This document shows, piece after piece, positions 1-64,000 of a stretch of DNA of 64,000 nt; within the stretch, counting starts at the first letter, position 1; each line of letters begins with the position of its first letter. Where the stretch lies: assembly GCF_011762225.1 (NCBI RefSeq), contig NZ_JAASQI010000006.1:1-64000 (forward strand). Reading direction: 5' to 3'. This DNA is from Pseudochelatococcus lubricantis (GTDB taxonomy: Bacteria > Pseudomonadota > Alphaproteobacteria > Rhizobiales > Beijerinckiaceae). The translations under genes and the position numbers were made by a program. The notes under the pieces are model-generated. The model saw only the letters and a list, made by a program, of their open reading frames with translations. It was not told the origin of the DNA and made no database searches.

Positions 1-2
1 AC

Positions 3-68
3 GACAAGCTCATAGCAAACTTCATGGGCTTCGTCATGCTCGCCGCAATTCATATCCAATTGCGATAA
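3..68 (+). pseudogene. C-terminal end of an IS5-family-like transposase (gene starts outside the window)
   Basis: An open frame entering from the left edge gives 21 codons and then a stop. It contains the residues DKLIANFMGFVMLAAIHI, which match the usual C-terminal pattern of IS5-family DDE transposases (RYDKLxxNFLxxVxLAsixxWLR). The catalytic residues lie outside the window, so I cannot tell whether the element is intact. Homology to the 82-bp palindromic repeat described below begins about 27 bp after the stop, which suggests the element inserted into a copy of that repeat. Confidence 0.55.
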
Positions 69-94
69 AACTTAATTCCTCACTACGACCTAGG

Positions 95-133
95 TTCCTT
101 ATTTTCAGCGAATTCTGATCGGAACGCGCTCTA
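95..133. repeat. right half of a palindromic intergenic repeat
   Basis: These 39 bp match the right half of the 82-bp element at 52723-52804 (shared core AATTCTGATCGGAACGCGCT) with only a few differences. The left half is missing and is replaced on the left by the IS-like tail. GAGCG/CGCTC-type arms make it an imperfect hairpin. Confidence 0.7.
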
Positions 134-1021
134 GGTTGCTCTCCTCTCCATTGGTAGCACACGATCGAGGAAGTCACGCATCAGGGCTGCAATGGCGCTG
201 GCGTGAGTCTCCAGTGCGAAATGTCCGGTATCAAGCAAATGTACCTCCGCGTCGGGAAGGTCGCGCTTGTAGGCCTCTGCGCCAGCAGGAATGAACGCAG
301 GATCGTGACGCCCCCAGGCGGCCAGCAGTGGCGGGCGATGGTTGCGGAAATACGACTGGAGGTCCGGGTAGATCGCTACGTTGTTACGGTAGTCACGGAT
401 CAGATCGAGCTGGATTTCCTCCGCGTCTGGCCGCGCCATATAGGCAATGTCGAGTTCGTATCCGTCTGGCGAGAGGAGTTCGGGATCGGCTCCGGTGCCA
501 TACTGCCAGTTTTTGATAGTGTCCGGGGATAGCGAAGGTCGGCAGGCTTCGCGGTTCGCTTCGCTCGGGTCCCGCCAATATGCTTCCCACGGTCCCCATT
601 GGTCGCTGAAGCCATCGACATAGGCGTTGCCGTTCTGGCTGATGATCGCAGAAACCCGCTCGGGATGACGCATTGCCAGCCGCAAACCAACCGGCGCGCC
701 ATAGTCAAAGATGTAAAGCGCATACCGGTCGAGCGACAGGGCCTCGGTAAAACCTTCTATCACATCGGCAAGCCGATCGAAATTGTAGTCGAACTTCCCG
801 CGCGGCGGTGCCTTGGTCTGGCCGAAGCCGGGAAGGTCGGGCGCGACGATCCGGTAGCGATCGGCGAGAAGCGGGATCAGGTCCCGGAACATGTGGCTGG
901 CGGTGGGAAAGCCATGCAGCAGCAGAACAACCGGTGCGTCGGCCGGTCCCGCCTCCCGATAAAATACGCCTACTTCGCCGACTTTCCGGGATTTATAACG
1001 TGTTGGCATCTCAATCTCCAT
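131..1021 (-). CDS. alpha/beta hydrolase (epoxide hydrolase / haloalkane dehalogenase type)
   Basis: This is a 296-residue cytoplasmic alpha/beta-hydrolase with no signal peptide. The oxyanion motif HGFP is at residues 36-39. The nucleophile elbow reads FDYGAPVG with Asp106 rather than Ser, which is the arrangement of epoxide hydrolases and haloalkane dehalogenases. Asp240 and His267 (DTGHF) are candidates for the remaining catalytic residues. The substrate cannot be read from sequence. The gene is divergent from a LysR-type gene starting 86 bp away, a layout typical of a regulator and its target. It ends inside the palindromic half repeat at 95-133. Confidence 0.85.
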   Translation of the reverse strand: MEIEMPTRYKSRKVGEVGVFYREAGPADAPVVLLLHGFPTASHMFRDLIPLLADRYRIVAPDLPGFGQTKAPPRGKFDYNFDRLADVIEGFTEALSLDRYALYIFDYGAPVGLRLAMRHPERVSAIISQNGNAYVDGFSDQWGPWEAYWRDPSEANREACRPSLSPDTIKNWQYGTGADPELLSPDGYELDIAYMARPDAEEIQLDLIRDYRNNVAIYPDLQSYFRNHRPPLLAAWGRHDPAFIPAGAEAYKRDLPDAEVHLLDTGHFALETHASAIAALMRDFLDRVLPMERRAT

Positions 1022-1107
1022 TCGGTTGTCGACAAAAAGTAGTTTATTTCAGCATAAGATAGAATAATATCGATCTGAAAATCTTGATTGCAGAATTGGA
1101 AACGGTC

Positions 1108-2010
1108 GTGGATCGTCTCGAAGCCATGTCAGTCTTTGTTGTGGTCGTGGAGGCGGGTTCACTCGCTGCCGCTGCGCGCCAGCTGGGCTGTTCGCCCGCG
1201 TCGGTGACAAGAGCTGTTGCACAGCTGGAGGCCGCCGCGGGCGAGCGGCTGCTGGAACGCACGACGCGACGTTTCAACGTTACCGAGGCAGGATCCCGCC
1301 ACGTCGCAGCCTATAGGATCATGCTAGATGAGCTTGATCGCCTTGAGCATCGCGAGCGAGACGCGGAAATCCACGGAACCGTCGTCATCACGGCTCCGGA
1401 ACTGTTTGGCAGCCTCCACGTAATGCCGGTGGTCGAGAGCTTTCTTGAGGCCTATCCTCGGGCGCAAGTTCGCGTCCTGCTTATGAATCGCATTGTTGAT
1501 CTTGTCGGAGAGGGAGTGGACGTCGCTATCCGTGTCGCGGCCTTACAGGATTCCTCAATGCATGCGATCAGAATCGGCGAGGTACGGCCATTGATCTGCG
1601 CGGCGCCGAAATATTTGTCCAATCACCCGCCATTGATGCATCCGTCAGAATTGCAGGACCACTGGTGCATCGGGCTGAACGAGGCCGGCACGCATGAACT
1701 TTGGCGCTATCGTGAGAGCCCGTCTTCTCGGCGCACCCGTTCGGTACGGGTGACCTGCCGCCTCTCGCTCAACAGCGCGGGGGTTGCGATCAAAGCGGCC
1801 GAGCGTGGCTTGGGGCTGGTGCGTCCTTTATCCTACCAGGTTCAGCGTCAGTTGGCGGATCGCGTTCTTGTCAACGTTCTTTCGGAATACGAGCTGGAGC
1901 CCTTGCCTGTGCAAATGGTCTTTCAGCCACGCAAGAGCGCCAGCGTTGCTGTGCGCGCCTTCATTGACTACGCCGCACCTTTGCTTAAGCGAGCTACACT
2001 TGGCATATGA
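1108..2010 (+). CDS. LysR-family transcriptional regulator
   Basis: This 300-residue regulator has an N-terminal winged HTH (SLAAAARQLGCSPASVTRAV, about residues 16-35) followed by a LysR substrate-binding domain. I chose the GTG at 1108 because the family normally opens with M-D-R-L-E-x-M; a TTG eight codons upstream or the ATG at 1126 are alternatives. It is divergent from the Asp-nucleophile hydrolase and probably controls it. The gene looks less GC-rich than most of the window, perhaps a sign of separate acquisition. The inducer is unknown. Confidence 0.88.
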   Translation: MDRLEAMSVFVVVVEAGSLAAAARQLGCSPASVTRAVAQLEAAAGERLLERTTRRFNVTEAGSRHVAAYRIMLDELDRLEHRERDAEIHGTVVITAPELFGSLHVMPVVESFLEAYPRAQVRVLLMNRIVDLVGEGVDVAIRVAALQDSSMHAIRIGEVRPLICAAPKYLSNHPPLMHPSELQDHWCIGLNEAGTHELWRYRESPSSRRTRSVRVTCRLSLNSAGVAIKAAERGLGLVRPLSYQVQRQLADRVLVNVLSEYELEPLPVQMVFQPRKSASVAVRAFIDYAAPLLKRATLGI

Positions 2011-2495
2011 AAAGTCAGTGATGAAAAAACTCGCATATTCTACAAGAAATGCATTCTATATCAATGAATATTGTTTTAGAATGAATTTTCTATACTGTTT
2101 TTAAGCACCGGCATTTGATGCCGCCGGTGTGGATGAAGAACCCGCAAGATTGGCACCTCGACGGCAGTCTCGGTGCTGCGTGGCATACAAACGATTGCTA
2201 AAATCAAGCCTCCCAACACCGCTTTTCCCGTTCACAACCGGGCGGGTGGTGGCTCAGATCAGACTCGGGATGGCAGCGATATGGTGCAGCATACCGATGA
2301 CATGGTGGAGCTGATCGAGGCGCAAGCCCGATCCCGGCCGGCTGCCCTGAAGTATCCCGCCGAAGATTACGCCGTCCGTCACGGATGCCGAAAGATGATG
2401 CCAACCCTGTTGGCAACCCGCTTTCTGCGTTCGATGCCGCCCACCCGTCTACGTCGCCTGCAACTCATCGAACCAAAGCAGAGATAGGAATTATC
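2011..2495. other. 485-bp intergenic region, no gene recognised
   Basis: The first 90 bp are AT-rich. A weak stem-loop (CACCGGC at 2106-2112 with GCCGGTG at 2123-2129) could end the LysR transcript but has no T-run. The rest has open frames on both strands with no recognisable protein motif. The promoter of the secreted hydrolase must lie near its right end. Confidence 0.5.
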
Positions 2496-3263
2496 ATGTC
2501 CAAGTTTGCCGCAACGGTTGCTGTCGCGACCTCACTTTTATCTGGCGCCGCTATCGCTGAGCCGGCCAAGCCCACGATCGTCCTTGTCCACGGCGCGTTC
2601 GCCGACTCGTCCAGTTGGAACGGTGTCATCACCAGCCTTCAGAAGGATGGGTACAGGACTGTTGCGGTTGCGAATCCGTTGCGAAGTGTCTCGAACGATG
2701 CGCGCCTTGTTTCAGATGTCGTTGCAAGCATCGCCGGCCCGGTGGTTCTTGTCGGTCACTCCTATGGAGGCCAGGTCATCTCGAACGCCGCGAAGGGGCA
2801 TGAAAACGTCAAGTCTCTGGTCTATGTGGCGGCTTTCGCACCGGATGCGGGGGAGGCGGCTGCGGAACTGGCCGGGAAGTTCCCGGGCGGGACGCTTGGT
2901 GACGCACTCGCGCCACCCGTCAAGCTCGCGGATGGTGGCGTCGATCTCTACATCGATCAGACGAAGTTCCGGGATCAGTTCGCCCACGACGTTCCGGCCG
3001 AGATAACCGTCTTGATGGCTGCCGGCCAGCGGCCCATCACCGAGGCGGCGCTGACGGAAAAATCCGGCGAACCGGCATGGAAGTCGCTGCCGTCGTACTT
3101 CGTCTATGGCGACGGCGACAAGAACATTCCCGCCGAGGCACTCGGCTTCATGGCCGAACGCGCGGGCTCCAGGCGCACGGTCGTCGTCGAAGGTGCATCC
3201 CATGTCGTGATGGTCTCCCAGCCGAAGGTCGTCGCAGACCTTATCGAGGAAGCGGCGAAGTAG
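2496..3263 (+). CDS. secreted alpha/beta hydrolase
   Basis: This 255-residue protein has a signal peptide (hydrophobic core, cleavage likely after AIA at about residue 21) and then a compact alpha/beta-hydrolase fold: VLVHGAF oxyanion strand, GHSYGG nucleophile elbow and a late SHVV histidine. It resembles the large group of short periplasmic or exported hydrolases annotated as esterase-like; no substrate can be named. The start at 2496 follows a purine-rich GAGATAGGAA and places the signal peptide at the N-terminus; an upstream in-frame ATG at 2385 would bury it. A second hydrolase follows 117 bp downstream on the same strand, so the two may be co-transcribed. Confidence 0.82.
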   Translation: MSKFAATVAVATSLLSGAAIAEPAKPTIVLVHGAFADSSSWNGVITSLQKDGYRTVAVANPLRSVSNDARLVSDVVASIAGPVVLVGHSYGGQVISNAAKGHENVKSLVYVAAFAPDAGEAAAELAGKFPGGTLGDALAPPVKLADGGVDLYIDQTKFRDQFAHDVPAEITVLMAAGQRPITEAALTEKSGEPAWKSLPSYFVYGDGDKNIPAEALGFMAERAGSRRTVVVEGASHVVMVSQPKVVADLIEEAAK

Positions 3264-3380
3264 GCGTCCTGCAGCCTCTGCTCCTCGCGATACGATATCT
3301 TTTGAGAAGCAGGTCGTTCTCCCCATCACGGACCGTACTGTTTGCGAAATCACTCAGAATACCCCCGAAGGAGACATGCG

Positions 3381-4211
3381 ATGTCAACCATCACCACATC
3401 AGACGGCACCACCCTCTTCTACAAGGATTGGGGGCCGAAAGACGCGCAACCCATCATGTTCCACCACGGCTGGCCGCTCAGTTCTGACGACTGGGATAAC
3501 CAGATGCTGTTCTTTCTGTCGCATGGCTATCGCGTGATCGCACACGACCGGCGCGGCCACGGCCGATCCGACCAGACCGACACCGGCAACGACATGGACA
3601 CGTATGCGGCAGACGTGGCTGTGATCACCAGGGCTCTGGATCTGCACGACGCCATCCATATCGGCCATTCGACCGGCGGTGGCGAGGTTACACGCTATGC
3701 GGCCCGCGCCGAGCGCGGCCGGGTAGCCAAGGCCGTCCTGATCGCCGCGATTCCGCCGGTGATGGTCAAATCAGATGCGAACCCGGACGGTGTTCCGCTT
3801 GAAGTCTTCGACGGGTTTCGTTCCGCCTTGGCCGCGAACCGCGCGCAGTTCTATCGCGACGTGCCGAGCGGACCGTTTTATGGCTTCAACCGGGAAGGTG
3901 CGAACGTAAGCCAGGGCCTGATCGACAACTGGTGGCGTCAGGGCATGGCCGGTGGCGCAAAGGCCCACTACGACTGCATTGCAGTGTTTTCCGAGACCGA
4001 TTTCACCGAGGACCTGAAAGCGCTCAACATGCCGGTCTTGATCCTGCACGGCGAGGACGACCAGGTCGTGCCCATCGGGAACTCGGCTTACAAGGCAATC
4101 AAGCTCGTAGGTGACGGCACGCTCAAGACATACCCAGGCCTCTCTCACGGCCTGTTCGCCACGCACCCTGACGTGGTGAATCCGGACCTGCTGGCCTTCA
4201 TCCGCGCCTGA
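3381..4211 (+). CDS. alpha/beta hydrolase, cofactor-free (non-heme) chloroperoxidase type
   Basis: The 276-residue length and the sequence MFHHGWPLSSDDWDNQ with GHSTGGGEV (Ser97) are characteristic of the cofactor-free haloperoxidase/perhydrolase branch of alpha/beta hydrolases. Family members act as esterases and can form peracids; the physiological role is usually unknown. An acid (HGEDD) and a His (LSHGLF) complete the triad. There is no signal peptide. The start follows CGAAGGAGAC, a good ribosome-binding site, and gives the usual N-terminus. It is convergent with the aldehyde dehydrogenase gene that ends 100 bp away. Confidence 0.87.
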   Translation: MSTITTSDGTTLFYKDWGPKDAQPIMFHHGWPLSSDDWDNQMLFFLSHGYRVIAHDRRGHGRSDQTDTGNDMDTYAADVAVITRALDLHDAIHIGHSTGGGEVTRYAARAERGRVAKAVLIAAIPPVMVKSDANPDGVPLEVFDGFRSALAANRAQFYRDVPSGPFYGFNREGANVSQGLIDNWWRQGMAGGAKAHYDCIAVFSETDFTEDLKALNMPVLILHGEDDQVVPIGNSAYKAIKLVGDGTLKTYPGLSHGLFATHPDVVNPDLLAFIRA

Positions 4212-4228
4212 CGGATCATCAGAGAGTG

Positions 4229-4279
4229 GCATGCGGCGGTGGCACAGCTCATGGCTGTCAAAAGCGCACCTCCGCATGC
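4229..4279. terminator. possible bidirectional terminator between convergent genes
   Basis: Outer arms GCATGCGG (4229-4236) and CCGCATGC (4272-4279) enclose an inner stem ACAGC/GCTGT (4244-4258). The structure lies in the 100-bp gap between two convergent genes. It lacks a clear T-run, so this is a structural suggestion only. Confidence 0.3.
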
Positions 4280-4311
4280 TGTCCGCTGTATTGAAAACTA
4301 AGGCAATGCGA

Positions 4312-5694
4312 TCAGCTTCTGCGCAGCAGGATCATCTTCTCCTGCGTCATGTCGCGCATGGTGTAGGGGATGCCGCCGGTGCCGTATCCGGATTCCTTGC
4401 GGCCGGCGAATGGCATCCAGTCGGTCCGGAAGGCGGTAGGATCGTTGATCATCACGGCCGAGGCTTCGAGACGGTCGGCCGCATGCATCGCGACGTCGAT
4501 ATCCCGCGCGAACACGCTGGCCTGGAAGGCTGTGGGAAGAGAGTTGGCCTGGCGGACGGCTTCGTCCAGATCGCCATAGCGATAGACGGCGACCACCGGA
4601 CCGAAAACCTCCTGCGTCGATATCGTCGCGTCGGCTGGGGGATCGAGCAGCACGGCCGGCCGCAGTGTCGTCTGCGAGAGGCGTTCGCCTCCGGTCGCGA
4701 GGACGGCACCCCCCTTGATCGCATCCCCGATCCATTCCGCGACCCGGTCGGCCTCGCGCGGCAGGATCAGCGGCCCGACCTCGGTATCCTTCAGGGTGGG
4801 ATCGGCGGTGCGCAGCTTTTCGACGCGGGCGACAAGCCGTTGCGTGAAATCCTCGGCGATGGCGTCATGGACGAAGATGCGCTGCGTCGAAACGCAGACC
4901 TGCCCGGCGTGGTAATAGCCGCCCTTGACGACCGGCTCGATGACCTTGTCGAGATCGGCGCTTCGGTCGACGATGGCCGGCGCTGCGCCGCCGTGTTCCA
5001 GCGCCGAGCGCGCGCCGGGGGCGAGCTTCGCATGCAGCGACCAGCCGACTCTGGCCGAGCCGATGAAGCTGAGGAAGGCGATGCGCCTGTCGGTGGCCAG
5101 CTTTTCGGCCAGCTGGTTTTCTTCCGTGACGAAGCTCTGGCACCATGGTTCCGGCAGGCCGGCTTCATGTATCAACGCCACCAGATCGAGGCAGGATAGC
5201 GGCGTCGTCATCGCCGGCTTGACGATGACGGGACAGCCCACCGCGATGGCCGGAGCCACCTGATGGACGATCAGGTTCAGCGGATGGTTGAAGGCCGAGA
5301 TCGCGGCGACGATACCGATCGGCTCCTTCGTGGTGAAAGCCCAACGGTTTTCCGCCGCTGGCGAGAGACCCATGGGTATTTCCCGTCCGGCAAAACTGCG
5401 CAGCTCGTCGGCGGCGTTGTGGACGCCGTCGATGGCGCGGTTGGTCTCGACGATCGCGTCGGGCAACGGCTTGCCGCCCTCGCGCGCGATCTGCATGGCG
5501 AGATGGTCGCGCCTGCCTTCCATCAGCGCGGCCAGCTTGCGCAGGATCGCGATGCGCTGGTGAGGCTTGAGCCAGCCATCGCGGTCCCTGAAGACGCGCT
5601 CGGCGGCTTGCAGTTTGCGCTCCAGCGCCGCGGCATCGTCGGTTTCGACCTCCGCGATCGGCGCGCGATCGAAGGCCTGCACGACCGTTAGCAT
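4312..5694 (-). CDS. NAD(P)-dependent aldehyde dehydrogenase
   Basis: This 460-residue ALDH-superfamily enzyme oxidises an aldehyde to the acid. Expected landmarks are present: the SAFNHPLNL region with Asn136, the general base Glu233 (in ALEHGG) and the catalytic nucleophile Cys267 (GQVCVSTQ). The start at 5694 follows AGGAGAGAG; an upstream in-frame ATG would overlap the preceding gene and adds no ALDH sequence. It resembles the phosphonoacetaldehyde/lactaldehyde-dehydrogenase-like branch, but substrate assignment is uncertain. It lies 52 bp downstream of the ThDP enzyme gene on the same strand, so the pair probably forms an operon in which one makes and the other oxidises an aldehyde. Confidence 0.88.
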   Translation of the reverse strand: MLTVVQAFDRAPIAEVETDDAAALERKLQAAERVFRDRDGWLKPHQRIAILRKLAALMEGRRDHLAMQIAREGGKPLPDAIVETNRAIDGVHNAADELRSFAGREIPMGLSPAAENRWAFTTKEPIGIVAAISAFNHPLNLIVHQVAPAIAVGCPVIVKPAMTTPLSCLDLVALIHEAGLPEPWCQSFVTEENQLAEKLATDRRIAFLSFIGSARVGWSLHAKLAPGARSALEHGGAAPAIVDRSADLDKVIEPVVKGGYYHAGQVCVSTQRIFVHDAIAEDFTQRLVARVEKLRTADPTLKDTEVGPLILPREADRVAEWIGDAIKGGAVLATGGERLSQTTLRPAVLLDPPADATISTQEVFGPVVAVYRYGDLDEAVRQANSLPTAFQASVFARDIDVAMHAADRLEASAVMINDPTAFRTDWMPFAGRKESGYGTGGIPYTMRDMTQEKMILLRRS

Positions 5695-5746
5695 TTTCTC
5701 TCTCCTCACGTTTTTGGTGCTTGCACCCTGCGACGACGGAGCTTTT

Positions 5747-7402
5747 TCAGGCACATTCCACATCCGGCGTGCGGTTGCGCAACTCGTCGACCAGCACGCG
5801 GGTGTTCTCAGAATAGTCGATCGGCACGTCGACCAGATGGACGCCACCGCCAGCAAAGGCTGCCTCAAGTGTCGGCACGAGATCTTCCACGGCGGTCACC
5901 CGGGAGCCCTTCGCGCCATAGGCCTCGGCATAGCGCACAAAATCGGGATTGCCGAAGCTCATGCCGAAATCCGGAAATCCGTCGACCGCCTGCTTCCACC
6001 GGATCATGCCATAGGCGCTGTCATTCAGGATGACGACGACGAGGTTCAGTCCCAGCCGTACCGCTGTCTCCATCTCTTGCGAGTTCATCATGAAGCCACC
6101 ATCGCCGCAGACCGCCATGACGCGCCTCTCGGGGTACATCATCGCCGCCATCATCGCCGAAGGCAGGCCGGCGCCCATCGTGGCGAGCGCATTGTCGAGA
6201 AGCAAGGTGTTGGCGACGTGCGTGCGATAGTTGCGGGCGAACCAGATCTTGTACATGCCATTGTCAAGGCAGACGATGCCATCCTCCGGCATCACCTTGC
6301 GGACATCATGGACGAGGCGCTGGGGGGTTACCGGGAAGCGGTCTTCCTCAGCGCGGTCGTTAAGGTGGGCAAGGATCTTCTGACGTAGGTCAAGCATGCC
6401 GTCATCGACGGAAAGCCGGCCTGCGAGCCGCTCGCCAAGCGCTTCGACAGTGGCCCCGATATCGCCGATCACTTCGATATCCGGGTGGTAGACCTGTTCG
6501 ACCGTGGCGGACTGGTAGCCGACATGGATGACCTTCGGGCCGCCGGCGCTCTTCATCAGGAAGGGCGGCTTCTCGACCGTGTCGTGGCCGATAGCGACGA
6601 TCAGGTCAGCGCGCTCAACCGCCTCGTGGACATAGTCGCCCTCCGAGAGAGCGGCGGTGCCCATGTAGAGGCTGGAGCCTCCGTTGACGGCACCTTTGCC
6701 CATCTGCGTGTTGAAGAAGGGCAGCCGGGTGCGCGCCACGAAGGTCGACAGCGGGTCAATCAGCGAAGGCCGGTTGCCGGCTGCGCCAATCATCACAAGT
6801 GGCCGCTTGGCGGCGCGGATCGTCTCGGCAGCGCTGTCGAGCGCGGCAGTACTCGCGACGGGCCGTTCGAGCGGGTGGACCGGAATGACGAAAGCGCTGT
6901 CGAGTTCCTCGGCCGCAACGTCCTCCGGCAGCTCGATATGCACCGGTCCCGGCCGTTCTTCCATGGCGGTGCGAAAAGCGTCCCGTATCGTCGCGGGGAT
7001 GCTGGCCGCGCTAACGATCTGGCGCGTCATCTTGGTGAGCGGCTTCATCGAGGCGACGATGTCGACGATCTGGAAGCGCGCCTGCTTGGCGCTTCGGACA
7101 GCCTTCTGGCCGGTGATGAGGATCATCGGCATGGCGCCGAGATGGGCGTAGGCCGCGCCGGTCGAGAGATTCAGCGCGCCGGGACCGAGCGTGGCAAGGC
7201 AGACGCCAGGCCGGCCCGTGAGACGCCCATGGGTCGCAGCCATGAACGCCGCTGCCTGTTCGTGACGTGTCAGGATCAATTTGATGCTGGAGGTCCGCAG
7301 GGACTCCAGCACGTCGAGGTTTTCCTCGCCCGGCACACCGAAGATGCGCTCCACACCCTCGTTTTCCAGCGCGGCGACAAACAGGTCCGATCCTTTAGGC
7401 AT
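5747..7402 (-). CDS. thiamine-diphosphate enzyme, acetolactate-synthase large-subunit-like
   Basis: The 551 residues have the three-domain ThDP decarboxylase/synthase layout. The N-terminal Pyr domain has the activating Glu48 (RHEQAAAF), the middle domain has IGHDTVEKPP, and the C-terminal PP domain has the Mg/ThDP motif GDGGFMMN followed about 20 residues later by ILND. Family members join or cleave 2-oxo acids. No small regulatory subunit gene is adjacent, so a catabolic acetolactate synthase or another 2-oxo-acid lyase/decarboxylase is more likely than the biosynthetic IlvB. It is the first gene of an operon with the aldehyde dehydrogenase. The 200 bp upstream carry half of a palindromic repeat. 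Confidence 0.85.
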   Translation of the reverse strand: MPKGSDLFVAALENEGVERIFGVPGEENLDVLESLRTSSIKLILTRHEQAAAFMAATHGRLTGRPGVCLATLGPGALNLSTGAAYAHLGAMPMILITGQKAVRSAKQARFQIVDIVASMKPLTKMTRQIVSAASIPATIRDAFRTAMEERPGPVHIELPEDVAAEELDSAFVIPVHPLERPVASTAALDSAAETIRAAKRPLVMIGAAGNRPSLIDPLSTFVARTRLPFFNTQMGKGAVNGGSSLYMGTAALSEGDYVHEAVERADLIVAIGHDTVEKPPFLMKSAGGPKVIHVGYQSATVEQVYHPDIEVIGDIGATVEALGERLAGRLSVDDGMLDLRQKILAHLNDRAEEDRFPVTPQRLVHDVRKVMPEDGIVCLDNGMYKIWFARNYRTHVANTLLLDNALATMGAGLPSAMMAAMMYPERRVMAVCGDGGFMMNSQEMETAVRLGLNLVVVILNDSAYGMIRWKQAVDGFPDFGMSFGNPDFVRYAEAYGAKGSRVTAVEDLVPTLEAAFAGGGVHLVDVPIDYSENTRVLVDELRNRTPDVECA

Positions 7403-7529
7403 CTTTCAACCCTTATGTTGCTGACAGCGACGGATTTCGAAACGACTATACACCGGGATTTGAAATAACCACACATGGACTTCCGGAATGCCTAAACTGG
7501 CGCGCGACTGTCCATATTCACTAACAGCC

Positions 7530-7571
7530 TCTAGAATCTGTCTTGTTTACGTTGAAGCAGGACAGACTCTA
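7530..7571. repeat. left half of a palindromic intergenic repeat
   Basis: The hairpin AGAATCTGTCTTGTTT / AAGCAGGACAGACTCT matches the left half of the 82-bp element at 52723-52804. The right half, present alone at 95-133, is absent here. It lies between the ThDP-enzyme promoter region and the end of the beta-lactamase gene. Confidence 0.7.
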
Positions 7572-7603
7572 ACGTTGGAAGAAACTTCAACTGAGTATCG
7601 ACC

Positions 7604-8764
7604 CTAGTCGGCGGTGAAGCCCGGGTCGATCCTGTCGAGGATAGCGTACGCCGCCTCGATGCGCGCCGGGTTCGCCCAGAAGCGGTTGGCGAGTATCACG
7701 ATCGCCGTGCCGCGCGCGGGTTGAAACAGGGCGTAGGCGCCGAAGCCGAGCGTGGAGCCGGTCTTCGAGACGGTCCCGACTGCCGCGCCGGTCACAGGCG
7801 CTTCCGGGCGCTCCACCGCATTCGGTTCCAGCACGAACGCCGGATCGGCGCCCTGAAGAAGCTCGGCGCTCCGCGCGGGTGCGCGGTAGAGTTCCCAACC
7901 CAGCCCCTGATGCATGCTGCCGACGCGGTAGACGCCGGTGCGCGCCGCGACGAGCGCGGTTTCGAGGTCGCTACCGAGGCCTGCCGGGTTCACCGATGCC
8001 TCCACGAAGCGGAGCAGATCGCTCGCGGTGGTCTTCACGCCATAGGCCTCGTGATCGAAGAGGCCGGGACTGACGCGCACCGGCGCGTTGTCGCGCGTGT
8101 AGCCCTGCGCGTAGTTGGCCATGCGGTTCGCCGGAACCTTGAGGAAAGTGTCCTCAAGCTTGAGGGGGGCGAGGACCTTGCCGGTCAGAAGCGTGGAGAA
8201 GGGCTGTCCGGCGGTCACCGCGGCGAGGTATCCGGACAGCCCGATCGAGGGATTCGAATAGAGGCGGCTCGCGCCGATTTTGGCGGTGGGCTTGAAACTC
8301 CGGAAAAATTTGGCGAAGTTCGTCTTGTCCACCCCGGCGGGGAACTGCAACGGCAGGCCGCCGGCGACATAGGTGTGAAGGTCGAGAAGGCTTGCACCGC
8401 CGATCGGGCTCCCCGCGATCTCCGGCAGCAGGGTCTGCGCGGACGCCGAAAGATCCACCAACCCTTCCGCTTCAAGGCGCGCGAGAAGCGTTCCCGTGAA
8501 GGGCTTGGATAGGGAGCCGATCTCGAACAGAGTCTTGTCGTTCACGGGCGAGCGGGTCTTGCGGGATGCGACGCCGTAGTGAAAGACGTGGCGCTTGCCA
8601 TCGTGGAGGATCGCGACCGAAAGGCCGGGCAGGTCGTGCTCGGCCATCAGCGGCTTTATCACCGCGTCGACGGTCGCGCGCACAGTATCGGCGGCCAGGG
8701 CCGGAAGGGCAGACAACGTGATCGCCGCTGCAAAGGTCAAGGTTCTCAGAAGAACAGATTTCAT
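7604..8764 (-). CDS. class C beta-lactamase (AmpC-type serine hydrolase)
   Basis: This 386-residue exported protein has a signal peptide ending near ALA (residue 24). All three class C signatures are present: Ser84-Leu-Ser-Lys87 (SxxK), Tyr169-Ser-Asn171 (YxN, in LYSNPSIG) and Lys334-Thr-Gly336 (KTG). Length and the LDLHTYVAGGLPLQFP region fit true AmpC enzymes rather than the looser esterase relatives, so periplasmic beta-lactam hydrolysis is likely. No ampR-like LysR gene is adjacent, unlike the usual inducible arrangement, so regulation is unknown. Confidence 0.9.
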   Translation of the reverse strand: MKSVLLRTLTFAAAITLSALPALAADTVRATVDAVIKPLMAEHDLPGLSVAILHDGKRHVFHYGVASRKTRSPVNDKTLFEIGSLSKPFTGTLLARLEAEGLVDLSASAQTLLPEIAGSPIGGASLLDLHTYVAGGLPLQFPAGVDKTNFAKFFRSFKPTAKIGASRLYSNPSIGLSGYLAAVTAGQPFSTLLTGKVLAPLKLEDTFLKVPANRMANYAQGYTRDNAPVRVSPGLFDHEAYGVKTTASDLLRFVEASVNPAGLGSDLETALVAARTGVYRVGSMHQGLGWELYRAPARSAELLQGADPAFVLEPNAVERPEAPVTGAAVGTVSKTGSTLGFGAYALFQPARGTAIVILANRFWANPARIEAAYAILDRIDPGFTAD

Positions 8765-9005
8765 GCCGTGCTCCAGTTCACGAGTAGATTTTACGCCGAC
8801 GACTGCTTCCGTCGATAGCCGTTGGCCTTCAGCATGGATGCCCTTCGGGGAACGCCATGGCGACGGTCCCGCCTCACGATAGAAAACATTTGCCTCGCAG
8901 GCCTATGGGTATCTGTAGCGTATTGTCAGGGCGTGATGATGTATTTGGATTTGTGTCTCTATGACTGAATCACGGCGAGGATTGTGCTCCCCGGCCGGCG
9001 CGGGT

Positions 9006-9575
9006 TCAGCGCCCGATTGTCACGAACGGAATGACGAGAGACGCCGCCGCCAGGGTTGCGCCGGCGACCAGTGAGATCGTCGCATAGGTGCTGAAGTTCC
9101 TGGCTGGCGCGGTGTCGGCGATATGAAGCTGAACCGCCGCCACGAGATTGTCCAGAACAACGTCCTCGTGCCGCGCGCCGAACATTTCCTCCAGTTCCTT
9201 CCGGGCTGTCGGAAAAGGGTCTCGCAGGAGGCTCGTCGCAACCTGGGCCGCGAGAGCGAGCGCCCTGGTGGCCCACAGCGCCGAGGTCACGAGAAGCGCC
9301 AGGCCGCACAGGGCGAGCCCGGCCGGGACTGGCTGCGAGGTTGCGAAGGCTTGCGGGTTTCCGCGCAGAATTGCGGCGAGGACGGTGACGAAGCCCGCCA
9401 TGGCGGCGATTGCCAGCGTCAGCATTACCCTTGTATGCGATACGACGAGCGCGCGAGAGCCGTTGGACTGTTCGATATAGATCTTGACCAATGTTTCGAG
9501 TGCGAACCTCCTCGCCTCGAATCCGAGGCGACGGTCCTCCGCCGGCATCGCGGGTGCGTCAGATACTGGTCCCAT
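9006..9575 (-). CDS. small membrane protein of unknown function
   Basis: I do not recognise the family. The 189-residue product has three clear hydrophobic segments (about residues 51-69, 83-103 and 164-184) with a basic and amphipathic cytosol-like stretch of 60 residues between the second and third. The start at 9575 follows GAGGGAAG; a start 20 codons earlier is possible. Its upstream region carries a perfect 13-bp palindrome (9648-9660) nearly identical to one before the divergent tetR gene, so it probably belongs to the same TetR regulon as the efflux operon. Confidence 0.65.
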   Translation of the reverse strand: MGPVSDAPAMPAEDRRLGFEARRFALETLVKIYIEQSNGSRALVVSHTRVMLTLAIAAMAGFVTVLAAILRGNPQAFATSQPVPAGLALCGLALLVTSALWATRALALAAQVATSLLRDPFPTARKELEEMFGARHEDVVLDNLVAAVQLHIADTAPARNFSTYATISLVAGATLAAASLVIPFVTIGR

Positions 9576-9647
9576 TCTTCCCTCGTCTTTTTCGGAACAG
9601 CCTTGTGCCGCGATCGCCGCAAACCAGCTTGCCAAATTACGTAAACA

Positions 9648-9660
9648 CGTTTATTAAACG
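9648..9660. promoter_or_regulatory. TetR-type operator, site A
   Basis: CGTTTATTAAACG is a perfect 13-bp palindrome 72 bp upstream of the membrane-protein start. Its near copy lies 128 bp away before tetR. Paired sites at both ends of a divergent region are typical of autoregulating TetR repressors. Confidence 0.6.
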
Positions 9661-9775
9661 ATGTCAATTAATGTAGGATGGAAGGTATTCCGGCCATCCA
9701 CGATACCGCTCGCAGGCGGGTGGGACTATTTTGCGTCGCAGACATCACAAATCGGCTTGCAGTATTATCTGAACG

Positions 9776-9788
9776 TGTTTAATAAACG
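9776..9788. promoter_or_regulatory. TetR-type operator, site B
   Basis: TGTTTAATAAACG matches the complement of site A at 12 of 13 positions and ends 25 bp before the tetR start codon. Binding here would block transcription of the tetR-efflux operon. Confidence 0.6.
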
Positions 9789-9813
9789 TTATTATCAATG
9801 GGAGAAAATGACC

Positions 9814-10437
9814 ATGCCCCGACAACCCATGACGCCAGAGCAGACCGAAGCAGTCCGCCGCCGCATCCTCAAGGAAGCGGCGCTGATCGTTGCGGAGGAA
9901 GGAATCGGTGCGCTTTCGATGCGGTACGTGGCGTCGAAGATGGGCATGACGGGGGGCGCCCTTTACCGGTATTTCCCGAGCCGGCAGGACCTGATCCTGG
10001 CGCATTTCAGCATCGGAATGAGCGATCTGCATGAGCGGCTGATGGCGGGTGAGACCTCCCCGGATCCGCTGACGGCGTTGCGTGACTACGCGCTTTCCTA
10101 CGCGGATTTCGCGCTGTCCGATCCCATCCGCTTCCGGCTGATGTTCCTCGAAGACAACAAGGCCACCGAGAATGCCGGCGTGAACTTCGAAACGGTCGCC
10201 GCCGTCTACGGAGAGTTCGTCCGCCGCATGGCCGCCGCCATGGATGCGCGGGCGCTCGCCCCCGGCGAGCCGAAGCCGAGCACGGACGTTCTCTGGGCCG
10301 GCCTGCACGGATCGGTCACCCTTGCCATCGTGTCGCCTGAAATGGACCTCGGCGATCCGCGCGAATTTATCGAGCGGACGATCGACACCATTCTGAAGGG
10401 GCTTTCCCAAGGGGAGCGACGTCATGAACATTCTTAG
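9814..10437 (+). CDS. TetR/AcrR-family transcriptional repressor
   Basis: This 207-residue protein has an N-terminal TetR HTH (RYVASKMGMTGGALYRYF) and a C-terminal ligand-binding domain. The ATG at 9814 sits eight bases after GGAGA; an ATG two codons earlier is an alternative. Its last 14 bases overlap the membrane-fusion-protein gene, so regulator and efflux genes form one transcript. It most likely represses that transcript and the divergent membrane-protein gene through operators at 9648 and 9776, and is released by an unknown hydrophobic ligand. Confidence 0.88.
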   Translation: MPRQPMTPEQTEAVRRRILKEAALIVAEEGIGALSMRYVASKMGMTGGALYRYFPSRQDLILAHFSIGMSDLHERLMAGETSPDPLTALRDYALSYADFALSDPIRFRLMFLEDNKATENAGVNFETVAAVYGEFVRRMAAAMDARALAPGEPKPSTDVLWAGLHGSVTLAIVSPEMDLGDPREFIERTIDTILKGLSQGERRHEHS

Positions 10438-11497
10438 GCTGGGTGCATTCGTGCTCGCGGCCGCGGCTGTCGCCGGCTGCTCGCCGCAAGAAGAGGCTCA
10501 GCCCAGGGCTCCCCGCGTCGTGCAGGTGGTCGAGGCGCGCACGGAAACCGTCGAGCAGTCGTTCAGTCAGGTCGGCGAGATCCGGCCCTACCACGATACG
10601 GCGCTGAGCTTCCGCCTGAACGGCATGCTCGCGACGAGGCTGCGCCTGGGTGAATCCGTGCGCGAGGGAGACGTGCTGGCCGTTCTCGACAAGCGCCCGG
10701 CGGAAAACGACCTGCGCGCGGCCAGGGCGGAACTGGCGGCGGCGAATGCGGCGCTGTCTCTGGCGACGCTGTCGGCCGAGCGCCAGCGCGCGCTCTTCGA
10801 GCGCAACGCCGCCGCCCGCGCCGTGGTGGAAGACGCGGACGCCAACCGCGCGACGGCGACCGCGCGTGTCGACGCCGCGACCGTAGCGCTCGAACGCGCG
10901 CAGGATGCGCTGTCCTACACGGAACTGCGCGCCCCCCACGAGGGCACCATTTCGGCGGTCGAAGCCAATCAGGGCGAGGTCGTGGCGGCGGGGCAGGCGG
11001 TGCTTCGCCTGGTGACTGAAAACCGGCGGCATGCCGTGTTCGACGTGCCGGAGGTTTTCTACAGGACCACTCCCAAAGCCTCGGTCATCACGTTGCGGCT
11101 CGTGAGCGATCCCGCCATCACCGCCACGGGAACGATCGACGAAGTAGCACCCTTGGCGGACCGCTCGACGCGCAGCTACCGGGTCAAGGTCGCGGTGGAG
11201 GGGAACGGGGCAAGGATGCCGTTCGGCGCGCCCGTCATCGGCACGCTCGTGTTGAGCAAGGATGAGCTTGTGAGGTTGCCTGCTTCCGCCTTGACGACTT
11301 CTGAAACGGGCTCGGCGGTTTTCGTCGTCGACGTCCAAACCGGCACGTTGCATCGCCGCCCCGTGGAACTGGCGCGCTTCGACGAGCGCTCTCTGTACGT
11401 ATCGAGCGGCTTGCAGGAGGGAGAGCGCGTCGCCACCACGGGTGTTGCCAAGCTGCGCGACGGCGAGCAGGTCCGCGTCGCGGACGGAGGGAAGTGA
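10424..11497 (+). CDS. RND efflux periplasmic adaptor (membrane fusion lipoprotein)
   Basis: The 357-residue precursor has a lipoprotein signal with lipobox VAGC (Cys19), so it should be anchored to the inner membrane facing the periplasm. It has the adaptor layout: a split lipoyl (biotinyl-like) domain around GEIRPYHD and PHEGTISAVEANQGE, an alpha-helical hairpin of alternating Ala/Glu/Arg (about residues 90-165), then beta-barrel and membrane-proximal domains. It overlaps tetR at its start, and its stop shares one base with the start of the permease gene (TGATG), indicating translational coupling. Confidence 0.9.
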   Translation: MNILRLGAFVLAAAAVAGCSPQEEAQPRAPRVVQVVEARTETVEQSFSQVGEIRPYHDTALSFRLNGMLATRLRLGESVREGDVLAVLDKRPAENDLRAARAELAAANAALSLATLSAERQRALFERNAAARAVVEDADANRATATARVDAATVALERAQDALSYTELRAPHEGTISAVEANQGEVVAAGQAVLRLVTENRRHAVFDVPEVFYRTTPKASVITLRLVSDPAITATGTIDEVAPLADRSTRSYRVKVAVEGNGARMPFGAPVIGTLVLSKDELVRLPASALTTSETGSAVFVVDVQTGTLHRRPVELARFDERSLYVSSGLQEGERVATTGVAKLRDGEQVRVADGGK

Positions 11498-14400
11498 TGT
11501 CCGCCCAGGCCCGGACGACCCGCGGTCGTTTCAATCTCTCGGCATGGACCCTGCGCCATCGGTCGTTCGTGATCTTCATGATGCTCTCGGCCCTGATCGC
11601 AGGTGCCCTGAGCTACATGCGGCTGTCGCGCAACGAGGATCCGCCCTTCACAATCAAGACCATGGTCGTCGCCGCCGACTGGCCGGGGGCGACCACGGCA
11701 GACACTGTCCGCCTGCTCACCGAGCCGCTGGAGAAGAGGCTGGCCGAGATCAAATATCTCGACTATACGCAGAGCTACACCCGTCCGGGCAAGTCCGTTA
11801 TCTTCGTCAATCTCAAGGACGACGCGCCGCCGGCCGAGATCGCGGAGATCTGGTATCAGGTCCGCAAGAAGGTCGAGAACCTCGCGCCGATGCTCCCCCA
11901 GGGGGTGCAGGGGCCATGGCTCGACGACGAGTTCGGCGACACCTACGGCAGCATCTTCGCGTTCACCGCCGACGGCTTCACTCTTCGCGACCTGCGCGAC
12001 CGCGTCGACGTCATCCGCAACCAGCTGCTCTCGGTGCCCGACATCGGAAAGGTCAACCTCCTCGGTGTTCAGGAGGAGGAGATCGTCATCGAGTTCTCGA
12101 CCGCGCGGCTCGCCGCCTTCGGGCTGGACCAGGCGACGGTGATCGAGGCTCTTCGTGCCCAGAACGCGGTCGCGCCGGCGGGCGAGCTGAAGACGGACGA
12201 GGACAAGATCCTGTTTCAGGTCAGCGGCGCGTTCGCATCCGAGGAGAGCCTGCGCGAGCTGGTGTTACGGATCGACGGGCGGTTCGTCCGGCTTGTCGAC
12301 ATCGCCGACGTCCGGCGCGGGCTCGTCGACACGCCGGCGCCGAGTCTGCGCGTCAACGGCGAAACGGCGATCGGCCTCGCCATTTCCATGACGGAAGGCG
12401 GCAACCTGATCGAGTTCGGGGCAAGGCTGCGGGCGCGGATGGCGCAGATCGAGGCGAGCCTTCCCCCCGGCATCGCCGTCGTTCAGGTCGCGGATCAGTC
12501 GACGGTGGTGGAGGACGCCATCGGCGGTTTCGTGAAGGTGCTGCTCGAAGCGATCGGGATCGTGCTGGCAGTTTCCTTTCTGTCGCTCGGCTTGAGGGCG
12601 GGCCTCGTAATCACGGCGGCGATCCCGCTGGTGCTCGCGATGACCTTCATCGGCATGGAGATTGCGGGGATCGGGCTGCAACGCATTTCGCTCGGCGCGC
12701 TGATCATCGCGCTCGGTCTTCTCGTCGACGACGCCATGATCACGGTGGAGAGCATGGTCGGCCAGCTGGAGATCGGGCGGCCCAAGGATGTTGCCGCGGG
12801 CCACGCCTACGAGACCACGGCCTTTCCCATGCTGACGGGCACGCTCGTCATGATCGCCGGGTTCATTCCGGTGGGCTTCGCGGCGTCGAGCGCCGGGGAG
12901 TACACCTACTCGCTCTTCATGGTCGTGCTGATCTCGCTCTCGGCTTCCTGGATCGTCGCCGTCCTGTTCGCGCCGCTGCTCGGCATGTGGCTTCTGCCGG
13001 ACACGATGAAGCACGAGCAGCACGGCGAGGGAAGGTTCATGCGCGCCTTTCGCCGCGTTCTGGAAGTGGCGATGCGGTGGCGGATCGCCACGCTGGCGCT
13101 GTTTCTCGCCGCGTTTGCCGCCGCCGTTTTCGGCGCGACGAAACTGGAGGAACAGTTCTTTCCCGCATCCGACCGTCCCGAGCTGCTCGTCAACCTGAAC
13201 CTGCCGCAGAACGCATCCCGTCAGGCCACCGAGGCACGCGCGCGCGCACTGGAGGAGATGCTGTCGCGGGACCCCGGCGTGCGGAACTTCACGACCTATG
13301 TCGGATCGGGCTCGGTGCGCTTTTACCTGCCGATGGATCTCCTGCTCGACAACGACAATGTCTCTCAAACCGTGATCGTCGCGGGAGGCGTGCAGGAGCG
13401 CGACGAGGTGCAGCAGCGTCTGGAGGCCTTCTTCGCCAACCAACACCCGGATATCGTCACCCGCGTCTCGCCGCTGGAGGTCGGGCCCCCGGTCGGATGG
13501 CCGATCCGCTTCCGCGTGCTCGGCCCCGATTACGATGTCGTGAAGCGCCTGGGCGCCGAGGTCGCCGGCATCGTCGCCGGGGACAACCGCACGTCCGACA
13601 TCAACCTGACGGCGGGTGAGCCGCAGCGCAGGGTCCGCGTCGAGTTGAACCAGGTCGAGGCGCGTGCGTTGGGTATCAGCTCGCAGTCGGTCGCCAACGA
13701 GATTGCGGCGACGATCGCGGGCACGTCGGTGACGTCGGTGAGGGATGGCAACCGCATGGTCGACGTCGTCATCCGTGGCCGGCCTCACGACCGCTCGACG
13801 GTCAGCGCGATCGAGGACCTGCATTTCCGTGCTGTGTCCGGCGCCAGCATACCGTTGCGCCAGATCGCGACGGTGGCTTACGGCATGGACGAACCGGTAA
13901 TCTGGCGCCGCTCCGGCAACGCGATGGTCATCGTTCAGGCGGATGTCGCGAAGAATGTCCAGCCCGCGACCGTCGCCCTCGACATCGACCGCAGGCTCGA
14001 ACCCGTGCGTGCGCAGCTTCCGATCGGCTACGCGATCGAAATCTCCGGCGTGGTCGAGGAGGCGGCGAAGGGCACGAATTCGATCCTTGCTGTCCTGCCC
14101 GCCATGGCCTTCGTGATCTTCGCGCTGCTGATGGTCCAGCTCCAGAGCTTCGCCCGCACGGGGCTCGCCATCCTGATGGCGCCGTTCGGTCTCATCGGCG
14201 TGGTCGCCGCGATGCTGCCGACGGGCACGCCCATGGGTTTCGTGGCGCAGCTCGGCGTCATCGCGCTGGCCGGGATGATCATCCGCAACGCCGTGATCCT
14301 GATCCAGGAGGTCGACGAGAATGTCCGCCGGGGGGAGGAGCCCTGGGAGGCCATCGTCCACGCTTCCACGCATCGGGCGAGGCCCATCGTGCTGACGGCG

Positions 14401-14598
14401 CTCGCGGCCATGCTCGGCATGGTGCCGATCGCCTTCCAGATCTTCTGGGGGCCTATGGCCTTCGCCATCATCGGCGGCCTTGCCGTCGCGACCATCGCCA
14501 CGCTTCTTCTGCTGCCCTGCCTCCTGCTCTGGCTGCTACAGTATGAGCAGCGCGGCGGGGCGGCGGAAGGACGGGTCGAGACGGCGGCCGCATCCTGA
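11497..14598 (+). CDS. RND efflux permease (HAE1-type)
   Basis: This 1033-residue inner-membrane proton antiporter is the pump of the tripartite system. It has the duplicated RND layout: TM1, a large porter loop, TM2-6 with the proton-relay Asp pair in LLVDDAMITVE, a second porter loop, and TM8-12 with GLIGVVAAMLP and the GMIIRNAVILIQE helix. The length is normal for the family. The ATG at 11497 overlaps the adaptor stop. No outer-membrane factor gene accompanies it, so a TolC-like partner must come from elsewhere. Substrates cannot be predicted. Confidence 0.92.
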   Translation: MSAQARTTRGRFNLSAWTLRHRSFVIFMMLSALIAGALSYMRLSRNEDPPFTIKTMVVAADWPGATTADTVRLLTEPLEKRLAEIKYLDYTQSYTRPGKSVIFVNLKDDAPPAEIAEIWYQVRKKVENLAPMLPQGVQGPWLDDEFGDTYGSIFAFTADGFTLRDLRDRVDVIRNQLLSVPDIGKVNLLGVQEEEIVIEFSTARLAAFGLDQATVIEALRAQNAVAPAGELKTDEDKILFQVSGAFASEESLRELVLRIDGRFVRLVDIADVRRGLVDTPAPSLRVNGETAIGLAISMTEGGNLIEFGARLRARMAQIEASLPPGIAVVQVADQSTVVEDAIGGFVKVLLEAIGIVLAVSFLSLGLRAGLVITAAIPLVLAMTFIGMEIAGIGLQRISLGALIIALGLLVDDAMITVESMVGQLEIGRPKDVAAGHAYETTAFPMLTGTLVMIAGFIPVGFAASSAGEYTYSLFMVVLISLSASWIVAVLFAPLLGMWLLPDTMKHEQHGEGRFMRAFRRVLEVAMRWRIATLALFLAAFAAAVFGATKLEEQFFPASDRPELLVNLNLPQNASRQATEARARALEEMLSRDPGVRNFTTYVGSGSVRFYLPMDLLLDNDNVSQTVIVAGGVQERDEVQQRLEAFFANQHPDIVTRVSPLEVGPPVGWPIRFRVLGPDYDVVKRLGAEVAGIVAGDNRTSDINLTAGEPQRRVRVELNQVEARALGISSQSVANEIAATIAGTSVTSVRDGNRMVDVVIRGRPHDRSTVSAIEDLHFRAVSGASIPLRQIATVAYGMDEPVIWRRSGNAMVIVQADVAKNVQPATVALDIDRRLEPVRAQLPIGYAIEISGVVEEAAKGTNSILAVLPAMAFVIFALLMVQLQSFARTGLAILMAPFGLIGVVAAMLPTGTPMGFVAQLGVIALAGMIIRNAVILIQEVDENVRRGEEPWEAIVHASTHRARPIVLTALAAMLGMVPIAFQIFWGPMAFAIIGGLAVATIATLLLLPCLLLWLLQYEQRGGAAEGRVETAAAS

Positions 14599-14678
14599 GC
14601 GGGTGTGCGGGGCGCCGCGACGGACGCATCGGCGCGTCGAAAGGCGCGCCGGAGGCGATCTCTTCGGCCAAGTGAGTA

Positions 14679-17600
14679 TCAGCTCCAATTCACGGACGAT
14701 GCTTCGGCCCCTGTCTCGGCGGGAGCGCGTGCGGCGCTTGTTGCCTTCGCCGGATCCGCACGTGCGACGAGGCGGTCGAAGGCGAGATAGACCACCGGCG
14801 TCGTGAACAATGTCAGCATTTGCGAGATGATCAGACCGCCGACGATGGCGATGCCGAGCGGCACGCGCAGTTCCGCTCCCGGACCGTGGCCGAGCGCCAG
14901 CGGCAACGCCCCGAGCAGCGCCGCAAGCGTCGTCATCATGATCGGCCGGAAGCGCAGCAGGCATGCCTGCCGGATCGCTTCAACCGGCGCCAGGCCTTGT
15001 GTCCGTTCGGCGTCGAGGGCGAAGTCAATCATCATGATGGCGTTCTTCTTGACGATGCCGATCAGGAGGATGATGCCGATCATGCCCATGATGGACAGAT
15101 CCTGACCGAACAGGAGCAGGGCGAGGAGCGCGCCCACGCCCGCCGATGGCAGGGTCGAGATGATCGTCAGCGGATGGATGGCGCTCTCATAGAGAACCCC
15201 GAGGACGATATAGACGGCGACGACCGCGGCGAGGATCAGCCATGGCTGGCTGGCCATTGAAGCCTGGAAGGCCTGGGCCGTTCCCTGGAAGGTTCCCTTG
15301 ATGTTGACAGGCATGCCGGCCTTCAGCTCGGCATCGTGAATCGCCGCCACGGCATCGCTCAGCGCGACGCCGGGTGCGAGGTTGAACGACACGGTGATGG
15401 CCGGAAGCGACCCCTGATGGTTGACCGTGACCGGCAGGAGACCCGTCTTGATGGACGTGACCATGCTGAGGGGAACCAGCTTCTGGGTTGTTGTCGAACG
15501 CACATAGAGGCGGTTCAGCGCATCGGTGTTCAGCTGGAAACGCGGATCCAGTTCGAGCACCACATGATACTGGCTGACCTGGGTGAACAGCGTCGCGACT
15601 TGGCGCTGGCCGAAGGCGCTGTAGAGCACGTCATCGATGGCCTGCACGCTGACCCCGAGCCGGGCCGCCGTGGGGCGGTCGATCACGAGTGTCGCGCTTG
15701 TCGCCCCCGGCTGCTGATCCGACGTCACATCCTGGATTCCCGGCAAGGCCGTCATGGCCTTGGCCATGACGGCGGCCCATTTGCCAAGCTCGGTGGTGTC
15801 GCCGCTCTGGAGCGTATACTGATACTGGGCCGCGGATGAGCGTCCGCCCACCTGGATGTCCTGGCGGACCTGCATGCCAAGCGTGAGGCCCTCAATGTTG
15901 GCCGTTGCCTTCTTGATGCGCGCCATCACCTCCGCCGCCGTGGCGTGGCGCTCGGAGAAAGGCTTCAGGTTGATCTGGATCGCGCCGATACTTGCCGAAG
16001 GGCTGGGATTGATCCAGTAGGCGACATTGTCGACGTCGGGGTCGCTCTGCACGATGTCCCCGAGGCTTTGCATCTTCTGCGACATCGCGTTGAAGGAGAT
16101 ATCGGTTGCCGCGCGTGCCTGGCCGATGATCCAGCCGGTGTCCTGCTGCGGCAGGAACCCCTTCGGCGTGATGGCGTAGAGCCACACCGTCAGCGCGAGT
16201 GTCGCGACGGTTACCATAAGCGTCAGGAACTGATGGCGCAACACGACGTCGAGGCAGCGTCCGTAGCCGCGTGTCACCGCCTGGAAGAAGGCTTCCGACC
16301 ACCGATATAGCCGGCCGCGCGGCGCGCCATGATCGTGGCTGATCAGCCAGGCGCACATCATCGGTGTGACCGTGAGCGAAATGACGCCCGACATCAGGAT
16401 CGCGACGCTCACCGTGACGGCGAATTCACGGAACAGGCGTCCGACAATGCCTCCCATCAGCAGGATCGGGATGAACACCGCGATCAGCGAGATCGTCATG
16501 GAGACGATGGTGAAGCCGACCTCCCTGGCGCCTTCGATGGCGGCGTCGAGCTTCGACTTTCCCATTTCCATGTGGCGGATGACGTTCTCGATCACCACGA
16601 TCGCGTCGTCGACGACGAAACCGACCGCGATGACGAGCCCCATCAACGACAAATTGTCGAGGCTGTAGCCGAGCAGATACATCACGCCGAAGGTTCCGAG
16701 CATGGAAAGAGGGATCGTGATGCTCGGGATCACCGTTGCCCAGAGGTTGCGCAGGAAGGCGAAGATCACCGCCACAACCAATGCGACGGTGATCAGCATC
16801 GTGAACTGCACGTCGTCGACCGAAGCCTGGATGATCTGCGTCCGATCGCCGATCACCGACAGCTTGACGGAAGCAGGCAAGGAGGCGCTGAACTCGGGAA
16901 TGCGATCCTTGATGGCCTGGATCGTGGTCAGGACGTTGAAGCCGGACTGCTTCTTGATGTCGATCATCACCGAGCGCGTGCCCTGGAGCCACGCCGCCTG
17001 ACGTGTATCTTCAGGGGCCGTCACGACGGTTCCCAGATCGCTGAGCCGGATCGGGGCGCCGTTCCTGTAGGCGATGACCATGCCCGCATAGGCGGGGGCA
17101 TCGATCAGCTGATCGGTCGCGTCGAGGACGACAGTCCGGTCGGCATTGCTGAGCGAGCCTTTTGGAGCATTGACGGTCTGCTGGCCGATCACGCTGCGTA
17201 TGTCGTCAAGGGTCAAACCGCGTGCGGCCACCTTGTCCGGGTCAAGCCGGATGCGGACGGACGGGCGTTGCGGTCCATGGAAGTCTACCTGGCCGACGCC
17301 CGTCATCTGCGAGATTTGTTGGGCGATGACGTCCTCGGCATAGTGGTCGAGCTCGGTCATCGGAAGCGTGTCCGAGGTGAGCGCGAGCGTCAGGAGGGTG
17401 GCATCCGCCGGATTGGTCTTGTGGAAGGTTGGCGGGTTGGGAAGGTTCTTGGGCAAGGCTCCGGCGGCGGCCGAGATCGCGATCTGGACGTCCTGCGATG
17501 CTGCATTGATGTCGCGGGCGAGGTCGAACTGCAGGGTAATCGATGTGCGCCCGGACGAGCTGACCGAGGTCATCTGGGTCACGCCGGACACCAGCGTCGA

Positions 17601-17813
17601 GAGCGAGTTCTCCAGAGGTGTCGCGACGGCGGTCGCCATCGTCTCGGCGCTGGCGCCGGGAAGGCTCGCGGAAACCTGGATGGTCGGGAAATCGACCTGT
17701 GGCAGCGGCGCCACCGGTAGCTGGAAATAGGCGATCGCGCCGAGAAGGACCAGACCGATCGCGAGCAGGCAGGTGCCCACCCGGCGCCGGATGAACGGTT
17801 CCGAAATGGTCAT
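14679..17813 (-). CDS. RND efflux permease, MdtB/MdtC-like
   Basis: This 1044-residue multidrug-type RND pump opens with MTISEPFIRRRVGTCLLAIG, a typical start of the MdtB/MdtC/MuxB branch, and carries the proton-relay Asp pair in FVVDDAIVVIENV plus the C-terminal GIVKKNAIMMIDFAL helix. The start codon overlaps the adaptor stop by four bases (ATGA), so the two are translationally coupled. Systems of this branch often use two different permeases; only one is encoded here. It is convergent with the first RND permease gene, about 80 bp apart. Confidence 0.92.
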   Translation of the reverse strand: MTISEPFIRRRVGTCLLAIGLVLLGAIAYFQLPVAPLPQVDFPTIQVSASLPGASAETMATAVATPLENSLSTLVSGVTQMTSVSSSGRTSITLQFDLARDINAASQDVQIAISAAAGALPKNLPNPPTFHKTNPADATLLTLALTSDTLPMTELDHYAEDVIAQQISQMTGVGQVDFHGPQRPSVRIRLDPDKVAARGLTLDDIRSVIGQQTVNAPKGSLSNADRTVVLDATDQLIDAPAYAGMVIAYRNGAPIRLSDLGTVVTAPEDTRQAAWLQGTRSVMIDIKKQSGFNVLTTIQAIKDRIPEFSASLPASVKLSVIGDRTQIIQASVDDVQFTMLITVALVVAVIFAFLRNLWATVIPSITIPLSMLGTFGVMYLLGYSLDNLSLMGLVIAVGFVVDDAIVVIENVIRHMEMGKSKLDAAIEGAREVGFTIVSMTISLIAVFIPILLMGGIVGRLFREFAVTVSVAILMSGVISLTVTPMMCAWLISHDHGAPRGRLYRWSEAFFQAVTRGYGRCLDVVLRHQFLTLMVTVATLALTVWLYAITPKGFLPQQDTGWIIGQARAATDISFNAMSQKMQSLGDIVQSDPDVDNVAYWINPSPSASIGAIQINLKPFSERHATAAEVMARIKKATANIEGLTLGMQVRQDIQVGGRSSAAQYQYTLQSGDTTELGKWAAVMAKAMTALPGIQDVTSDQQPGATSATLVIDRPTAARLGVSVQAIDDVLYSAFGQRQVATLFTQVSQYHVVLELDPRFQLNTDALNRLYVRSTTTQKLVPLSMVTSIKTGLLPVTVNHQGSLPAITVSFNLAPGVALSDAVAAIHDAELKAGMPVNIKGTFQGTAQAFQASMASQPWLILAAVVAVYIVLGVLYESAIHPLTIISTLPSAGVGALLALLLFGQDLSIMGMIGIILLIGIVKKNAIMMIDFALDAERTQGLAPVEAIRQACLLRFRPIMMTTLAALLGALPLALGHGPGAELRVPLGIAIVGGLIISQMLTLFTTPVVYLAFDRLVARADPAKATSAARAPAETGAEASSVNWS

Positions 17814-19042
17814 TGCTTCGCCTCCAGTGCGAGATGCTGCGCGGAAATGTCGGATTGGGTGACGCTCACGCGCGTGCCCTGCGTCAGCCGGGATTGTCCG
17901 GACAGCACGATATTGTCCCCGGGCGATATGCCGGCCTTCAGCGCGGTGAAGTCGCCCACGGTTTCACCGGTCTGAACCTGCGTCACGGCGACCGTGCTGT
18001 CGGGCTTCACCACGAAGACGTAGGGGCCCTTCTGTCCGTTCTGGACGGCGATCGACGGTACCACGGTCGCGTTGGCGTCGGTCCGTACGATAACCCGCGC
18101 CGTCACCAGCGCTCCCGGCCAGAGTGCGTTGTTGAGGTTCTCGAACTCCGCCTGGAGCTTGATCGTGCCGGTCGCGGTGTCGACCCGGCTGTCGATCACG
18201 GTCAGCTTGCCGTCTGCGAGGTGGCGGGAGCCATCGCGCGAGTCAACGGAGACTTGCAGCGGAGCCTTGGCCTGTCCGGCCAGAAGGTCGGGCAGATCGT
18301 CCTGCGGCAGGGAGAATTGAACAGCGATCGGATGCAGCTGGGTGATGGTCACCAGACCGGCGGCATCATTCGCATGGATGATCGCGCCTTCATTCGCCTG
18401 CTTCAGCCCGGCACGCCCCGCGATAGGCGCCGTCACCGTGGCGAAGGCGAGGTTGAGCTTTGCGGTATCGATCGCAGCCTGGTCCCCGGCGATCAGCGCC
18501 TCATTGATGGCAACCTGTGCCTTGGCGGTATCGGAGGCTTGCGACGAGCCGGCGCCGAGCGTACTCAGCCGGGTCGCCCGCCCTTCCTCCTTTCGGGAGT
18601 TGGCAAGCTGCGCCATGTCCTTCTGCAACGTGGCCTGTGCCTGGGCGAGCTGGGCCTGATACGGGCGGGGATCGACTTCGGCCAGCAGATCGCCGGCCTT
18701 GACGTCCTGGCCCTCCGTGAAGGCGATCTTCTGGATCTGACCATCCACCCTGACCTTCACATCGACCTGATTGAGGGGGGTCACGGTTCCCAGACCGGAC
18801 CGCGAGATCGGAAGATCGCGACTCGCCGCAAGGACGGCCGTGATGGGGATCGTCGCCGGCGTGGTCGCGGCTTTGGCCGGCAGCGGCTTGCCGGGTATCA
18901 GCCGATCCCGCATGGCGTAGCCGCCGCCCGCAATGGCCAGCAAAAGGATGCCGACGATCCAGCGTCCGCGTCGTCGCGGCTTGCGGCGTTCCGGCATGTC
19001 GGGGTTCTTGTTGCTGGGCGAGAGTTCCATATCCATCTCCAT
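17810..19042 (-). CDS. RND efflux periplasmic adaptor, MdtA-like
   Basis: The 410-residue adaptor has a short cytoplasmic N-terminus, one membrane anchor (WIVGILLLAIAGGGYAM) and the MdtA-type core: SGLGTVTPLNQVDVKVRVDG lipoyl motif, helical hairpin, then barrel domains. The ATG at 19042 shares a base with the stop of the truncated outer-membrane factor (TGATG), supporting this start; two further in-frame ATGs follow within five codons. The order response regulator, broken OMF, adaptor, permease on one strand suggests a single operon. Confidence 0.9.
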   Translation of the reverse strand: MEMDMELSPSNKNPDMPERRKPRRRGRWIVGILLLAIAGGGYAMRDRLIPGKPLPAKAATTPATIPITAVLAASRDLPISRSGLGTVTPLNQVDVKVRVDGQIQKIAFTEGQDVKAGDLLAEVDPRPYQAQLAQAQATLQKDMAQLANSRKEEGRATRLSTLGAGSSQASDTAKAQVAINEALIAGDQAAIDTAKLNLAFATVTAPIAGRAGLKQANEGAIIHANDAAGLVTITQLHPIAVQFSLPQDDLPDLLAGQAKAPLQVSVDSRDGSRHLADGKLTVIDSRVDTATGTIKLQAEFENLNNALWPGALVTARVIVRTDANATVVPSIAVQNGQKGPYVFVVKPDSTVAVTQVQTGETVGDFTALKAGISPGDNIVLSGQSRLTQGTRVSVTQSDISAQHLALEAKQ

Positions 19043-19506
19043 CACATCGGTTCGGAGGCAGCACGCAGCGGCGGTGCCGGGTGGGACTGCCTGACCGCGA
19101 CTCCGCGGTCTCGCGCGAATCCTCCGCCGAGGGCGCGAAAGAGGTTGACCGCAGCCTGAAGCTGCTGCAGGCGCACGAGCAGATAGGCTTCCTCTGCCTG
19201 AAACAGCGTGCGCTGCGTGTTGAGCACCGTGAGGTAGGTCGAAGTATCCCCCAGGCCTCTCTGTTCGAGCGCCTTCAACTCACGGCCGTTGAAGGCCTGC
19301 CACCACGTCGTGCTGACGGAAGCGTCCTTCCGGTCGCCCGAGCTATAGGTGGCGGAAAGCGCGAGGCCGGGGCGCTGGTAGGGCGGCACGTGAGAGCAGG
19401 CGGTCAGCCCGGCGGAAGGTATCGCGATGCCCACGGTTTTCCGTCGCGAGCGGCACAAGCGGTGGCGGCTCGATGGTTTCAAGCGGTGGATGGGGCTGTT
19501 GGGCAT
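19042..19506 (-). pseudogene. NodT-family outer-membrane factor, ends only (internal deletion)
   Basis: The frame encodes about 154 residues instead of the usual 480 or so. The N-terminal part has a lipoprotein-like signal (GLTAC lipobox) and the conserved start WWQAFNGRELKALE. It then jumps directly to the family's C-terminal helix, TYLTVLNTQRTLFQAEEAY followed by LQAAVNLFRALGGG. The whole middle, including the beta-barrel strands and most of the coiled-coil tunnel, is missing, but the reading frame continues across the junction. A functional channel is not possible. The frame is still translationally coupled to the adaptor, which may explain why its end is kept. Exact N-terminus uncertain. 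Confidence 0.75.
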
Positions 19507-19667
19507 TCGGCTCGACCTGTCACGTCGCGCCTCTGTTGCGGCGCACAATCGACTATGAGGGTCGGCAGATGAGGCGGTTTTCGCACGAAGATGAAATCGC
19601 GTTTATGATGGGGCCGGGCTGGTCCGTCCCGTCGGCTATCTCCTCCTCACCGGCGTTGGCGCTCCGC

Positions 19668-20354
19668 CTAGGATGCCGTATTCGATGCTCGCATGAGGTA
19701 TCCGGCTCCGGGAATGGTATGGATCAGGGGCGAGGCAAAGCCGCCATCGATCTTGCGGCGGAGCCGGTGGATATGCATGTCGACGACATTGCTCTTCGGC
19801 TCGAAGTCATAGGGCCAGGCAGCCTCCAGGAGCATGGTGCGCGTGACCACCTGACCGGCATGACGCATCAGGTATTCGACCAGCAGGAACTCCCGATGCT
19901 GGAGATCGATCCGGCGCTCCCCGCGTCGCGCGCGGCGCTGCACCATATCGAGTTCGAAGTCGCCGAGCCGCAGAATGTGATCCCGTCGGTCTGGCCGTTT
20001 CCGGCGCAGCAGTGCTTCGAGCCGGGCGATGAGTTCGGCGGTGGCGTAGGGCTTGACCAGATAATCGTCGGCACCGGCGTTGAGGGCGGCGACCTTGTCG
20101 AGCGTGCCGCCGAGGGCGCTCAGCATCAGCACAGGGATGGGATTTCCAGCGGTGCGCAGCGCCGCCAGAATCTCTGTCCCGGCCAGCTCGGGCAGGAGTT
20201 GATCCAGGATGATGACGTCATAGATGCCCTCCGACGCCATGGCGAGGCCGGTCGGTCCGTCGCCGACCCGGTCGGCGATATGTCCGGTCTCGACGAGCGC
20301 GCGCTCGATGTAGCCGGCGGTGCGATCGTCGTCCTCGACGATCAGGATGCGCAT
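19668..20354 (-). CDS. OmpR/PhoB-family response regulator
   Basis: This 228-residue regulator has a receiver domain with phosphoacceptor Asp51 (VIILDQLLP), conserved VLMLSA and LVKPY, and a C-terminal winged helix ending in HTIPGAGYLM. It has no kinase gene on its own strand; the operon continues into the efflux remnant, adaptor and pump. Its closest visible relative is the divergent regulator 120 bp away, with the block LMRHAGQVVTRTML identical in both. The kinase next to that paralogue may serve both. It probably activates the efflux operon. Confidence 0.9.
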   Translation of the reverse strand: MRILIVEDDDRTAGYIERALVETGHIADRVGDGPTGLAMASEGIYDVIILDQLLPELAGTEILAALRTAGNPIPVLMLSALGGTLDKVAALNAGADDYLVKPYATAELIARLEALLRRKRPDRRDHILRLGDFELDMVQRRARRGERRIDLQHREFLLVEYLMRHAGQVVTRTMLLEAAWPYDFEPKSNVVDMHIHRLRRKIDGGFASPLIHTIPGAGYLMRASNTAS

Positions 20355-20377
20355 CGCGATGCTCCAGAAGAGTCAGA

Positions 20378-20393
20378 TGAAATGGATTTCATG
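20378..20393. promoter_or_regulatory. palindrome in the divergent response-regulator promoter region
   Basis: ATGAAATGGATTTCAT is a 7-2-7 perfect inverted repeat located 24 bp upstream of the minus-strand regulator gene, inside the 120-bp divergent region. It is a candidate binding site for one of the regulators, though OmpR-type proteins more often use direct repeats. Confidence 0.35.
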
Positions 20394-20474
20394 ATATGGC
20401 AAACCCGACGTTCGGAGCGAAATGAGATCATGCTACCATCAAACATACCTAGGCTGGCTTAGTGAGGCGATGTG

Positions 20475-21158
20475 ATGACGACTATTCTCGTTATCGAGGA
20501 CGACGTTCAGACGGCTCGGGAGATAGAGGCTGCGTTGGTCGACCACGGTTATGAGGCCCGTATGGCGTCGACCGGACGTGAAGGGCTCGTCAAGGCCGTC
20601 GGCGAGAGTTACGACGCGATCATTCTCGACCGCATGCTGCCGGGCGACCTCGACGGCCTGGGGATCCTCACAACCTTGCGGACGGCCGGGGTGAGCACGC
20701 CGGTTCTCATCCTGAGCGCCCTTTCCGCGGTCGACGAACGGGTGCGCGGCCTCAAGGCGGGCGGCGACGATTATCTGACGAAGCCGTTCGACTTTCTGGA
20801 GCTGACCGCGCGGCTCGACGCCCTGATGCGCCGCAATGTCGGCCCGGCAGCTGAGACCACGCTGCGCGTCGGCGATCTGGAAATCGACCTGTTGACCCAT
20901 AGCGTATGCCGGCGGGGCCAGACGATCGAGTTGCTGCCGCGCGAGTATCGTCTTCTCGAATATCTGATGCGTCATGCCGGTCAGGTGGTTACGCGGACGA
21001 TGCTGTTCGAGGAGGTCTGGCACTATCGCTATGACGAGCCAACCAATGTCATTGATGTCCATATCGGGAAACTGCGCCGGAAAATCGATCTGGGGAGCCA
21101 GGCGTCGATGATCCAGACCGTCCGCGGCTCCGGCTATATCCTCGATGCGAATCATTGA
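20475..21158 (+). CDS. OmpR/PhoB-family response regulator (paralogue of the divergent one)
   Basis: This 227-residue regulator has receiver Asp52 (AIILDRMLP), LILSAL, LTKPF and a winged-helix output domain ending VRGSGYILDAN. The ATG at 20475 follows GTGAGGCG; a GTG one codon earlier is in frame. The coding end overlaps the histidine-kinase gene by 14 bases, so they are a cognate pair. Similarity to the divergent regulator reaches near-identity over about 40 bases in the DNA-binding domain, implying duplication. Confidence 0.9.
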   Translation: MTTILVIEDDVQTAREIEAALVDHGYEARMASTGREGLVKAVGESYDAIILDRMLPGDLDGLGILTTLRTAGVSTPVLILSALSAVDERVRGLKAGGDDYLTKPFDFLELTARLDALMRRNVGPAAETTLRVGDLEIDLLTHSVCRRGQTIELLPREYRLLEYLMRHAGQVVTRTMLFEEVWHYRYDEPTNVIDVHIGKLRRKIDLGSQASMIQTVRGSGYILDANH

Positions 21159-22515
21159 ACTCTATCGCACGACCGGCTTCCGCCTGGCGTTGAGCTTTCT
21201 GGCGCTGTTCGGGCTGACGTCCGTTGTTCTTTATACATTCATCGACATCGAGGTGAAGGACTTCCTCACCGAAAAGGTGGATGACTGGGTCTTGCGAGAA
21301 GGACGCAGCCTGACCAAGCTCAATGTTCAGACCATCGCAGCGAGGCTGGACAACCGCAAGAATGGCGAGTTTGATGCCGAGCGGCCCATGACGCTGTTCA
21401 ATGCCGCCCATGAACGGTTAGCCGGAAGCCCGATCCCCTTTCCCATGGGGTACGACGGGGCGACCACGCCATTCGAATTCGGCGCCGACAGCGGCATGCC
21501 CGGAGTACCGTTCCGCGGGCTGACCTGGACGCTTCCCGGCGGCGAGATACTGCTCGTCGCGGAGAGCATTAGCGAAGTGAAGGAATTCAACGAGGTTCTG
21601 TTCGGCGCGATGTTGCTGGCGGGTGGCTGCACCGCGCTTTTCGGGCTTGCCGGTGCGGTCCTGATCGGCACGGGGGCCGTCCGTCATTTCGACGCCGTCA
21701 CCCAGGCCACGCGCAAGATCGTCGCCGGCGATCTGTCCGGCCGCCTGCCGAGCCAGGGTGTCGGGGGCGATACCGGCCGTCTGATCGCCGTTGTCAACGA
21801 GATGCTCGACGAGATCGAGCGCCTGATGCGGGAGGTCAAAGGGGTATGCGACAACATCGCCCACGATCTCCGCACGCCACTGACCCGTCTGCTCGCCGGG
21901 CTGGATCGTGCCCGCCGCCGCGCAACCAATGTCGAAGACTATGCGAACAGCGTCGATGAAGCGATCGTCGAGACGCAAGGCATATTGAAGACGTTCGCGG
22001 CGCTGTTACGCATCTCCGAAGTCGAGGACGGCGCGCGGCGCGCGGGATTCGTCCCGGTCGATCTCGCTGCGATCGTGGCGGATGCCATCGAGCTTTACGA
22101 ACCGCTGGCGGAGGAAAAGGAGATCAATCTGACGTCCTCCATTCAGGAAAGCGATCCCCGCCCGCTTCCGGGCGATCCCAGCCTTCTGTTCGAGGCCGTG
22201 GCCAACCTTATCGACAATGCGCTGAAATTCTCGCCAAAAGGCGGGAATGTCGAGGTCCATCTGGAACGCAAGGGCGACCTGACCCGCTTGCGGGTGACCG
22301 ACGACGGACCGGGCATTCCGGAAGCTGACAGGGCCAATGTCTTGCGGCGCTTCTATCGCGCGGAACCCAGCCGGCACGCGCCCGGCAATGGCCTTGGTCT
22401 CAGCCTCGTCGCCGCCATCGCCCGGCTGCACGGCATAAAGCTGGACATCGCAGGGGGAACTGGCACCACCGTCACGCTTGAACATAACGCGGCGTCTGCG
22501 TCTTCCCTCGGCTGA
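21145..22515 (+). CDS. sensor histidine kinase
   Basis: This 456-residue membrane kinase has TM1 near residues 13-32, a periplasmic sensor of about 120 residues, TM2 near 152-177, a HAMP linker, the phosphorylated His240 in NIAHDLRTPLTRLL, and the ATPase domain with N box NLIDNALKFS, DDGPGIP and GNGLGLSLV. It should phosphorylate the overlapping response regulator and perhaps the divergent paralogue that lacks a kinase. The periplasmic sensor family is not one I recognise. Confidence 0.9.
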   Translation: MRIIELYRTTGFRLALSFLALFGLTSVVLYTFIDIEVKDFLTEKVDDWVLREGRSLTKLNVQTIAARLDNRKNGEFDAERPMTLFNAAHERLAGSPIPFPMGYDGATTPFEFGADSGMPGVPFRGLTWTLPGGEILLVAESISEVKEFNEVLFGAMLLAGGCTALFGLAGAVLIGTGAVRHFDAVTQATRKIVAGDLSGRLPSQGVGGDTGRLIAVVNEMLDEIERLMREVKGVCDNIAHDLRTPLTRLLAGLDRARRRATNVEDYANSVDEAIVETQGILKTFAALLRISEVEDGARRAGFVPVDLAAIVADAIELYEPLAEEKEINLTSSIQESDPRPLPGDPSLLFEAVANLIDNALKFSPKGGNVEVHLERKGDLTRLRVTDDGPGIPEADRANVLRRFYRAEPSRHAPGNGLGLSLVAAIARLHGIKLDIAGGTGTTVTLEHNAASASSLG

Positions 22516-22579
22516 GGAGTGGCGCGGCAGTATCGGATGCCGGGCCCCGCGCCCTACGATGGGGGAACGGGATACCCGG

Positions 22580-22777
22580 GCAAACGTCAGCGGCATGCCC
22601 AATCGGGTCAAGACGTTCCCTGTCAGTCAGCGGGTGCATTGCCAGCTCGGCGCAATCGAGCGCTTCCTCAACAAAATCGAACGCTTCAGAGTCGTCGCGA
22701 CCCGGCAGGGCAAGCGAGACGGTAATTTTCTCGCTTCAAGACAACTCGCTTCAATCCGCATCCGATTGCGAAATCAT
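22580..22777 (+). pseudogene. IS5-family-like transposase C-terminal remnant
   Basis: The frame contains ERFLNKIERFRVVATRQGKR followed by DGNFLASRQLASIRIRLR. This matches the end of IS5-group transposases (ERxFxxLKxFRRxATRYDKx followed by xNFLAxVxLASixIWLR), including the region of the last catalytic Glu (IERF). Everything upstream is missing and several consensus residues are replaced, so it is an old fragment. No terminal inverted repeats were found. Confidence 0.55.
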
Positions 22778-22809
22778 GTGTCGGTCGCCTCATCCAAAGG
22801 GGAGAAAAA

Positions 22810-22932
22810 ATGCAGCGGCAGATCACCGGTTTGAGCGTCTGGCGGAGGGCGTCGGGTCTCCGCGCGGCTGCTCAACGAGCCTTGTCCGACCAACGTCGCA
22901 TTGCCTCCCTTCTTTTCGGGCGTTTGATGTAG
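22810..22932 (+). CDS. possible 40-residue basic small protein
   Basis: An ATG follows AGGGGAGAAAAA, one of the better ribosome-binding sites in the window, and opens 40 codons rich in Arg, Ala and Leu before a TAG. I do not recognise the product. It may be real, or a leftover from the IS debris just upstream. Confidence 0.25.
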   Translation: MQRQITGLSVWRRASGLRAAAQRALSDQRRIASLLFGRLM

Positions 22933-22980
22933 GTGGTTGCTTTCGTAACTTATGCGCTGTCGGGATAGGGAGAAGACGGG

Positions 22981-23520
22981 ATGCCGGGTTGCGCGGATGA
23001 TGTTTCAGGCAGTCTGCGTTCTGGATTCGGGCGTGGGTACGATTCAGCGGCGGCCCGGCTTGCGGGCGGCGGAGGATTTCTGTTCGCCCTGGCGCGATTG
23101 TTCCCGCCATGGGTCCGGTGGATAGCGGCGGCTTCGGCTGTGCCACTTGTGATCGCCCGGCCCGCTCTTGCCGAGGGTGGCGATCCGTCGCTCGCCAGAT
23201 GCGCTGCCATTCCGGCTGATAGCGACCGGCTGGCATGCTATGACGCCCTTGCACGCGATCGGGCGGGTCCGATTTTCTCGGGCTTCGGTAATGGCGCCAC
23301 AGGCATTTTCAGTACCTCCGGTCCAGCGACTCTTGTCTACGAAAGCGAGGACGTCATCCTCGTTCTTTATCTTGAGGACGACACCGGCCGGCTTGTTCAG
23401 AACCTCCATCTCGGCGGCAGGGGCGAAGGGCGTTATCCGCTGCCCGGGCCGGGGCGATATCGTGTGCAGGTCGATGCCTCGGGCGGCTGGCGCATCCGGG
23501 TGGTGGAGTCCCGGCCGTGA
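22981..23520 (+). CDS. exported protein of unknown function, first gene of a two-component operon
   Basis: The 179-residue product has a long N-terminus with a hydrophobic stretch (about residues 47-64) and likely cleavage after ALA. The mature part begins with a two-cysteine motif, RCAAIPADSDRLACYDALA (Cys74, Cys86), seen in several periplasmic proteins, then a small beta-rich domain that ends GPGRYRVQVDASGGWRIRVV. The start follows AGGGAGAAG. Its stop overlaps the kinase start (GTGA), so it is translationally coupled to the kinase and may be an accessory sensor in the periplasm. No function known to me. Confidence 0.7.
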   Translation: MPGCADDVSGSLRSGFGRGYDSAAARLAGGGGFLFALARLFPPWVRWIAAASAVPLVIARPALAEGGDPSLARCAAIPADSDRLACYDALARDRAGPIFSGFGNGATGIFSTSGPATLVYESEDVILVLYLEDDTGRLVQNLHLGGRGEGRYPLPGPGRYRVQVDASGGWRIRVVESRP

Positions 23521-25085
23521 CACTCGCCGTCCGCCTTGCCCTCGCTGTCGGGATTCCGCTCGCCGCGCTCGCCGCCCTGACGTGCCTCGGGGCCTGGCAA
23601 CTCCGCACGGAGGAATGGACGCACAGCCGCGTGGAGAAGGCGGGGCGGCAGATCGCCGTGCTGGAGCGGGTGCTGGCGGACGTCGACCGGATGGCGCTGG
23701 ATACGCTGCTCGCCGCGGATCCGGCAGCGGCACGCGCGGCGCTGGCGGAGGCCGAACTCGACGCGATGCAGGATCTGGGCGTGCTCGACCGGCTGACGGA
23801 GGAGGAGATCGCTTTCGTCGGCGACGAGGAGCGTGACAGGGAAGTGGAGGAGCGCGATCGCCCGGCCGCGTTGCGCGCCGGTATCCGCCGCATGACGGCA
23901 CTGCTTGGCGGTGCCGTGGAGGCTCGCTTTTCCTCAGATGCCGCTGTCGCGGCGGGCACGGGTGCAAGTGAGCTGGACCAGGCGCGGCAGGATTTTCGCG
24001 CGCTGGTCAAGGAAGCGCTGACCGACGAGGCCGACGAAATCGAAACCGCCCGCTCCGGCCGAGCTGCGCTCCGCAACAGGCTTGTTTGGCTCGTTTTCGC
24101 GCTCGTCGGCATTGCGGCCGTGGCCGCGTTGGCGCTGGGGATGTCGGTCGCCCGGCGGGCGGGGCGAAGTTTCCGCAGCCAGCGCGAAGCCGTGTCCCGG
24201 ATTGGGGACGGGCATTTCGATACGCGGATTTCTCCCGTGCCGTGGGACGAGGCCGGCACAGTCTCGCAGGCGGTGAACGGCATGGCGGAGGCGCTCGAAC
24301 GCGCATCAGTCCGACAAGGCGAGGAGCAGCGCCGGCTTGCCGGGACGCTGGAACGCCGGAGTGTCGAACTCGAACTGTCCAACGCCCGGTTGCGTGAAGT
24401 CGATGCCAACCGGCGGCGCTTTCTGGCCGACATCGGCCACGCCCTGAAGACGCCCCTCGCGGTTGCGCGCGGCACGCTGGAGAACGCCCGCACGGGTTGG
24501 GAACGGCAGGGCAGGGGTACGGCACCGTTCGATACCGCGATCGATGCCATCGATGAGGTGGCCGGGCGGGTTTCCGAACTGCTCACGCTCGCGCGCGCCG
24601 AGGACGGACGCCTCGTCCGGGCGCTGGAGCCGGTGGAGCTTTACGATTTTCTCGACAGCCGGCTGGCGTCGCTGCGCGCCTTGCCGGGAAGCGGGCGGCT
24701 GCGTTTCCGCTATGCAGGCGATGAGCCCGTGATGATCCGGGCCGATCGGCGGGAATTGCAGCGGGCCTGCGATGCGTTGCTTGAGAACGCGCTCGACCAC
24801 GCCGGACCGGAGTCGCCCGTCGAGGTCACGCTGGAGGCCGACGAGCTGGAAGCCCGCATCGCGATCCGCGACAGCGGCCCGGGCATTCCCGAGCCGCTCC
24901 TCGCGCACGTCTTCGAGCGGGAGGTGAGCGGGAGGGGAGGCACCGGCATCGGCCTTTCCATGGCGCGCGGGCTGGTGCAGGGGCTCGGCGGCACGCTGAC
25001 GATCGGCGCCGGGTGCGCGGGCGGGACGGAGGTGCTGATCCGCCTGCCCCGGGTCAGCGAGGAGACGGAGGAAGGCACGGCATGA
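23517..25085 (+). CDS. sensor histidine kinase
   Basis: This 522-residue kinase has TM1 at about 6-26, a 160-residue periplasmic domain rich in Ala/Glu/Asp (probably helical), TM2 near 188-208, HAMP, a coiled linker, then His308 in FLADIGHALKTPLAVARG and an ATPase domain with N box ALLENALDHA, RDSGPGIP and GGTGIGLSMA. The start is a GTG overlapping the upstream stop. It is coupled by an ATGA overlap to its response regulator. Position next to the PQQ alcohol dehydrogenase suggests control of alcohol oxidation. Confidence 0.9.
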   Translation: MTLAVRLALAVGIPLAALAALTCLGAWQLRTEEWTHSRVEKAGRQIAVLERVLADVDRMALDTLLAADPAAARAALAEAELDAMQDLGVLDRLTEEEIAFVGDEERDREVEERDRPAALRAGIRRMTALLGGAVEARFSSDAAVAAGTGASELDQARQDFRALVKEALTDEADEIETARSGRAALRNRLVWLVFALVGIAAVAALALGMSVARRAGRSFRSQREAVSRIGDGHFDTRISPVPWDEAGTVSQAVNGMAEALERASVRQGEEQRRLAGTLERRSVELELSNARLREVDANRRRFLADIGHALKTPLAVARGTLENARTGWERQGRGTAPFDTAIDAIDEVAGRVSELLTLARAEDGRLVRALEPVELYDFLDSRLASLRALPGSGRLRFRYAGDEPVMIRADRRELQRACDALLENALDHAGPESPVEVTLEADELEARIAIRDSGPGIPEPLLAHVFEREVSGRGGTGIGLSMARGLVQGLGGTLTIGAGCAGGTEVLIRLPRVSEETEEGTA

Positions 25086-25765
25086 CCATTCTGGTGATCG
25101 AGGATGATTTCCGTATTGCGCAGGTGGTGGAGGACGCCTTCGTGGCCGGCGGCTGGCAGGTGGAGCGATGCGGGACCGGTGAGGAAGGTCTCGACCGGGC
25201 GGCGGCAGGCCGGTTCGACGCCATCGTGCTCGATGTGCTCCTGCCCGTCTATTCGGGCTTCGAGGTCTGCCAACGGTTGCGCGAGCAGGGTGTGACGACG
25301 CCGATACTGATGCTGACCTGCCGCGACCGGGACGAGGATATCGTGCGCGGCCTGCGCCTCGGCGCCGACGATTACGTGACCAAGCCATTCTCGACCACCC
25401 AGCTGACAGCGCGCGTGGACGCGCTGGTGCGGCGGGCCACGGGCTTTCCCCGTGGCCGGCAGCTTCGGGCAGGATCGCTGGTCCTCGATCAGAAAAGTCG
25501 GCGGGTCTCCGTCGGGGAGCATGTCATTCCGCTCACGGCGAGGGAGTTCGGGCTGCTCGAATTCTTCATGCAACATGCTGGCCGGGCAATTACGCGCGAG
25601 ACCCTGCTGGAGCGCGTCTGGGGCGACGACGATTGTCATACCCCCAATGTCGTGGACGTTTACGTCTCCTATCTGCGCCGGAAGCTCGCCCACAGCGGCG
25701 CCGGCTTGCAATTGCGGACGGTGAGGGGCTACGGTTACATTCTCGACGAGCCGGTCGGGCATTGA
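25082..25765 (+). CDS. OmpR/PhoB-family response regulator
   Basis: This 227-residue regulator has receiver Asp51 (AIVLDVLLP), LMLTCR and VTKPF, and a winged-helix domain ending VRGYGYILDEP. The start overlaps the kinase stop (ATGA). It is 180 bp upstream of the PQQ dehydrogenase, and the gap contains 11-bp phased direct repeats of the kind OmpR-family dimers bind, so it likely controls that gene directly. Confidence 0.9.
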   Translation: MTILVIEDDFRIAQVVEDAFVAGGWQVERCGTGEEGLDRAAAGRFDAIVLDVLLPVYSGFEVCQRLREQGVTTPILMLTCRDRDEDIVRGLRLGADDYVTKPFSTTQLTARVDALVRRATGFPRGRQLRAGSLVLDQKSRRVSVGEHVIPLTAREFGLLEFFMQHAGRAITRETLLERVWGDDDCHTPNVVDVYVSYLRRKLAHSGAGLQLRTVRGYGYILDEPVGH

Positions 25766-25840
25766 ACCTGCGGGTTACGCCGCGGGGCGCGACATGAAAC
25801 GTCGCGGAGCGATCGGCATACGACCAAGGTCCCCCCTCGT

Positions 25841-25884
25841 CTTAGGAAATTCTCAGGCGGGCCTCAGTCCGCTCTCAGTCCGGA
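25841..25884 (+). promoter_or_regulatory. four phased 11-bp direct repeats, likely response-regulator binding array
   Basis: Four contiguous 11-bp units run CTTAGGAAATT, CTCAGGCGGGC, CTCAGTCCGCT, CTCAGTCCGGA. The last three share CTCAG at identical spacing; the first is a degenerate copy in phase. One helical turn per unit is the classic layout for head-to-tail OmpR/PhoB binding. The array ends 61 bp before the dehydrogenase start. Confidence 0.6.
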
Positions 25885-25945
25885 ATGCTAGCCTCCCATT
25901 CATTGGAACCGGAGAAAACCGGCCTTACGTCTGGGAGGAAAAACG

Positions 25946-27784
25946 ATGAAACGCAAAGCCACGCTTGTGGCGGCCGCCAGCTTTCTGGCGCTCGTGCTCG
26001 CTGCACCCGCCATGGCCGATGTCGGCTGGGACGACATCCGTAACGATGCGGAAACGACGGAAGACGTGCTGATGTACGGTTTCGGGCCGAAGGCGCAACG
26101 CTTCAGCCCGCTCGATGCCGTCAATGTCGAGACGGTGAAGAACCTCGTCCCCGCATGGTCCTTCTCCTTCGGGGACGAGCGCCAGCGCGGCCAGGAGGCG
26201 CAGGCCATCGTCAAGGACGGCGTGATCTATGTCACGGCATCCTACAGCCGGATGTTCGCTCTCGATGCCCGGACCGGACGCAAGCTGTGGCAGTATACCG
26301 CGCGCCTGCCGGAAGGCATCCGCCCCTGCTGCGACGTGATCAACCGCGGCGCGGCGATCTACGGCGACAAGGTCTACATGGGACTGCTCGACGCCTCGGT
26401 CGTCGCGCTCGACCGCAAGACCGGAAAGGTTGTCTGGCACAAGCGTTTCGGCGATTACAAGGTCGGCTATACGATTACCGGCGCCCCGACGATCATCCGC
26501 GACAGGGAAACGGGCCGCGACCTGTTGATCCATGGTTCGTCCGGCGACGAGTTCGGCGTGGTGGGCCAGCTCTTCGCCAGGGATCCCGAGACGGGCGAGG
26601 AGATATGGATGCGGCCGCTCGTGGAGGGCCATATGGGCCGCTACATGGGCAAGGACAGCACGCCGACCGGCAACCCCGACGCGCCGTCGTGGCCGCGCGA
26701 CAAGAGCGGGCAGCTCGTGCAGGCGTGGCACCATGGCGGCGGCGCGCCGTGGCAGTCCGCCTCCTTCGACGAGGAGACGAACACCATCATCATCGGGGCC
26801 GGCAACCCCGCTCCGTGGAACGGCTGGGCACGCTGGCCGGGTGACAGCCTGTTCACATCCGGGCAAGCCTATGTCAACCCGACGAACGGCGAGCTGGTCG
26901 GCTTCTATCAGCACACGCCGAACGATACCTGGGATTTCTCCGGCAACAACGAGATCATTCTCTTCGACTACACGGACAAGGACGGCAAGAAACATCGGGC
27001 CGGCGCCCACGCCGATCGTAACGGGTTCTTCTACGTGACGGACATCGACGCGCTTTCGAAGCGCGGCGGCGAGATCAACCGTCCCAAGGCGTTGCTCAAC
27101 GCCTTCCCCTTCGTGGACGGGATCACGTGGGCCAAGGGCATCGATCTTGAGACCGGCCGCCCGATCGAAGTCGAGGGCCAGCGTCCGCCCCCGCCCGCGG
27201 AAGGGCAGAGCAAGGGGCCCGTTGCGCAGATTTCGCCGCCATTCCTGGGCGGCAAGAACTGGAATCCGATGTCCTACAGCCCGAAGACCGGCCTCTTTTA
27301 CATCCCGGCGAACCATTGGCAGGAGGACTTCTGGGCGGAGAAGGTGAACTACGCGCCCGGCGCCGCCTATCTCGGCATGGGCTTCACCATCAAGAAGAAA
27401 TTCGAGGATCACGTCGGCATCCTGCGCGCCATGGACCCCGCGACGGGCAAGATAAAGTGGGAGCACAAGGAGGAGATGCCGCTCTGGGCAGGCACGCTGG
27501 CCACGGAGGGAGGGCTCGTCCTCACCGGCACGTCAGACGGCTACTTCAAGGCGTTCAACGCCGAGACGGGCGAGGAGTTGTGGAAGTTCCAGACCGGCTC
27601 GGGGATCGTCTCATCCCCCATCACCTGGACAATGGATGGCGAGCAGTACATCGGCGTGGCGTCGGGCTACGGCGGCGCGGTGCCTCTCTGGGGCGGCGAC
27701 ATGGCCAAGATGACGCGCAACGTGAGTCAGGGCGGATCGTTCTGGGTATTCAGGCTGTCCGACATCAAACAGGCACGGAAGTAG
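25946..27784 (+). CDS. PQQ-dependent alcohol dehydrogenase, ExaA-type
   Basis: This 612-residue periplasmic quinoprotein oxidises primary alcohols such as ethanol and passes electrons to a c-type cytochrome. It has a signal peptide (cleavage after AMA, residue 24), an eight-bladed propeller, the vicinal disulfide Cys128-Cys129 (GIRPCCDV), and calcium ligands in SSGDEFG (Glu202) and GAGNPAPW (Asn287). The catalytic Asp330 lies in TWDFSGNNE. Position +2 from that Asp is Ser332, not the second Asp of lanthanide enzymes (XoxF, ExaF), so it should be calcium-dependent. No cytochrome or pqq biosynthesis gene is in the window. It lies downstream of the two-component operon and the 11-bp repeats. Confidence 0.92.
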
Positions 27785-27801
27785 ACAGATCCGGTCCCTT
27801 C

Positions 27802-27823
27802 GGCACCGGTTCCGGCCGGTGCC
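27802..27823 (+). terminator. hairpin after the PQQ dehydrogenase gene
   Basis: A perfect 8-bp stem (GGCACCGG, loop TTCCGG, CCGGTGCC) begins 18 bp after the stop codon and is followed by TTCCTC. It could terminate most transcripts or stabilise the dehydrogenase mRNA while allowing some read-through into the pentapeptide gene. Confidence 0.55.
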
Positions 27824-27846
27824 TTCCTCGCCGCTGTGAGACAATC

Positions 27847-28449
27847 ATGAAAACCCTCGTCATGGCCTTTCTCGTCGCCCTCGTGCCATTCGCCGCCTCG
27901 GCTGAGGAGAAGTTCTGGAGTTACGACGGGCCGGATCCCGGTTCCGACGGTGTGGTGGTGATCAATGGATGCCGCATCGAGCCGCGCACCCGGTGTCCCG
28001 GCGCGGACTTGCGTCACGCCAATCTCAAGGGCAGCAACCTCGCGGGCGCCGATCTGCGCGGCGCCCGGCTTGCGCGCGCCAACCTCTCCGGCGCCAATCT
28101 CCGCGGCGCCAACCTCGACGGCGCGGATCTGAAGGCTGCGCGGCTTGAACGCGCGTTCCTGCAGGGCAGTTCCGCCAGGCAAGCCGACATGCGTGGCGCG
28201 AACCTCGAACATGCTCGCGCGGCCGGTTCGGACTGGTCCCGCGCCGATCTCACGGCCGCCGATCTCGAAATGCTCCAGGGCAGCAAGCTCAACCTGAAGG
28301 GCGCGAACCTGACGGACGCCAACCTGCAGGAGACCAAGTTATACGATGCCAATCTCGCCGACGCGATCCTGGAGGGGACCAGCCAGGCCTTCGCGATCTT
28401 TCAAGGCACATGGATGGAAGGCTGTCGCGGCTGCCCCGTCAACTGGTGA
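27847..28449 (+). CDS. exported pentapeptide-repeat protein
   Basis: The 200-residue precursor has a signal peptide (cleavage after ASA, about residue 19). From about residue 53 to 180 it is built of A(D/N)LxX repeats (GADLRHANLKGSNLAGADLR and so on), which fold as a right-handed quadrilateral beta-helix. Cysteine pairs flank the helix (GCRIEPRTRC near residue 41 and GCRGCP at the end) and may form disulfides in the periplasm. Its place directly after the quinoprotein gene suggests a role linked to alcohol oxidation, but no biochemical function can be given. Confidence 0.8.
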   Translation: MKTLVMAFLVALVPFAASAEEKFWSYDGPDPGSDGVVVINGCRIEPRTRCPGADLRHANLKGSNLAGADLRGARLARANLSGANLRGANLDGADLKAARLERAFLQGSSARQADMRGANLEHARAAGSDWSRADLTAADLEMLQGSKLNLKGANLTDANLQETKLYDANLADAILEGTSQAFAIFQGTWMEGCRGCPVNW

Positions 28450-28666
28450 AAAGCGGAACGAGCAGTCATCAACAGCGTCCTCCGCTGTCATGACAGTTGA
28501 CTGAAACGCTGACGCATCAAACCGCCATCTGCAGCGAAGTATCAGCAGGTTGGCGGCTGCCCCGAACGTCATCACGGGGCACGACCTCAAAAAATAACCC
28601 CGGCACGGGAACAGCGCCAATCGCCGCGACGGTGGGCTGGGATTTTGCGATCCGCTGTCGGAGCCG

Positions 28667-28951
28667 TCACAGACCTTCGACGATCACGAGCTGGGTTTCG
28701 GCCGCGCCTTCCCTGCGGCGGCGGGCTTCCTGATACTCGGGTGAATCGTAGCAGGCCCGGGCGCTGGCAAGATCCGGAAAGCGGATCACCACATGGCGTT
28801 GCAGCGTTGGTCCCTCAAGCGTCTCAAACGCGCCGCCACGCGCCAGAAACTCCGCTCCGTAACGGGCGAAGGCAGTGGCGGCCTGCTCCCGATAGCCCGC
28901 ATAAGCCTCGGGGTCGGTGATCGTTACATGGGCAATCCAGTAGGCGGTCAT
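28667..28951 (-). CDS. DUF1330-family small protein
   Basis: This 94-residue protein belongs to the dimeric alpha/beta-barrel group by its pattern: MTAYWIAHVTITDPEAYAGY, FLARGGAFETLEG, VIRFPDLASARACYDSPEYQ. Its function is unknown; relatives often accompany catabolic operons. Its start overlaps the GntR stop by four bases (ATGA), so it is translated with the regulator and is part of the same control unit. Confidence 0.82.
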   Translation of the reverse strand: MTAYWIAHVTITDPEAYAGYREQAATAFARYGAEFLARGGAFETLEGPTLQRHVVIRFPDLASARACYDSPEYQEARRRREGAAETQLVIVEGL

Positions 28952-29664
28952 CGGCCGGATTTTCCTTTTTTGGGAGCGGATGTCTCGCTGGCGTCGAGAA
29001 GGCGGCCGGCGATCATGGCCGCTTCTGTCAGGTGATCGCGAACGGCTTGCGCGGCGGTTTCCGGCTGGCGCGACAGGATCGCCTCGGCGATGCGCTGCAT
29101 CCGCGCGTGGCCTGAAACATGACGCTCCTTCGAGGCCAGCGTCAGTGCGCGCAGCCGCGATATGCGACCGTTCAGACGCTGCACGATTTCCCACGCGATA
29201 TGATGCCCCGCCGACGTGAAGATCACCTCGTAAAAACGGGTCGTCGCATCATAAAGAACCTGCGGGTCCGTCGAGGAAAACGCTTCTTCGAGGTTCTTCA
29301 ATGCGCCTGAAAGCGCAGCTCGCGACCTGTCATCCAGAAAACGCGCGCAATCGGCGGCTGCCGCGGATTCCAGCCGCAGGCGGATGTCGTAGATCTGCCG
29401 AGCCGTGTCTCGGTCCAGCGTGGCAACCACCGGGCCGCTGCGGGGCATGATCTCGACCAGCCCTTCCGCCTCCAGATAGCGGATCGCCTCCCGCACGACC
29501 GAGCGCGAGACACCGAGCTGGTCGACCAGAGTGCGTTCGACCAGCCGGTAACCCGAAGGAAGCTGTCCGGACATGATCGCGGCGCGCAGGCGCTCGATTG
29601 CGATCTCCCGCAGCGTTTGGGGCACATGCTCAATGCGTAGGCCGATGAACTGTTCGTTTTCCAT
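28948..29664 (-). CDS. GntR-family transcriptional regulator (FadR/FCD subfamily)
   Basis: This 238-residue regulator has an N-terminal winged HTH (VDQLGVSRSVVREAIRYLEA) and an all-helical C-terminal FCD domain with metal-ligand-type residues (the histidines of GHHIAWE, HARMQ and DHLTEAA). The ATG at 29664 follows AAGG; a GTG two codons earlier is possible. It is divergent from the AA_synth-led catabolic operon, and a perfect FadR-type operator lies between them, so it is the likely repressor, relieved by a pathway acid. Confidence 0.9.
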   Translation of the reverse strand: MENEQFIGLRIEHVPQTLREIAIERLRAAIMSGQLPSGYRLVERTLVDQLGVSRSVVREAIRYLEAEGLVEIMPRSGPVVATLDRDTARQIYDIRLRLESAAAADCARFLDDRSRAALSGALKNLEEAFSSTDPQVLYDATTRFYEVIFTSAGHHIAWEIVQRLNGRISRLRALTLASKERHVSGHARMQRIAEAILSRQPETAAQAVRDHLTEAAMIAGRLLDASETSAPKKGKSGR

Positions 29665-29721
29665 GCACACACCTTACCCTGCGCAGAAAAAATGCACAAC
29701 ATATTATTGACAGATGGTATG

Positions 29722-29733
29722 TTGGTATACCAA
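29722..29733. promoter_or_regulatory. GntR (FadR-type) operator
   Basis: TTGGTATACCAA is a perfect 12-bp palindrome of the TNGTNNNACNA-like class bound by FCD regulators. It lies between the divergent gntR and AA_synth genes, just downstream of a TTGACA (29707-29712) that could be a -35 box for the rightward promoter. Confidence 0.7.
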
Positions 29734-29773
29734 GATAATTGGACAGCAAGGAGAATCGTAAAGGATAGGTGCA

Positions 29774-30376
29774 ATGGCTGCTGAAATTCGAAAAACCCTT
29801 CTGACCGTCGAAACGATCCTGATCGAAGGCGGCCGCGCCGCGCCGCGCCCCCTGAAGCTCATTGCGGCGGCGGCCGTCGTCCGCAATCCCTGGGCGGGCC
29901 GTGGCTTTGTCGAGGATCTGAAGCCCGAGATTCATGCGGTCGCTCCCGAACTGGGCGAGTTGCTGACGAAGATGATCATCGATACAACGGGCTCTGGCGA
30001 GGCGGTCGAGGGTTATGGCAAGGCGGCGGTTGTCGGGCTGGATGGCGAGCTGGAGCACGCCAACGCACTGATCCACACCCTGCGGTTCGGCAACCATTAC
30101 AGAAGCGCGGTCGGGGCGAAGTCCTATCTGGCTTTCACGAATACACGCGGCCCCGCCAACTCCCCGATCCTGATCCCGCTCATGGACAAGAACGACGAAG
30201 GCCGCCGGTCGCACTACCTGACCATCCAGTTCGCCATTCCCGACGCTCCGGCGGCGGATGAAATCGTGGTGGCGCTCGGAGCCTCCATCGGCGGCCGCCC
30301 GCATCACCGTATCGGCGACCGTTATCAGGATCTGAAGGATCTGGGTCATGACGTTTCGAACCCTGCCGCTGTCTGA
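29774..30376 (+). CDS. AA_synth (PF06684, formerly DUF1185) family protein
   Basis: The 200 residues match the PF06684 family by overall pattern (RKTLLTVETILIEGGR, AAAVVRNPWAG, SGEAVEGYGKAAVVG, SYLAFTNTRGP). From memory, solved members adopt a chorismate-mutase-like fold and are guessed to act in amino-acid metabolism; the reaction is unproven. No signal peptide. First gene of the operon after the GntR operator; its end overlaps the hydrolase gene by 29 bases. Its recurrence beside flavin monooxygenases suggests it handles a ring-opened or amide intermediate. Confidence 0.8.
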   Translation: MAAEIRKTLLTVETILIEGGRAAPRPLKLIAAAAVVRNPWAGRGFVEDLKPEIHAVAPELGELLTKMIIDTTGSGEAVEGYGKAAVVGLDGELEHANALIHTLRFGNHYRSAVGAKSYLAFTNTRGPANSPILIPLMDKNDEGRRSHYLTIQFAIPDAPAADEIVVALGASIGGRPHHRIGDRYQDLKDLGHDVSNPAAV

Positions 30377-31163
30377 CGGCAGTATCGTTCGGCTGATCGA
30401 GAGTGGTCCGCGTGGCGGCGCGAACAGCGCGCCGTTGCTGCTGATCCACGGTGTAGGAATGCGCGCGGAGGCATGGAAGCCGCAGATTGAGGAGCTTTCG
30501 CGCAGTCACCATGTGATCGCCGTCGACATGCCCGGCCATGGCGGCAGTTCACCTTTGTCGCCGGATGCGCGCCTGCCAGATTTCGTCGGCTGGGCTGCGC
30601 GTCTGGTAGAGGCGCTGGGAGAGGGGCCGGTCAATCTGGCGGGCCATTCGATGGGCGCTCTGGTATCCGCCGGGCTCGCCGTGGAGCGTCCCGATCTGGT
30701 CGTGCGCGTCGCGCTGCTGAATGCGGTCCATCGGCGCAGTCCGGAAGCGCGGAACGCAGTCATCGCCCGCGCCGCCGAGATATCCGGTGGAGACGGACGC
30801 ATCGACGGGCCGCTTTCCCGTTGGTTTGGCGACGATCAGGATGATATCCGCGCCATGGTGGCCGACTGGCTGGCCGGGATGGATCTCCGGGGTTACGCGA
30901 CGGCGTACCGCTCTTTCGCGGAGGGCGACACCGTCTATGCCGATCGCTTGTCGCAGATCCGTTGTCCCGCACTGCTGCTGACTGGCGAGCATGATCTCAA
31001 CTCCAGCGCGCAGATGAGCCGCGACATGGCGGCGGCCATTCCGCTGGGCGAGGCGGTGATCGTTCCCGGCCATCGTCATATGGTCAACCTGACCGCTCCC
31101 GCCATCGTCAACGATGCCCTGAAAGACTGGCTCAGCCGGAGTATAGCCTATGACTGCGTTTGA
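30348..31163 (+). CDS. alpha/beta hydrolase
   Basis: This 271-residue cytoplasmic hydrolase has the LLIHGVG oxyanion strand, GHSMGAL nucleophile (Ser101) and a GHRHMV histidine. In architecture it resembles RutD- or NicD-like enzymes that cleave small amide or carbamate intermediates, but the similarity is only at the fold level. It overlaps both neighbours (29 and 14 bases), which places it firmly inside the operon. Confidence 0.85.
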   Translation: MTFRTLPLSDGSIVRLIESGPRGGANSAPLLLIHGVGMRAEAWKPQIEELSRSHHVIAVDMPGHGGSSPLSPDARLPDFVGWAARLVEALGEGPVNLAGHSMGALVSAGLAVERPDLVVRVALLNAVHRRSPEARNAVIARAAEISGGDGRIDGPLSRWFGDDQDDIRAMVADWLAGMDLRGYATAYRSFAEGDTVYADRLSQIRCPALLLTGEHDLNSSAQMSRDMAAAIPLGEAVIVPGHRHMVNLTAPAIVNDALKDWLSRSIAYDCV

Positions 31164-32055
31164 TCCGCGCGCCCTGCGCGACGCCTTCGGGTGTTTCATG
31201 ACCGGCGTCACAGTGGTCACCACCACGGGCCCCGCCGGCGAGCCTGTCGGCTTCACGGCGAACTCGTTTTCCTCCGTCTCCCTCGATCCGCCGCTGCTGC
31301 TCGTCTCGATCGGCCGCAGCTCGCGCAACTTCGCGCATTTCGTCAACGCCGGGGGATTCGCGGTCAACGTGCTGGCCGAGGGTCAGAAAGAGGTTTCCAG
31401 CACATTCGCGCGGCCCGTCGAGGATCGCTTCGCGGACGTCGAATGGCATGCCGGGCCCGCGGGCTCGCCGGTGATCGCGGGGGCGTCGGCCTGGTTCGAC
31501 TGCACCCTGTGGCAGACGGTCGAAGCCGGCGATCATGTCATCCTGCTGGGGGAAATAAGGGGCTTCTCCGCCTCGCATGAGCCGGGGCTGGGCTACTACC
31601 GGGGCGCCTACATCACCCCCGCCGCGACGGCCGCGCAGCTCCCGGCTGGTCCCGATGTCGTGATCTCGGCCATCGTCGAGGCGGCGGGGCAGGTGTTGCT
31701 TCTGGATGATGATGCCGGCCGCCTGAGCCTGCCGGAAGCACGTGTCGGCCGTGATGGCGTCAGGCCGGCTCTGGAGAAACTGCTCGCCAGCGTGGCGCCG
31801 GGCGCGGCTTCCGGGGAAATCTATGCCGTCTATGAAGGCGAAGCCGAAGGACGGCAGCATATCGCCTTTCGTTGCGCCGCAACCTCGCCGGAGGCGTCAC
31901 GCGGCGCATTCATTCCGCTCGAAACCGCCTGTCTGAAGGCGGTGGGCGACCCGGCCACGCGATCGATGCTGGACCGGCTTGCGACCGAAACAAGGCTTGG
32001 CAACTACGGCGTCTACTTCGGGTCGCATGCCGAAGGTCAGGTTACACGCAAATAG
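31150..32055 (+). CDS. flavin reductase with a C-terminal Nudix-like domain
   Basis: Residues 1-160 form a flavin-reductase domain of the RutF/HpaC type (RDAFGCFMTGVTVVTT, FTANSFSSVSLDPPLLLVSI, and YYRGAY near the end), which would supply reduced FMN to the monooxygenase gene 12 bp downstream. Residues about 170-300 are an extra domain, starting VVISAIVEAAGQVLLLDDDA then LSLPEARV, like the first strands of a Nudix fold. The Nudix box GxxxxxExxxxxxxREUxEExGU is absent, so hydrolase activity is unlikely and a binding role more plausible. Usual single-domain reductases are 160-190 residues; this one has 301. Confidence 0.82.
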   Translation: MTAFDPRALRDAFGCFMTGVTVVTTTGPAGEPVGFTANSFSSVSLDPPLLLVSIGRSSRNFAHFVNAGGFAVNVLAEGQKEVSSTFARPVEDRFADVEWHAGPAGSPVIAGASAWFDCTLWQTVEAGDHVILLGEIRGFSASHEPGLGYYRGAYITPAATAAQLPAGPDVVISAIVEAAGQVLLLDDDAGRLSLPEARVGRDGVRPALEKLLASVAPGAASGEIYAVYEGEAEGRQHIAFRCAATSPEASRGAFIPLETACLKAVGDPATRSMLDRLATETRLGNYGVYFGSHAEGQVTRK

Positions 32056-32067
32056 AGAGGACACGGC

Positions 32068-33105
32068 ATGAAGTTTTCGCTCTTCATCCACATGGAACGT
32101 GTGTCGGCGGATCAGGACCAGAAAACGCTCTACGAGGAAATGCTGGAGCTTTGCCGCATCGCCGACGAGGGCGGCCTGCACGCCATCTGGACCGGCGAAC
32201 ACCACGCCATGAATTTCACCATCTCGCCGAATCCGTTTCTGAACCTGATCGACATCGCGCGACAGACGAAGAACGTGCGCCTTGGCACGGGCACGGTGGT
32301 CGCCCCGTTCTGGCATCCGATCCGGCTGGCGGGCGAAGCGGCGATGACCGACCTGATCACCGGCGGCCGGCTGGAGCTGGGCATTGCGCGCGGCGCTTAC
32401 AGCTTCGAGTACGAGCGGATGCTGCCCGGGCTCGACGCATGGGGCGCGGGCCAGCGCATGCGTGAACTGATCCCCGCCATCAAGAAGGTGTGGCAAGGCG
32501 ATTACGAGCATCAGGGCGATTTCTGGCAGTTTCCCAAAACGACGAGTGCTCCGCTGCCGGTGCAGAAGCCGCATCCGCCGATCTGGGTTGCAGCGCGTGA
32601 TCCCAACAGCCACGAATTCGCCGTGGAGAACGGCTGCAACGTGCAGGTCACGCCGCTGCATCTGGGCGATGAGGAAGTCGAGAGCCTGATGGAGCGCTTC
32701 AACGCCGCCTGCGAGAAGTTCCCGGATCAGCCCCGCCCGCAAATCATGGTGCTGCGTCATACTTACGTCGCCGACAGCGAGGCAGATGCACAGCGCGGCG
32801 CTGAAGAACTGAACCTGTTTTACAATTATTTCGGCGCGTGGTTCAAAAACGAACGTCCGATCTCGATGGGCCTCATCGAGCGGCTGACGCCGGAAGATGT
32901 CGCCGCCCATCCGTTCTATTCGCCCGAAGCGATGCGCAGGAACCAGATCGTTGGCGAGGCTCCCGAGGTCATCGCCCGCATCAAATCCTACGAGGCGCTG
33001 GGCTATGACGAATTCAGCTTCTGGATCGACAGCGGCATGAGCTTCGAGCGCAAACGCGCCTCGCTGGAGCGTTTCATCCGGGATGTCATCCCGGCTTTCG
33101 GGTGA
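32068..33105 (+). CDS. luciferase-like (LLM-class) flavin-dependent monooxygenase
   Basis: This 345-residue TIM-barrel enzyme of the bacterial luciferase superfamily is cytoplasmic and uses reduced flavin and O2. Family signatures are AIWTGEHHAMNF, RLGTGTVVAPFWHPIRLA and GRLELGIARGAYSFEY. Adjacent to a flavin reductase, it should form a two-component monooxygenase, the key oxidising step of the cluster. It may open a ring or hydroxylate next to nitrogen as RutA does, but it is not RutA-like in close detail. The start follows AGAGAGGAC. Confidence 0.9.
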   Translation: MKFSLFIHMERVSADQDQKTLYEEMLELCRIADEGGLHAIWTGEHHAMNFTISPNPFLNLIDIARQTKNVRLGTGTVVAPFWHPIRLAGEAAMTDLITGGRLELGIARGAYSFEYERMLPGLDAWGAGQRMRELIPAIKKVWQGDYEHQGDFWQFPKTTSAPLPVQKPHPPIWVAARDPNSHEFAVENGCNVQVTPLHLGDEEVESLMERFNAACEKFPDQPRPQIMVLRHTYVADSEADAQRGAEELNLFYNYFGAWFKNERPISMGLIERLTPEDVAAHPFYSPEAMRRNQIVGEAPEVIARIKSYEALGYDEFSFWIDSGMSFERKRASLERFIRDVIPAFG

Positions 33106-33110
33106 CCGGC

Positions 33111-34574
33111 ATGCAGAGTTTTCAACACTATATCGACGGGCGCTTCGAGGACGGGGCGGCGACCTTTGAAAGTCTCGATCCGGCTGATGGCCGCCCCTGG
33201 GCGCTGATGCCCGACGCCAGCGCGGCGGATGTGGACCGTGCGGTGCGCGCTGCCGATCGGGCGTTTACCGATCCCCGGTGGGCGGGGTTGACGGCGACCG
33301 CGCGCGGAAAGCTGCTGATGCGGCTTGCCGAACTGGTGGAGGAGGCCGCGCCGCGTCTGGCGCGTCTGGAAACCCGTGACACCGGCAAGATCATCCGCGA
33401 GACATCGGCCCAGATCGCCTATGTGGCGGAGTATTATCGCTATTATGCGGGGTTGGCCGACAAGATAGAAGGCGCGCACCTGCCGATCGACAAGCCGGAT
33501 ATGGAAGTCTGGCTGCGACGCGAACCCGTGGGCGTCGTGGCGGCCATCGTGCCGTGGAACAGCCAGCTTTTCCTGTCCGCCGTGAAGATCGGCCCGGCGC
33601 TGGCGGCCGGTTGCACGCTGGTCGTCAAGGCCAGCGAGGATGGTCCCGCGCCGTTGCTGGAATTTGCGCGACTTATCGATCAGGCCGGTTTTCCGCCCGG
33701 CGTGGTCAATATCCTGACTGGCGGTCCAGGGGCCGGCGCGGCGCTGACCACACATCCGAAGGTGGCGCATATCGCCTTCACCGGTGGGCCGGAAACCGCG
33801 CGCCACATCGTGCGCGGCTCGGCTGAGAATCTGGCCAAGACCTCGCTGGAGCTTGGCGGCAAATCTCCTTTCATCGTCTTTGACGATGCCGATCTCGACT
33901 CCGCGGCGAATGCGCAGGTCGCGGGTATCTTCGCCGCCACGGGCCAGAGCTGCGTCGCAGGTTCCCGGCTTCTGGTCCAGGAGAGCATTCGCGAGGATTT
34001 CCTCGCCCGGCTGAAGGCAAAGGCCGAGGCCGTCACGATCGGCGCGCCCGACAATATGGCGACCGAGGTCGGCCCGCTCTGCACCCGTCGCCAGCGCGAC
34101 CGGATAGAGGGCGTTGTCGCGGCCTCCGTCGCCGGCGGCGCAAGGCTCGTGACCGGCGGTGCGGCGATTGCCGGTGACGGGTTCTACTTTCCTCCCACCA
34201 TTCTCGACTGCTCGTCCGTGCCGGATGCGCCATCGGTGACGGAGGAGCTTTTCGGCCCGGTCCTCTCGGTCGTGAGCTTCAGGGATGAGGACGAGGCGCT
34301 GCATCTGGCGAACGACACACGCTATGGCCTGGCATCCGGCGTGTTCACGCGTAGCCTGACCCGTGCGCATCGCATGATCAGGGGCATTCGCGCCGGCATT
34401 GTATGGGTCAACACCTACCGCGCCGTGTCGCCCATCGCGCCCTTTGGCGGGCATGGATTGTCCGGGCACGGGCGCGAAGGCGGCCTCGCCGCCGCGCTGG
34501 ATTACACGACGGTCAAGACGGTCTGGCTGAGAACCTCGGACGCTCCCATTCCGGACCCTTTCGTCATGCGTTGA
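33111..34574 (+). CDS. NAD(P)-dependent aldehyde dehydrogenase
   Basis: This 487-residue enzyme has all ALDH catalytic landmarks: Asn150 (VPWNSQ), base Glu247 (SLELGGKSP) and nucleophile Cys281 (GQSCVAGS), plus EELFGPVLSV. It probably oxidises the aldehyde released by the monooxygenase/hydrolase steps. The ATG at 33111 gives the normal N-terminus; a GTG at 33102 overlapping the preceding stop is possible. The gene is followed by the importer genes after 76 bp. Confidence 0.9.
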   Translation: MQSFQHYIDGRFEDGAATFESLDPADGRPWALMPDASAADVDRAVRAADRAFTDPRWAGLTATARGKLLMRLAELVEEAAPRLARLETRDTGKIIRETSAQIAYVAEYYRYYAGLADKIEGAHLPIDKPDMEVWLRREPVGVVAAIVPWNSQLFLSAVKIGPALAAGCTLVVKASEDGPAPLLEFARLIDQAGFPPGVVNILTGGPGAGAALTTHPKVAHIAFTGGPETARHIVRGSAENLAKTSLELGGKSPFIVFDDADLDSAANAQVAGIFAATGQSCVAGSRLLVQESIREDFLARLKAKAEAVTIGAPDNMATEVGPLCTRRQRDRIEGVVAASVAGGARLVTGGAAIAGDGFYFPPTILDCSSVPDAPSVTEELFGPVLSVVSFRDEDEALHLANDTRYGLASGVFTRSLTRAHRMIRGIRAGIVWVNTYRAVSPIAPFGGHGLSGHGREGGLAAALDYTTVKTVWLRTSDAPIPDPFVMR

Positions 34575-34650
34575 CCATCACGCATTGAACGGTTCCGACA
34601 CGGCAACAGCCGGTCGAATAAAGTGAAAATCAACAATGGAGGGTTACGTT

Positions 34651-35661
34651 ATGAAAATGAAAGCGCTCGTTGTCGCTGCCGCCCTGACGCTCGCGGGCGG
34701 TGCGGCACAGGCACAGCAGATGGTCTTCACCTCGTGGGGCGGCACGACACAGGACGCCCAGACCAAGTACTGGGCGAAGCCCCTGACCGAAGCCACAGGC
34801 ATTGCCGTGGTGCAGGATGGCCCAACCGACTACGGCAAGATCAAGGCGATGGTCGAGGCCAACGCCGTTTCGTGGGATGTGGCCGATGTGGAGTTCGACT
34901 GGGCGCTTCAGGCCGGCCAGAAAGGGCTTCTTGAGCCGCTCGATTTCACCGTGATCGACCGCGCGCACCTCGATCCGCGTTTCGTTTCGGATTATGCGGT
35001 GGGGTCGTTCTATTACTCCTTCGTTCTGGGCTACAACTCCGCCGCTTTCCCCGGCGAAAAGCCCGCGACGCTGGCCGATCTGTTCGACACCAAGAAGTTT
35101 CCCGGCAAGCGCACCTTCTACAAATGGTCCGCCCCCGGTGTGATCGAGGCGGCGCTTCTGGCCGACGGCGTCAAGCCCGAGGATCTCTACCCGCTGGATA
35201 TGGAGCGGGCTTTCGCCAAGCTCGACACGATCAAGAAAGACATCATCTGGTGGGAGGGCGGCGCGAAGAGCCAGCAATTGCTGGCGTCCGGCGAGGCGCC
35301 GATCGGCTTTTTCTGGAACGGGCGCGTGGCGGCGCTTCAGGCGGACGGCATGAACATCGGCATAAGCTGGGATCAGAACATCACCGCAGCCGACGCGCTC
35401 GTCGTGCCGAAAGGCACCAAGAACAAGGAAGCCGCGATGCGGTTCATCGCCGCCGCCACCGCCGCCAAGGCACAGGCCGACTTCGCGGCCGACACGGGCT
35501 ATGCGCCCATCAACACGGGGTCGGCCGCGCTGATGAAGCCTGATGTCCGCGCGACCCTTCCCGACCAGCAGAACGCCTTGCAGGTCAACGCCGACATGGC
35601 CTACTGGGCCGCGCATCGCGATGAGATCGGCAACCGCTGGTATGCCTGGCAGGCGCGCTGA
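34651..35661 (+). CDS. ABC transporter substrate-binding protein, spermidine/putrescine type
   Basis: The 336-residue precursor has a signal peptide (cleavage after AQA, about residue 21) and a PotD/PotF-like periplasmic binding fold (MVFTSWGGTTQDAQ, KPATLADLFDTKKFPGKR, ADALVVPKGTKNKEAAMRFI). The family binds polyamines and other small organic ligands, so the ligand here is probably the substrate of the preceding catabolic genes. The ATG at 34651 follows GGAGGG. Confidence 0.9.
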   Translation: MKMKALVVAAALTLAGGAAQAQQMVFTSWGGTTQDAQTKYWAKPLTEATGIAVVQDGPTDYGKIKAMVEANAVSWDVADVEFDWALQAGQKGLLEPLDFTVIDRAHLDPRFVSDYAVGSFYYSFVLGYNSAAFPGEKPATLADLFDTKKFPGKRTFYKWSAPGVIEAALLADGVKPEDLYPLDMERAFAKLDTIKKDIIWWEGGAKSQQLLASGEAPIGFFWNGRVAALQADGMNIGISWDQNITAADALVVPKGTKNKEAAMRFIAAATAAKAQADFAADTGYAPINTGSAALMKPDVRATLPDQQNALQVNADMAYWAAHRDEIGNRWYAWQAR

Positions 35662-35680
35662 AACCCGTCTTCGACACCTG

Positions 35681-35704
35681 CCCGAAGGCCTTGCGGCCTT
35701 CGGG
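35681..35704 (+). terminator. stem-loop between the binding-protein and permease genes
   Basis: A perfect 10-bp stem (CCCGAAGGCC, loop TTGC, GGCCTTCGGG) begins 19 bp after the binding-protein stop. Such stems commonly protect the upstream mRNA and lower downstream expression, giving more binding protein than permease. No T-run, so full termination is unlikely. Confidence 0.55.
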
Positions 35705-35738
35705 CGACATGCCGGCGCGATCGGGAGGAAATATAGCT

Positions 35739-36593
35739 ATGAGCATCATCCGCCTGGCTTTGCCCAACCGGGGGCGCGGGGGCTCGGGCCTGGCGCTGGC
35801 CATGCCGGCGGTCCTGCTTCTTCTGGCATTTTTCGTGATACCTGTGGCCATGCTTCTGCTGCGCTCGATCACGGAGCCTGAACCGGGCCTGCAGAACTAC
35901 GCCGCGCTGGTCGGGTCGCCGACTTACGCCAAGGTTTTCCTGAATACGTTTTTCGTTGCCGGGATCGTGACGCTGATCACCGTGCTGATCGCCTTTCCGG
36001 TGGCCTGGGCGCTGACGATCATGCCCCGTCCCTGGGCCGCCGTCATCTTCGCGATCATCATCCTGTCGATGTGGACCAACCTTCTGGCGCGCACCTATGC
36101 ATGGATGGTGCTGTTGCAGCAGACGGGACTCATCAACCGGATTCTGATCTCCATCGGCATCATCGACCAGCCACTGCAACTGACCAACAATCTGATCGGC
36201 GTGACCATCGGCATGGTCTACATCATGCTGCCCTTCATGATCCTGCCGCTTCTGGGCGTGATCCGGAAGATCGATCCGTCCATTCTTCAGGCGGCCGCGC
36301 TGTGCGGCGCGACGAGGTGGCAGGCGCTGACCAGGGTCCTGCTGCCGCTTGCGACGCCCGGCATCGCCTCCGGCGGGCTGATGGTCTTCGTCATGTCGCT
36401 GGGCTACTTCGTTACCCCCTCGCTGCTCGGCGGCACGGCCAACATGATGCTGGCCGAACTCATAGCCCAGCAGGTGCAGAGCCTTGTGAACTGGGGCATG
36501 GGCGGCGCGGCGGCCTTCATCCTGCTCGTCGTCACGCTCGGTCTCTATGCCGTGCAACTGCGGTTCTTCGAAGCCAGAGAGGGGACGCGCTGA
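35739..36593 (+). CDS. ABC transporter permease (PotB-like)
   Basis: This 284-residue inner-membrane permease has about six transmembrane helices and the EAA-loop region QAAALCGATRWQALTRVLLP that contacts the ATPase. The ATG at 35739 follows GGGAGGAA. The stop shares one base with the next permease start (TGATG). It is one half of the heterodimeric channel of the polyamine-type importer. Confidence 0.9.
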   Translation: MSIIRLALPNRGRGGSGLALAMPAVLLLLAFFVIPVAMLLLRSITEPEPGLQNYAALVGSPTYAKVFLNTFFVAGIVTLITVLIAFPVAWALTIMPRPWAAVIFAIIILSMWTNLLARTYAWMVLLQQTGLINRILISIGIIDQPLQLTNNLIGVTIGMVYIMLPFMILPLLGVIRKIDPSILQAAALCGATRWQALTRVLLPLATPGIASGGLMVFVMSLGYFVTPSLLGGTANMMLAELIAQQVQSLVNWGMGGAAAFILLVVTLGLYAVQLRFFEAREGTR

Positions 36594-37393
36594 TGCTTCT
36601 CGATTTTCGCAAGCTCGGCGCATGGAAGTGGGCGCTTTCGGCGATCTGCGGGCTGATGACGCTGTTCCTGCTCCTGCCGATCCTTTTCATCGTGGCCCTG
36701 TCCTTCGGCAGTTCTCGCTGGCTCATCTTTCCACCGCCGGGTTGGACCTTGCGCTGGTATGAGGAGCTTTTCGCCGATCCGCGCTGGATAGACGCGGCGC
36801 TGACCTCGGCCAAGATCGCGGTCATCGTCATGGTGCTGTCGGTGGTGCTGGGCCTGCTGGTGTCGCTGGCGCTGGTGCGCGGGCGTTTCCGGGGCAGGGC
36901 GGTGCTGCGCGCCTTCTTCCTCACGCCGATGGTCCTGCCGGTGATCATCGTCGCGGTGGCGCTTTACGCGGCCTTTCTGCGGCTGGGGCTCAGCGGCACG
37001 CTCGTGGGCTTCGTGATCGCCCATCTGGTGGTGGCGCTGCCGTTTTCGATCATTACCATTTCGGGCGCGCTGGAAACCTTCGATCCCGCCATTGAGGACG
37101 CCGCCATCCTCTGCGGCGCGAGCCCGTGGGAGGCGCGTCTGCGCGTGACCATGCCGTGCATCAGCCACGGCCTGTTCTCGGCGGCCATCTTCTCGTTCCT
37201 CATTTCATGGGACGAGGTGGTGCTGGCGATCTTCATGGCCTCGCCCTCGCTCCAGACGCTGCCGGTCAAGGTGTGGACCACGCTCAGGCAGGACCTGACA
37301 CCGGTGATCGCCGCGGCCTCCACGCTTCTCATCGCGCTGACGGTGCTTCTGATGGTCATCGCCGCCCTGATCCGCAAAGGTAAAGCAAGATGA
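36593..37393 (+). CDS. ABC transporter permease (PotC-like)
   Basis: This 266-residue permease has about six helices and the EAA motif EDAAILCGASPWEARLRVTM. It is the second channel subunit, coupled by overlap to the first permease and by ATGA to the ATPase gene. The C-terminus ends IRKGKAR, as usual for this group. Confidence 0.9.
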   Translation: MLLDFRKLGAWKWALSAICGLMTLFLLLPILFIVALSFGSSRWLIFPPPGWTLRWYEELFADPRWIDAALTSAKIAVIVMVLSVVLGLLVSLALVRGRFRGRAVLRAFFLTPMVLPVIIVAVALYAAFLRLGLSGTLVGFVIAHLVVALPFSIITISGALETFDPAIEDAAILCGASPWEARLRVTMPCISHGLFSAAIFSFLISWDEVVLAIFMASPSLQTLPVKVWTTLRQDLTPVIAAASTLLIALTVLLMVIAALIRKGKAR

Positions 37394-38478
37394 CAACACC
37401 CTTTCTGCATATCAACGGCCTCCGCAAGGTCTACGGCAACGTGGTCGCCACCGACCATGTCGAGCTTGCTATCTCGAAGGGCGAATTCATGACCTTCCTC
37501 GGCCCGTCGGGCTCGGGAAAGTCGACCACACTCTATATTCTTGCGGGCTTTCAGGACCCCACCGCCGGCGACATCCTGCTGCAGGGCCGCTCGTTGCTGT
37601 CGACGCCGTCGCACAAGCGCAACATCGGCATGGTTTTCCAGCGTTACACGCTGTTTCCGCATCTCAGCGTGGGCGAGAACGTCGCTTTCCCGCTGCGTGT
37701 GCGCCGCGCCGGCAAGGACGAGATCGACCGGAAGGTGAAGAAGGCGCTCAAGCTCGTGCGTCTCGACGGGTTCGAGGATCGGATGCCTGCCAACATGTCT
37801 GGCGGCCAGCAGCAGCGCGTCGCCCTGGCGCGGGCGCTGGTCTACGATCCGCCTGTGCTGTTGATGGACGAGCCGCTTTCGGCGCTGGACAAGAAGCTGC
37901 GCGAGGAAATCCAGTTCGAGATCCGCCGCATCCATCAGGAAACCGGGGTCACGATCCTCTACGTCACCCATGATCAGGAGGAGGCGTTACGGCTGTCCGA
38001 CCGGATCGCCATCTTCAACAAGGGCAAGATCGAGCAGGTCGGCACCGGGCCGGAGCTTTACGCTAACCCGGCCACGCATTTCGTCGCCGACTTCATCGGC
38101 GACAGTGCGTTTCTGGGCGGCGAGCTGGCCGCTATCGCCGACGACCGGGCTACCCTGCGCTTCGCCGACGGTGAGGTGCTGGCGGGGGTTCCGCTGCATG
38201 GAACGGGAACGGCAGGAGACAAGGCCGAGCTGATGTTGCGGCCGGAGCGGATCGAGCTGGCTGCCGGTCCCGGACGCGAGGGCGCGACGCTGCCGGTCGT
38301 TGTCGAGGATGTCACCTTCCTTGGTAACAACAGCACCGTCACCGCCCGCACCGGTTGGGGCGACGCGCTGACGGTGCGCTTGAACTTCGGCCATCCGATG
38401 ATCGGCTCCGTCGCGCGCGGCGACAGGCTGCACGTGCAGTGGCAGCCCAAAGACGCTCACGTTTTTGTAAAGCCATAA
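37390..38478 (+). CDS. ABC transporter ATP-binding protein (PotA-like)
   Basis: The 362-residue ATPase has Walker [10 protein letters not shown] (38-46), signature [14 protein letters not shown], Walker B VLLMDEP and the H-loop YVTHDQEEA, then a C-terminal TOBE-type regulatory domain (about 240-360). It powers the polyamine-type importer. It is the last intact gene of the GntR-controlled operon; a gabD remnant starts three bases after its stop. Confidence 0.92.
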
Positions 38479-38481
38479 GTG

Positions 38482-38671
38482 ATGCAACTGAACGATCCGA
38501 GCCTGCTCTGTACGGATGCCCATGTCGGGAGCGCGCCGCCATAATACCGGGCTGATCTCCACGGAACTTGCGCCTTTCGGCGGCATCAAGCAATCCGGCC
38601 TTGGGCGCGAAGGCTCGCATTACGGGATCGAGGATTATCTGGAGCTGAAAGACGCCTGCCTCTCGATATGA
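38482..38671 (+). pseudogene. gabD: succinate-semialdehyde dehydrogenase gene, both ends only
   Basis: The first codons read MQLNDPSLL, the characteristic start of GabD. A stop follows after about 20 codons. Then, in another frame, come [20 protein letters not shown] and [16 protein letters not shown], ending in a stop: the invariant C-terminal tail of GabD-type dehydrogenases. About 430 central residues, including the catalytic Cys and Glu, are gone. A once-intact gabD here would link the upstream polyamine-type importer and aldehyde dehydrogenase to GABA/succinate metabolism. Confidence 0.75.
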
Positions 38672-38752
38672 GCGCGTCACAGGCATCAAGGACCGGGGAG
38701 ATTTGGCCTTCGGCCGAGCGCGCGCATGCGCGGAAAACGCTCCCTGGCTCAT

Positions 38753-38777
38753 GTTGTCATCTCATGGCAATGACAAC
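38753..38777. terminator. stem-loop downstream of the gabD remnant
   Basis: Perfect 8-bp arms GTTGTCAT (38753-38760) and ATGACAAC (38770-38777) flank a 9-base loop. It may end rightward transcription from the importer operon. Confidence 0.35.
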
Positions 38778-38812
38778 CTGAGACAGGTTTTGATATTGAA
38801 CGAATGCTTGTC

Positions 38813-38834
38813 GATTAAATGATTTCATTTAATC
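38813..38834. terminator. perfect AT-rich palindrome just past the tetR stop
   Basis: Ten-base arms (GATTAAATGA and its complement) are separated by two bases. It starts 11 bp beyond the end of the minus-strand tetR gene, so it could terminate that transcript. Such a symmetric AT-rich site could also be a protein-binding site. Confidence 0.4.
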
Positions 38835-38844
38835 AGAGCGTTCT

Positions 38845-39489
38845 CTACGGAAAAATGGTCCGAAACCAGATCTGGCTGACGACCTGTGTCGCGTCATCGA
38901 CGGGCAACAGCTTCTCGTCATCTGCCGGATGCGCATACCATACATAGGCGGATTGCTCGGTCATCGACGCCAAGGCTTCGAGAGACGTCCTGACGGGCCT
39001 CCCGCTGATCTCGGTTATGCCATGGTCGCGGCGCAATGCGGCGGCTACGCGGACTATATGACTTTCCCGCATATACCACCACATTTTATTGTACCGTTTA
39101 TCTACCATCGTTGCTTCGATGAAGGCGCGCATGACCTTGCGGTGAGTAAGGTAGTGCGACAGGTACCCGTGATTGGATTCCAGAATCGTTTCATAGGGGG
39201 CGGCGCGAAACGTGTACCGGCCGTTGCCGCGGCTGGCCGCGTAAAGCTCGCCATGAATGCCGTGGATGATAGCCAGGAAGACATCATCCTTGTTGTCGAA
39301 ATAGCGGTACAGCGCACCCATCGACAGATCGGCCTTCTCCGCCAGGTCGCTCATGCGCATGGAGACATATCCTGCGTCGCCAAAGACTTCGCGGCCGCTC
39401 TCAAGGATACGCGCCAGTGTGGCTCGCCCTTTGGGCGTGGTGGGTTGCGGCAGGTTCGGTTCTGCTGGTTTTTCCATCGTTCCAGACAT
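38845..39489 (-). CDS. TetR-family transcriptional repressor
   Basis: This 214-residue regulator has the HTH RMSDLAEKADLSMGALYRYF (about residues 45-64) and a helical ligand-binding domain. The start is uncertain: ATGs at 39489 and 39477 are both possible and neither has a strong ribosome-binding site. It is divergent from a long catabolic operon, with a perfect 12-bp palindrome in the 109-bp gap, so it probably represses that operon and itself. A CoA thioester ligand is plausible from context. Confidence 0.87.
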   Translation of the reverse strand: MSGTMEKPAEPNLPQPTTPKGRATLARILESGREVFGDAGYVSMRMSDLAEKADLSMGALYRYFDNKDDVFLAIIHGIHGELYAASRGNGRYTFRAAPYETILESNHGYLSHYLTHRKVMRAFIEATMVDKRYNKMWWYMRESHIVRVAAALRRDHGITEISGRPVRTSLEALASMTEQSAYVWYAHPADDEKLLPVDDATQVVSQIWFRTIFP

Positions 39490-39496
39490 TTAAAAA

Positions 39497-39508
39497 AGTG
39501 ACGTCACT
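39497..39508. promoter_or_regulatory. TetR-type operator
   Basis: AGTGACGTCACT is a perfect 12-bp palindrome eight bases upstream of the tetR start and about 90 bp before the first gene of the divergent operon, a suitable place for repressing both directions. Confidence 0.6.
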
Positions 39509-39598
39509 CTTGTTTTTATGTGGCAATTAGCATAGGCTCAACCCAATCAAAGGACAACCGACGATGATGAACATCGCGGGGGAATCGGGACAAATGCC

Positions 39599-40447
39599 AT
39601 GGTGCTTTTATCTGCCTCGGAAGCCGCGTCGTGCGCTTCCGAAAAGGGAGCCGTATTGCTGGGCGATATATCCGTTGCCTTCAAACGCTTTGGCGAAGGG
39701 CAACCCGTTATATTTGTTCATGGCCTGGCTGAAGACAAGGAAAGCTGGTCGGGGGTCGTGGCGCGCCTGCCCCGGGGTATCCGCGCTCATCTGCTCGATC
39801 TGCGCGGACATGGCGGCTCCACTGTCGGAGAGGGAAACGGAACCGTATCCCAGCTTGCCGGTGATCTCACGGCCTATCTGGAAGAGGTGACGGGGCCCGC
39901 CGCCTGCGTCGGCTTCTCGTTGGGCGGAGTGGTGGCTCTGGAGGCCGCCTTGCAGCGCCCGGATCTGGTTCGCCGCGCCATCGTCATCGGCGCGTCGAGC
40001 AAGGTAGGGCGCGCCGCGGCGGGCTTTTTCGAGGCGCGCATCCAGCAGGCCATGTCGGATATCGACGGGTTTCGCCGCGCACTCGCGGAGGATACGGACG
40101 CGCAGGTCGTGTGCAACCGGCAGGATGTTGCGGCCATTGCCGCCCGTCGGATTGCCGCCGTGGGCGATGGCGCCGGTTATGTCAACGCGGCGCGCGCCAT
40201 GGTGGGGCTGGCAGCCGTGTCTATGACCGAAAGGCTGCGCGACATTCGGGTGCCGGTCCACATCATCCAGGGTGAAAACGATGTCTTCTGTCCGCTAAAG
40301 GCGGCACAGATCATGCGCGATGCCATGCCGGACGCAGGCTACACCAATATCCCCGACGCCGGGCACCTGATCGCAGCTGATCAGCCCGATTTGTTGGCCC
40401 GGGAACTGTCCCGCCTGATCATTCAAAAGCATGGGAGAAGCAGATGA
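39599..40447 (+). CDS. alpha/beta hydrolase
   Basis: This 282-residue cytoplasmic hydrolase has VIFVHGLAED, nucleophile GFSLGG (Ser107), an acid in IQGENDVF and His in DAGHLIAADQPD. It belongs to the broad BioH/3-oxoadipate-enol-lactonase-like group; the substrate is unknown. It is the first gene of the TetR-controlled operon. The start is chosen as the first ATG giving a full N-terminus. Its stop overlaps the SDR start by four bases (ATGA). Confidence 0.83.
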   Translation: MVLLSASEAASCASEKGAVLLGDISVAFKRFGEGQPVIFVHGLAEDKESWSGVVARLPRGIRAHLLDLRGHGGSTVGEGNGTVSQLAGDLTAYLEEVTGPAACVGFSLGGVVALEAALQRPDLVRRAIVIGASSKVGRAAAGFFEARIQQAMSDIDGFRRALAEDTDAQVVCNRQDVAAIAARRIAAVGDGAGYVNAARAMVGLAAVSMTERLRDIRVPVHIIQGENDVFCPLKAAQIMRDAMPDAGYTNIPDAGHLIAADQPDLLARELSRLIIQKHGRSR

Positions 40448-41205
40448 GCGATAGGAAGGTCGCAATAGTTACCGCCGCCGCCGGTGCGGGTATAGGCTCG
40501 GCCGTGGCCCGCCAGCTCGCCGCGGACGGCATGCAAGTCGTGATCACCGACCTGCACGAAGGGCGTATGACCAAACTCTCCGAGGAGTTGTCGCAGGTCT
40601 CCGGGGTGGAGTGCCCGTCCTACAAGCTGGATGTCAGCGATCATGCCGAGGTCGAGGCGGTATTCGGCGCGGTGGCCGACCGTTTGGGACGGATCGATGT
40701 CCTCGTCAACAACGCCGGCTGGTCCAAGATCGAACCCGTTGCCGAGATGTCCCTCGACACCTGGCAACGGTGCCTTGCCATTGACCTAACCGGGACATTC
40801 AGCTGCATGCGCTTCGCGCTGCCGCACATGATCGCTGCCCGCTCGGGGGCGATCGTCAACATCTCGTCGATTTCCGGTTGGGAAATGACCACCGAGCACG
40901 GCGCGGCCTACTCCGCGGCCAAGGCGGGCGTCATGGCGCTGACCCGTGTGGCCGCAGCCGAGAACGGCAAGCATGGCATTCGCGTCAACGCCATCGCGCC
41001 AGGGCTGATCTACAACGACTTCCTGCGCCGCATTTATCCCGACGAGTTTTTCGACAGTTATCTCGAAAAGAAGGCAGTCGTTAACCGGCTCGGCCGCCCT
41101 GAGGACATAGCGCATCTTGTGTCGTTCCTCGTCGATGACGTTAAAGCGGGATATATTACTGGAGAAACATATGGTGTGAGCGGCGGAGTGCATCCGCATG
41201 CTTGA
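40444..41205 (+). CDS. short-chain dehydrogenase/reductase (SDR)
   Basis: This 253-residue classical SDR carries the coenzyme motif TAAAGAGIGSA, the structural NNAG, catalytic Ser in NISSISG and the YSAAK pair. Asp37 (ITDLHEG) suggests NAD(H) preference. In this operon it would suit the 3-hydroxyacyl-CoA dehydrogenase step, but other alcohols are possible. It overlaps the upstream gene by four bases and the amidase gene by eight. Confidence 0.88.
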   Translation: MSDRKVAIVTAAAGAGIGSAVARQLAADGMQVVITDLHEGRMTKLSEELSQVSGVECPSYKLDVSDHAEVEAVFGAVADRLGRIDVLVNNAGWSKIEPVAEMSLDTWQRCLAIDLTGTFSCMRFALPHMIAARSGAIVNISSISGWEMTTEHGAAYSAAKAGVMALTRVAAAENGKHGIRVNAIAPGLIYNDFLRRIYPDEFFDSYLEKKAVVNRLGRPEDIAHLVSFLVDDVKAGYITGETYGVSGGVHPHA

Positions 41206-42595
41206 CAGGAACGACATTTTCGTCGGCGCTGCCCCCTCGGCCTGCAGTCTATTGGGCGCTTTCCGGCGCCGTGATCTCTCGCCGGTCGAAGTTGCCGGTG
41301 CGTCGCTGGAACGGATCCGCGATTGCGACGACACGCTCAGGGCCATGGTGCTCGTGCTCGACCAACTTGCGCTGACCCAGGCGAGGCAGGCCGAGGACGC
41401 ATGGCGGACGGGGGATGCGGCGCCGCTGGCCGGCGTTCCGATCACCATCAAGGACACCTTCGATATCGCGGGATCCGTCACCACGCGGGGGTCGCTGATA
41501 CACAGTCGACACCGCGCCTTCGAGGACAGCGGTGCCGTGCGGCGGTTGCGCGCCGCGGGGGCGGTTTTTGTCGGGAAGACCAACACGGCCGAGTTCGGCC
41601 AGTCCGCCACCTGCGAGAACCGTCTCCCCCAGGTCACCCGCAACCCGTGGAATCTGCGCGCGACACCGGGAGGCTCAAGCGGCGGGGCGGCAGTGTCGGT
41701 GGCGGCGGGATATGTGCCGCTGGCGCTCGGCGCCGACGGCGGCGGCTCCATCCGCATCCCCGCCGCCATGACAGGCATCTTCGGCTTTAAACCGAGTTAC
41801 GGGCTTTGCGCCGACGAGGGCGGCTTCCGGGCCATGAGCGAGTTCGCCTGTGCCGGCCCCATGTCGCACGAGGTTGCCGATGCGCGGCTCTTCCTGTCGG
41901 TTCTCGCGGACAAGGATTTGCCGCGCCAAAGCGTTCGTGAAGCGTTGCGCATCGGACTGTGCGTTTCGCCCGACGATCATCCCGTGGATCCCGGCATCCG
42001 CGCGGCAGTGGTGAAGGCGGCCGCCGCTCTCCGTGATCTCGGGCATGAGGTCGAGGAGATCGATCTGGATCTGCGCGGCTGGGATGAAGTGTTCAATGCT
42101 CTGGTTCTGGCTGAGGAATGGCGCGAACGCGGGTTCATGCTCGATTATTGCGGCGACGACCTGAGCGACTACGCGCTGGCGAGCTTGCGCGCCGCGACGA
42201 GCCTGAGCGTCGAGCAGGTTGCTGCGGCGCGCAGCCGGCACGCCGGTTACCGAGCGCGCATTGCCGGGCTGTTCGACGAGTTCGATGTCCTGCTGACGCC
42301 GGCAACCGCCTCGCCGGCGTTTACTATCGGAGCGCGCCCGCGTGAGATCAACGGGCAGAGGGTCAGCGGCCTTTGGGGGGCGTTTCCCTTCACCAGCCCG
42401 TTCAACGTCGGGGGAAATCCGGCGGCGGCGATCCCCTGTGATACGGCCGGCGGGCTGCCGGTTTCGGTCCAGCTCGTCGGGCGCGCCGGGCAGGACGGGC
42501 CGCTCCTCGATCTAGCGGAGGATCTGGAGGAGGCGTTGACGTTCGGCGAGCGGATCGCGGCACTGCAGTTCACAGGGCGGGTCGGGAATGGATGA
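41198..42595 (+). CDS. amidase (amidase signature family)
   Basis: This 465-residue cytoplasmic enzyme of the Ser-cisSer-Lys family has the full triad: Lys85 (PITIKDTF), cis-Ser160 (PGGSSGG) and nucleophile Ser184 (DGGGSIRIP). It would hydrolyse an amide to acid and ammonia, which in this operon could create the acid that the acyl-CoA ligase activates. GatA is unlikely because no gatB/gatC genes are nearby. It overlaps both neighbours by eight bases. Confidence 0.9.
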   Translation: MLDRNDIFVGAAPSACSLLGAFRRRDLSPVEVAGASLERIRDCDDTLRAMVLVLDQLALTQARQAEDAWRTGDAAPLAGVPITIKDTFDIAGSVTTRGSLIHSRHRAFEDSGAVRRLRAAGAVFVGKTNTAEFGQSATCENRLPQVTRNPWNLRATPGGSSGGAAVSVAAGYVPLALGADGGGSIRIPAAMTGIFGFKPSYGLCADEGGFRAMSEFACAGPMSHEVADARLFLSVLADKDLPRQSVREALRIGLCVSPDDHPVDPGIRAAVVKAAAALRDLGHEVEEIDLDLRGWDEVFNALVLAEEWRERGFMLDYCGDDLSDYALASLRAATSLSVEQVAAARSRHAGYRARIAGLFDEFDVLLTPATASPAFTIGARPREINGQRVSGLWGAFPFTSPFNVGGNPAAAIPCDTAGGLPVSVQLVGRAGQDGPLLDLAEDLEEALTFGERIAALQFTGRVGNG

Positions 42596-43337
42596 CCTGC
42601 GCGTCGAAACGCCGGGCGACGGCGTCCGCCTGCTCGTACTCTCCCGCGATGCGCGGCGCAATGCGCTCTCGCGCAAGCTGATCGGCGCGCTGCGCGACGC
42701 TGTCGCCGCAGCGCGGGTCGAGGGTTTGCGGGCCATCGTCATCGCTGCTGAGGGGCGTGTCTTCTCCGCCGGCGCGGATTTTGCGGAGCTGGACGGCAGC
42801 GTGGCGGATATCGCCTTCGACGAGGAGATGTCGGCGCTCACCGCGAGCCTGCGGGACAGCGCGCTGATTTCCGTTGTGGCGATCAACGGCGCATGTATCG
42901 GCGCGGGGCTCGACCTCGCACTCGCCTGCGACTTCAGGGTCGCCTCGCCCGATGCGATCTTCGCCCTTCCCGCGGTGCGGATGGGGATCCTCTACAATCC
43001 GCGGCGGCTGGCGCAGATACTGCCACGGATGAGCCATGCGGCCGCCACGCGGCTGCTGCTGCTCGCCGAGCGGCTGGACTGCACTGACGCCCGGATCGGC
43101 GGGATCGTCACCCATGTCGCGGATCGGCCAGGTGCGGATGCGGTGCGCGAACGTGCGCTGGAAATCGCCGCAGCAGCGGTGGGGCTTCCCTCGCTCGCGC
43201 AGGAAGCAGCGAAGGCCTTCGTCGCATCGTGCGAAAGCCCCGATTTCAAGGTTGCGGATTGGGAGGCACGGCGGCTCGAACTGCTGGCTTCAGACCAGCG
43301 GCGAGAGGCGCTGGAGCAAGCAAGGACGAAAAAATGA
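42588..43337 (+). CDS. enoyl-CoA hydratase/isomerase (crotonase) family protein
   Basis: The 249-residue crotonase-fold protein has both oxyanion-hole segments (FSAGADFAELDG and NGACIGAGLDLALACDF). The first catalytic Glu of true hydratases, in the LPExxxG segment, is Ala here (FALPAVRMGILYN), and the following stretch NPRRLAQILP is unlike the usual GGTQRL. A different activity (isomerase, hydrolase or lyase) is therefore likely. It overlaps the amidase gene by eight bases and the MaoC gene by four. Confidence 0.86.
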   Translation: MDDLRVETPGDGVRLLVLSRDARRNALSRKLIGALRDAVAAARVEGLRAIVIAAEGRVFSAGADFAELDGSVADIAFDEEMSALTASLRDSALISVVAINGACIGAGLDLALACDFRVASPDAIFALPAVRMGILYNPRRLAQILPRMSHAAATRLLLLAERLDCTDARIGGIVTHVADRPGADAVRERALEIAAAAVGLPSLAQEAAKAFVASCESPDFKVADWEARRLELLASDQRREALEQARTKK

Positions 43338-44167
43338 AGCATCCGGAAACATTTCACGATCTGATCGGCCTCGACCTCGGCACGCAGGAGATCGGCTGGA
43401 CCGAGAAGGACGCGATCCTCTATGCCCTGGCCTGCGGGGCGAGGGCGCACGAACTCGATCTGGTCTATGAGCGCGACCTGCGGCCTCTGCCCGGCCTTGT
43501 AAGCGCGCTCGGCTTGTGGGCGGTGGAGCGGTGCGGCGATCTGGGCGTATACGACCGGAAGAAGTCGCTACATGTGTCCCAGGGGATTGATATCCACGCG
43601 CACGAGGGCGGCGCATTTCTGCCGCGCAGTGCACGTTTTCCCGCTCGGGCACGGGTCGCAGCGGTATGGGACAAAGGCAAGGCCACCATCGTCGAGATCG
43701 AGGTCACCAGCGTATTCTTCAGCGCCACCTATTCCATATTCCTGCCCGGCATCGGGGGCTGGGGAGGGCTGAACGCGCCTGCGCCCGCCAAAGCGGACGC
43801 ATTGCCCGCGCTGGCGCCGCTGGCCGAGTACGCGACATCGCCAGAGCAGGCGGTGCTTTATCGGCTGACCGGAGATCTGCATCCGGTGCACGTCGATCCC
43901 GAGATAGCACGCGGCTACGGCTTCGATCGGCCGATCCTGCACGGGCTGTGCACGCTTGGCATAGCGCTGAAACTGCTGGGGCCGGCGTTCGGCGATCATC
44001 CAGCCGCGTTGCAGGCCGCGACCGCGCGCCTGAGTTCACCTGTGTTGCCCGGTGATGTCCTGACGCTGCGCGCCGCGCCGCGGGAGGGAGGCGTGGCGTT
44101 CGACGTCGTCGTAGGAGATCGGCAGGTGCTCAAGGACGGCTGGGCCCGCTACGCGCCTGGAAGCTGA
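43334..44167 (+). CDS. MaoC-family (R)-specific enoyl-CoA hydratase, double hotdog
   Basis: The 277 residues form two hotdog domains: a degenerate N-terminal one (MKHPETFHDLIGLDLGTQ) and a C-terminal one with the hydratase-2 motif YRLTGDLHPVHVDPEIARGY and PILHGLCTLG, where Asp and His are catalytic. It hydrates 2-enoyl-CoA and probably provides the hydration step that the altered crotonase upstream cannot. The ATG overlaps the crotonase stop. A palindromic hairpin begins at its last base. Confidence 0.88.
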   Translation: MKHPETFHDLIGLDLGTQEIGWTEKDAILYALACGARAHELDLVYERDLRPLPGLVSALGLWAVERCGDLGVYDRKKSLHVSQGIDIHAHEGGAFLPRSARFPARARVAAVWDKGKATIVEIEVTSVFFSATYSIFLPGIGGWGGLNAPAPAKADALPALAPLAEYATSPEQAVLYRLTGDLHPVHVDPEIARGYGFDRPILHGLCTLGIALKLLGPAFGDHPAALQAATARLSSPVLPGDVLTLRAAPREGGVAFDVVVGDRQVLKDGWARYAPGS

Positions 44168-44195
44168 AGCGATTTCGGATTAGACGGAATCGCTT
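44167..44195. repeat. palindromic hairpin, probable intergenic repeat
   Basis: Arms AAGCGATTTCG (44167-44177) and CGGAATCGCTT (44185-44195) pair with one G-T, loop of seven bases. This sequence type recurs between genes in rhizobial genomes as far as I recall. It could end transcription from the hydrolase-MaoC block before the importer genes, or just modulate it. Confidence 0.5.
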
Positions 44196-44299
44196 GATCA
44201 ATAAAAAACCCTTAAAAATCAAAAAGTTATATGAATTTCGCGTTTTAACGAAAGCAGGGCGCCTCTAAAGAGCGATCAAACCAGAGAGGGAATATATAA

Positions 44300-45508
44300 A
44301 TGAAAAATTCCATTTGCAGGGCGGCCATGGTGTTCACGTTGGCGCTTTGGCCTCTTGGACATGCACTGGCCGACAGCATCAGGATCGGCGAGATGTCATC
44401 CTATTCCGCCAACCCGCAATCGACCGATGCCTATCGCAAGGGTTGGGAGCTGGCGGTCAAGGAGATCAATGCCGCTGGCGGCGTGCTCGGCAAGCCCCTT
44501 GAGGTCATCTCGCGCGACGATACGGGCAAGCCCGACGCCGGGCTGCGCGCCGCGCAGGAACTCGTGACCAACGAGAAGGTCGCCTTGCTGACGGGTACCT
44601 ATCTGTCGCATGTCGCGGTGGCGGTGGCGGATTTCGCCAACACCAACAAGATCTTCTTCCTCGTCGGCCAGCCGCAGAGCGATGCGCTGGTGTGGGAGAG
44701 GGGTAATCGTTACACGTTCCGTCTGTTCAACAGCAACCGCTCCCAGGTTCTGGCGCTGGCGAAGATGGCGGCCGAGCTGCCGGCGAAGCGCTGGGCGACG
44801 ATTGCGCCGAACTATGAGTTCGGTCAGTCGGCGGTTGCCGGGTTCCGCCAGGAGCTGCAGCGTCTTCGTCCCGATGTCGAATTCGTCAATGAGCAATGGC
44901 CGGCTCTCGGCAAGCTGGAGGCCGGCGCAACCGTTCAGGCCATGATCGCAGCCCGCCCCGACGCGGTGTTCAACGCGACGTTCGGAGCCGATCTGGCGAA
45001 ATTCGTTCGCGAGGGCAACATGCGCGGCCTGTTCGAGGGGCGCGAGGTCTTTTCGGTGCTGACGGGGCTGCCCGAGTATCTTGAGCCCCTGGGCAACGAG
45101 GCGCCGGCGGGTTGGATCGTTACCGGCTATCCGGCGGAGCAGGTCGACACGCCAGCACACAAGGCGTTCCGCGATGCCTACGAAAAAGCCTACGGTCTTT
45201 CGCCCAAGGTCGGTTCGCTGATCGGCTACAGCGAGATGCAGGCCATCAAGGCCATCATCGAGAAGGCGGGCAGCACGGACACCGAGGCCCTGATCGCCGC
45301 GGCGCGCGGGGTGAAGTTTGAAACACCTGTCGGCCCGCTGACGTTCCGGCCGCAGGATCATCAGTCGACGTTCGGCTTCTTCATCGGAAAGCTCGCCGTC
45401 GAGAACGGCAAGGGCAAGATGGTCGACTGGAAGTTCTACGACGGCGCCGACTATCAGTTGCCCGACGACGTCGTCAAGACGCTTCGTCCCCACGCAGCAA
45501 CCCAGTAA
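44300..45508 (+). CDS. branched-chain-type ABC transporter substrate-binding protein
   Basis: This 402-residue exported protein (signal peptide cleaved after ALA, about residue 24) has the LivJ/periplasmic-binding type 1 fold: RIGEMSSYSANPQSTDAYRK, AVKEINAAGGVLGKPLEV, DDTGKPDAGLRAAQELV. In catabolic operons these proteins often bind aromatic or short carboxylic acids or amides rather than leucine. The start follows AGAGAGGGA. The 132 bp upstream have the repeat hairpin and AT-rich DNA that could carry a promoter. Confidence 0.9.
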   Translation: MKNSICRAAMVFTLALWPLGHALADSIRIGEMSSYSANPQSTDAYRKGWELAVKEINAAGGVLGKPLEVISRDDTGKPDAGLRAAQELVTNEKVALLTGTYLSHVAVAVADFANTNKIFFLVGQPQSDALVWERGNRYTFRLFNSNRSQVLALAKMAAELPAKRWATIAPNYEFGQSAVAGFRQELQRLRPDVEFVNEQWPALGKLEAGATVQAMIAARPDAVFNATFGADLAKFVREGNMRGLFEGREVFSVLTGLPEYLEPLGNEAPAGWIVTGYPAEQVDTPAHKAFRDAYEKAYGLSPKVGSLIGYSEMQAIKAIIEKAGSTDTEALIAAARGVKFETPVGPLTFRPQDHQSTFGFFIGKLAVENGKGKMVDWKFYDGADYQLPDDVVKTLRPHAATQ

Positions 45509-45640
45509 CCGGCGAGGCGGCCGGTCGCACCGACATGGCCGCCACCCGTGCCGACAGACGCAAAACCCGCGCCCCCGAGATGTGTCCGCGCGCGTTTCGC
45601 GACGGACGGGGTTTGTCCGCAGTGCCGAGGACCGAAGGTC

Positions 45641-47494
45641 ATGTATGACGCATCCACGCTGTTCGTTCAGCTCCTGAACGGCCTATCCTACTCATCGACG
45701 CTGTTCCTTGTCGCTTCGGGACTGGCGCTGATCTTCGGTGTCTCGAAGATCGTCAACTTCGCCCACGGTTCATTCTACATGCTGGGCGCCTATGTCGCCC
45801 TGACGGTGATCAGCATCATGCCGAACACCGCCTATGGCTTCTGGGGCGGGGTGCTCATCGCCGCGCTGATCGTGGGGGTGGTCGGCTGCCTGATCGAGGT
45901 CACGATCCTGCGGCGCATCTACAGCGCGCCGGAGGTGTTCCAGATCCTCGTTACCTTCGGACTGGTGCTGGTATTCCAGAACCTGATCTTCGAGTTCTGG
46001 GGGCCGGACGAGGTGCTTGCGCCGCGCGTGCCGGGCCTGCGCGGGGCGGTGACGATCTTCGGCGAGCGCATCCCGCAGTACAATATCGTGCTGATCTTCG
46101 TGGGCCCGATCTTCCTCGGGCTGCTGTGGTGGCTTACCCACCGCACCCGCTGGGGCCGGCTGATCCGGGCGGCAACCCAGGATCGCGAGATGGTCGCCTC
46201 GCTCGGCGTGAACCAGACGACCCTGTTCACCGTCGTGTTCTTCATCGGCACCTTTCTGGCGGGGCTTGCGGGCGCGCTGCAGATCCCCAAGGAATCCGCC
46301 AATCTCCAGATGGATATCAACATCGTCGTCGACGCCTTCGTGATCGTGGTGATCGGCGGCATGGGCTCGATCCTTGGTGCGTTCCTCGCCGCCGTGTTGG
46401 TGGGGGTGATCAATGCCTTCGGCGTCCTGTTCTTCCCGCAGGCGGTGTCGGTGCTGATCTTCCTCGTGATGGTGCTGATCCTGATCTTCCGCCCCAACGG
46501 CCTCATGGGCGGACGTCTGATACCGCAGCGCCCTAGCGATCTGTCCATCGATCAGCCGTTCCGCCCGCAGTCGCGGCGCGCGCAGCAGGCGACGCTTGCC
46601 GTCATCCTCGCGCTGGCGCTGCTGCCCCTGCTGGCGCCGATCTACGTGGAGGTGATGATGACGGAGGTCTTCATCCTGGCTATCTTCGCCAGCAGCCTGC
46701 ACTTCCTTCTGTCGGTCGGCGGCATCGTCTCCTTCGGGCACGCCGCTTATTATGGGCTCGGTTCCTATGCGGCCGCGCTCGTGGCGACGCGCCTCGGCCT
46801 GCCGATGGGGGCGGGGATCGTGGCGGCGATGCTGGCCGCCGCGTTGGGCGGCGTGGTGTTCGGCTGGTTCTGCACCCGCCTCAGGGGTGTCTATCTCGCC
46901 ATGCTGACGCTGGCGTTTGCGCAGATCCTGCACGCGCTGTCGGTGCAGATGGTGTCGTTCACCGGCGGTGATAACGGCATCGTCGGTCTTGCCCGCCCCG
47001 CATGGCTGAATTCCCACGTCGCCTACTACTATCTGGCGCTCGGCGCGGTGGTGGTTGCTACCTATCTGATGCGGCGGGCGCTCTACGCACCCTTCGGCTA
47101 CGCATTTCGATCCGGCCGTGACTCGCTGCCGCGCTCCGCCGCGATCGGCATCAACGTCGCCTTCATCCAGTGGGGCGCCTTTGTTCTGGCGGGCGCCTTC
47201 GCCGGGCTTGCGGGCGCGTTGATGGCCTATCACCGCGGTTCCGTCTTCCCGACGGATTTCTCCGTCGCGACTACGGTCGATGCGCTGGTGATGGTGCTGG
47301 TGGGCGGGGTGCAGTCCGTCAGCGGGCCGCTGATCGGCGCCCTTGGCTATCACATCGTCTCGGTCGAGTTGATCCGCAACCTCTCCGACTACTGGCGGCT
47401 GATACTCGGCATCTTCATCATCCTGTTCGTGCTCAAGATGCCTCAGGGGATCGTCGGCGCGTTCATGGGCCGCTTCGGAAAGGGTGAGAGATGA
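45641..47494 (+). CDS. fused LivH-LivM ABC permease
   Basis: This 617-residue membrane protein contains both channel subunits of a LIV-type importer in one chain. Residues 1-295 are LivH-like (LVASGLALIFGVSKIVNFAH, GMGSILGAFLAAVLVGV) and about 320-617 LivM-like (SLHFLLSVGGIVSFGHAAYY, GTRLRGVYLAMLTLAFAQ-type segment, GGVQSVSGPLIGA). The joining stretch near residues 295-320 is polar and short. The fusion is known elsewhere and keeps the subunit ratio fixed. The ATG at 45641 follows GAAGG. Confidence 0.9.
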   Translation: MYDASTLFVQLLNGLSYSSTLFLVASGLALIFGVSKIVNFAHGSFYMLGAYVALTVISIMPNTAYGFWGGVLIAALIVGVVGCLIEVTILRRIYSAPEVFQILVTFGLVLVFQNLIFEFWGPDEVLAPRVPGLRGAVTIFGERIPQYNIVLIFVGPIFLGLLWWLTHRTRWGRLIRAATQDREMVASLGVNQTTLFTVVFFIGTFLAGLAGALQIPKESANLQMDINIVVDAFVIVVIGGMGSILGAFLAAVLVGVINAFGVLFFPQAVSVLIFLVMVLILIFRPNGLMGGRLIPQRPSDLSIDQPFRPQSRRAQQATLAVILALALLPLLAPIYVEVMMTEVFILAIFASSLHFLLSVGGIVSFGHAAYYGLGSYAAALVATRLGLPMGAGIVAAMLAAALGGVVFGWFCTRLRGVYLAMLTLAFAQILHALSVQMVSFTGGDNGIVGLARPAWLNSHVAYYYLALGAVVVATYLMRRALYAPFGYAFRSGRDSLPRSAAIGINVAFIQWGAFVLAGAFAGLAGALMAYHRGSVFPTDFSVATTVDALVMVLVGGVQSVSGPLIGALGYHIVSVELIRNLSDYWRLILGIFIILFVLKMPQGIVGAFMGRFGKGER

Positions 47495-48261
47495 GCACTC
47501 TGACAGTCAACGGTATCAGCAAGTCGTTCTACGGCGTCAAGGCGGTGCAGGGCGTGTCCTTCGAGATCGGTCCGGGCCAGATAATGGCGCTGATCGGGCC
47601 GAATGGCGCCGGTAAGTCGACCTGCTTCAACATGCTGAACGGCCAGCTTCGCCCTGATACCGGTTCAGTGACCTTCGGCGGGCACGACATCACCGGCAGT
47701 GCTCCGAGCGAGATATGGCGCCATGGGGTCGGGCGCACTTTTCAGATCGCGCAGACCTTCGGCTCGATGACGGTGCGCGAGAATGTGCAGATGGTGCTGC
47801 ATTCGGTCAATCGCCGCCTGTGGGGGCTTTGGTCGCCGCTCATGGCGGGCTATGCCGCGGAGGCGGATGAGCTTTTGGAGGCGGTCGGCATGCAGGAACA
47901 AGCCGATCGAGCCTGCTGCGTTCTGGCCTACGGCGACGTGAAGCGGCTGGAGCTGGCGATGGCTCTCGCTAATCGCCCGCGGCTTCTGCTGATGGACGAG
48001 CCGACCGCGGGCATGGCGCCCAAGGAGCGTAACGAACTGATGAGCCTCACGGCCCGTTTGGTGACTGAGCGCGGCCTGTCGGTTCTTTTCACCGAGCACA
48101 GTGTCGATGTCGTGTTCGAGCATGCGAACACGGTCGTGGTGATGTCGCGTGGCCAGTTGATCGCCAGGGGAACTCCCGAGGAAATTCGTGAGGATCCGTT
48201 GGTACAGGAGGTCTATCTGGGCAGTGGCGCTTTCCTCGAAACATCGGGTATCGGACAATGA
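47491..48261 (+). CDS. ABC transporter ATP-binding protein, LivG-like
   Basis: This 256-residue ATPase has Walker A GPNGAGKST, a LivG-type signature LAYGDVKRLELAMALA, Walker B LLLMDEPTAGM and H-loop FTEHSVDVVF. The start overlaps the permease stop (ATGA), and the end overlaps the LivF-like gene by four bases. One of two ATPases of the LIV-type importer. Confidence 0.92.
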   Translation: MSTLTVNGISKSFYGVKAVQGVSFEIGPGQIMALIGPNGAGKSTCFNMLNGQLRPDTGSVTFGGHDITGSAPSEIWRHGVGRTFQIAQTFGSMTVRENVQMVLHSVNRRLWGLWSPLMAGYAAEADELLEAVGMQEQADRACCVLAYGDVKRLELAMALANRPRLLLMDEPTAGMAPKERNELMSLTARLVTERGLSVLFTEHSVDVVFEHANTVVVMSRGQLIARGTPEEIREDPLVQEVYLGSGAFLETSGIGQ

Positions 48262-48971
48262 ACACACCAATACTGGAAGTGAACGGTCTGAATGCGTCCT
48301 ATGGGCGAGCCCAGATCCTGTTCGACGTGAGTCTCAAGGTCCATCCCAACGAGGTCGTCGCCGTCATGGGGCGCAACGGGGCCGGAAAGTCGACGACCTT
48401 TAAGGCGATCATGGGCCATCTGCGCAACCGTTCAGGTTCGGTGCGCCTGCGCGGCGAGCAGATCGAGAAACTGCCGGTCTATCAGGTAGCCCGGCGCGGC
48501 CTCGGCTTCGTCCCTGAGGACCGGCGTATATTCTCGGAGCTGACGGTGCTTGAGAATCTCGACCTCGGGCGCCAGCCTCCGCGCGACGGCGCCGCGACAT
48601 GGACGATTGAGACGCTGTTCGAGGTGTTCCCGAACCTCGCCGCGATGCCGCATCGCCCCGGTTCGGACATGAGCGGCGGCGAACAGCAGATGCTCACCAT
48701 CGCGCGCACCCTGATGGGCAATCCCTATCTCGTGCTTCTCGACGAACCCTCCGAGGGCGTGGCGCCAGTGATCGTCGAGCGTCTGGCGCGCCTCATCCTC
48801 GATCTCAAGGCACAGGGGCTGACGATCCTGCTCTCCGAACAGAACCTCGCTTTCGCGGCAGCGCTGGCGGATCGCGTTTATGTGCTCGACCGCGGGCAAA
48901 TCGTCTTCGACGGTACCATGGCGGAACTCTCGGCCAACGAGGCTGTCTGCCGCGCTTATCTGACGATGTAG
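48258..48971 (+). CDS. ABC transporter ATP-binding protein, LivF-like
   Basis: This 237-residue ATPase has Walker A GRNGAGKST, RGLGFVPEDRRIF, signature MSGGEQQMLTIARTL and Walker B LVLLDEPSEGVAP. It completes the LIV-type importer (binding protein, fused permease, two ATPases). An acyl-CoA dehydrogenase gene follows after 13 bp on the same strand. Confidence 0.92.
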   Translation: MNTPILEVNGLNASYGRAQILFDVSLKVHPNEVVAVMGRNGAGKSTTFKAIMGHLRNRSGSVRLRGEQIEKLPVYQVARRGLGFVPEDRRIFSELTVLENLDLGRQPPRDGAATWTIETLFEVFPNLAAMPHRPGSDMSGGEQQMLTIARTLMGNPYLVLLDEPSEGVAPVIVERLARLILDLKAQGLTILLSEQNLAFAAALADRVYVLDRGQIVFDGTMAELSANEAVCRAYLTM

Positions 48972-48984
48972 GAAGGAAAACGCA

Positions 48985-50178
48985 ATGTCCGATCACGAAA
49001 TCTCCGCCCACGACGCCGCTGCCGACGAGGTTTCCGCTATCGTCGAGGGCGTGCGGCAATTCGTGCGCCGCGAGATCGCGCCCCGCGTCGCACGGCTGGA
49101 GGAAGCCGACGGTTTTCCGCAGGACGTCGTCGACGCCATGGCCGGGCTTGGCCTGTTCGGCATGGTCATCCCCGAAAGCCACGGCGGGCTCGACCTTCCG
49201 CTCGCGGATTATGTGGCGATCATGGAGGAGCTGGCGGCGGGCTGGTCCGCGATGCCCAGTTTCCTCAACAGCCACTGCACTGTGGCACGGTTGATCGCGC
49301 TTTACGGCACCGAGGCGCAGAAGGCGCGCTACCTGCCGCAACTGGCCGACGGGTCGCGGCGCGGCGCGATCGTGCTGACGGAGCCTTCGGCCGGTTCCGA
49401 TCTGAAGCAGATCCGCACCCAGGCGGTGCCGCAGCCTGACGGCAGCTATGTGCTGAACGGCCAGAAGACCTTCATCACCAACGGGCTGCGCGCCGGCCTG
49501 CACATCGTCCTCGCACGCGCGCCCGCCGCCGACGGAAAGGGGCCGATCAGCCTCTTCATCGTCGAGCCGGAAACGCCGGGCTTCGAGGTGACGCGCGTCA
49601 TCGACAAGATGGGGTTCAAGCACGTCGATACGGCGGAACTGCGCTTCGATGACGTTCGCCTCGGGGCGGACGCCCTGCTCGGCGGGGAGACGGGCAAGGG
49701 GCTGCCGCAGGTGCTGTCGATGCTCGAAACCGGCAGGCTCGCCATGGCGGGGACGGCGCTTGGCATGGCGCGAGAGGCGTTGTCGATCGCCCTGCAATAC
49801 GCCAAGGACCGGGAAGCCTTCGGCCAGCCGATCGCGGGCCATCAGGCGGTTCAGATCCACCTGGCCAACATGGCGACCCAGCTCGCCGCGGCGCGGGCGC
49901 TGCTCGGGGAGGCGTTGCGCCACAAGGCACGATACGGGCGCGCGGACATGTTCGCCTCCATGGCGAAGCTTTTCGCCACCGAAACCACCATGCAGATCAC
50001 CCAGGATGCCATGCGCGTGCTGGGCGGCTATGGCTATGTCGCTGAGTTTCCCATCGAGCGCCTTTACCGCGAGGCGCCCATCTACGTGCTGACCGAGGGC
50101 ACTAACGAGATCCAGCGCATCGTCATCGCACGCGAGATGATCAAGGCCGACGGACCCGAGCGACTCGGCCTCGTATGA
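48985..50178 (+). CDS. acyl-CoA dehydrogenase
   Basis: This 397-residue FAD enzyme introduces the alpha-beta double bond of an acyl-CoA. It has the three-domain ACAD layout and signatures IVLTEPSAGSD, FITNGLRAGLHIVLAR, and YREAPIYVLTEGTNEIQR with the catalytic Glu just before GTNE. Electrons go to ETF. It fits between the acyl-CoA ligase (next gene) and the MaoC hydratase. Chain-length specificity cannot be read safely. Confidence 0.92.
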   Translation: MSDHEISAHDAAADEVSAIVEGVRQFVRREIAPRVARLEEADGFPQDVVDAMAGLGLFGMVIPESHGGLDLPLADYVAIMEELAAGWSAMPSFLNSHCTVARLIALYGTEAQKARYLPQLADGSRRGAIVLTEPSAGSDLKQIRTQAVPQPDGSYVLNGQKTFITNGLRAGLHIVLARAPAADGKGPISLFIVEPETPGFEVTRVIDKMGFKHVDTAELRFDDVRLGADALLGGETGKGLPQVLSMLETGRLAMAGTALGMAREALSIALQYAKDREAFGQPIAGHQAVQIHLANMATQLAAARALLGEALRHKARYGRADMFASMAKLFATETTMQITQDAMRVLGGYGYVAEFPIERLYREAPIYVLTEGTNEIQRIVIAREMIKADGPERLGLV

Positions 50179-50181
50179 GCG

Positions 50182-50226
50182 GCCGGCAAATGATCAGCCG
50201 GCAAGTGATCAGCCGGCAAGGAGCAG
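50182..50226 (+). repeat. three tandem copies of a 15-bp unit
   Basis: GCCGGCAA starts three consecutive 15-bp units (GCCGGCAAATGATCA, GCCGGCAAGTGATCA, GCCGGCAAGGAGCAG) in the short gap between the dehydrogenase and ligase genes. The last unit provides the AAGGAG ribosome-binding site of the ligase gene, so copy-number change would alter the leader spacing. Confidence 0.6.
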
Positions 50227-50230
50227 GAGC

Positions 50231-51718
50231 ATGAATTTTACCGATATCGTCTCGCCGGTGCTGCGCCATGCAGCCGCGCGGCCCGATCACCCCGCTTTCG
50301 TGTTCAACAATGAGATCACGTCCTATGGGGCGCTGGTGGATGAGGGGCGCCGGGCCGCGACCGCGTTGCTGGATGCCGGCATCCAGAAGGGCGATCGTGT
50401 TGCCGTGTTGTCCGCGAACCGGCCCGAGATCTTCTCGCTATACCTGGGCATGGCCATGATCGGCGCCGCCATCGTGCCCGTGAACGCGGATTTCGCCCCT
50501 CATGAAATCCGCTATATCCTCGGTCACTGCGGGGCGAAGCTGCTGATTGAGGCCGACGAACTGACGCCGACGGTCGAGCGTGCCGTCGAGGGGCTGGAGC
50601 CCGCTCCCCTGCGCGAGACCTTCGACGGATTTCTCGCGCGGGCCAGGGCAGCCGAGCCCTGTATGGAGCCGCAAGCGGCGGCGGGGAATGATCTCGTCCT
50701 CCTGTGCTACACATCGGGCACGACCTCCACGCCGAAGGGCGTCGCGGCGACCCATGCCAACGAGCTTGCGTCGGGCCTCGCTTACAGCGGCATGTGGTGC
50801 ATCGGTCCCGAGGATCGCATCCTGGTGATGCTGCCGCTGACGTTCAGCTACGGCTTTCACGCCGCGACTTACGTCGCCCTGCTGAGCGGCGCGACGGTGC
50901 TGCTCGCGCCGAAGTTCCATCCGCGCCTCGCGCTGGAGGCCATCGAGAACCTGCGGCCCACGGTATTTCTCGGCGTGCCGACGATGTACGCCATGATGGC
51001 CGACGTGGCGCGCAAGGACGGGCGGCGTTACGACGTTTCCTCGCTGCGGCTGTGCGCAGCCTCGGGGGCGGCGCTCAACGAGCAGATCGAGGCGGATTGC
51101 CGGCAGTCCATCGGCATCACGGTTCGCCCCTATTACGCGATGACGGAGGTGCGGCCGATCTTTTCATTCGACCTGCGTCTGGCCAGCCAGCCGCCCGCGG
51201 GCTCGGTCGGCCGCCTGATCGCGCCGACCGAGATCCGCCTGGTCGACGACAAGGGCGCCGAGGTGCCGGGGGGCGAGGTGGGCGAGCTATGGGTGCGCGG
51301 CCCGAGCTTTTCGGGAGCGTACTACCGCGATCCGGTCCGCACCGCCGAGGCGATGACGGACGGATGGTTCCGCACCGGCGATCTGGTCGTATGCGAGGAG
51401 GGGAATTTCTTCATCGTCGGGCGCAACCGCGATCAGATCATCTCGGGCGGTGCCAAGATTGCACCCATCGAGGTCGAGAACGCGCTGCTCGCCCATCCCG
51501 GCATCGCCGCCGCGGCCGTGGTCGGCAGCCCCGATCCGGTTTTTGGGCAGGTGGTGAAGGCGGTCGTCGTCAAGGCCGATCCCGAATTGAACGAGGATGA
51601 CGTTCTCGTCCATTGCCGCAGCTGCATCGCCGAATACAAGGTGCCGCGCATCGTCGCCTTCCTCGACGAGCTGCCCGTCGCGCCGTCGGGCAAGGTGCAG
51701 AAGTCCAAGCTGGTCTGA
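50231..51718 (+). CDS. AMP-forming acyl-CoA ligase
   Basis: This 495-residue ANL-superfamily enzyme activates a carboxylic acid to its CoA thioester. It has the P-loop CYTSGTTSTPKGV, YYAMTEVRPIF (A5-like region), the hinge WFRTGDLV, GRNRDQIISGGAKI and the C-terminal catalytic Lys in PSGKVQKSKLV. It supplies the substrate for the acyl-CoA dehydrogenase. The gene ends two bases before the transporter start codon. Confidence 0.92.
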   Translation: MNFTDIVSPVLRHAAARPDHPAFVFNNEITSYGALVDEGRRAATALLDAGIQKGDRVAVLSANRPEIFSLYLGMAMIGAAIVPVNADFAPHEIRYILGHCGAKLLIEADELTPTVERAVEGLEPAPLRETFDGFLARARAAEPCMEPQAAAGNDLVLLCYTSGTTSTPKGVAATHANELASGLAYSGMWCIGPEDRILVMLPLTFSYGFHAATYVALLSGATVLLAPKFHPRLALEAIENLRPTVFLGVPTMYAMMADVARKDGRRYDVSSLRLCAASGAALNEQIEADCRQSIGITVRPYYAMTEVRPIFSFDLRLASQPPAGSVGRLIAPTEIRLVDDKGAEVPGGEVGELWVRGPSFSGAYYRDPVRTAEAMTDGWFRTGDLVVCEEGNFFIVGRNRDQIISGGAKIAPIEVENALLAHPGIAAAAVVGSPDPVFGQVVKAVVVKADPELNEDDVLVHCRSCIAEYKVPRIVAFLDELPVAPSGKVQKSKLV

Positions 51719-51720
51719 CC

Positions 51721-52596
51721 ATGGCGAAGTCCGCATCCGCGAGCGCTGCGATCGTCATGCGAGGCGTGCTGGCGGGGATTGCCGCGGCGACGATCTGGAG
51801 CGGGTGGTATGTCCTTGCCCGGCATGGCGTCACGGCTGGCGGGCTGGACCCCTACGACCTGGCGGCGCTCCGGTTCATGGTGGCCGCGCCGATCCTGATG
51901 TTGCTGGTGCGTCGGGTTCCCTTTCCCATGGTCAAGCTGCCGCTTGCGCTGCTGATGACGCTCGGCGTCGGACCGCCGTTCGTCATCCTTGTCGGCCATG
52001 GTTTCCTCGCCGCCCCGGCGCTGTTCGGAGGGGCCGTTTCGGCAAGCTCGGGCGTGGTGTTCACGCTGCTCGGCGGCACGCTGTTTCTGGGGGAACGCCT
52101 GAGCAGAGTACAAGCCGGCGGTATTGCGATAACCCTCGTGGGCCTTGTGTGGCTGGCAATGGCTGCGGGCGGGAGCGGCCACATAGGCTATTTCCTGGCG
52201 GGCGGGGTTCTGTGGGCCGTGTACGGCGTAGCGTTTCGCCGCAGCGGCCTGACCGCGCTGGAGGCGGTGACAACGGTGGCGCTCCTCTCGGCCCTCGTTT
52301 ACCTGCCGTTCTACTTCTGGCTGGCTGGCGCGCGGATACTGGCGGCCACGTCACAGGAACTCGTGCTGCAAGGGCTGGGGCAGGGCGTTTTAACAGGTAT
52401 CGTGGCGCTTGCGCTGCATGCCTGCGCGGTGGCCGATCTGGGGGCCATCAAGGGTGCGCTGTTCCAGTCGTTGGTTCCGGCGTTCACCCTGATACTCGCG
52501 GCCGCCTTTCTGAGGGAGATACCCGATCAGGCCGAAATCGCCGCAATACTGATCATCCTGTGGGGTGTGTATATGGCGCTGAAGTACCGGGCATGA
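51721..52596 (+). CDS. DMT-superfamily (EamA) transporter
   Basis: This 291-residue inner-membrane protein has about ten helices in two EamA repeats (AAATIWSGWYVLARHGVTAG in the first, GVLWAVYGVAFRRSGLTALE in the second). Such proteins move metabolites in or out; here it may export a by-product or take up the substrate. It closes the TetR-controlled operon: the terminator hairpin begins at its stop codon. Confidence 0.85.
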   Translation: MAKSASASAAIVMRGVLAGIAAATIWSGWYVLARHGVTAGGLDPYDLAALRFMVAAPILMLLVRRVPFPMVKLPLALLMTLGVGPPFVILVGHGFLAAPALFGGAVSASSGVVFTLLGGTLFLGERLSRVQAGGIAITLVGLVWLAMAAGGSGHIGYFLAGGVLWAVYGVAFRRSGLTALEAVTTVALLSALVYLPFYFWLAGARILAATSQELVLQGLGQGVLTGIVALALHACAVADLGAIKGALFQSLVPAFTLILAAAFLREIPDQAEIAAILIILWGVYMALKYRA

Positions 52597-52628
52597 AGCG
52601 ACGGGCATTCAAAACTCCCGTCGTTTCA
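52594..52628 (+). terminator. strong hairpin overlapping the operon's last stop codon
   Basis: Twelve-base arms TGAAGCGACGGG (52594-52605) and CCCGTCGTTTCA (52617-52628) pair with a single G-T, with an 11-base loop. The first three bases are the transporter's TGA. This marks the end of the operon that starts at 39599. Confidence 0.65.
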
Positions 52629-52722
52629 GATAGTTGGTTGGGCGCCGTTGCGTCCTTCTTTTCCTTGTCTCATGGAGTGCCGCGGGTCGATGACCGGTGC
52701 CTTTGACCTCGCCGTTCCCCTG

Positions 52723-52804
52723 CTAGAATCTGTCTTGTTTACGTTGAAACAGGACAGATTCTCGTTTCCTTATCTTGAGCGAATTCTGATCGGAACGCGC
52801 TCTA
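52723..52804. repeat. full-length 82-bp palindromic intergenic repeat
   Basis: The left half is a 16-bp stem (AGAATCTGTCTTGTTT with AAACAGGACAGATTCT, one G-T) and six-base loop; the right half is an imperfect hairpin with GAGCG/CGCTC arms. Separate half copies occur at 7530-7571 (left) and 95-133 (right). The structure is like the short palindromic repeat families scattered through rhizobial intergenic DNA. Confidence 0.75.
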
Positions 52805-52962
52805 ATCAGGCTTTCCAACATCTGTGAGAAACACCGTGTTTAGGAGGCAGGCAACTGGCAGCTCACATCCCGCCATGTGCCGGCGCCGGTCGCCGTCTTC
52901 GTCCGCGCCAAGCCAATCAGCGCCTACGCCCGCCCGGCGCAACGCCCCTCGCTTCGGGCGAC

Positions 52963-53028
52963 GGTATAAGACGCGCGCATAATATGCGCACTTCTCGGCA
53001 TTAGACGCGGGAAGGCGCGTCTTTATAC
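52963..53028. promoter_or_regulatory. nested palindromes upstream of the enolase-family gene
   Basis: An outer inverted repeat (GTATAAGACGCGC at 52963 and GCGCGTCTTTATAC ending at 53028, one base bulged) encloses a perfect 7-1-7 palindrome GCGCATAATATGCGC (52974-52988). It ends 33 bp before the start codon and is a good operator candidate, possibly for the LysR encoded downstream or for an unlinked GntR-type regulator. Confidence 0.5.
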
Positions 53029-53061
53029 GATCCCTCCATGCATCAGGCATGGAGTTGATAG

Positions 53062-54231
53062 ATGAAGATCACAGGGGCAGAGATCTATCTTGCGAAGATC
53101 GATGGCCGGAGCCCGGTTATTCTCAAGGTCGAGACAAGCGAGAACATCTCGGGGTTGGGAGAGGCGGCGCTGGCCTACGGCTCGGGAGCGTCGGCGGTGT
53201 CGCAACTGATCGCCGAGTTCTGCGAGCGCTTTCTCATCGGCAAGGACCCTTTCCGGATCGAGGAAATCTGGAGCGAACTCTACGATCACACCTTCTGGGC
53301 GAAGGGCGGGGGGCCGATTGTCTTCGCCGCCATCAGCGCCATCGAACAGACCTTGTGGGACATCAAGGCGCGCGCGCTCGGCGTGCCGGTCTATGAGCTG
53401 CTGGGCGGCAAGTTCCGCGACGACGTGCGCGTCTATGGCAACGGCTGGTCGTTTCGTGCCCAGACGCCGGTCGAGATGGCCCGCGCTGCGGAGAAAGCCG
53501 TGGCATCGGGATACGACGCCCTGAAGCTATACCCCCTGGGCAAGCCGATCCCCAACCATCCGAACGGCATCTTCACCCATGTTTCGCGGCGTGAATACGA
53601 CCGCGCCGACCGTAACCGGGCCGTCGCCATGGTGCGGGCGGTGCGCGAAGCCGTCGGCCCGGATGTCGATATCATGGTGGATATGAGTGCGGAGCTGACC
53701 ACCGACGCCATCATCCAGGTCGGCCGTGCCCTTGAGGAATTCGATCTGCTGTTCTTCGAGGAACCCGTCGATCCCACCAACGTGCCAGCGCTGAAGAAAG
53801 TTGCCGACAAGCTCGACGTGTCGATCGCCGTGGGCGAGCGGCTGTACAGCCGATACGGCTTCCGCGCCGTGCTGGAGCAGCAAGCGGCGGCCATCCTGCA
53901 GCCGGATATCGGTAACACCGGTGGCCTGATGGAAACGAAGAAGATCGCCGCCATGGCCGAGGTCTACAGCATGCGCATCGCCCCGCACGTCTGCGCCGGG
54001 CCTGTCGCCAGCGCCGTGGCGTTGCATCTCGACGCCTGCATTCCGAACTTTCTCATTCAGGAACTCTATCCTTTCCGGGTTCCCGAGCATTACGCCCTCG
54101 TGGACGACCCGGTCGAGCCGAAGGTGCGCAACGGGCGGGTCGCGATCCCGACACGTCCCGGCTATGGCGTCGATCTCGTGCCCGAGCGGGTGGCGCCCTA
54201 TCTCTTCCACCGCGTCACTGCCAGCGCGTGA
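53062..54231 (+). CDS. enolase-superfamily (mandelate racemase type) sugar-acid dehydratase
   Basis: The 389-residue enzyme has the N-terminal capping domain and C-terminal TIM barrel of the mandelate-racemase/muconate-lactonising family. Metal ligands are visible at Asp207 (IMVDMSAE), Glu233 (FFEEP) and Glu259 (AVGER), and the catalytic His309 lies in RIAPHVCAGP. The GNTGG motif and GYDALKLYP segment suit galactonate-dehydratase-like members, which remove water from sugar acids to give 2-keto-3-deoxy acids. The exact substrate is uncertain. A D-2-hydroxyacid dehydrogenase gene follows on the same strand. Confidence 0.85.
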   Translation: MKITGAEIYLAKIDGRSPVILKVETSENISGLGEAALAYGSGASAVSQLIAEFCERFLIGKDPFRIEEIWSELYDHTFWAKGGGPIVFAAISAIEQTLWDIKARALGVPVYELLGGKFRDDVRVYGNGWSFRAQTPVEMARAAEKAVASGYDALKLYPLGKPIPNHPNGIFTHVSRREYDRADRNRAVAMVRAVREAVGPDVDIMVDMSAELTTDAIIQVGRALEEFDLLFFEEPVDPTNVPALKKVADKLDVSIAVGERLYSRYGFRAVLEQQAAAILQPDIGNTGGLMETKKIAAMAEVYSMRIAPHVCAGPVASAVALHLDACIPNFLIQELYPFRVPEHYALVDDPVEPKVRNGRVAIPTRPGYGVDLVPERVAPYLFHRVTASA

Positions 54232-54324
54232 TGCCGAAGGTAGGCTTCGCCGATTTCGGAAAAGACGCGACAACAAATAGATGAACCATTGTGGGCGAAG
54301 TTGCCCCCTGACGGGTCTAATAAC

Positions 54325-55311
54325 ATGGCCGATGAAACGCTGCGCATCTATGTCGAGAACAGCAGGGAACGCGATCCTGCCTACAGGATCACGGAAGAGG
54401 CTGTGAGGCGCGCCTTGTCGCCGGTGGCGCTGCCGGCGATCATCGATGTCCGGTATGGCGACGAGCGCGACGAGCGGGCGATACGCGCCGCGCACGTGTT
54501 CGTCGCCGGCCGGCTCGACATGGGGATGCTGTCGGCGTGGGGCGAGCGCCTGCGCATCGTCCACTGCACCAGCGCGGGCGTCGAGAGCTATATGCCGCTC
54601 GACTGGCTGCCGCCGGGCGCCGTGCTGACCAACAGCAGCGGCGTTCACGCGGCGAAGGCGGGCGAGTTCGGGCTGCTGGCCGTCCTCATGCTGCATCAGG
54701 GCATTCCGGCCTATGCCACGTTGCAGCGGCAGCACAGGTGGCAGCGGTCTCTTTCGTCGACGATCGCCGGCCGGAAGGTGCTCCTCTACGGCGTCGGCGC
54801 GCTCGGCGGCGCCGTCGCCGAGCGGCTGCGGCCGCTCGGCCTCGATATCGTGGGCGTGCGCCGCAGCGGCGAGCCTCATCCCGCCGTAGGGCGGACGATC
54901 CGGCCCGACCGGCTTGCGGACGAACTGGCGGATACCGACTTTCTGATCCTTGCCTGTCCGCTGACGCCCGAGACGAAGGGCGCGATCGGACGGGCCGAAC
55001 TGGCGGCACTCAAGCCCGGCGCGTCAGTCGTCAACATGGCGCGCGCAGCCGTCATGGACTACGACGCGCTGGCCGGGCTCCTGGTGGAAAGACATCTTTC
55101 CGGCGCCATACTCGACGTGTTCGACAGGGAGCCCTTGCCCGAGACATCCCCCCTGTGGGATGTGCCGAATCTGTTCATCACGCCGCATGTCTCGGCGGAC
55201 GATCCGCACGGCTACGTCGACCGCTGCCTGGCGATACTGGCCGAGAACCTGGCCCGGCAGGCGGACGGGCTTCCCCTCCGCAATGTCGTGGATGGCCGGC
55301 ACGGATACTGA
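54325..55311 (+). CDS. D-isomer-specific 2-hydroxyacid dehydrogenase
   Basis: This 328-residue enzyme interconverts 2-hydroxy and 2-keto acids with NAD(P)H. It has the Rossmann motif GVGALG (156-161) and the catalytic set Arg240 (NMARAAV), Glu269 (DREPLPE) and His288 (ITPHVSADD). The ATG at 54325 gives the normal N-terminus; an upstream in-frame ATG adds 12 unrelated codons. Together with the dehydratase it suggests sugar-acid breakdown through a keto acid. It is convergent with the LysR gene 21 bp away. Confidence 0.88.
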   Translation: MADETLRIYVENSRERDPAYRITEEAVRRALSPVALPAIIDVRYGDERDERAIRAAHVFVAGRLDMGMLSAWGERLRIVHCTSAGVESYMPLDWLPPGAVLTNSSGVHAAKAGEFGLLAVLMLHQGIPAYATLQRQHRWQRSLSSTIAGRKVLLYGVGALGGAVAERLRPLGLDIVGVRRSGEPHPAVGRTIRPDRLADELADTDFLILACPLTPETKGAIGRAELAALKPGASVVNMARAAVMDYDALAGLLVERHLSGAILDVFDREPLPETSPLWDVPNLFITPHVSADDPHGYVDRCLAILAENLARQADGLPLRNVVDGRHGY

Positions 55312-55332
55312 CCTGGCATACCGCCCGCCGCC

Positions 55333-56325
55333 CTATCGCATCGGGTTCCTGATCCACGGTCCCGGTTCCTGCAGGAGCCCGAATGCCTGTTTCGCCTCGT
55401 CTGTTTTCAGCGTGTCGAAACGGTTCAGGGTATCGAGCAGGAAAGAGGTGCTGTGCTTTTGCGCAAGCTCGCGGAAGCTTTGCGTGAGGCCGGTGATGGG
55501 GCGCTGGGGCGGAAATATCATCATGGTGCGGAAGGTGATGCGCGGCAGAAAGGGGCGCACCGCCAGGCTGTCCGTTGAAATGGCGTGCAGGCAATAGGGG
55601 TTGACCAGGCCAATGCCGAGCCCGTGCTGCACGAAATGGCAGATGGAAAGCGCATAATGCGTTTCAGCCACGATATTTCGCTCGCCGCCCACGCGCTCGA
55701 ACATTGCGTCGATCCGCTGCCGCGCCCGGTCCGTGCGTGACAGCGACACGAACGGCTCGCCGACGATGTCGCGGGCCTCGATGACCGTCCGTTCCGCCAG
55801 CCTGTGGCCGACGGGCATGACACATACCGCTGGCGGCATGGCATATTGCTCCGCCATGACGCCGGTGCTGTCGATTTCTTCCGCCGCGAATCCCACATCG
55901 AATTGCCCCGCCGCGACAAGATCGCGGACGGCGTCGGAATTGGCCGATTCCATGGAAATGGAAATCCGCGCCTGATTTTCCTGCATGAACCGCGAAATCA
56001 GAAACGGAATCAGGGAAAATCCCAGCGCCGGAAGCGCCGCGATGCGCAAATTGCCGGAGCCGTAGTTGCGGATGTCCGCCGCCACCATTTTCAGCCGTTC
56101 GAGGACGAGAAACGAGCGGTCTACTTCCTTGTGAAAGAGGGAACCCTCGAAGGTGGGCACGAGGCGGCCGTTTATCCTTTCGAAAAGCGTGAGTTGAGTC
56201 GCCTTTTCCAGTTGCTTGATCAGACGGCTGATGGCGGGCTGCGAAACGCCCAGCAACTCGGCCGCGCGCGTCGTGGTGCCTACGGCCATGACGGCATTGA
56301 AGGCTTCTATCTGTCGAAAATTCAC
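55333..56325 (-). CDS. LysR-family transcriptional regulator
   Basis: This 330-residue regulator has the HTH TTRAAELLGVSQPAISRLIK near residues 18-37 and a LysR effector domain (GNLRIAALPALGFSLIPFLI). The C-terminal tail of about 30 residues beyond the usual length is odd. It is divergent from the dipeptide-type importer gene and convergent with the hydroxyacid dehydrogenase, so its most likely target is the importer operon. Confidence 0.9.
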   Translation of the reverse strand: MNFRQIEAFNAVMAVGTTTRAAELLGVSQPAISRLIKQLEKATQLTLFERINGRLVPTFEGSLFHKEVDRSFLVLERLKMVAADIRNYGSGNLRIAALPALGFSLIPFLISRFMQENQARISISMESANSDAVRDLVAAGQFDVGFAAEEIDSTGVMAEQYAMPPAVCVMPVGHRLAERTVIEARDIVGEPFVSLSRTDRARQRIDAMFERVGGERNIVAETHYALSICHFVQHGLGIGLVNPYCLHAISTDSLAVRPFLPRITFRTMMIFPPQRPITGLTQSFRELAQKHSTSFLLDTLNRFDTLKTDEAKQAFGLLQEPGPWIRNPMR

Positions 56326-56650
56326 CGATGCGCCCCATAAGGTGAGTGAATAAGGTATGCATACAACCGTATTTGCGGAGGGGCTACCTTCCTACATATC
56401 ATTCCAAAGAAGAGAGCCCGGCAAGGGCTGAAGCGGGAACGTCCCGGTCGCGGGCAATGGTCGAATTATCGTGAAGTGGCGTCAATCCGCGCGTCATCGA
56501 AAAATCGTTCTGCTCCACGCCGGTGCCTTCTGACCCGGACGCCGGCCCAGGGGCGTGTCCTGCGCGATGCGCGTTCGACGTCGCACGGGGTGGGCCGGGA
56601 AGAGGCGCAGAGATGTCCGGCACTCGCAAATTCATAAGGGGAACAATGCA
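56326..56650. promoter_or_regulatory. 325-bp divergent promoter region between lysR and the importer operon
   Basis: GTATGCATAC (56355-56364), a perfect 10-bp palindrome 30 bp before the lysR start, lies in an AT-rich stretch and is a candidate LysR site. The remaining 250 bp show no gene I can recognise; AGGGGA at 56637 is the ribosome-binding site of the binding-protein gene. Confidence 0.45.
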
Positions 56651-58198
56651 ATGATCGCAAAAGACAGCAGGCGTGGGTTTTCTTTTTCCCGCAGAGGTTT
56701 TCTCGGTGCGTTGGTCATAGCGGGCGGGCTGCCGGTCGGCATTGCCCGGGCCGCCGCTGGCGCGAAGCCCGTGCGGTTCGGGCTGTCTTCGTTTCCGCCC
56801 AACCTGCATCCGTTCGAGTATACCGGAACTGCATCGCTCACCGTCAAGCTGATGCTGTATCGCGGGCTGCTGTCCTATGCTCCGGATGGCACGTTGCGCC
56901 CTGAACTGGCGCAAGAGTGGCGCCAGGTCGACCCCGTCACCTACGAATTCGTTTTGCGCGAGAACGCCCGTTTCCACGATGGAACGCCGGTACTCGCCGA
57001 AGACGTGAAATATTCCTTCGAGCTGATCGCGGACGAGAAGTCCACCGCGCATCTGCGCAAGGATTTCCAGATCGTGAAAACGTTCGAGGTCTTCGGCGAG
57101 CGTTCGTTGCGCATCGTGTTGAAGCAGCCCAGCGTCACCTTCCCGCAGGTGCTGGCGGCGGGGTACGCGGTTGTCGTGTCGCGCCGGTCGGCCGCGCCGA
57201 ACTTCATCGGCGCCGGCCCGTTCACCCTCGACAATGTCGAGCGCGGCTCTTCCGTCACCGTGAAGGCGTTTCCGGAGTTCTTCCGCGCCGGCGTGCCCGG
57301 GCCTTCCGCGATCCACTTCATTGCCATGCCCGACGAGAGCCTGCGTATCGCCGCTCTCGAGTCGGGTGACGTCGACATCATCGAATACGTGTCGACACAG
57401 TATTTCGACCGGCTGAAGAACGGGGCGGACGTCGGCCTCGAATCCGCGAACGGTCCGTTCATGTATCTCCTGTTCAACGTCCAGGAAGGTCCCTTTACCG
57501 ATCCTCGCCTGCGCCATGCCGTTGCCTGCGGGATTGACCGGAACGCCGTCAACGCGGCCGCGTTCTCGGGCGTCGGGACGCCGTTCGACCATCTGCCCGT
57601 GCCGCCGAGCCCGGCCTATGACGCGGCGCTCGTCAGCGAACGCTTCGGCTATGATCCGGCGCGTGCGAAGGCTCTGCTGGCGGAGGCCGGGGTGGGCGGC
57701 GGTCTCGTGATCGAGCTGCTGTCGACGTCGCAGTATGCCCAGCACAACGATACCGCGCTCGTCATCCAGCAGAATCTGGCGGAGATCGGCATCAACGCCA
57801 ATCTGTCCCTGCCGGACTGGGCGACGCGCGTGAGCCGGGGGAACCGGGGCCAGTATCACCTTGCGGTGCAGGGCACGGCGGGTGCCTTCAACGATCCCGA
57901 TGCGGTTTCGGCCTATATCGAAGGCGGGCAGGTGCCGTCCTACACGCGGCCTTTCGGCTACAACAACGCACGGGTCAACGAACTGCTCTCCGCCGGCCGT
58001 CAGGAGATGGACAACGCGAAGCGGCAGAAGATCTATGCGGAAATCGATGGCCTGATCGTGCAGGACGCGCCGCTGCTCTCGCTTCTGTGGCGCCCGCAGG
58101 CATACGGGGTGCGCCGGTCGATCCGGAATTTCGCGCCCTTGCCCGGCTTCCTGTCATTCCAGAGCGCGTTGCGTCTCGAAGACGTCACGAGCGCCTGA
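56651..58198 (+). CDS. ABC transporter substrate-binding protein, family 5 (dipeptide/oligopeptide type)
   Basis: The 515-residue exported protein has a twin-arginine signal (SRRGFLGALV, with a further RR earlier) and the family 5 pattern: LTVKLMLYRGLLSYAPDG, LRPELAQEWRQVDPVTYEFV, RFHDGTPVLAEDVKYSFE. Relatives bind peptides, opines, nickel chelates, glutathione and others. The ATG at 56651 follows AGGGGA at proper spacing. It starts the importer operon. Confidence 0.9.
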   Translation: MIAKDSRRGFSFSRRGFLGALVIAGGLPVGIARAAAGAKPVRFGLSSFPPNLHPFEYTGTASLTVKLMLYRGLLSYAPDGTLRPELAQEWRQVDPVTYEFVLRENARFHDGTPVLAEDVKYSFELIADEKSTAHLRKDFQIVKTFEVFGERSLRIVLKQPSVTFPQVLAAGYAVVVSRRSAAPNFIGAGPFTLDNVERGSSVTVKAFPEFFRAGVPGPSAIHFIAMPDESLRIAALESGDVDIIEYVSTQYFDRLKNGADVGLESANGPFMYLLFNVQEGPFTDPRLRHAVACGIDRNAVNAAAFSGVGTPFDHLPVPPSPAYDAALVSERFGYDPARAKALLAEAGVGGGLVIELLSTSQYAQHNDTALVIQQNLAEIGINANLSLPDWATRVSRGNRGQYHLAVQGTAGAFNDPDAVSAYIEGGQVPSYTRPFGYNNARVNELLSAGRQEMDNAKRQKIYAEIDGLIVQDAPLLSLLWRPQAYGVRRSIRNFAPLPGFLSFQSALRLEDVTSA

Positions 58199-58263
58199 GC
58201 AAGCGTTGGGAATTGCGCCCGCCCCGCCATGGGCGGGCGACCCGCCGTCAGCCGGAGATCACA

Positions 58264-59214
58264 ATGAACTATGTCGTCCGTCGGGGCGCAACGGCGATCG
58301 CAACCCTGTTCGCCGTTGCTTCCTTGATTTTTCTGTTGCTGCATCTCGTGCCCGGCGACCCGGCCGAGATTCTCCTGAGCAGCGGCGGCATCGCGCCTTC
58401 GAAGGAGAGCGTGGAGGCTCTGCGCGTCAACCTCGGCCTCGACAAGCCGCTTCTGGAGCAATACATTACCTATCTCGGCAATATCACCACCGGCAATCTC
58501 GGCACGTCTTTTCAGGACGGTGCGCCCATCGGCGACGAGATCGTCAAGCGCCTGCCGCGGACGCTCGAACTCATCCTGGCGGCCACCTTCATCTCCGTGC
58601 TGGTGGGTATGCCGGCGGGCGTGGCGGCGGCCCTGCGGCGCGGTGGCGTCATCGACGGGCTGTGCTCGTCGCTGGCGAGCTTCGGGCTCTCGGTCCCGGT
58701 CTTCGTGACGGGCACGTTGCTGATCCTGCTGTTCTCGCAGATCCTGCGGCTGGTGCCGGCGGGCGGATATGTGGGCTTCGCCGACAATCCGGCGCAGCAT
58801 ATCGTCTACCTGCTGCTGCCGGCCGTCAGCATCGCGGTCGGTCTCATTCCCGTCGTTTTCCGGATGGTACGCACCTCCATTCTCGAATTTCTGGAGAAGG
58901 AGTGGGTGCGCACGGCCAGAGCCAAGGGGCTGGACGAGCCGCGCGTGCTGTTGCTGCACGTCGTGCGCAACAGCTTGTCGCCGGTCGTCACGGTTCTGGG
59001 CCTGCATATGGGGACGCTGCTGGGCGGCACCGTGCTCGTCGAGTACGTCTTCAACTGGCCTGGCCTCAGCGGCATGCTCGTGCAGGCTGTCGAGCAGCGC
59101 GACTATCCGGCCGTGCAGGGTATCGTGCTGGTCATCTGCCTGCTTTTCGTCCTGATCAATCTCGGGGTGGACCTCCTGTACGGCATGCTCGACCCGCGCG
59201 TCAGGTACAAGTGA
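58264..59214 (+). CDS. ABC transporter permease, DppB-like
   Basis: This 316-residue membrane protein has about six helices, the DppB start (LLLHLVPGDPAEILL) and the EAA loop WVRTARAKGLDEPRVLLLHV. It pairs with the DppC-like half of the next gene, which begins nine bases after its stop. Confidence 0.92.
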   Translation: MNYVVRRGATAIATLFAVASLIFLLLHLVPGDPAEILLSSGGIAPSKESVEALRVNLGLDKPLLEQYITYLGNITTGNLGTSFQDGAPIGDEIVKRLPRTLELILAATFISVLVGMPAGVAAALRRGGVIDGLCSSLASFGLSVPVFVTGTLLILLFSQILRLVPAGGYVGFADNPAQHIVYLLLPAVSIAVGLIPVVFRMVRTSILEFLEKEWVRTARAKGLDEPRVLLLHVVRNSLSPVVTVLGLHMGTLLGGTVLVEYVFNWPGLSGMLVQAVEQRDYPAVQGIVLVICLLFVLINLGVDLLYGMLDPRVRYK

Positions 59215-59223
59215 GTTGCGCCA

Positions 59224-61107
59224 ATGTTGAGAAATGTCACACTTGTTTTCGCGATCGGGTTTCTGGCGGCCATGGTCGCTCTCGCGGTTTTCGCGCCGCT
59301 GCTGCCGTTGCCGGACCCGGTCAAGATGGATGTCATATCGCGCATGGCGGGACCGAGCTGGGCGCATCCTTTCGGTCAGGACGAATACGGCCGCGATATC
59401 TTCAGCCGGATCATCCACGGCGCGCGGGCGTCGTTGGCGGTGTCGCTGACGGCGGCGGCGCTGGCGGGTGCCGCCGGTGTTATCGTCGGTCTCGTGGGCG
59501 GCTATTTTCAGGGCTGGATCGAGCTGGCGACCATGCGTCCGCTCGATGTCATCCTTTCCTTTCCGCCCATGCTGCTCGCTCTGCTGGCAGTCGCGCTGCT
59601 GGGGCCGGGCGCGTTGACCCTGACGGTCATCCTGTCGATCCTGTTCATTCCGGCCTATGCCCGCGTCACCTACGGCGAAGTGCTGGTCGTGCGCAATCAC
59701 GAATATGTCGAGGCGGCGCGCGCGCTCGGGCACCGGCCGTTGCGCATCCTGGCGCGGACGATCCTGCCCAATGTCGCCGGGCCGGTGCTCGTCCAGTTCT
59801 CGCTGGTCGTCGCCTCCTGCATCGTGCTTGAGTCCGGCCTGAGCTTTCTGGGGCTCGGTGTCGTGCCGCCCACCCCTTCGTGGGGGCTGATGATCCGCGG
59901 CGCGAGGGCCTATATGCACCTCGACCCCATGGGCATCGTCTGGCCTTGCATGGCGCTCGTCTTCACCGTGTTTTCGGTGAACCGGCTTTGCGACCATCTG
60001 CGCGACGTGTTCGATCCGAAGGCGCGGCGCGTTTCCTTCTCCCCCGCTTCCGCCATCGATGAGGACGACGGCGCACGCGGGCGGGAAGCGGCAGCCGGGT
60101 CGGCCACGGACGACATGCTGCTCGATATTCGCAATCTGACGACGGAAATCGCCGTTCCGCGCGGTTCGATCCGTGCCGTCGACGGCGTGAGCCTGAAAGT
60201 GCGCAGGGGGGAGGCGGTCGCGCTGGTCGGCGAGTCCGGCTCGGGTAAATCCATGACCGGCCTCGCGATCATGAAGCTCCTGCCGCGACGCATCAGCAGG
60301 ATCGCGCGCGGTTCGATCGACTACGTCACCGCCGATCGCCAGCGCCACGACCTGGCGACGGTGCCGTTGAACCGGTTCCGCGCCTATCGCGGCAAGGAAA
60401 TCGGCATGGTGTTTCAGGAGCCGATGGCCTGCCTCAATCCCGTCTACACCATCGGTTATCAGCTTGTGGAAGCGGTCACGGCCCACGCACGCCTTCCGAA
60501 ACAGGAGACGTGGGCGAGGGCGCTCAAGGCGCTGAAGCAGGTCGGCATTCCGGACCCCGAGCGGCGGCTGCACGAGTATCCGCATCAGCTGTCCGGCGGC
60601 ATGCGCCAGAGAGTGGCCATCGCCATCGCCTTGTGCGGCAAGCCGAGCCTGTTGATCGCGGATGAGCCGACCACGGCGCTCGACGTCACCGTGCAGGCGC
60701 AGATACTCGACCTCCTGGAGCAGATCCGCGAGGCGAGCCGCATCGGCCTCATCTTCATCACCCACAATCTCGGCGTGGTCGCGGAAATCGCGGACCGTGT
60801 CGTGGTGATGTACTGTGGACAGGTGGTCGAGGAAGGCACGGCGGAGGAAATTTTCTACACGCCGCGCCATCCCTATACGCGCGGCCTGCTGGCCAGCGTG
60901 CCGAAGGTGGAGGACAAGACCGGCGGTAACAAGCGGCTTTCCTCCATTCCGGGCGCCGTGCCGAGCCCGCTGGCGCTGCCGCCGGGGTGCCGGTTCGCAC
61001 CCCGCTGCGCCCACGCGACAGATCTATGCAATGCCGGTGTTCCTGCGCTGGAGCCTGTTTCGGACAGCCAGGCCGCCAGGTGCGTCCGCTGGAGGGAGTT
61101 GGCATGA
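59224..61107 (+). CDS. fused ABC permease (DppC-like) and ATPase (DppD-like)
   Basis: The 627-residue protein is a natural fusion. Residues 1-265 are a DppC-like permease with EAA loop [20 protein letters not shown]. An acidic linker of about 35 residues ([16 protein letters not shown]) follows. Residues 300-627 are a DppD-like ATPase with Walker A GESGSGKS (336-343), signature [15 protein letters not shown], Walker [13 protein letters not shown] and the C-terminal Cys-rich oligopeptide domain ([15 protein letters not shown]). The frame is continuous with no stop or ribosome-binding site between domains. Its stop overlaps the next ATPase start by four bases. Confidence 0.92.
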
Positions 61108-62129
61108 CGACGCCTGTCTTGAAAACGACGCCTGTGTTGGAAGTCGAGAACCTTCAAAAGCTGTACTACTCGTCGGGCGGCCTGTTCTCGGGCAAGCGCA
61201 AGCCGGTGAAGGCCGTGGACGGCGTCAGCTTCTCCATTGCCCGGGGAGAGGTCCTCGGCCTGGTCGGAGAATCGGGGTCCGGCAAGAGCACGGTCGGCCG
61301 CACCTTGCTGCGTCTGCACGAACCGACCGCCGGAACGATCCGTTTCGACGGCGAGGACATCACCCACGCTTCCGGGCAGCGCATGCGCGATTTGCGGCGG
61401 GAGATGCAAATCATCTTCCAGGACCCTTTCAGCAGCCTCAACCCGCGCTCGCGTATCATGGAGATCGTGGGCGAGGCGGTCGATCTGCGGGGAGCGTTGC
61501 CAAAGGACGAGCGTGAGGCTTCGGTCATCCGGCTTCTGGAGCAGGTCGGCCTGTCGCGGGATCACCTGCACCGCTTCCCGCATGAGTTCTCCGGCGGCCA
61601 GCGCCAGCGTCTGAACATCGCCCGCGCGCTCGCCGTCCGGCCCCGGTTCGTGGTTGCGGACGAGCCCGTCGCCGCTCTCGACGTGTCCATCCAGGCGCAG
61701 GTCATGAACCTGCTCGTGGATTTGCAGCGCGACACCGGCATCGCTCTGCTGTTCATCTCCCACGACCTCGGCCTCGTGGAGTTCATTGCCGACAAGGTCA
61801 TGGTGATGTATCTGGGGCGGATCGTGGAAATGGCCAGCGCGCGCGATCTCTATAGCCGGCCGTTCCACCCCTACACGCGCGCCCTGCTGTCGACCACGCC
61901 CTCCGTGGACCCGCGCGAGGCGCGGGCGCGCAAGAGGACGCTGTTGCAGGGCGAGCCGCCGAGCCCCGCCAACCCGCCGAGCGGCTGCACCTTCCGCACC
62001 CGCTGCCCTTTCGCGATCGCCGCGTGCGCGGCCGAACGGCCGGCTTATCGGCAGGTCGGGGAAGGGCATTATCACAGCTGCATCCGCGACGATATTTCGG
62101 GCGGGGAGCCGCTGCGGGCGGTTGCCTGA
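61104..62129 (+). CDS. ABC transporter ATP-binding protein, DppF-like
   Basis: The 341-residue ATPase has Walker [21 protein letters not shown], signature FSGGQRQRLNIARAL, Walker B VVADEPVAALD and a C-terminal oligopeptide/dipeptide domain (GCTFRTRCPFAIAAC). The ATG follows GGAGGG. It completes the importer: one binding protein, DppB-like permease, fused permease-ATPase, and this ATPase. Confidence 0.92.
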   Translation: MTTPVLKTTPVLEVENLQKLYYSSGGLFSGKRKPVKAVDGVSFSIARGEVLGLVGESGSGKSTVGRTLLRLHEPTAGTIRFDGEDITHASGQRMRDLRREMQIIFQDPFSSLNPRSRIMEIVGEAVDLRGALPKDEREASVIRLLEQVGLSRDHLHRFPHEFSGGQRQRLNIARALAVRPRFVVADEPVAALDVSIQAQVMNLLVDLQRDTGIALLFISHDLGLVEFIADKVMVMYLGRIVEMASARDLYSRPFHPYTRALLSTTPSVDPREARARKRTLLQGEPPSPANPPSGCTFRTRCPFAIAACAAERPAYRQVGEGHYHSCIRDDISGGEPLRAVA

Positions 62130-62148
62130 GAGGCGGGGTGATCCGGCC

Positions 62149-63045
62149 CTACGCGGCGCGTTCCGCGTCGGGTCGCACGCCCCATTCCTCCATGACGGCC
62201 GTGCGCAGCGTCCGGAGCGGAGCGTCCGGATCGGGACGGGTGACGAAGTACAGCGGCACTTCCCGACGTCCCTTTTCCCAGACGACGATACGATCGTCGC
62301 GGGCAATCGCCCGCACGACCTCTTCCCTGAGAATACAGAGGCCGATACCGGAAGCGACCAGATTGACGATGGTCGCCTCCCTGTCGGCCTCGATGATTTT
62401 CATCGGCGTCAGGTGATGGCCGGAAAAGAGATCGCGCACGATATGCGGGTATGATCCGTTCTCGGGCGTCCATATCCACGGCATGCGGGCGATGTCGGCC
62501 AGATCGGCCCTCCCGATTTCGCCCGCCCAGGCTGCCGGCGCCGCGACCAGATAAGTCAGGCGCGTCAGTTCCGTGGCGTCCACGTCGCCGGGAAGGTTAG
62601 GCCCCAGGAAGAAGCCCGCGTCGAGCTGGCCGCTGCGCAGGCCGGCAATCACCCAGCCGGACAACCCCTGCTGCACGTCGATCCGCAGATGGGGATCGCT
62701 CGCGTTCAGTCGTGCCAGCGTCTTGCCGATTCTCAAGACTTCCGCGCCGATGATGATGCCGAGCCGGAGATGACGCGGCGGCGCCGTCCGCAACGAGTCC
62801 GCGCGATCCAGAAACGCGGCGGCGGCATCGAGCACGGCCTCCGCCTTGTCCAGCAGCCGGGCGCCCGTTTCCGTCAGCGCCACCTTCTTGCCGTCGCGCT
62901 GAAACAGCGACACGCCGATCTCTTCCTCAAGGGCCCGAATCTGGCCGCTGATCGCGGGCTGGCTCAGATGCAGCTTCTCCGCCGCGCGGGTGAAGTTGAG
63001 CAGGCGGGCGGTGGTAACGAAAGCGCGCAAATGGTTCAGGTTCAT
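62149..63045 (-). CDS. LysR-family transcriptional regulator
   Basis: This 298-residue regulator has HTH LLNFTRAAEKLHLSQPAISG and a normal-length effector domain (HLRLGIIIGAEVLRIGKTLA). It is divergent from the hydantoinase/oxoprolinase-type gene 163 bp away, with a perfect inverted repeat in the gap, and convergent with the importer operon. It likely regulates the hydantoinase gene. Confidence 0.9.
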   Translation of the reverse strand: MNLNHLRAFVTTARLLNFTRAAEKLHLSQPAISGQIRALEEEIGVSLFQRDGKKVALTETGARLLDKAEAVLDAAAAFLDRADSLRTAPPRHLRLGIIIGAEVLRIGKTLARLNASDPHLRIDVQQGLSGWVIAGLRSGQLDAGFFLGPNLPGDVDATELTRLTYLVAAPAAWAGEIGRADLADIARMPWIWTPENGSYPHIVRDLFSGHHLTPMKIIEADREATIVNLVASGIGLCILREEVVRAIARDDRIVVWEKGRREVPLYFVTRPDPDAPLRTLRTAVMEEWGVRPDAERAA

Positions 63046-63115
63046 CGGCGGGTCGGGACCGGAGCTGCGGAGAGGGCGGGACGGGCCACGACAGGCGTGC
63101 GCGGGTCAATAAGAT

Positions 63116-63139
63116 TTCCTGATGGATCGTCATCAGGAA
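63116..63139. promoter_or_regulatory. LysR-type operator (9-6-9 inverted repeat)
   Basis: Arms TTCCTGATG (63116-63124) and CATCAGGAA (63131-63139) are perfect complements with a six-base spacer. The site is 70 bp upstream of both the lysR start and the hydantoinase-type gene start, where a LysR recognition site is expected. Confidence 0.65.
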
Positions 63140-63208
63140 TGACCATTGGCGCAATTCCCCTGTCTGGCGCTAGCTTTCGGGTCACATGCAATTCTTCTGG
63201 AGATATCC

Positions 63209-64000
63209 ATGTACCGTATTGGTGTCGACGTCGGCGGCACGTTCACCGACTTTACGCTGCTGAACGATATAACGGGCCAGGTTTCTTTCTACAAGGTATC
63301 GTCCACGCCCGCGGACCCGTCGCAAGCCATCTGCACCGGCGCGCGCGAGATGCTCGATGTGTTCGGCGTCAAGGCCGAGGAGGTGAGCTTCATCGGGCAC
63401 GGCACGACCGTGGCGACGAACCTCGTCATCGAGCGTAAGGGAACGAAGACCGCCCTTCTGACGACGAAGGGCTTCCGCGACATCCTCGACATCGGCCGCC
63501 AGACCCGCCCCAATCTTTACGACTACCGCGCCGTCAAGCCGCAGATACTGGTGCCGCGCTCCCTGCGTTTCGAAATCGACGAGCGGGTCGCCTTCGACGG
63601 TTCCGTGCTGAAGCCGGTCGATGTGGCGCAGGTCGACGGCATTCTGGAGAAGCTGCGCGCCGCCGACGTGCAATCGGTCGCCATCTGCTTCCTGCACTCC
63701 TATCGCAATCCCGACCACGAGAACCGTGTGCGCGACCGGCTGCGCGAACTGGCGCCCGATCTCTACATCACCGCCTCGTCAGACCTGCTGCCGGAGTTCC
63801 GCGAGTTCGAGCGCCTGTCGACGACGGTGCTTAATGCCTATGCGGGCCCGCGCATGCAGACCTACCTCGACCGCCTGTCGGAAGGCGTGAAGGAGCTGAA
63901 CGCGCCCGTCGCGCCCTATACCATCCATTCGAACGGCGGGCTGATGTCGATCCCGACCGTGCGCCAGTATCCGGTCCGCACGTGCCTCTCCGGCCCGGCG
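63209..64000 (+). CDS. hydantoinase A / 5-oxoprolinase family protein (N-terminal part)
   Basis: The gene runs off the window after 264 codons; the family is usually about 680-700 residues. The N-terminal phosphate-binding motif GVDVGGTFTDF, GHGTTVATNLVIERKG, TTKGFRDILDIGRQ and YRNPDHENRVRDRL are characteristic of HyuA, which uses ATP to open hydantoins, 5-oxoproline or related lactams, normally with a HyuB partner encoded next. The start at 63209 follows TGGAGA. The neighbouring peptide-type importer may bring in its substrate. Confidence 0.9.
   Translation, partial: MYRIGVDVGGTFTDFTLLNDITGQVSFYKVSSTPADPSQAICTGAREMLDVFGVKAEEVSFIGHGTTVATNLVIERKGTKTALLTTKGFRDILDIGRQTRPNLYDYRAVKPQILVPRSLRFEIDERVAFDGSVLKPVDVAQVDGILEKLRAADVQSVAICFLHSYRNPDHENRVRDRLRELAPDLYITASSDLLPEFREFERLSTTVLNAYAGPRMQTYLDRLSEGVKELNAPVAPYTIHSNGGLMSIPTVRQYPVRTCLSGPA

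Follow-up and report, generated by a model that had tools for sequence, protein, structure and literature searches.

What controls the exaA gene of this locus, and through which DNA element? In Pseudomonas, a two-component system, PedS2/PedR2 (ExaDE, EraSR), and a pentapeptide-repeat gene adjoin exaA/pedE, and excerpts of the source describe both PedR2 and AgmR as LuxR-type regulators (PMC12997753). The locus in the window (the whole 64,000-nucleotide stretch analysed here) likewise has a two-component system and a pentapeptide-repeat gene next to exaA, but its regulator is OmpR-type and is accompanied by a repeat operator candidate. We propose, with a probability of about 0.82, that the neighbouring two-component system, of OmpR/PhoB type, would use this array as its operator and activate exaA directly.

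The genes run in the order ORF1, histidine kinase, OmpR-type regulator, array, exaA and pentapeptide gene, with 4-base overlaps between ORF1 and the kinase and between the kinase and the regulator (Table 1). The first-pass annotation had placed the array before a PQQ alcohol dehydrogenase gene and behind that of an OmpR-type regulator. Both identifications held: the dehydrogenase scores above the TIGR03075 cutoff and has the quinoprotein ethanol dehydrogenase 1FLG as its best PDB relative (E 1e-283), and the regulator matches PF00072 (86.8 bits) and PF00486 (84.6 bits) above cutoff. The WDFS motif at the metal site presumably marks the calcium type of dehydrogenase. The regulator's score against the PhoB equivalog TIGR02154 was 193.2 bits, below the cutoff of 296.2. 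No Pfam family exceeded its cutoff in the sensor part of the kinase or in ORF1 (VasI, 13.6 bits against 26.5). Among eight plasmid matches to ORF1, seven directly follow the pentapeptide gene in exaA regions of Paracoccus, Gemmobacter and Ponticoccus, and the remaining one maps to a second P. marcusii plasmid, about 0.8 kb away from the exaA match there; an ORF1 relative is also present in all eight exaA loci from the window's family. Since relatives of ORF1, which is upstream of the pair, belong to other exaA loci, the kinase and regulator genes lie within the exaA gene set. Two marks of the canonical ped/exa unit came out differently here: the pentapeptide-repeat gene is beside exaA, just as one follows exaA in all 11 plasmid regions examined (picked from 20 at 60% identity or more, out of 106 records matching the dehydrogenase), and the regulator beside exaA is of the Trans_reg_C rather than the LuxR type.

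Table 1. Coordinates of the exaA locus and its putative control elements in the window.
Feature	Position	Strand	Basis or remark
ORF1, small exported-looking protein	22981..23520	+	Related gene occurs in other exaA loci; conserved part begins near residue 70, start position uncertain
Sensor histidine kinase	23517..25085	+	HAMP, HisKA, HATPase_c; start and stop overlap neighbours
OmpR-type response regulator, receiver and Trans_reg_C	25082..25765	+	Recognition helix NVVDVYVSYLRRK, residues 189-201
Candidate four-unit 11-bp operator array	25840..25883	+	TCTTAGGAAAT, TCTCAGGCGGG, CCTCAGTCCGC, TCTCAGTCCGG (best framing); matching array in 4/4 relatives with an OmpR-type pair before exaA
Candidate -10 box TAGCCT, TGC ahead of it	25889..25894	+	10 bp past the last TCTCAG
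Ribosome-binding site GGGAGGA ahead of exaA start	25933..25939	+	Sequence
exaA/pedE-type PQQ-dependent ethanol dehydrogenase	25946..27784	+	TIGR03075, 736.9 bits against cutoff 480.05; WDFS at metal site as in 1FLG
PedD-like pentapeptide-repeat partner of exaA	27847..28449	+	PF00805

Next, we examined the array itself. Its half-sites read TCTTAG, TCTCAG, CCTCAG and TCTCAG, with CTTAG at 25841 and CTCAG at 25852, 25863 and 25874, in steps of exactly 11 bp; the first-pass reading of three CTCAG words and a fourth unit in phase was therefore correct. Unit 1 has T at position 4, unit 3 has C at position 1, and position 7 is G, G, T and T in units 1-4. Unit 1, the fourth unit of that reading, had also been called degenerate, which need not be so, because a site of this kind opens with TCTTAGGAAAA in a Streptomyces relative (L106).

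Judged on its pattern alone, an array like this one is no more than moderately improbable in 64 kb and not far beyond chance. CTNAG-N6-CTNAG-N6-CTNAG, a pattern picked after the array had been seen, matched the window twice, at overlapping positions, whereas 100 dinucleotide shuffles gave no match. When the motif was left free, 25% of 200 shuffled windows held an exact 5-mer triple at 11 bp, and 5 of the 200 held a four-unit score at least equal to the array's own (19 of 20). CTYAG-N6-CTYAG occurs at five sites in the 4.63-Mb genome, three of them the array itself, against nine for the backward-read control, and the four-unit pattern was found in 2/385 sampled class genomes against 4/385 for a control pattern. 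Because the control patterns were the more frequent ones, rarity alone proves little. The two genomes were that of Pseudochelatococcus and one (G075) with a minisatellite-like run of CTCAGGCCTAT 11-mers (contig C47, 31965-32101, L134), whose period agrees with that of the array but whose spacers repeat too, unlike those of an operator.

A functionless short tandem repeat that arose by chance or slippage would fit the ease with which 5-mer triples arise in shuffled windows, the run of similar period in G075 and the TCCG common to the spacers of units 3 and 4. Against it, the array spacers are otherwise unlike while the half-sites recur, and the same place and phase are occupied in all four relatives whose exaA is 64-67% identical to that of the window; we regard a functionless repeat as extremely improbable. 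This conservation removes the doubt that the pattern statistics leave: the array is real.

The comparison behind this conclusion drew on genomes and plasmids. exaA at about 66% identity or more was present in 8 of 386 other sampled genomes of the window's family. By tblastn, four of these loci, all from one genus (g8), have a divergent LuxR-type regulator, and the other four, all from another genus (g33), have an OmpR-type pair in the order kinase, regulator, exaA, pentapeptide gene and ORF1. Each g33 locus has four TCTCA(G/T)-like units in phase with one another, and downstream of them TAGCCT or TAACCT. On a 24-point score, the scoring word of which comes from the window itself, the window array reached 22 and the g33 arrays 20, 21, 21 and 22 (0/500 shuffles in each case), and other periods gave 11-16. 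LuxR/GerE-type regulators accounted for 10/10 of those typed by Pfam in the plasmid exaA regions (the L242 regulator and a second one at L241 were left out). Together with seven genome loci typed by tblastn, they make up 17 LuxR-type loci, one of which (L243) has an estimated start for an unannotated exaA; these 17 and one paralogue scored 11-15 of 24 on either strand. In the 400 bp that precede exaA, coding-strand TA[GA]CCT showed the same division, with 5/5 OmpR-type loci against 0/17 LuxR-type loci. Among the loci examined, array and TA(G/A)CCT box are thus found with every OmpR-type pair before exaA and are absent from 17/17 LuxR-type loci. Of the four g33 promoters, three nearly duplicate one another, and the evidence amounts to about three separate views rather than five. 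Five plasmid OmpR-type regulators resembling that of g33 were also considered and set aside; they have other neighbour genes and no array (best 13-15 of 24).

We then considered how the array is placed relative to the promoter. No sigma-70 hexamer pair was found in 25700-26000. TAGCCT is a candidate -10 element, though a weak box. The last array unit ends 10 bp before this box in the window and 11 bp before its counterpart in the relatives, so that the array covers the -35 zone. This layout resembles the PhoB-controlled pho box of E. coli pstS, where four direct-repeat units of 11 bp, including a poor one, stop 10 bp short of TATTTT, which we take to be the -10 box. The half-site differs (CTGTCAT in E. 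coli versus TCTCAG in the window), as does the target, which here is alcohol oxidation. In excerpts of PMC4415409, the pho box consists of two units of 11 nt that are bound head-to-tail, and contact with the sigma subunit is mentioned. The same regulator could instead bind the array and repress exaA, as PhoB is called a dual regulator by site position in excerpts of PMC10294691; however, with the array stopping 10-11 bp short of the -10 box and lying over a -35 zone that has no hexamer pair, the layout is that of an activator-dependent promoter such as pstS, and we consider repression unlikely. Given the pstS-like geometry and the missing sigma-70 hexamer pair, activation by two tandem dimers is the natural reading.

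Which regulator reads the half-sites? The closest solved relative of the window regulator is M. tuberculosis PhoP, whose site, in excerpts of the structural report, is TCACAGC, a 4-bp spacer and TCACAGC, with base contacts by Asn212, Val213, Glu215, Ser216, Tyr217 and Tyr220 (PMC4832192). The recognition helix of the window regulator, NVVDVYVSYLRRK, differs from that of PhoP, NVVESYVSYLRRK, only in Glu215 to Asp and Ser216 to Val; Asn212, Val213, Tyr217, Ser219, Tyr220, Arg222 and Arg223 are identical. The half-sites share T-C-x-C-A-G at 11-bp steps; compared with TCACAGC, the window consensus has T for A at position 3 and G/T for C at position 7. According to the same excerpts, PhoP Ser216 shares a water that touches the third base of the half-site, and Glu215 is packed against the bases that pair with positions 6 and 7, a pairing derived from the numbering there (PMC4832192). 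The two differing contact residues, E215D and S216V, are therefore at or beside the two differing bases (positions 7 and 3, respectively). PhoP uses two units, and the window array has four. In quick trees the window regulator forms a long, poorly placed branch outside the actinobacterial PhoP clade. Several other regulators of its genome and of related genomes group there with named Alphaproteobacteria, and a regulator from one family member (L011) is almost identical to those of Methylobacterium, which makes an alphaproteobacterial host from the Hyphomicrobiales likely.

A different OmpR-type regulator of this genome could also use the array, given that direct repeats are described as the rule for the family (PMC4832192, in part) and that two more such regulators lie 4-6 kb away (19671-20354 and 20472-21155). 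The genome has 19 Trans_reg_C matches, and helices could be read in 17 (all but L232 and L233); the adjacent regulator is the sole carrier of the Tyr217/Ser219-Tyr220 (SYL-type) pattern among these 17. The OmpR-type pair adjoins exaA again in four relatives, and we judge use by another regulator to be very unlikely. The neighbouring region (19668-21158) holds divergent OmpR-type regulators with a kinase after the second, and the best NCBIfam match there, CzcR/SilR/CopR, is below cutoff.

A DNA pattern for the SYL helix, which would not match the GYL helix of g33, occurred in 1/385 sampled class genomes, that of Pseudochelatococcus, and a search of 385 class genomes at E 1e-53 returned only the window's own regulator. 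No close orthologue was present among 60 relatives, in which the best listed identity outside its own genome was 46%, for a regulator with no exaA in view. The best identities were 45% among the best 80 loci listed from named species and 46.6% in plasmids, and 69 loci from viral contigs held distant relatives only. The g33 regulators are only 38-41% identical to that of the window, no closer than the 46% one. Their helix, N[AS]VDVY[IV]GYLR, keeps Asn212, Asp215, Val216, Tyr217 and Tyr220 and is without Val213 and Ser219; the g33 half-sites are TCTCA with a variable position 6.

We also asked whether SYL-type helices elsewhere go with similar half-sites. Helices in genomes and relatives were read by tblastn, and 80 regulator loci listed from named genomes yielded 78 readable helices, 39 SYL-type and 39 other. 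Among these listed loci, TCNCAG-N5-TCNCAG (9 or 10 of 10 positions, spacing 11) lies upstream of the regulator's own gene in 19/39 SYL-type cases, against 0-4 of 39 at spacings of 7-10 and 12-15. Other helices gave 1/38 at spacing 11 (one locus was dropped for its short upstream sequence) and 0-2 at other spacings, and the single non-SYL carrier has a near-SYL helix. Those of the 39 listed SYL-type rows for which a phylum is given are all Actinomycetota; because related Actinobacteria dominate, the 19 cases are a consistent trend, not 19 independent events. In four Streptomyces-type loci (L075, L097, L104 and L106), about 125 bp ahead of the regulator's own gene, TCACAG lies one 11-bp step after a TCTCAG or TCTTAG, and these are likely autoregulatory sites. 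PhoP autoregulation through direct repeats is described in excerpts of PMC3413638. Taken together, the helices and half-sites suggest a readable OmpR-type helix code in which residue 216 would pair with the third half-site base.

These comparisons lead us to infer binding by the adjacent regulator, as two dimers, with activation rather than repression from the -10 box. The membrane kinase would sense a signal tied to periplasmic alcohol oxidation and phosphorylate the regulator. Two head-to-tail dimers of the regulator would then occupy the four 11-bp units in tandem, with one TCTCAG for each recognition helix to read. The promoter-proximal dimer would stand in for the missing -35 contact and hold RNA polymerase on the TAGCCT box, from which transcription of exaA and the pentapeptide gene would start. 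Direct activation by two dimers had been predicted by the first-pass annotation; the helix fit, the co-occurrence with OmpR-type pairs only and the pstS-like geometry all agree with it and support it, short of proof. The wider regulon that a genome search was expected to reveal did not materialize: outside the array, this search gave only two stray CTYAG pairs and a single TCNCAG pair, counts that do not exceed those of the controls. CTCAG-N6-CTCAG pairs outside the array lie at G000:C4:165913-165928 and G000:C14:21298-21313, at chance frequency. Autoregulation through the same motif was rejected, the best pairs before ORF1 and the kinase matching 7 and 6 of 10 positions.

How did an OmpR-type pair come to stand before exaA? 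In a quick tree, OmpR-controlled exaA falls in two places, the window's gene beside LuxR-type loci of Rhodobacterales at support 86 (not starred), and the g33 genes beside those of g8 at 99 (starred). A single clade of the five OmpR-controlled exaA genes, a group defined by regulator type and not from the tree, was rejected (AU p 4.6e-7). By this tree, the OmpR-type arrangement at exaA occurs in at least two separate lineages. A single clade of the five regulators, also placed in a quick tree in which the window regulator is a long branch, was not rejected (p 0.29), and the window kinase scores 70-84 bits against the g33 kinases, no better than against others (up to 102 bits). An OmpR-type pair with a portable four-unit TCTCAG operator could have displaced the LuxR-type exaA regulator at least twice, either by block transfer onto a different exaA lineage or by convergence of two unrelated pairs, a scenario for which we see even odds. 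Alternatively, OmpR-type control of exaA may be ancestral and have been repeatedly lost.

What is new here is the wiring: the ped/exa regulators that we found described are LuxR-type, and here an OmpR-type system lies inside the exaA gene set. In the part of the literature on exaA/pedE regulation within our scope, to which most subscription papers did not belong, we found no description of an OmpR-type operator for exaA, and no title or abstract among the best 15 of 360 partly accessible literature matches contained TCTCAG as a response-regulator site. Methylotroph MxaB/MxbM may be precedents for other dehydrogenases. Outside the LuxR-type scheme of Pseudomonas, the locus offers a testable, sequence-level pairing of regulator and operator for a PQQ ethanol dehydrogenase, and it indicates how one enzyme set can be rewired to a regulator of a different family.

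On another contig of the same genome (L289, G000:C7:71000-90900), a second PQQ alcohol dehydrogenase (56%), a LuxR-type regulator, a PedF-like cytochrome and pqqC lie together, and this regulator is 66% identical to a Paracoccus exaA-locus regulator. With LuxR-type control genes there and OmpR-type ones in the window, both regulator types stand beside PQQ dehydrogenases in one genome. Downstream of the pentapeptide gene, the region 28667-34574 looks catabolic and encodes, as named from translations, a GntR regulator, a short monooxygenase-like protein, an alpha/beta hydrolase, a flavin reductase, a luciferase-like monooxygenase and an aldehyde dehydrogenase.
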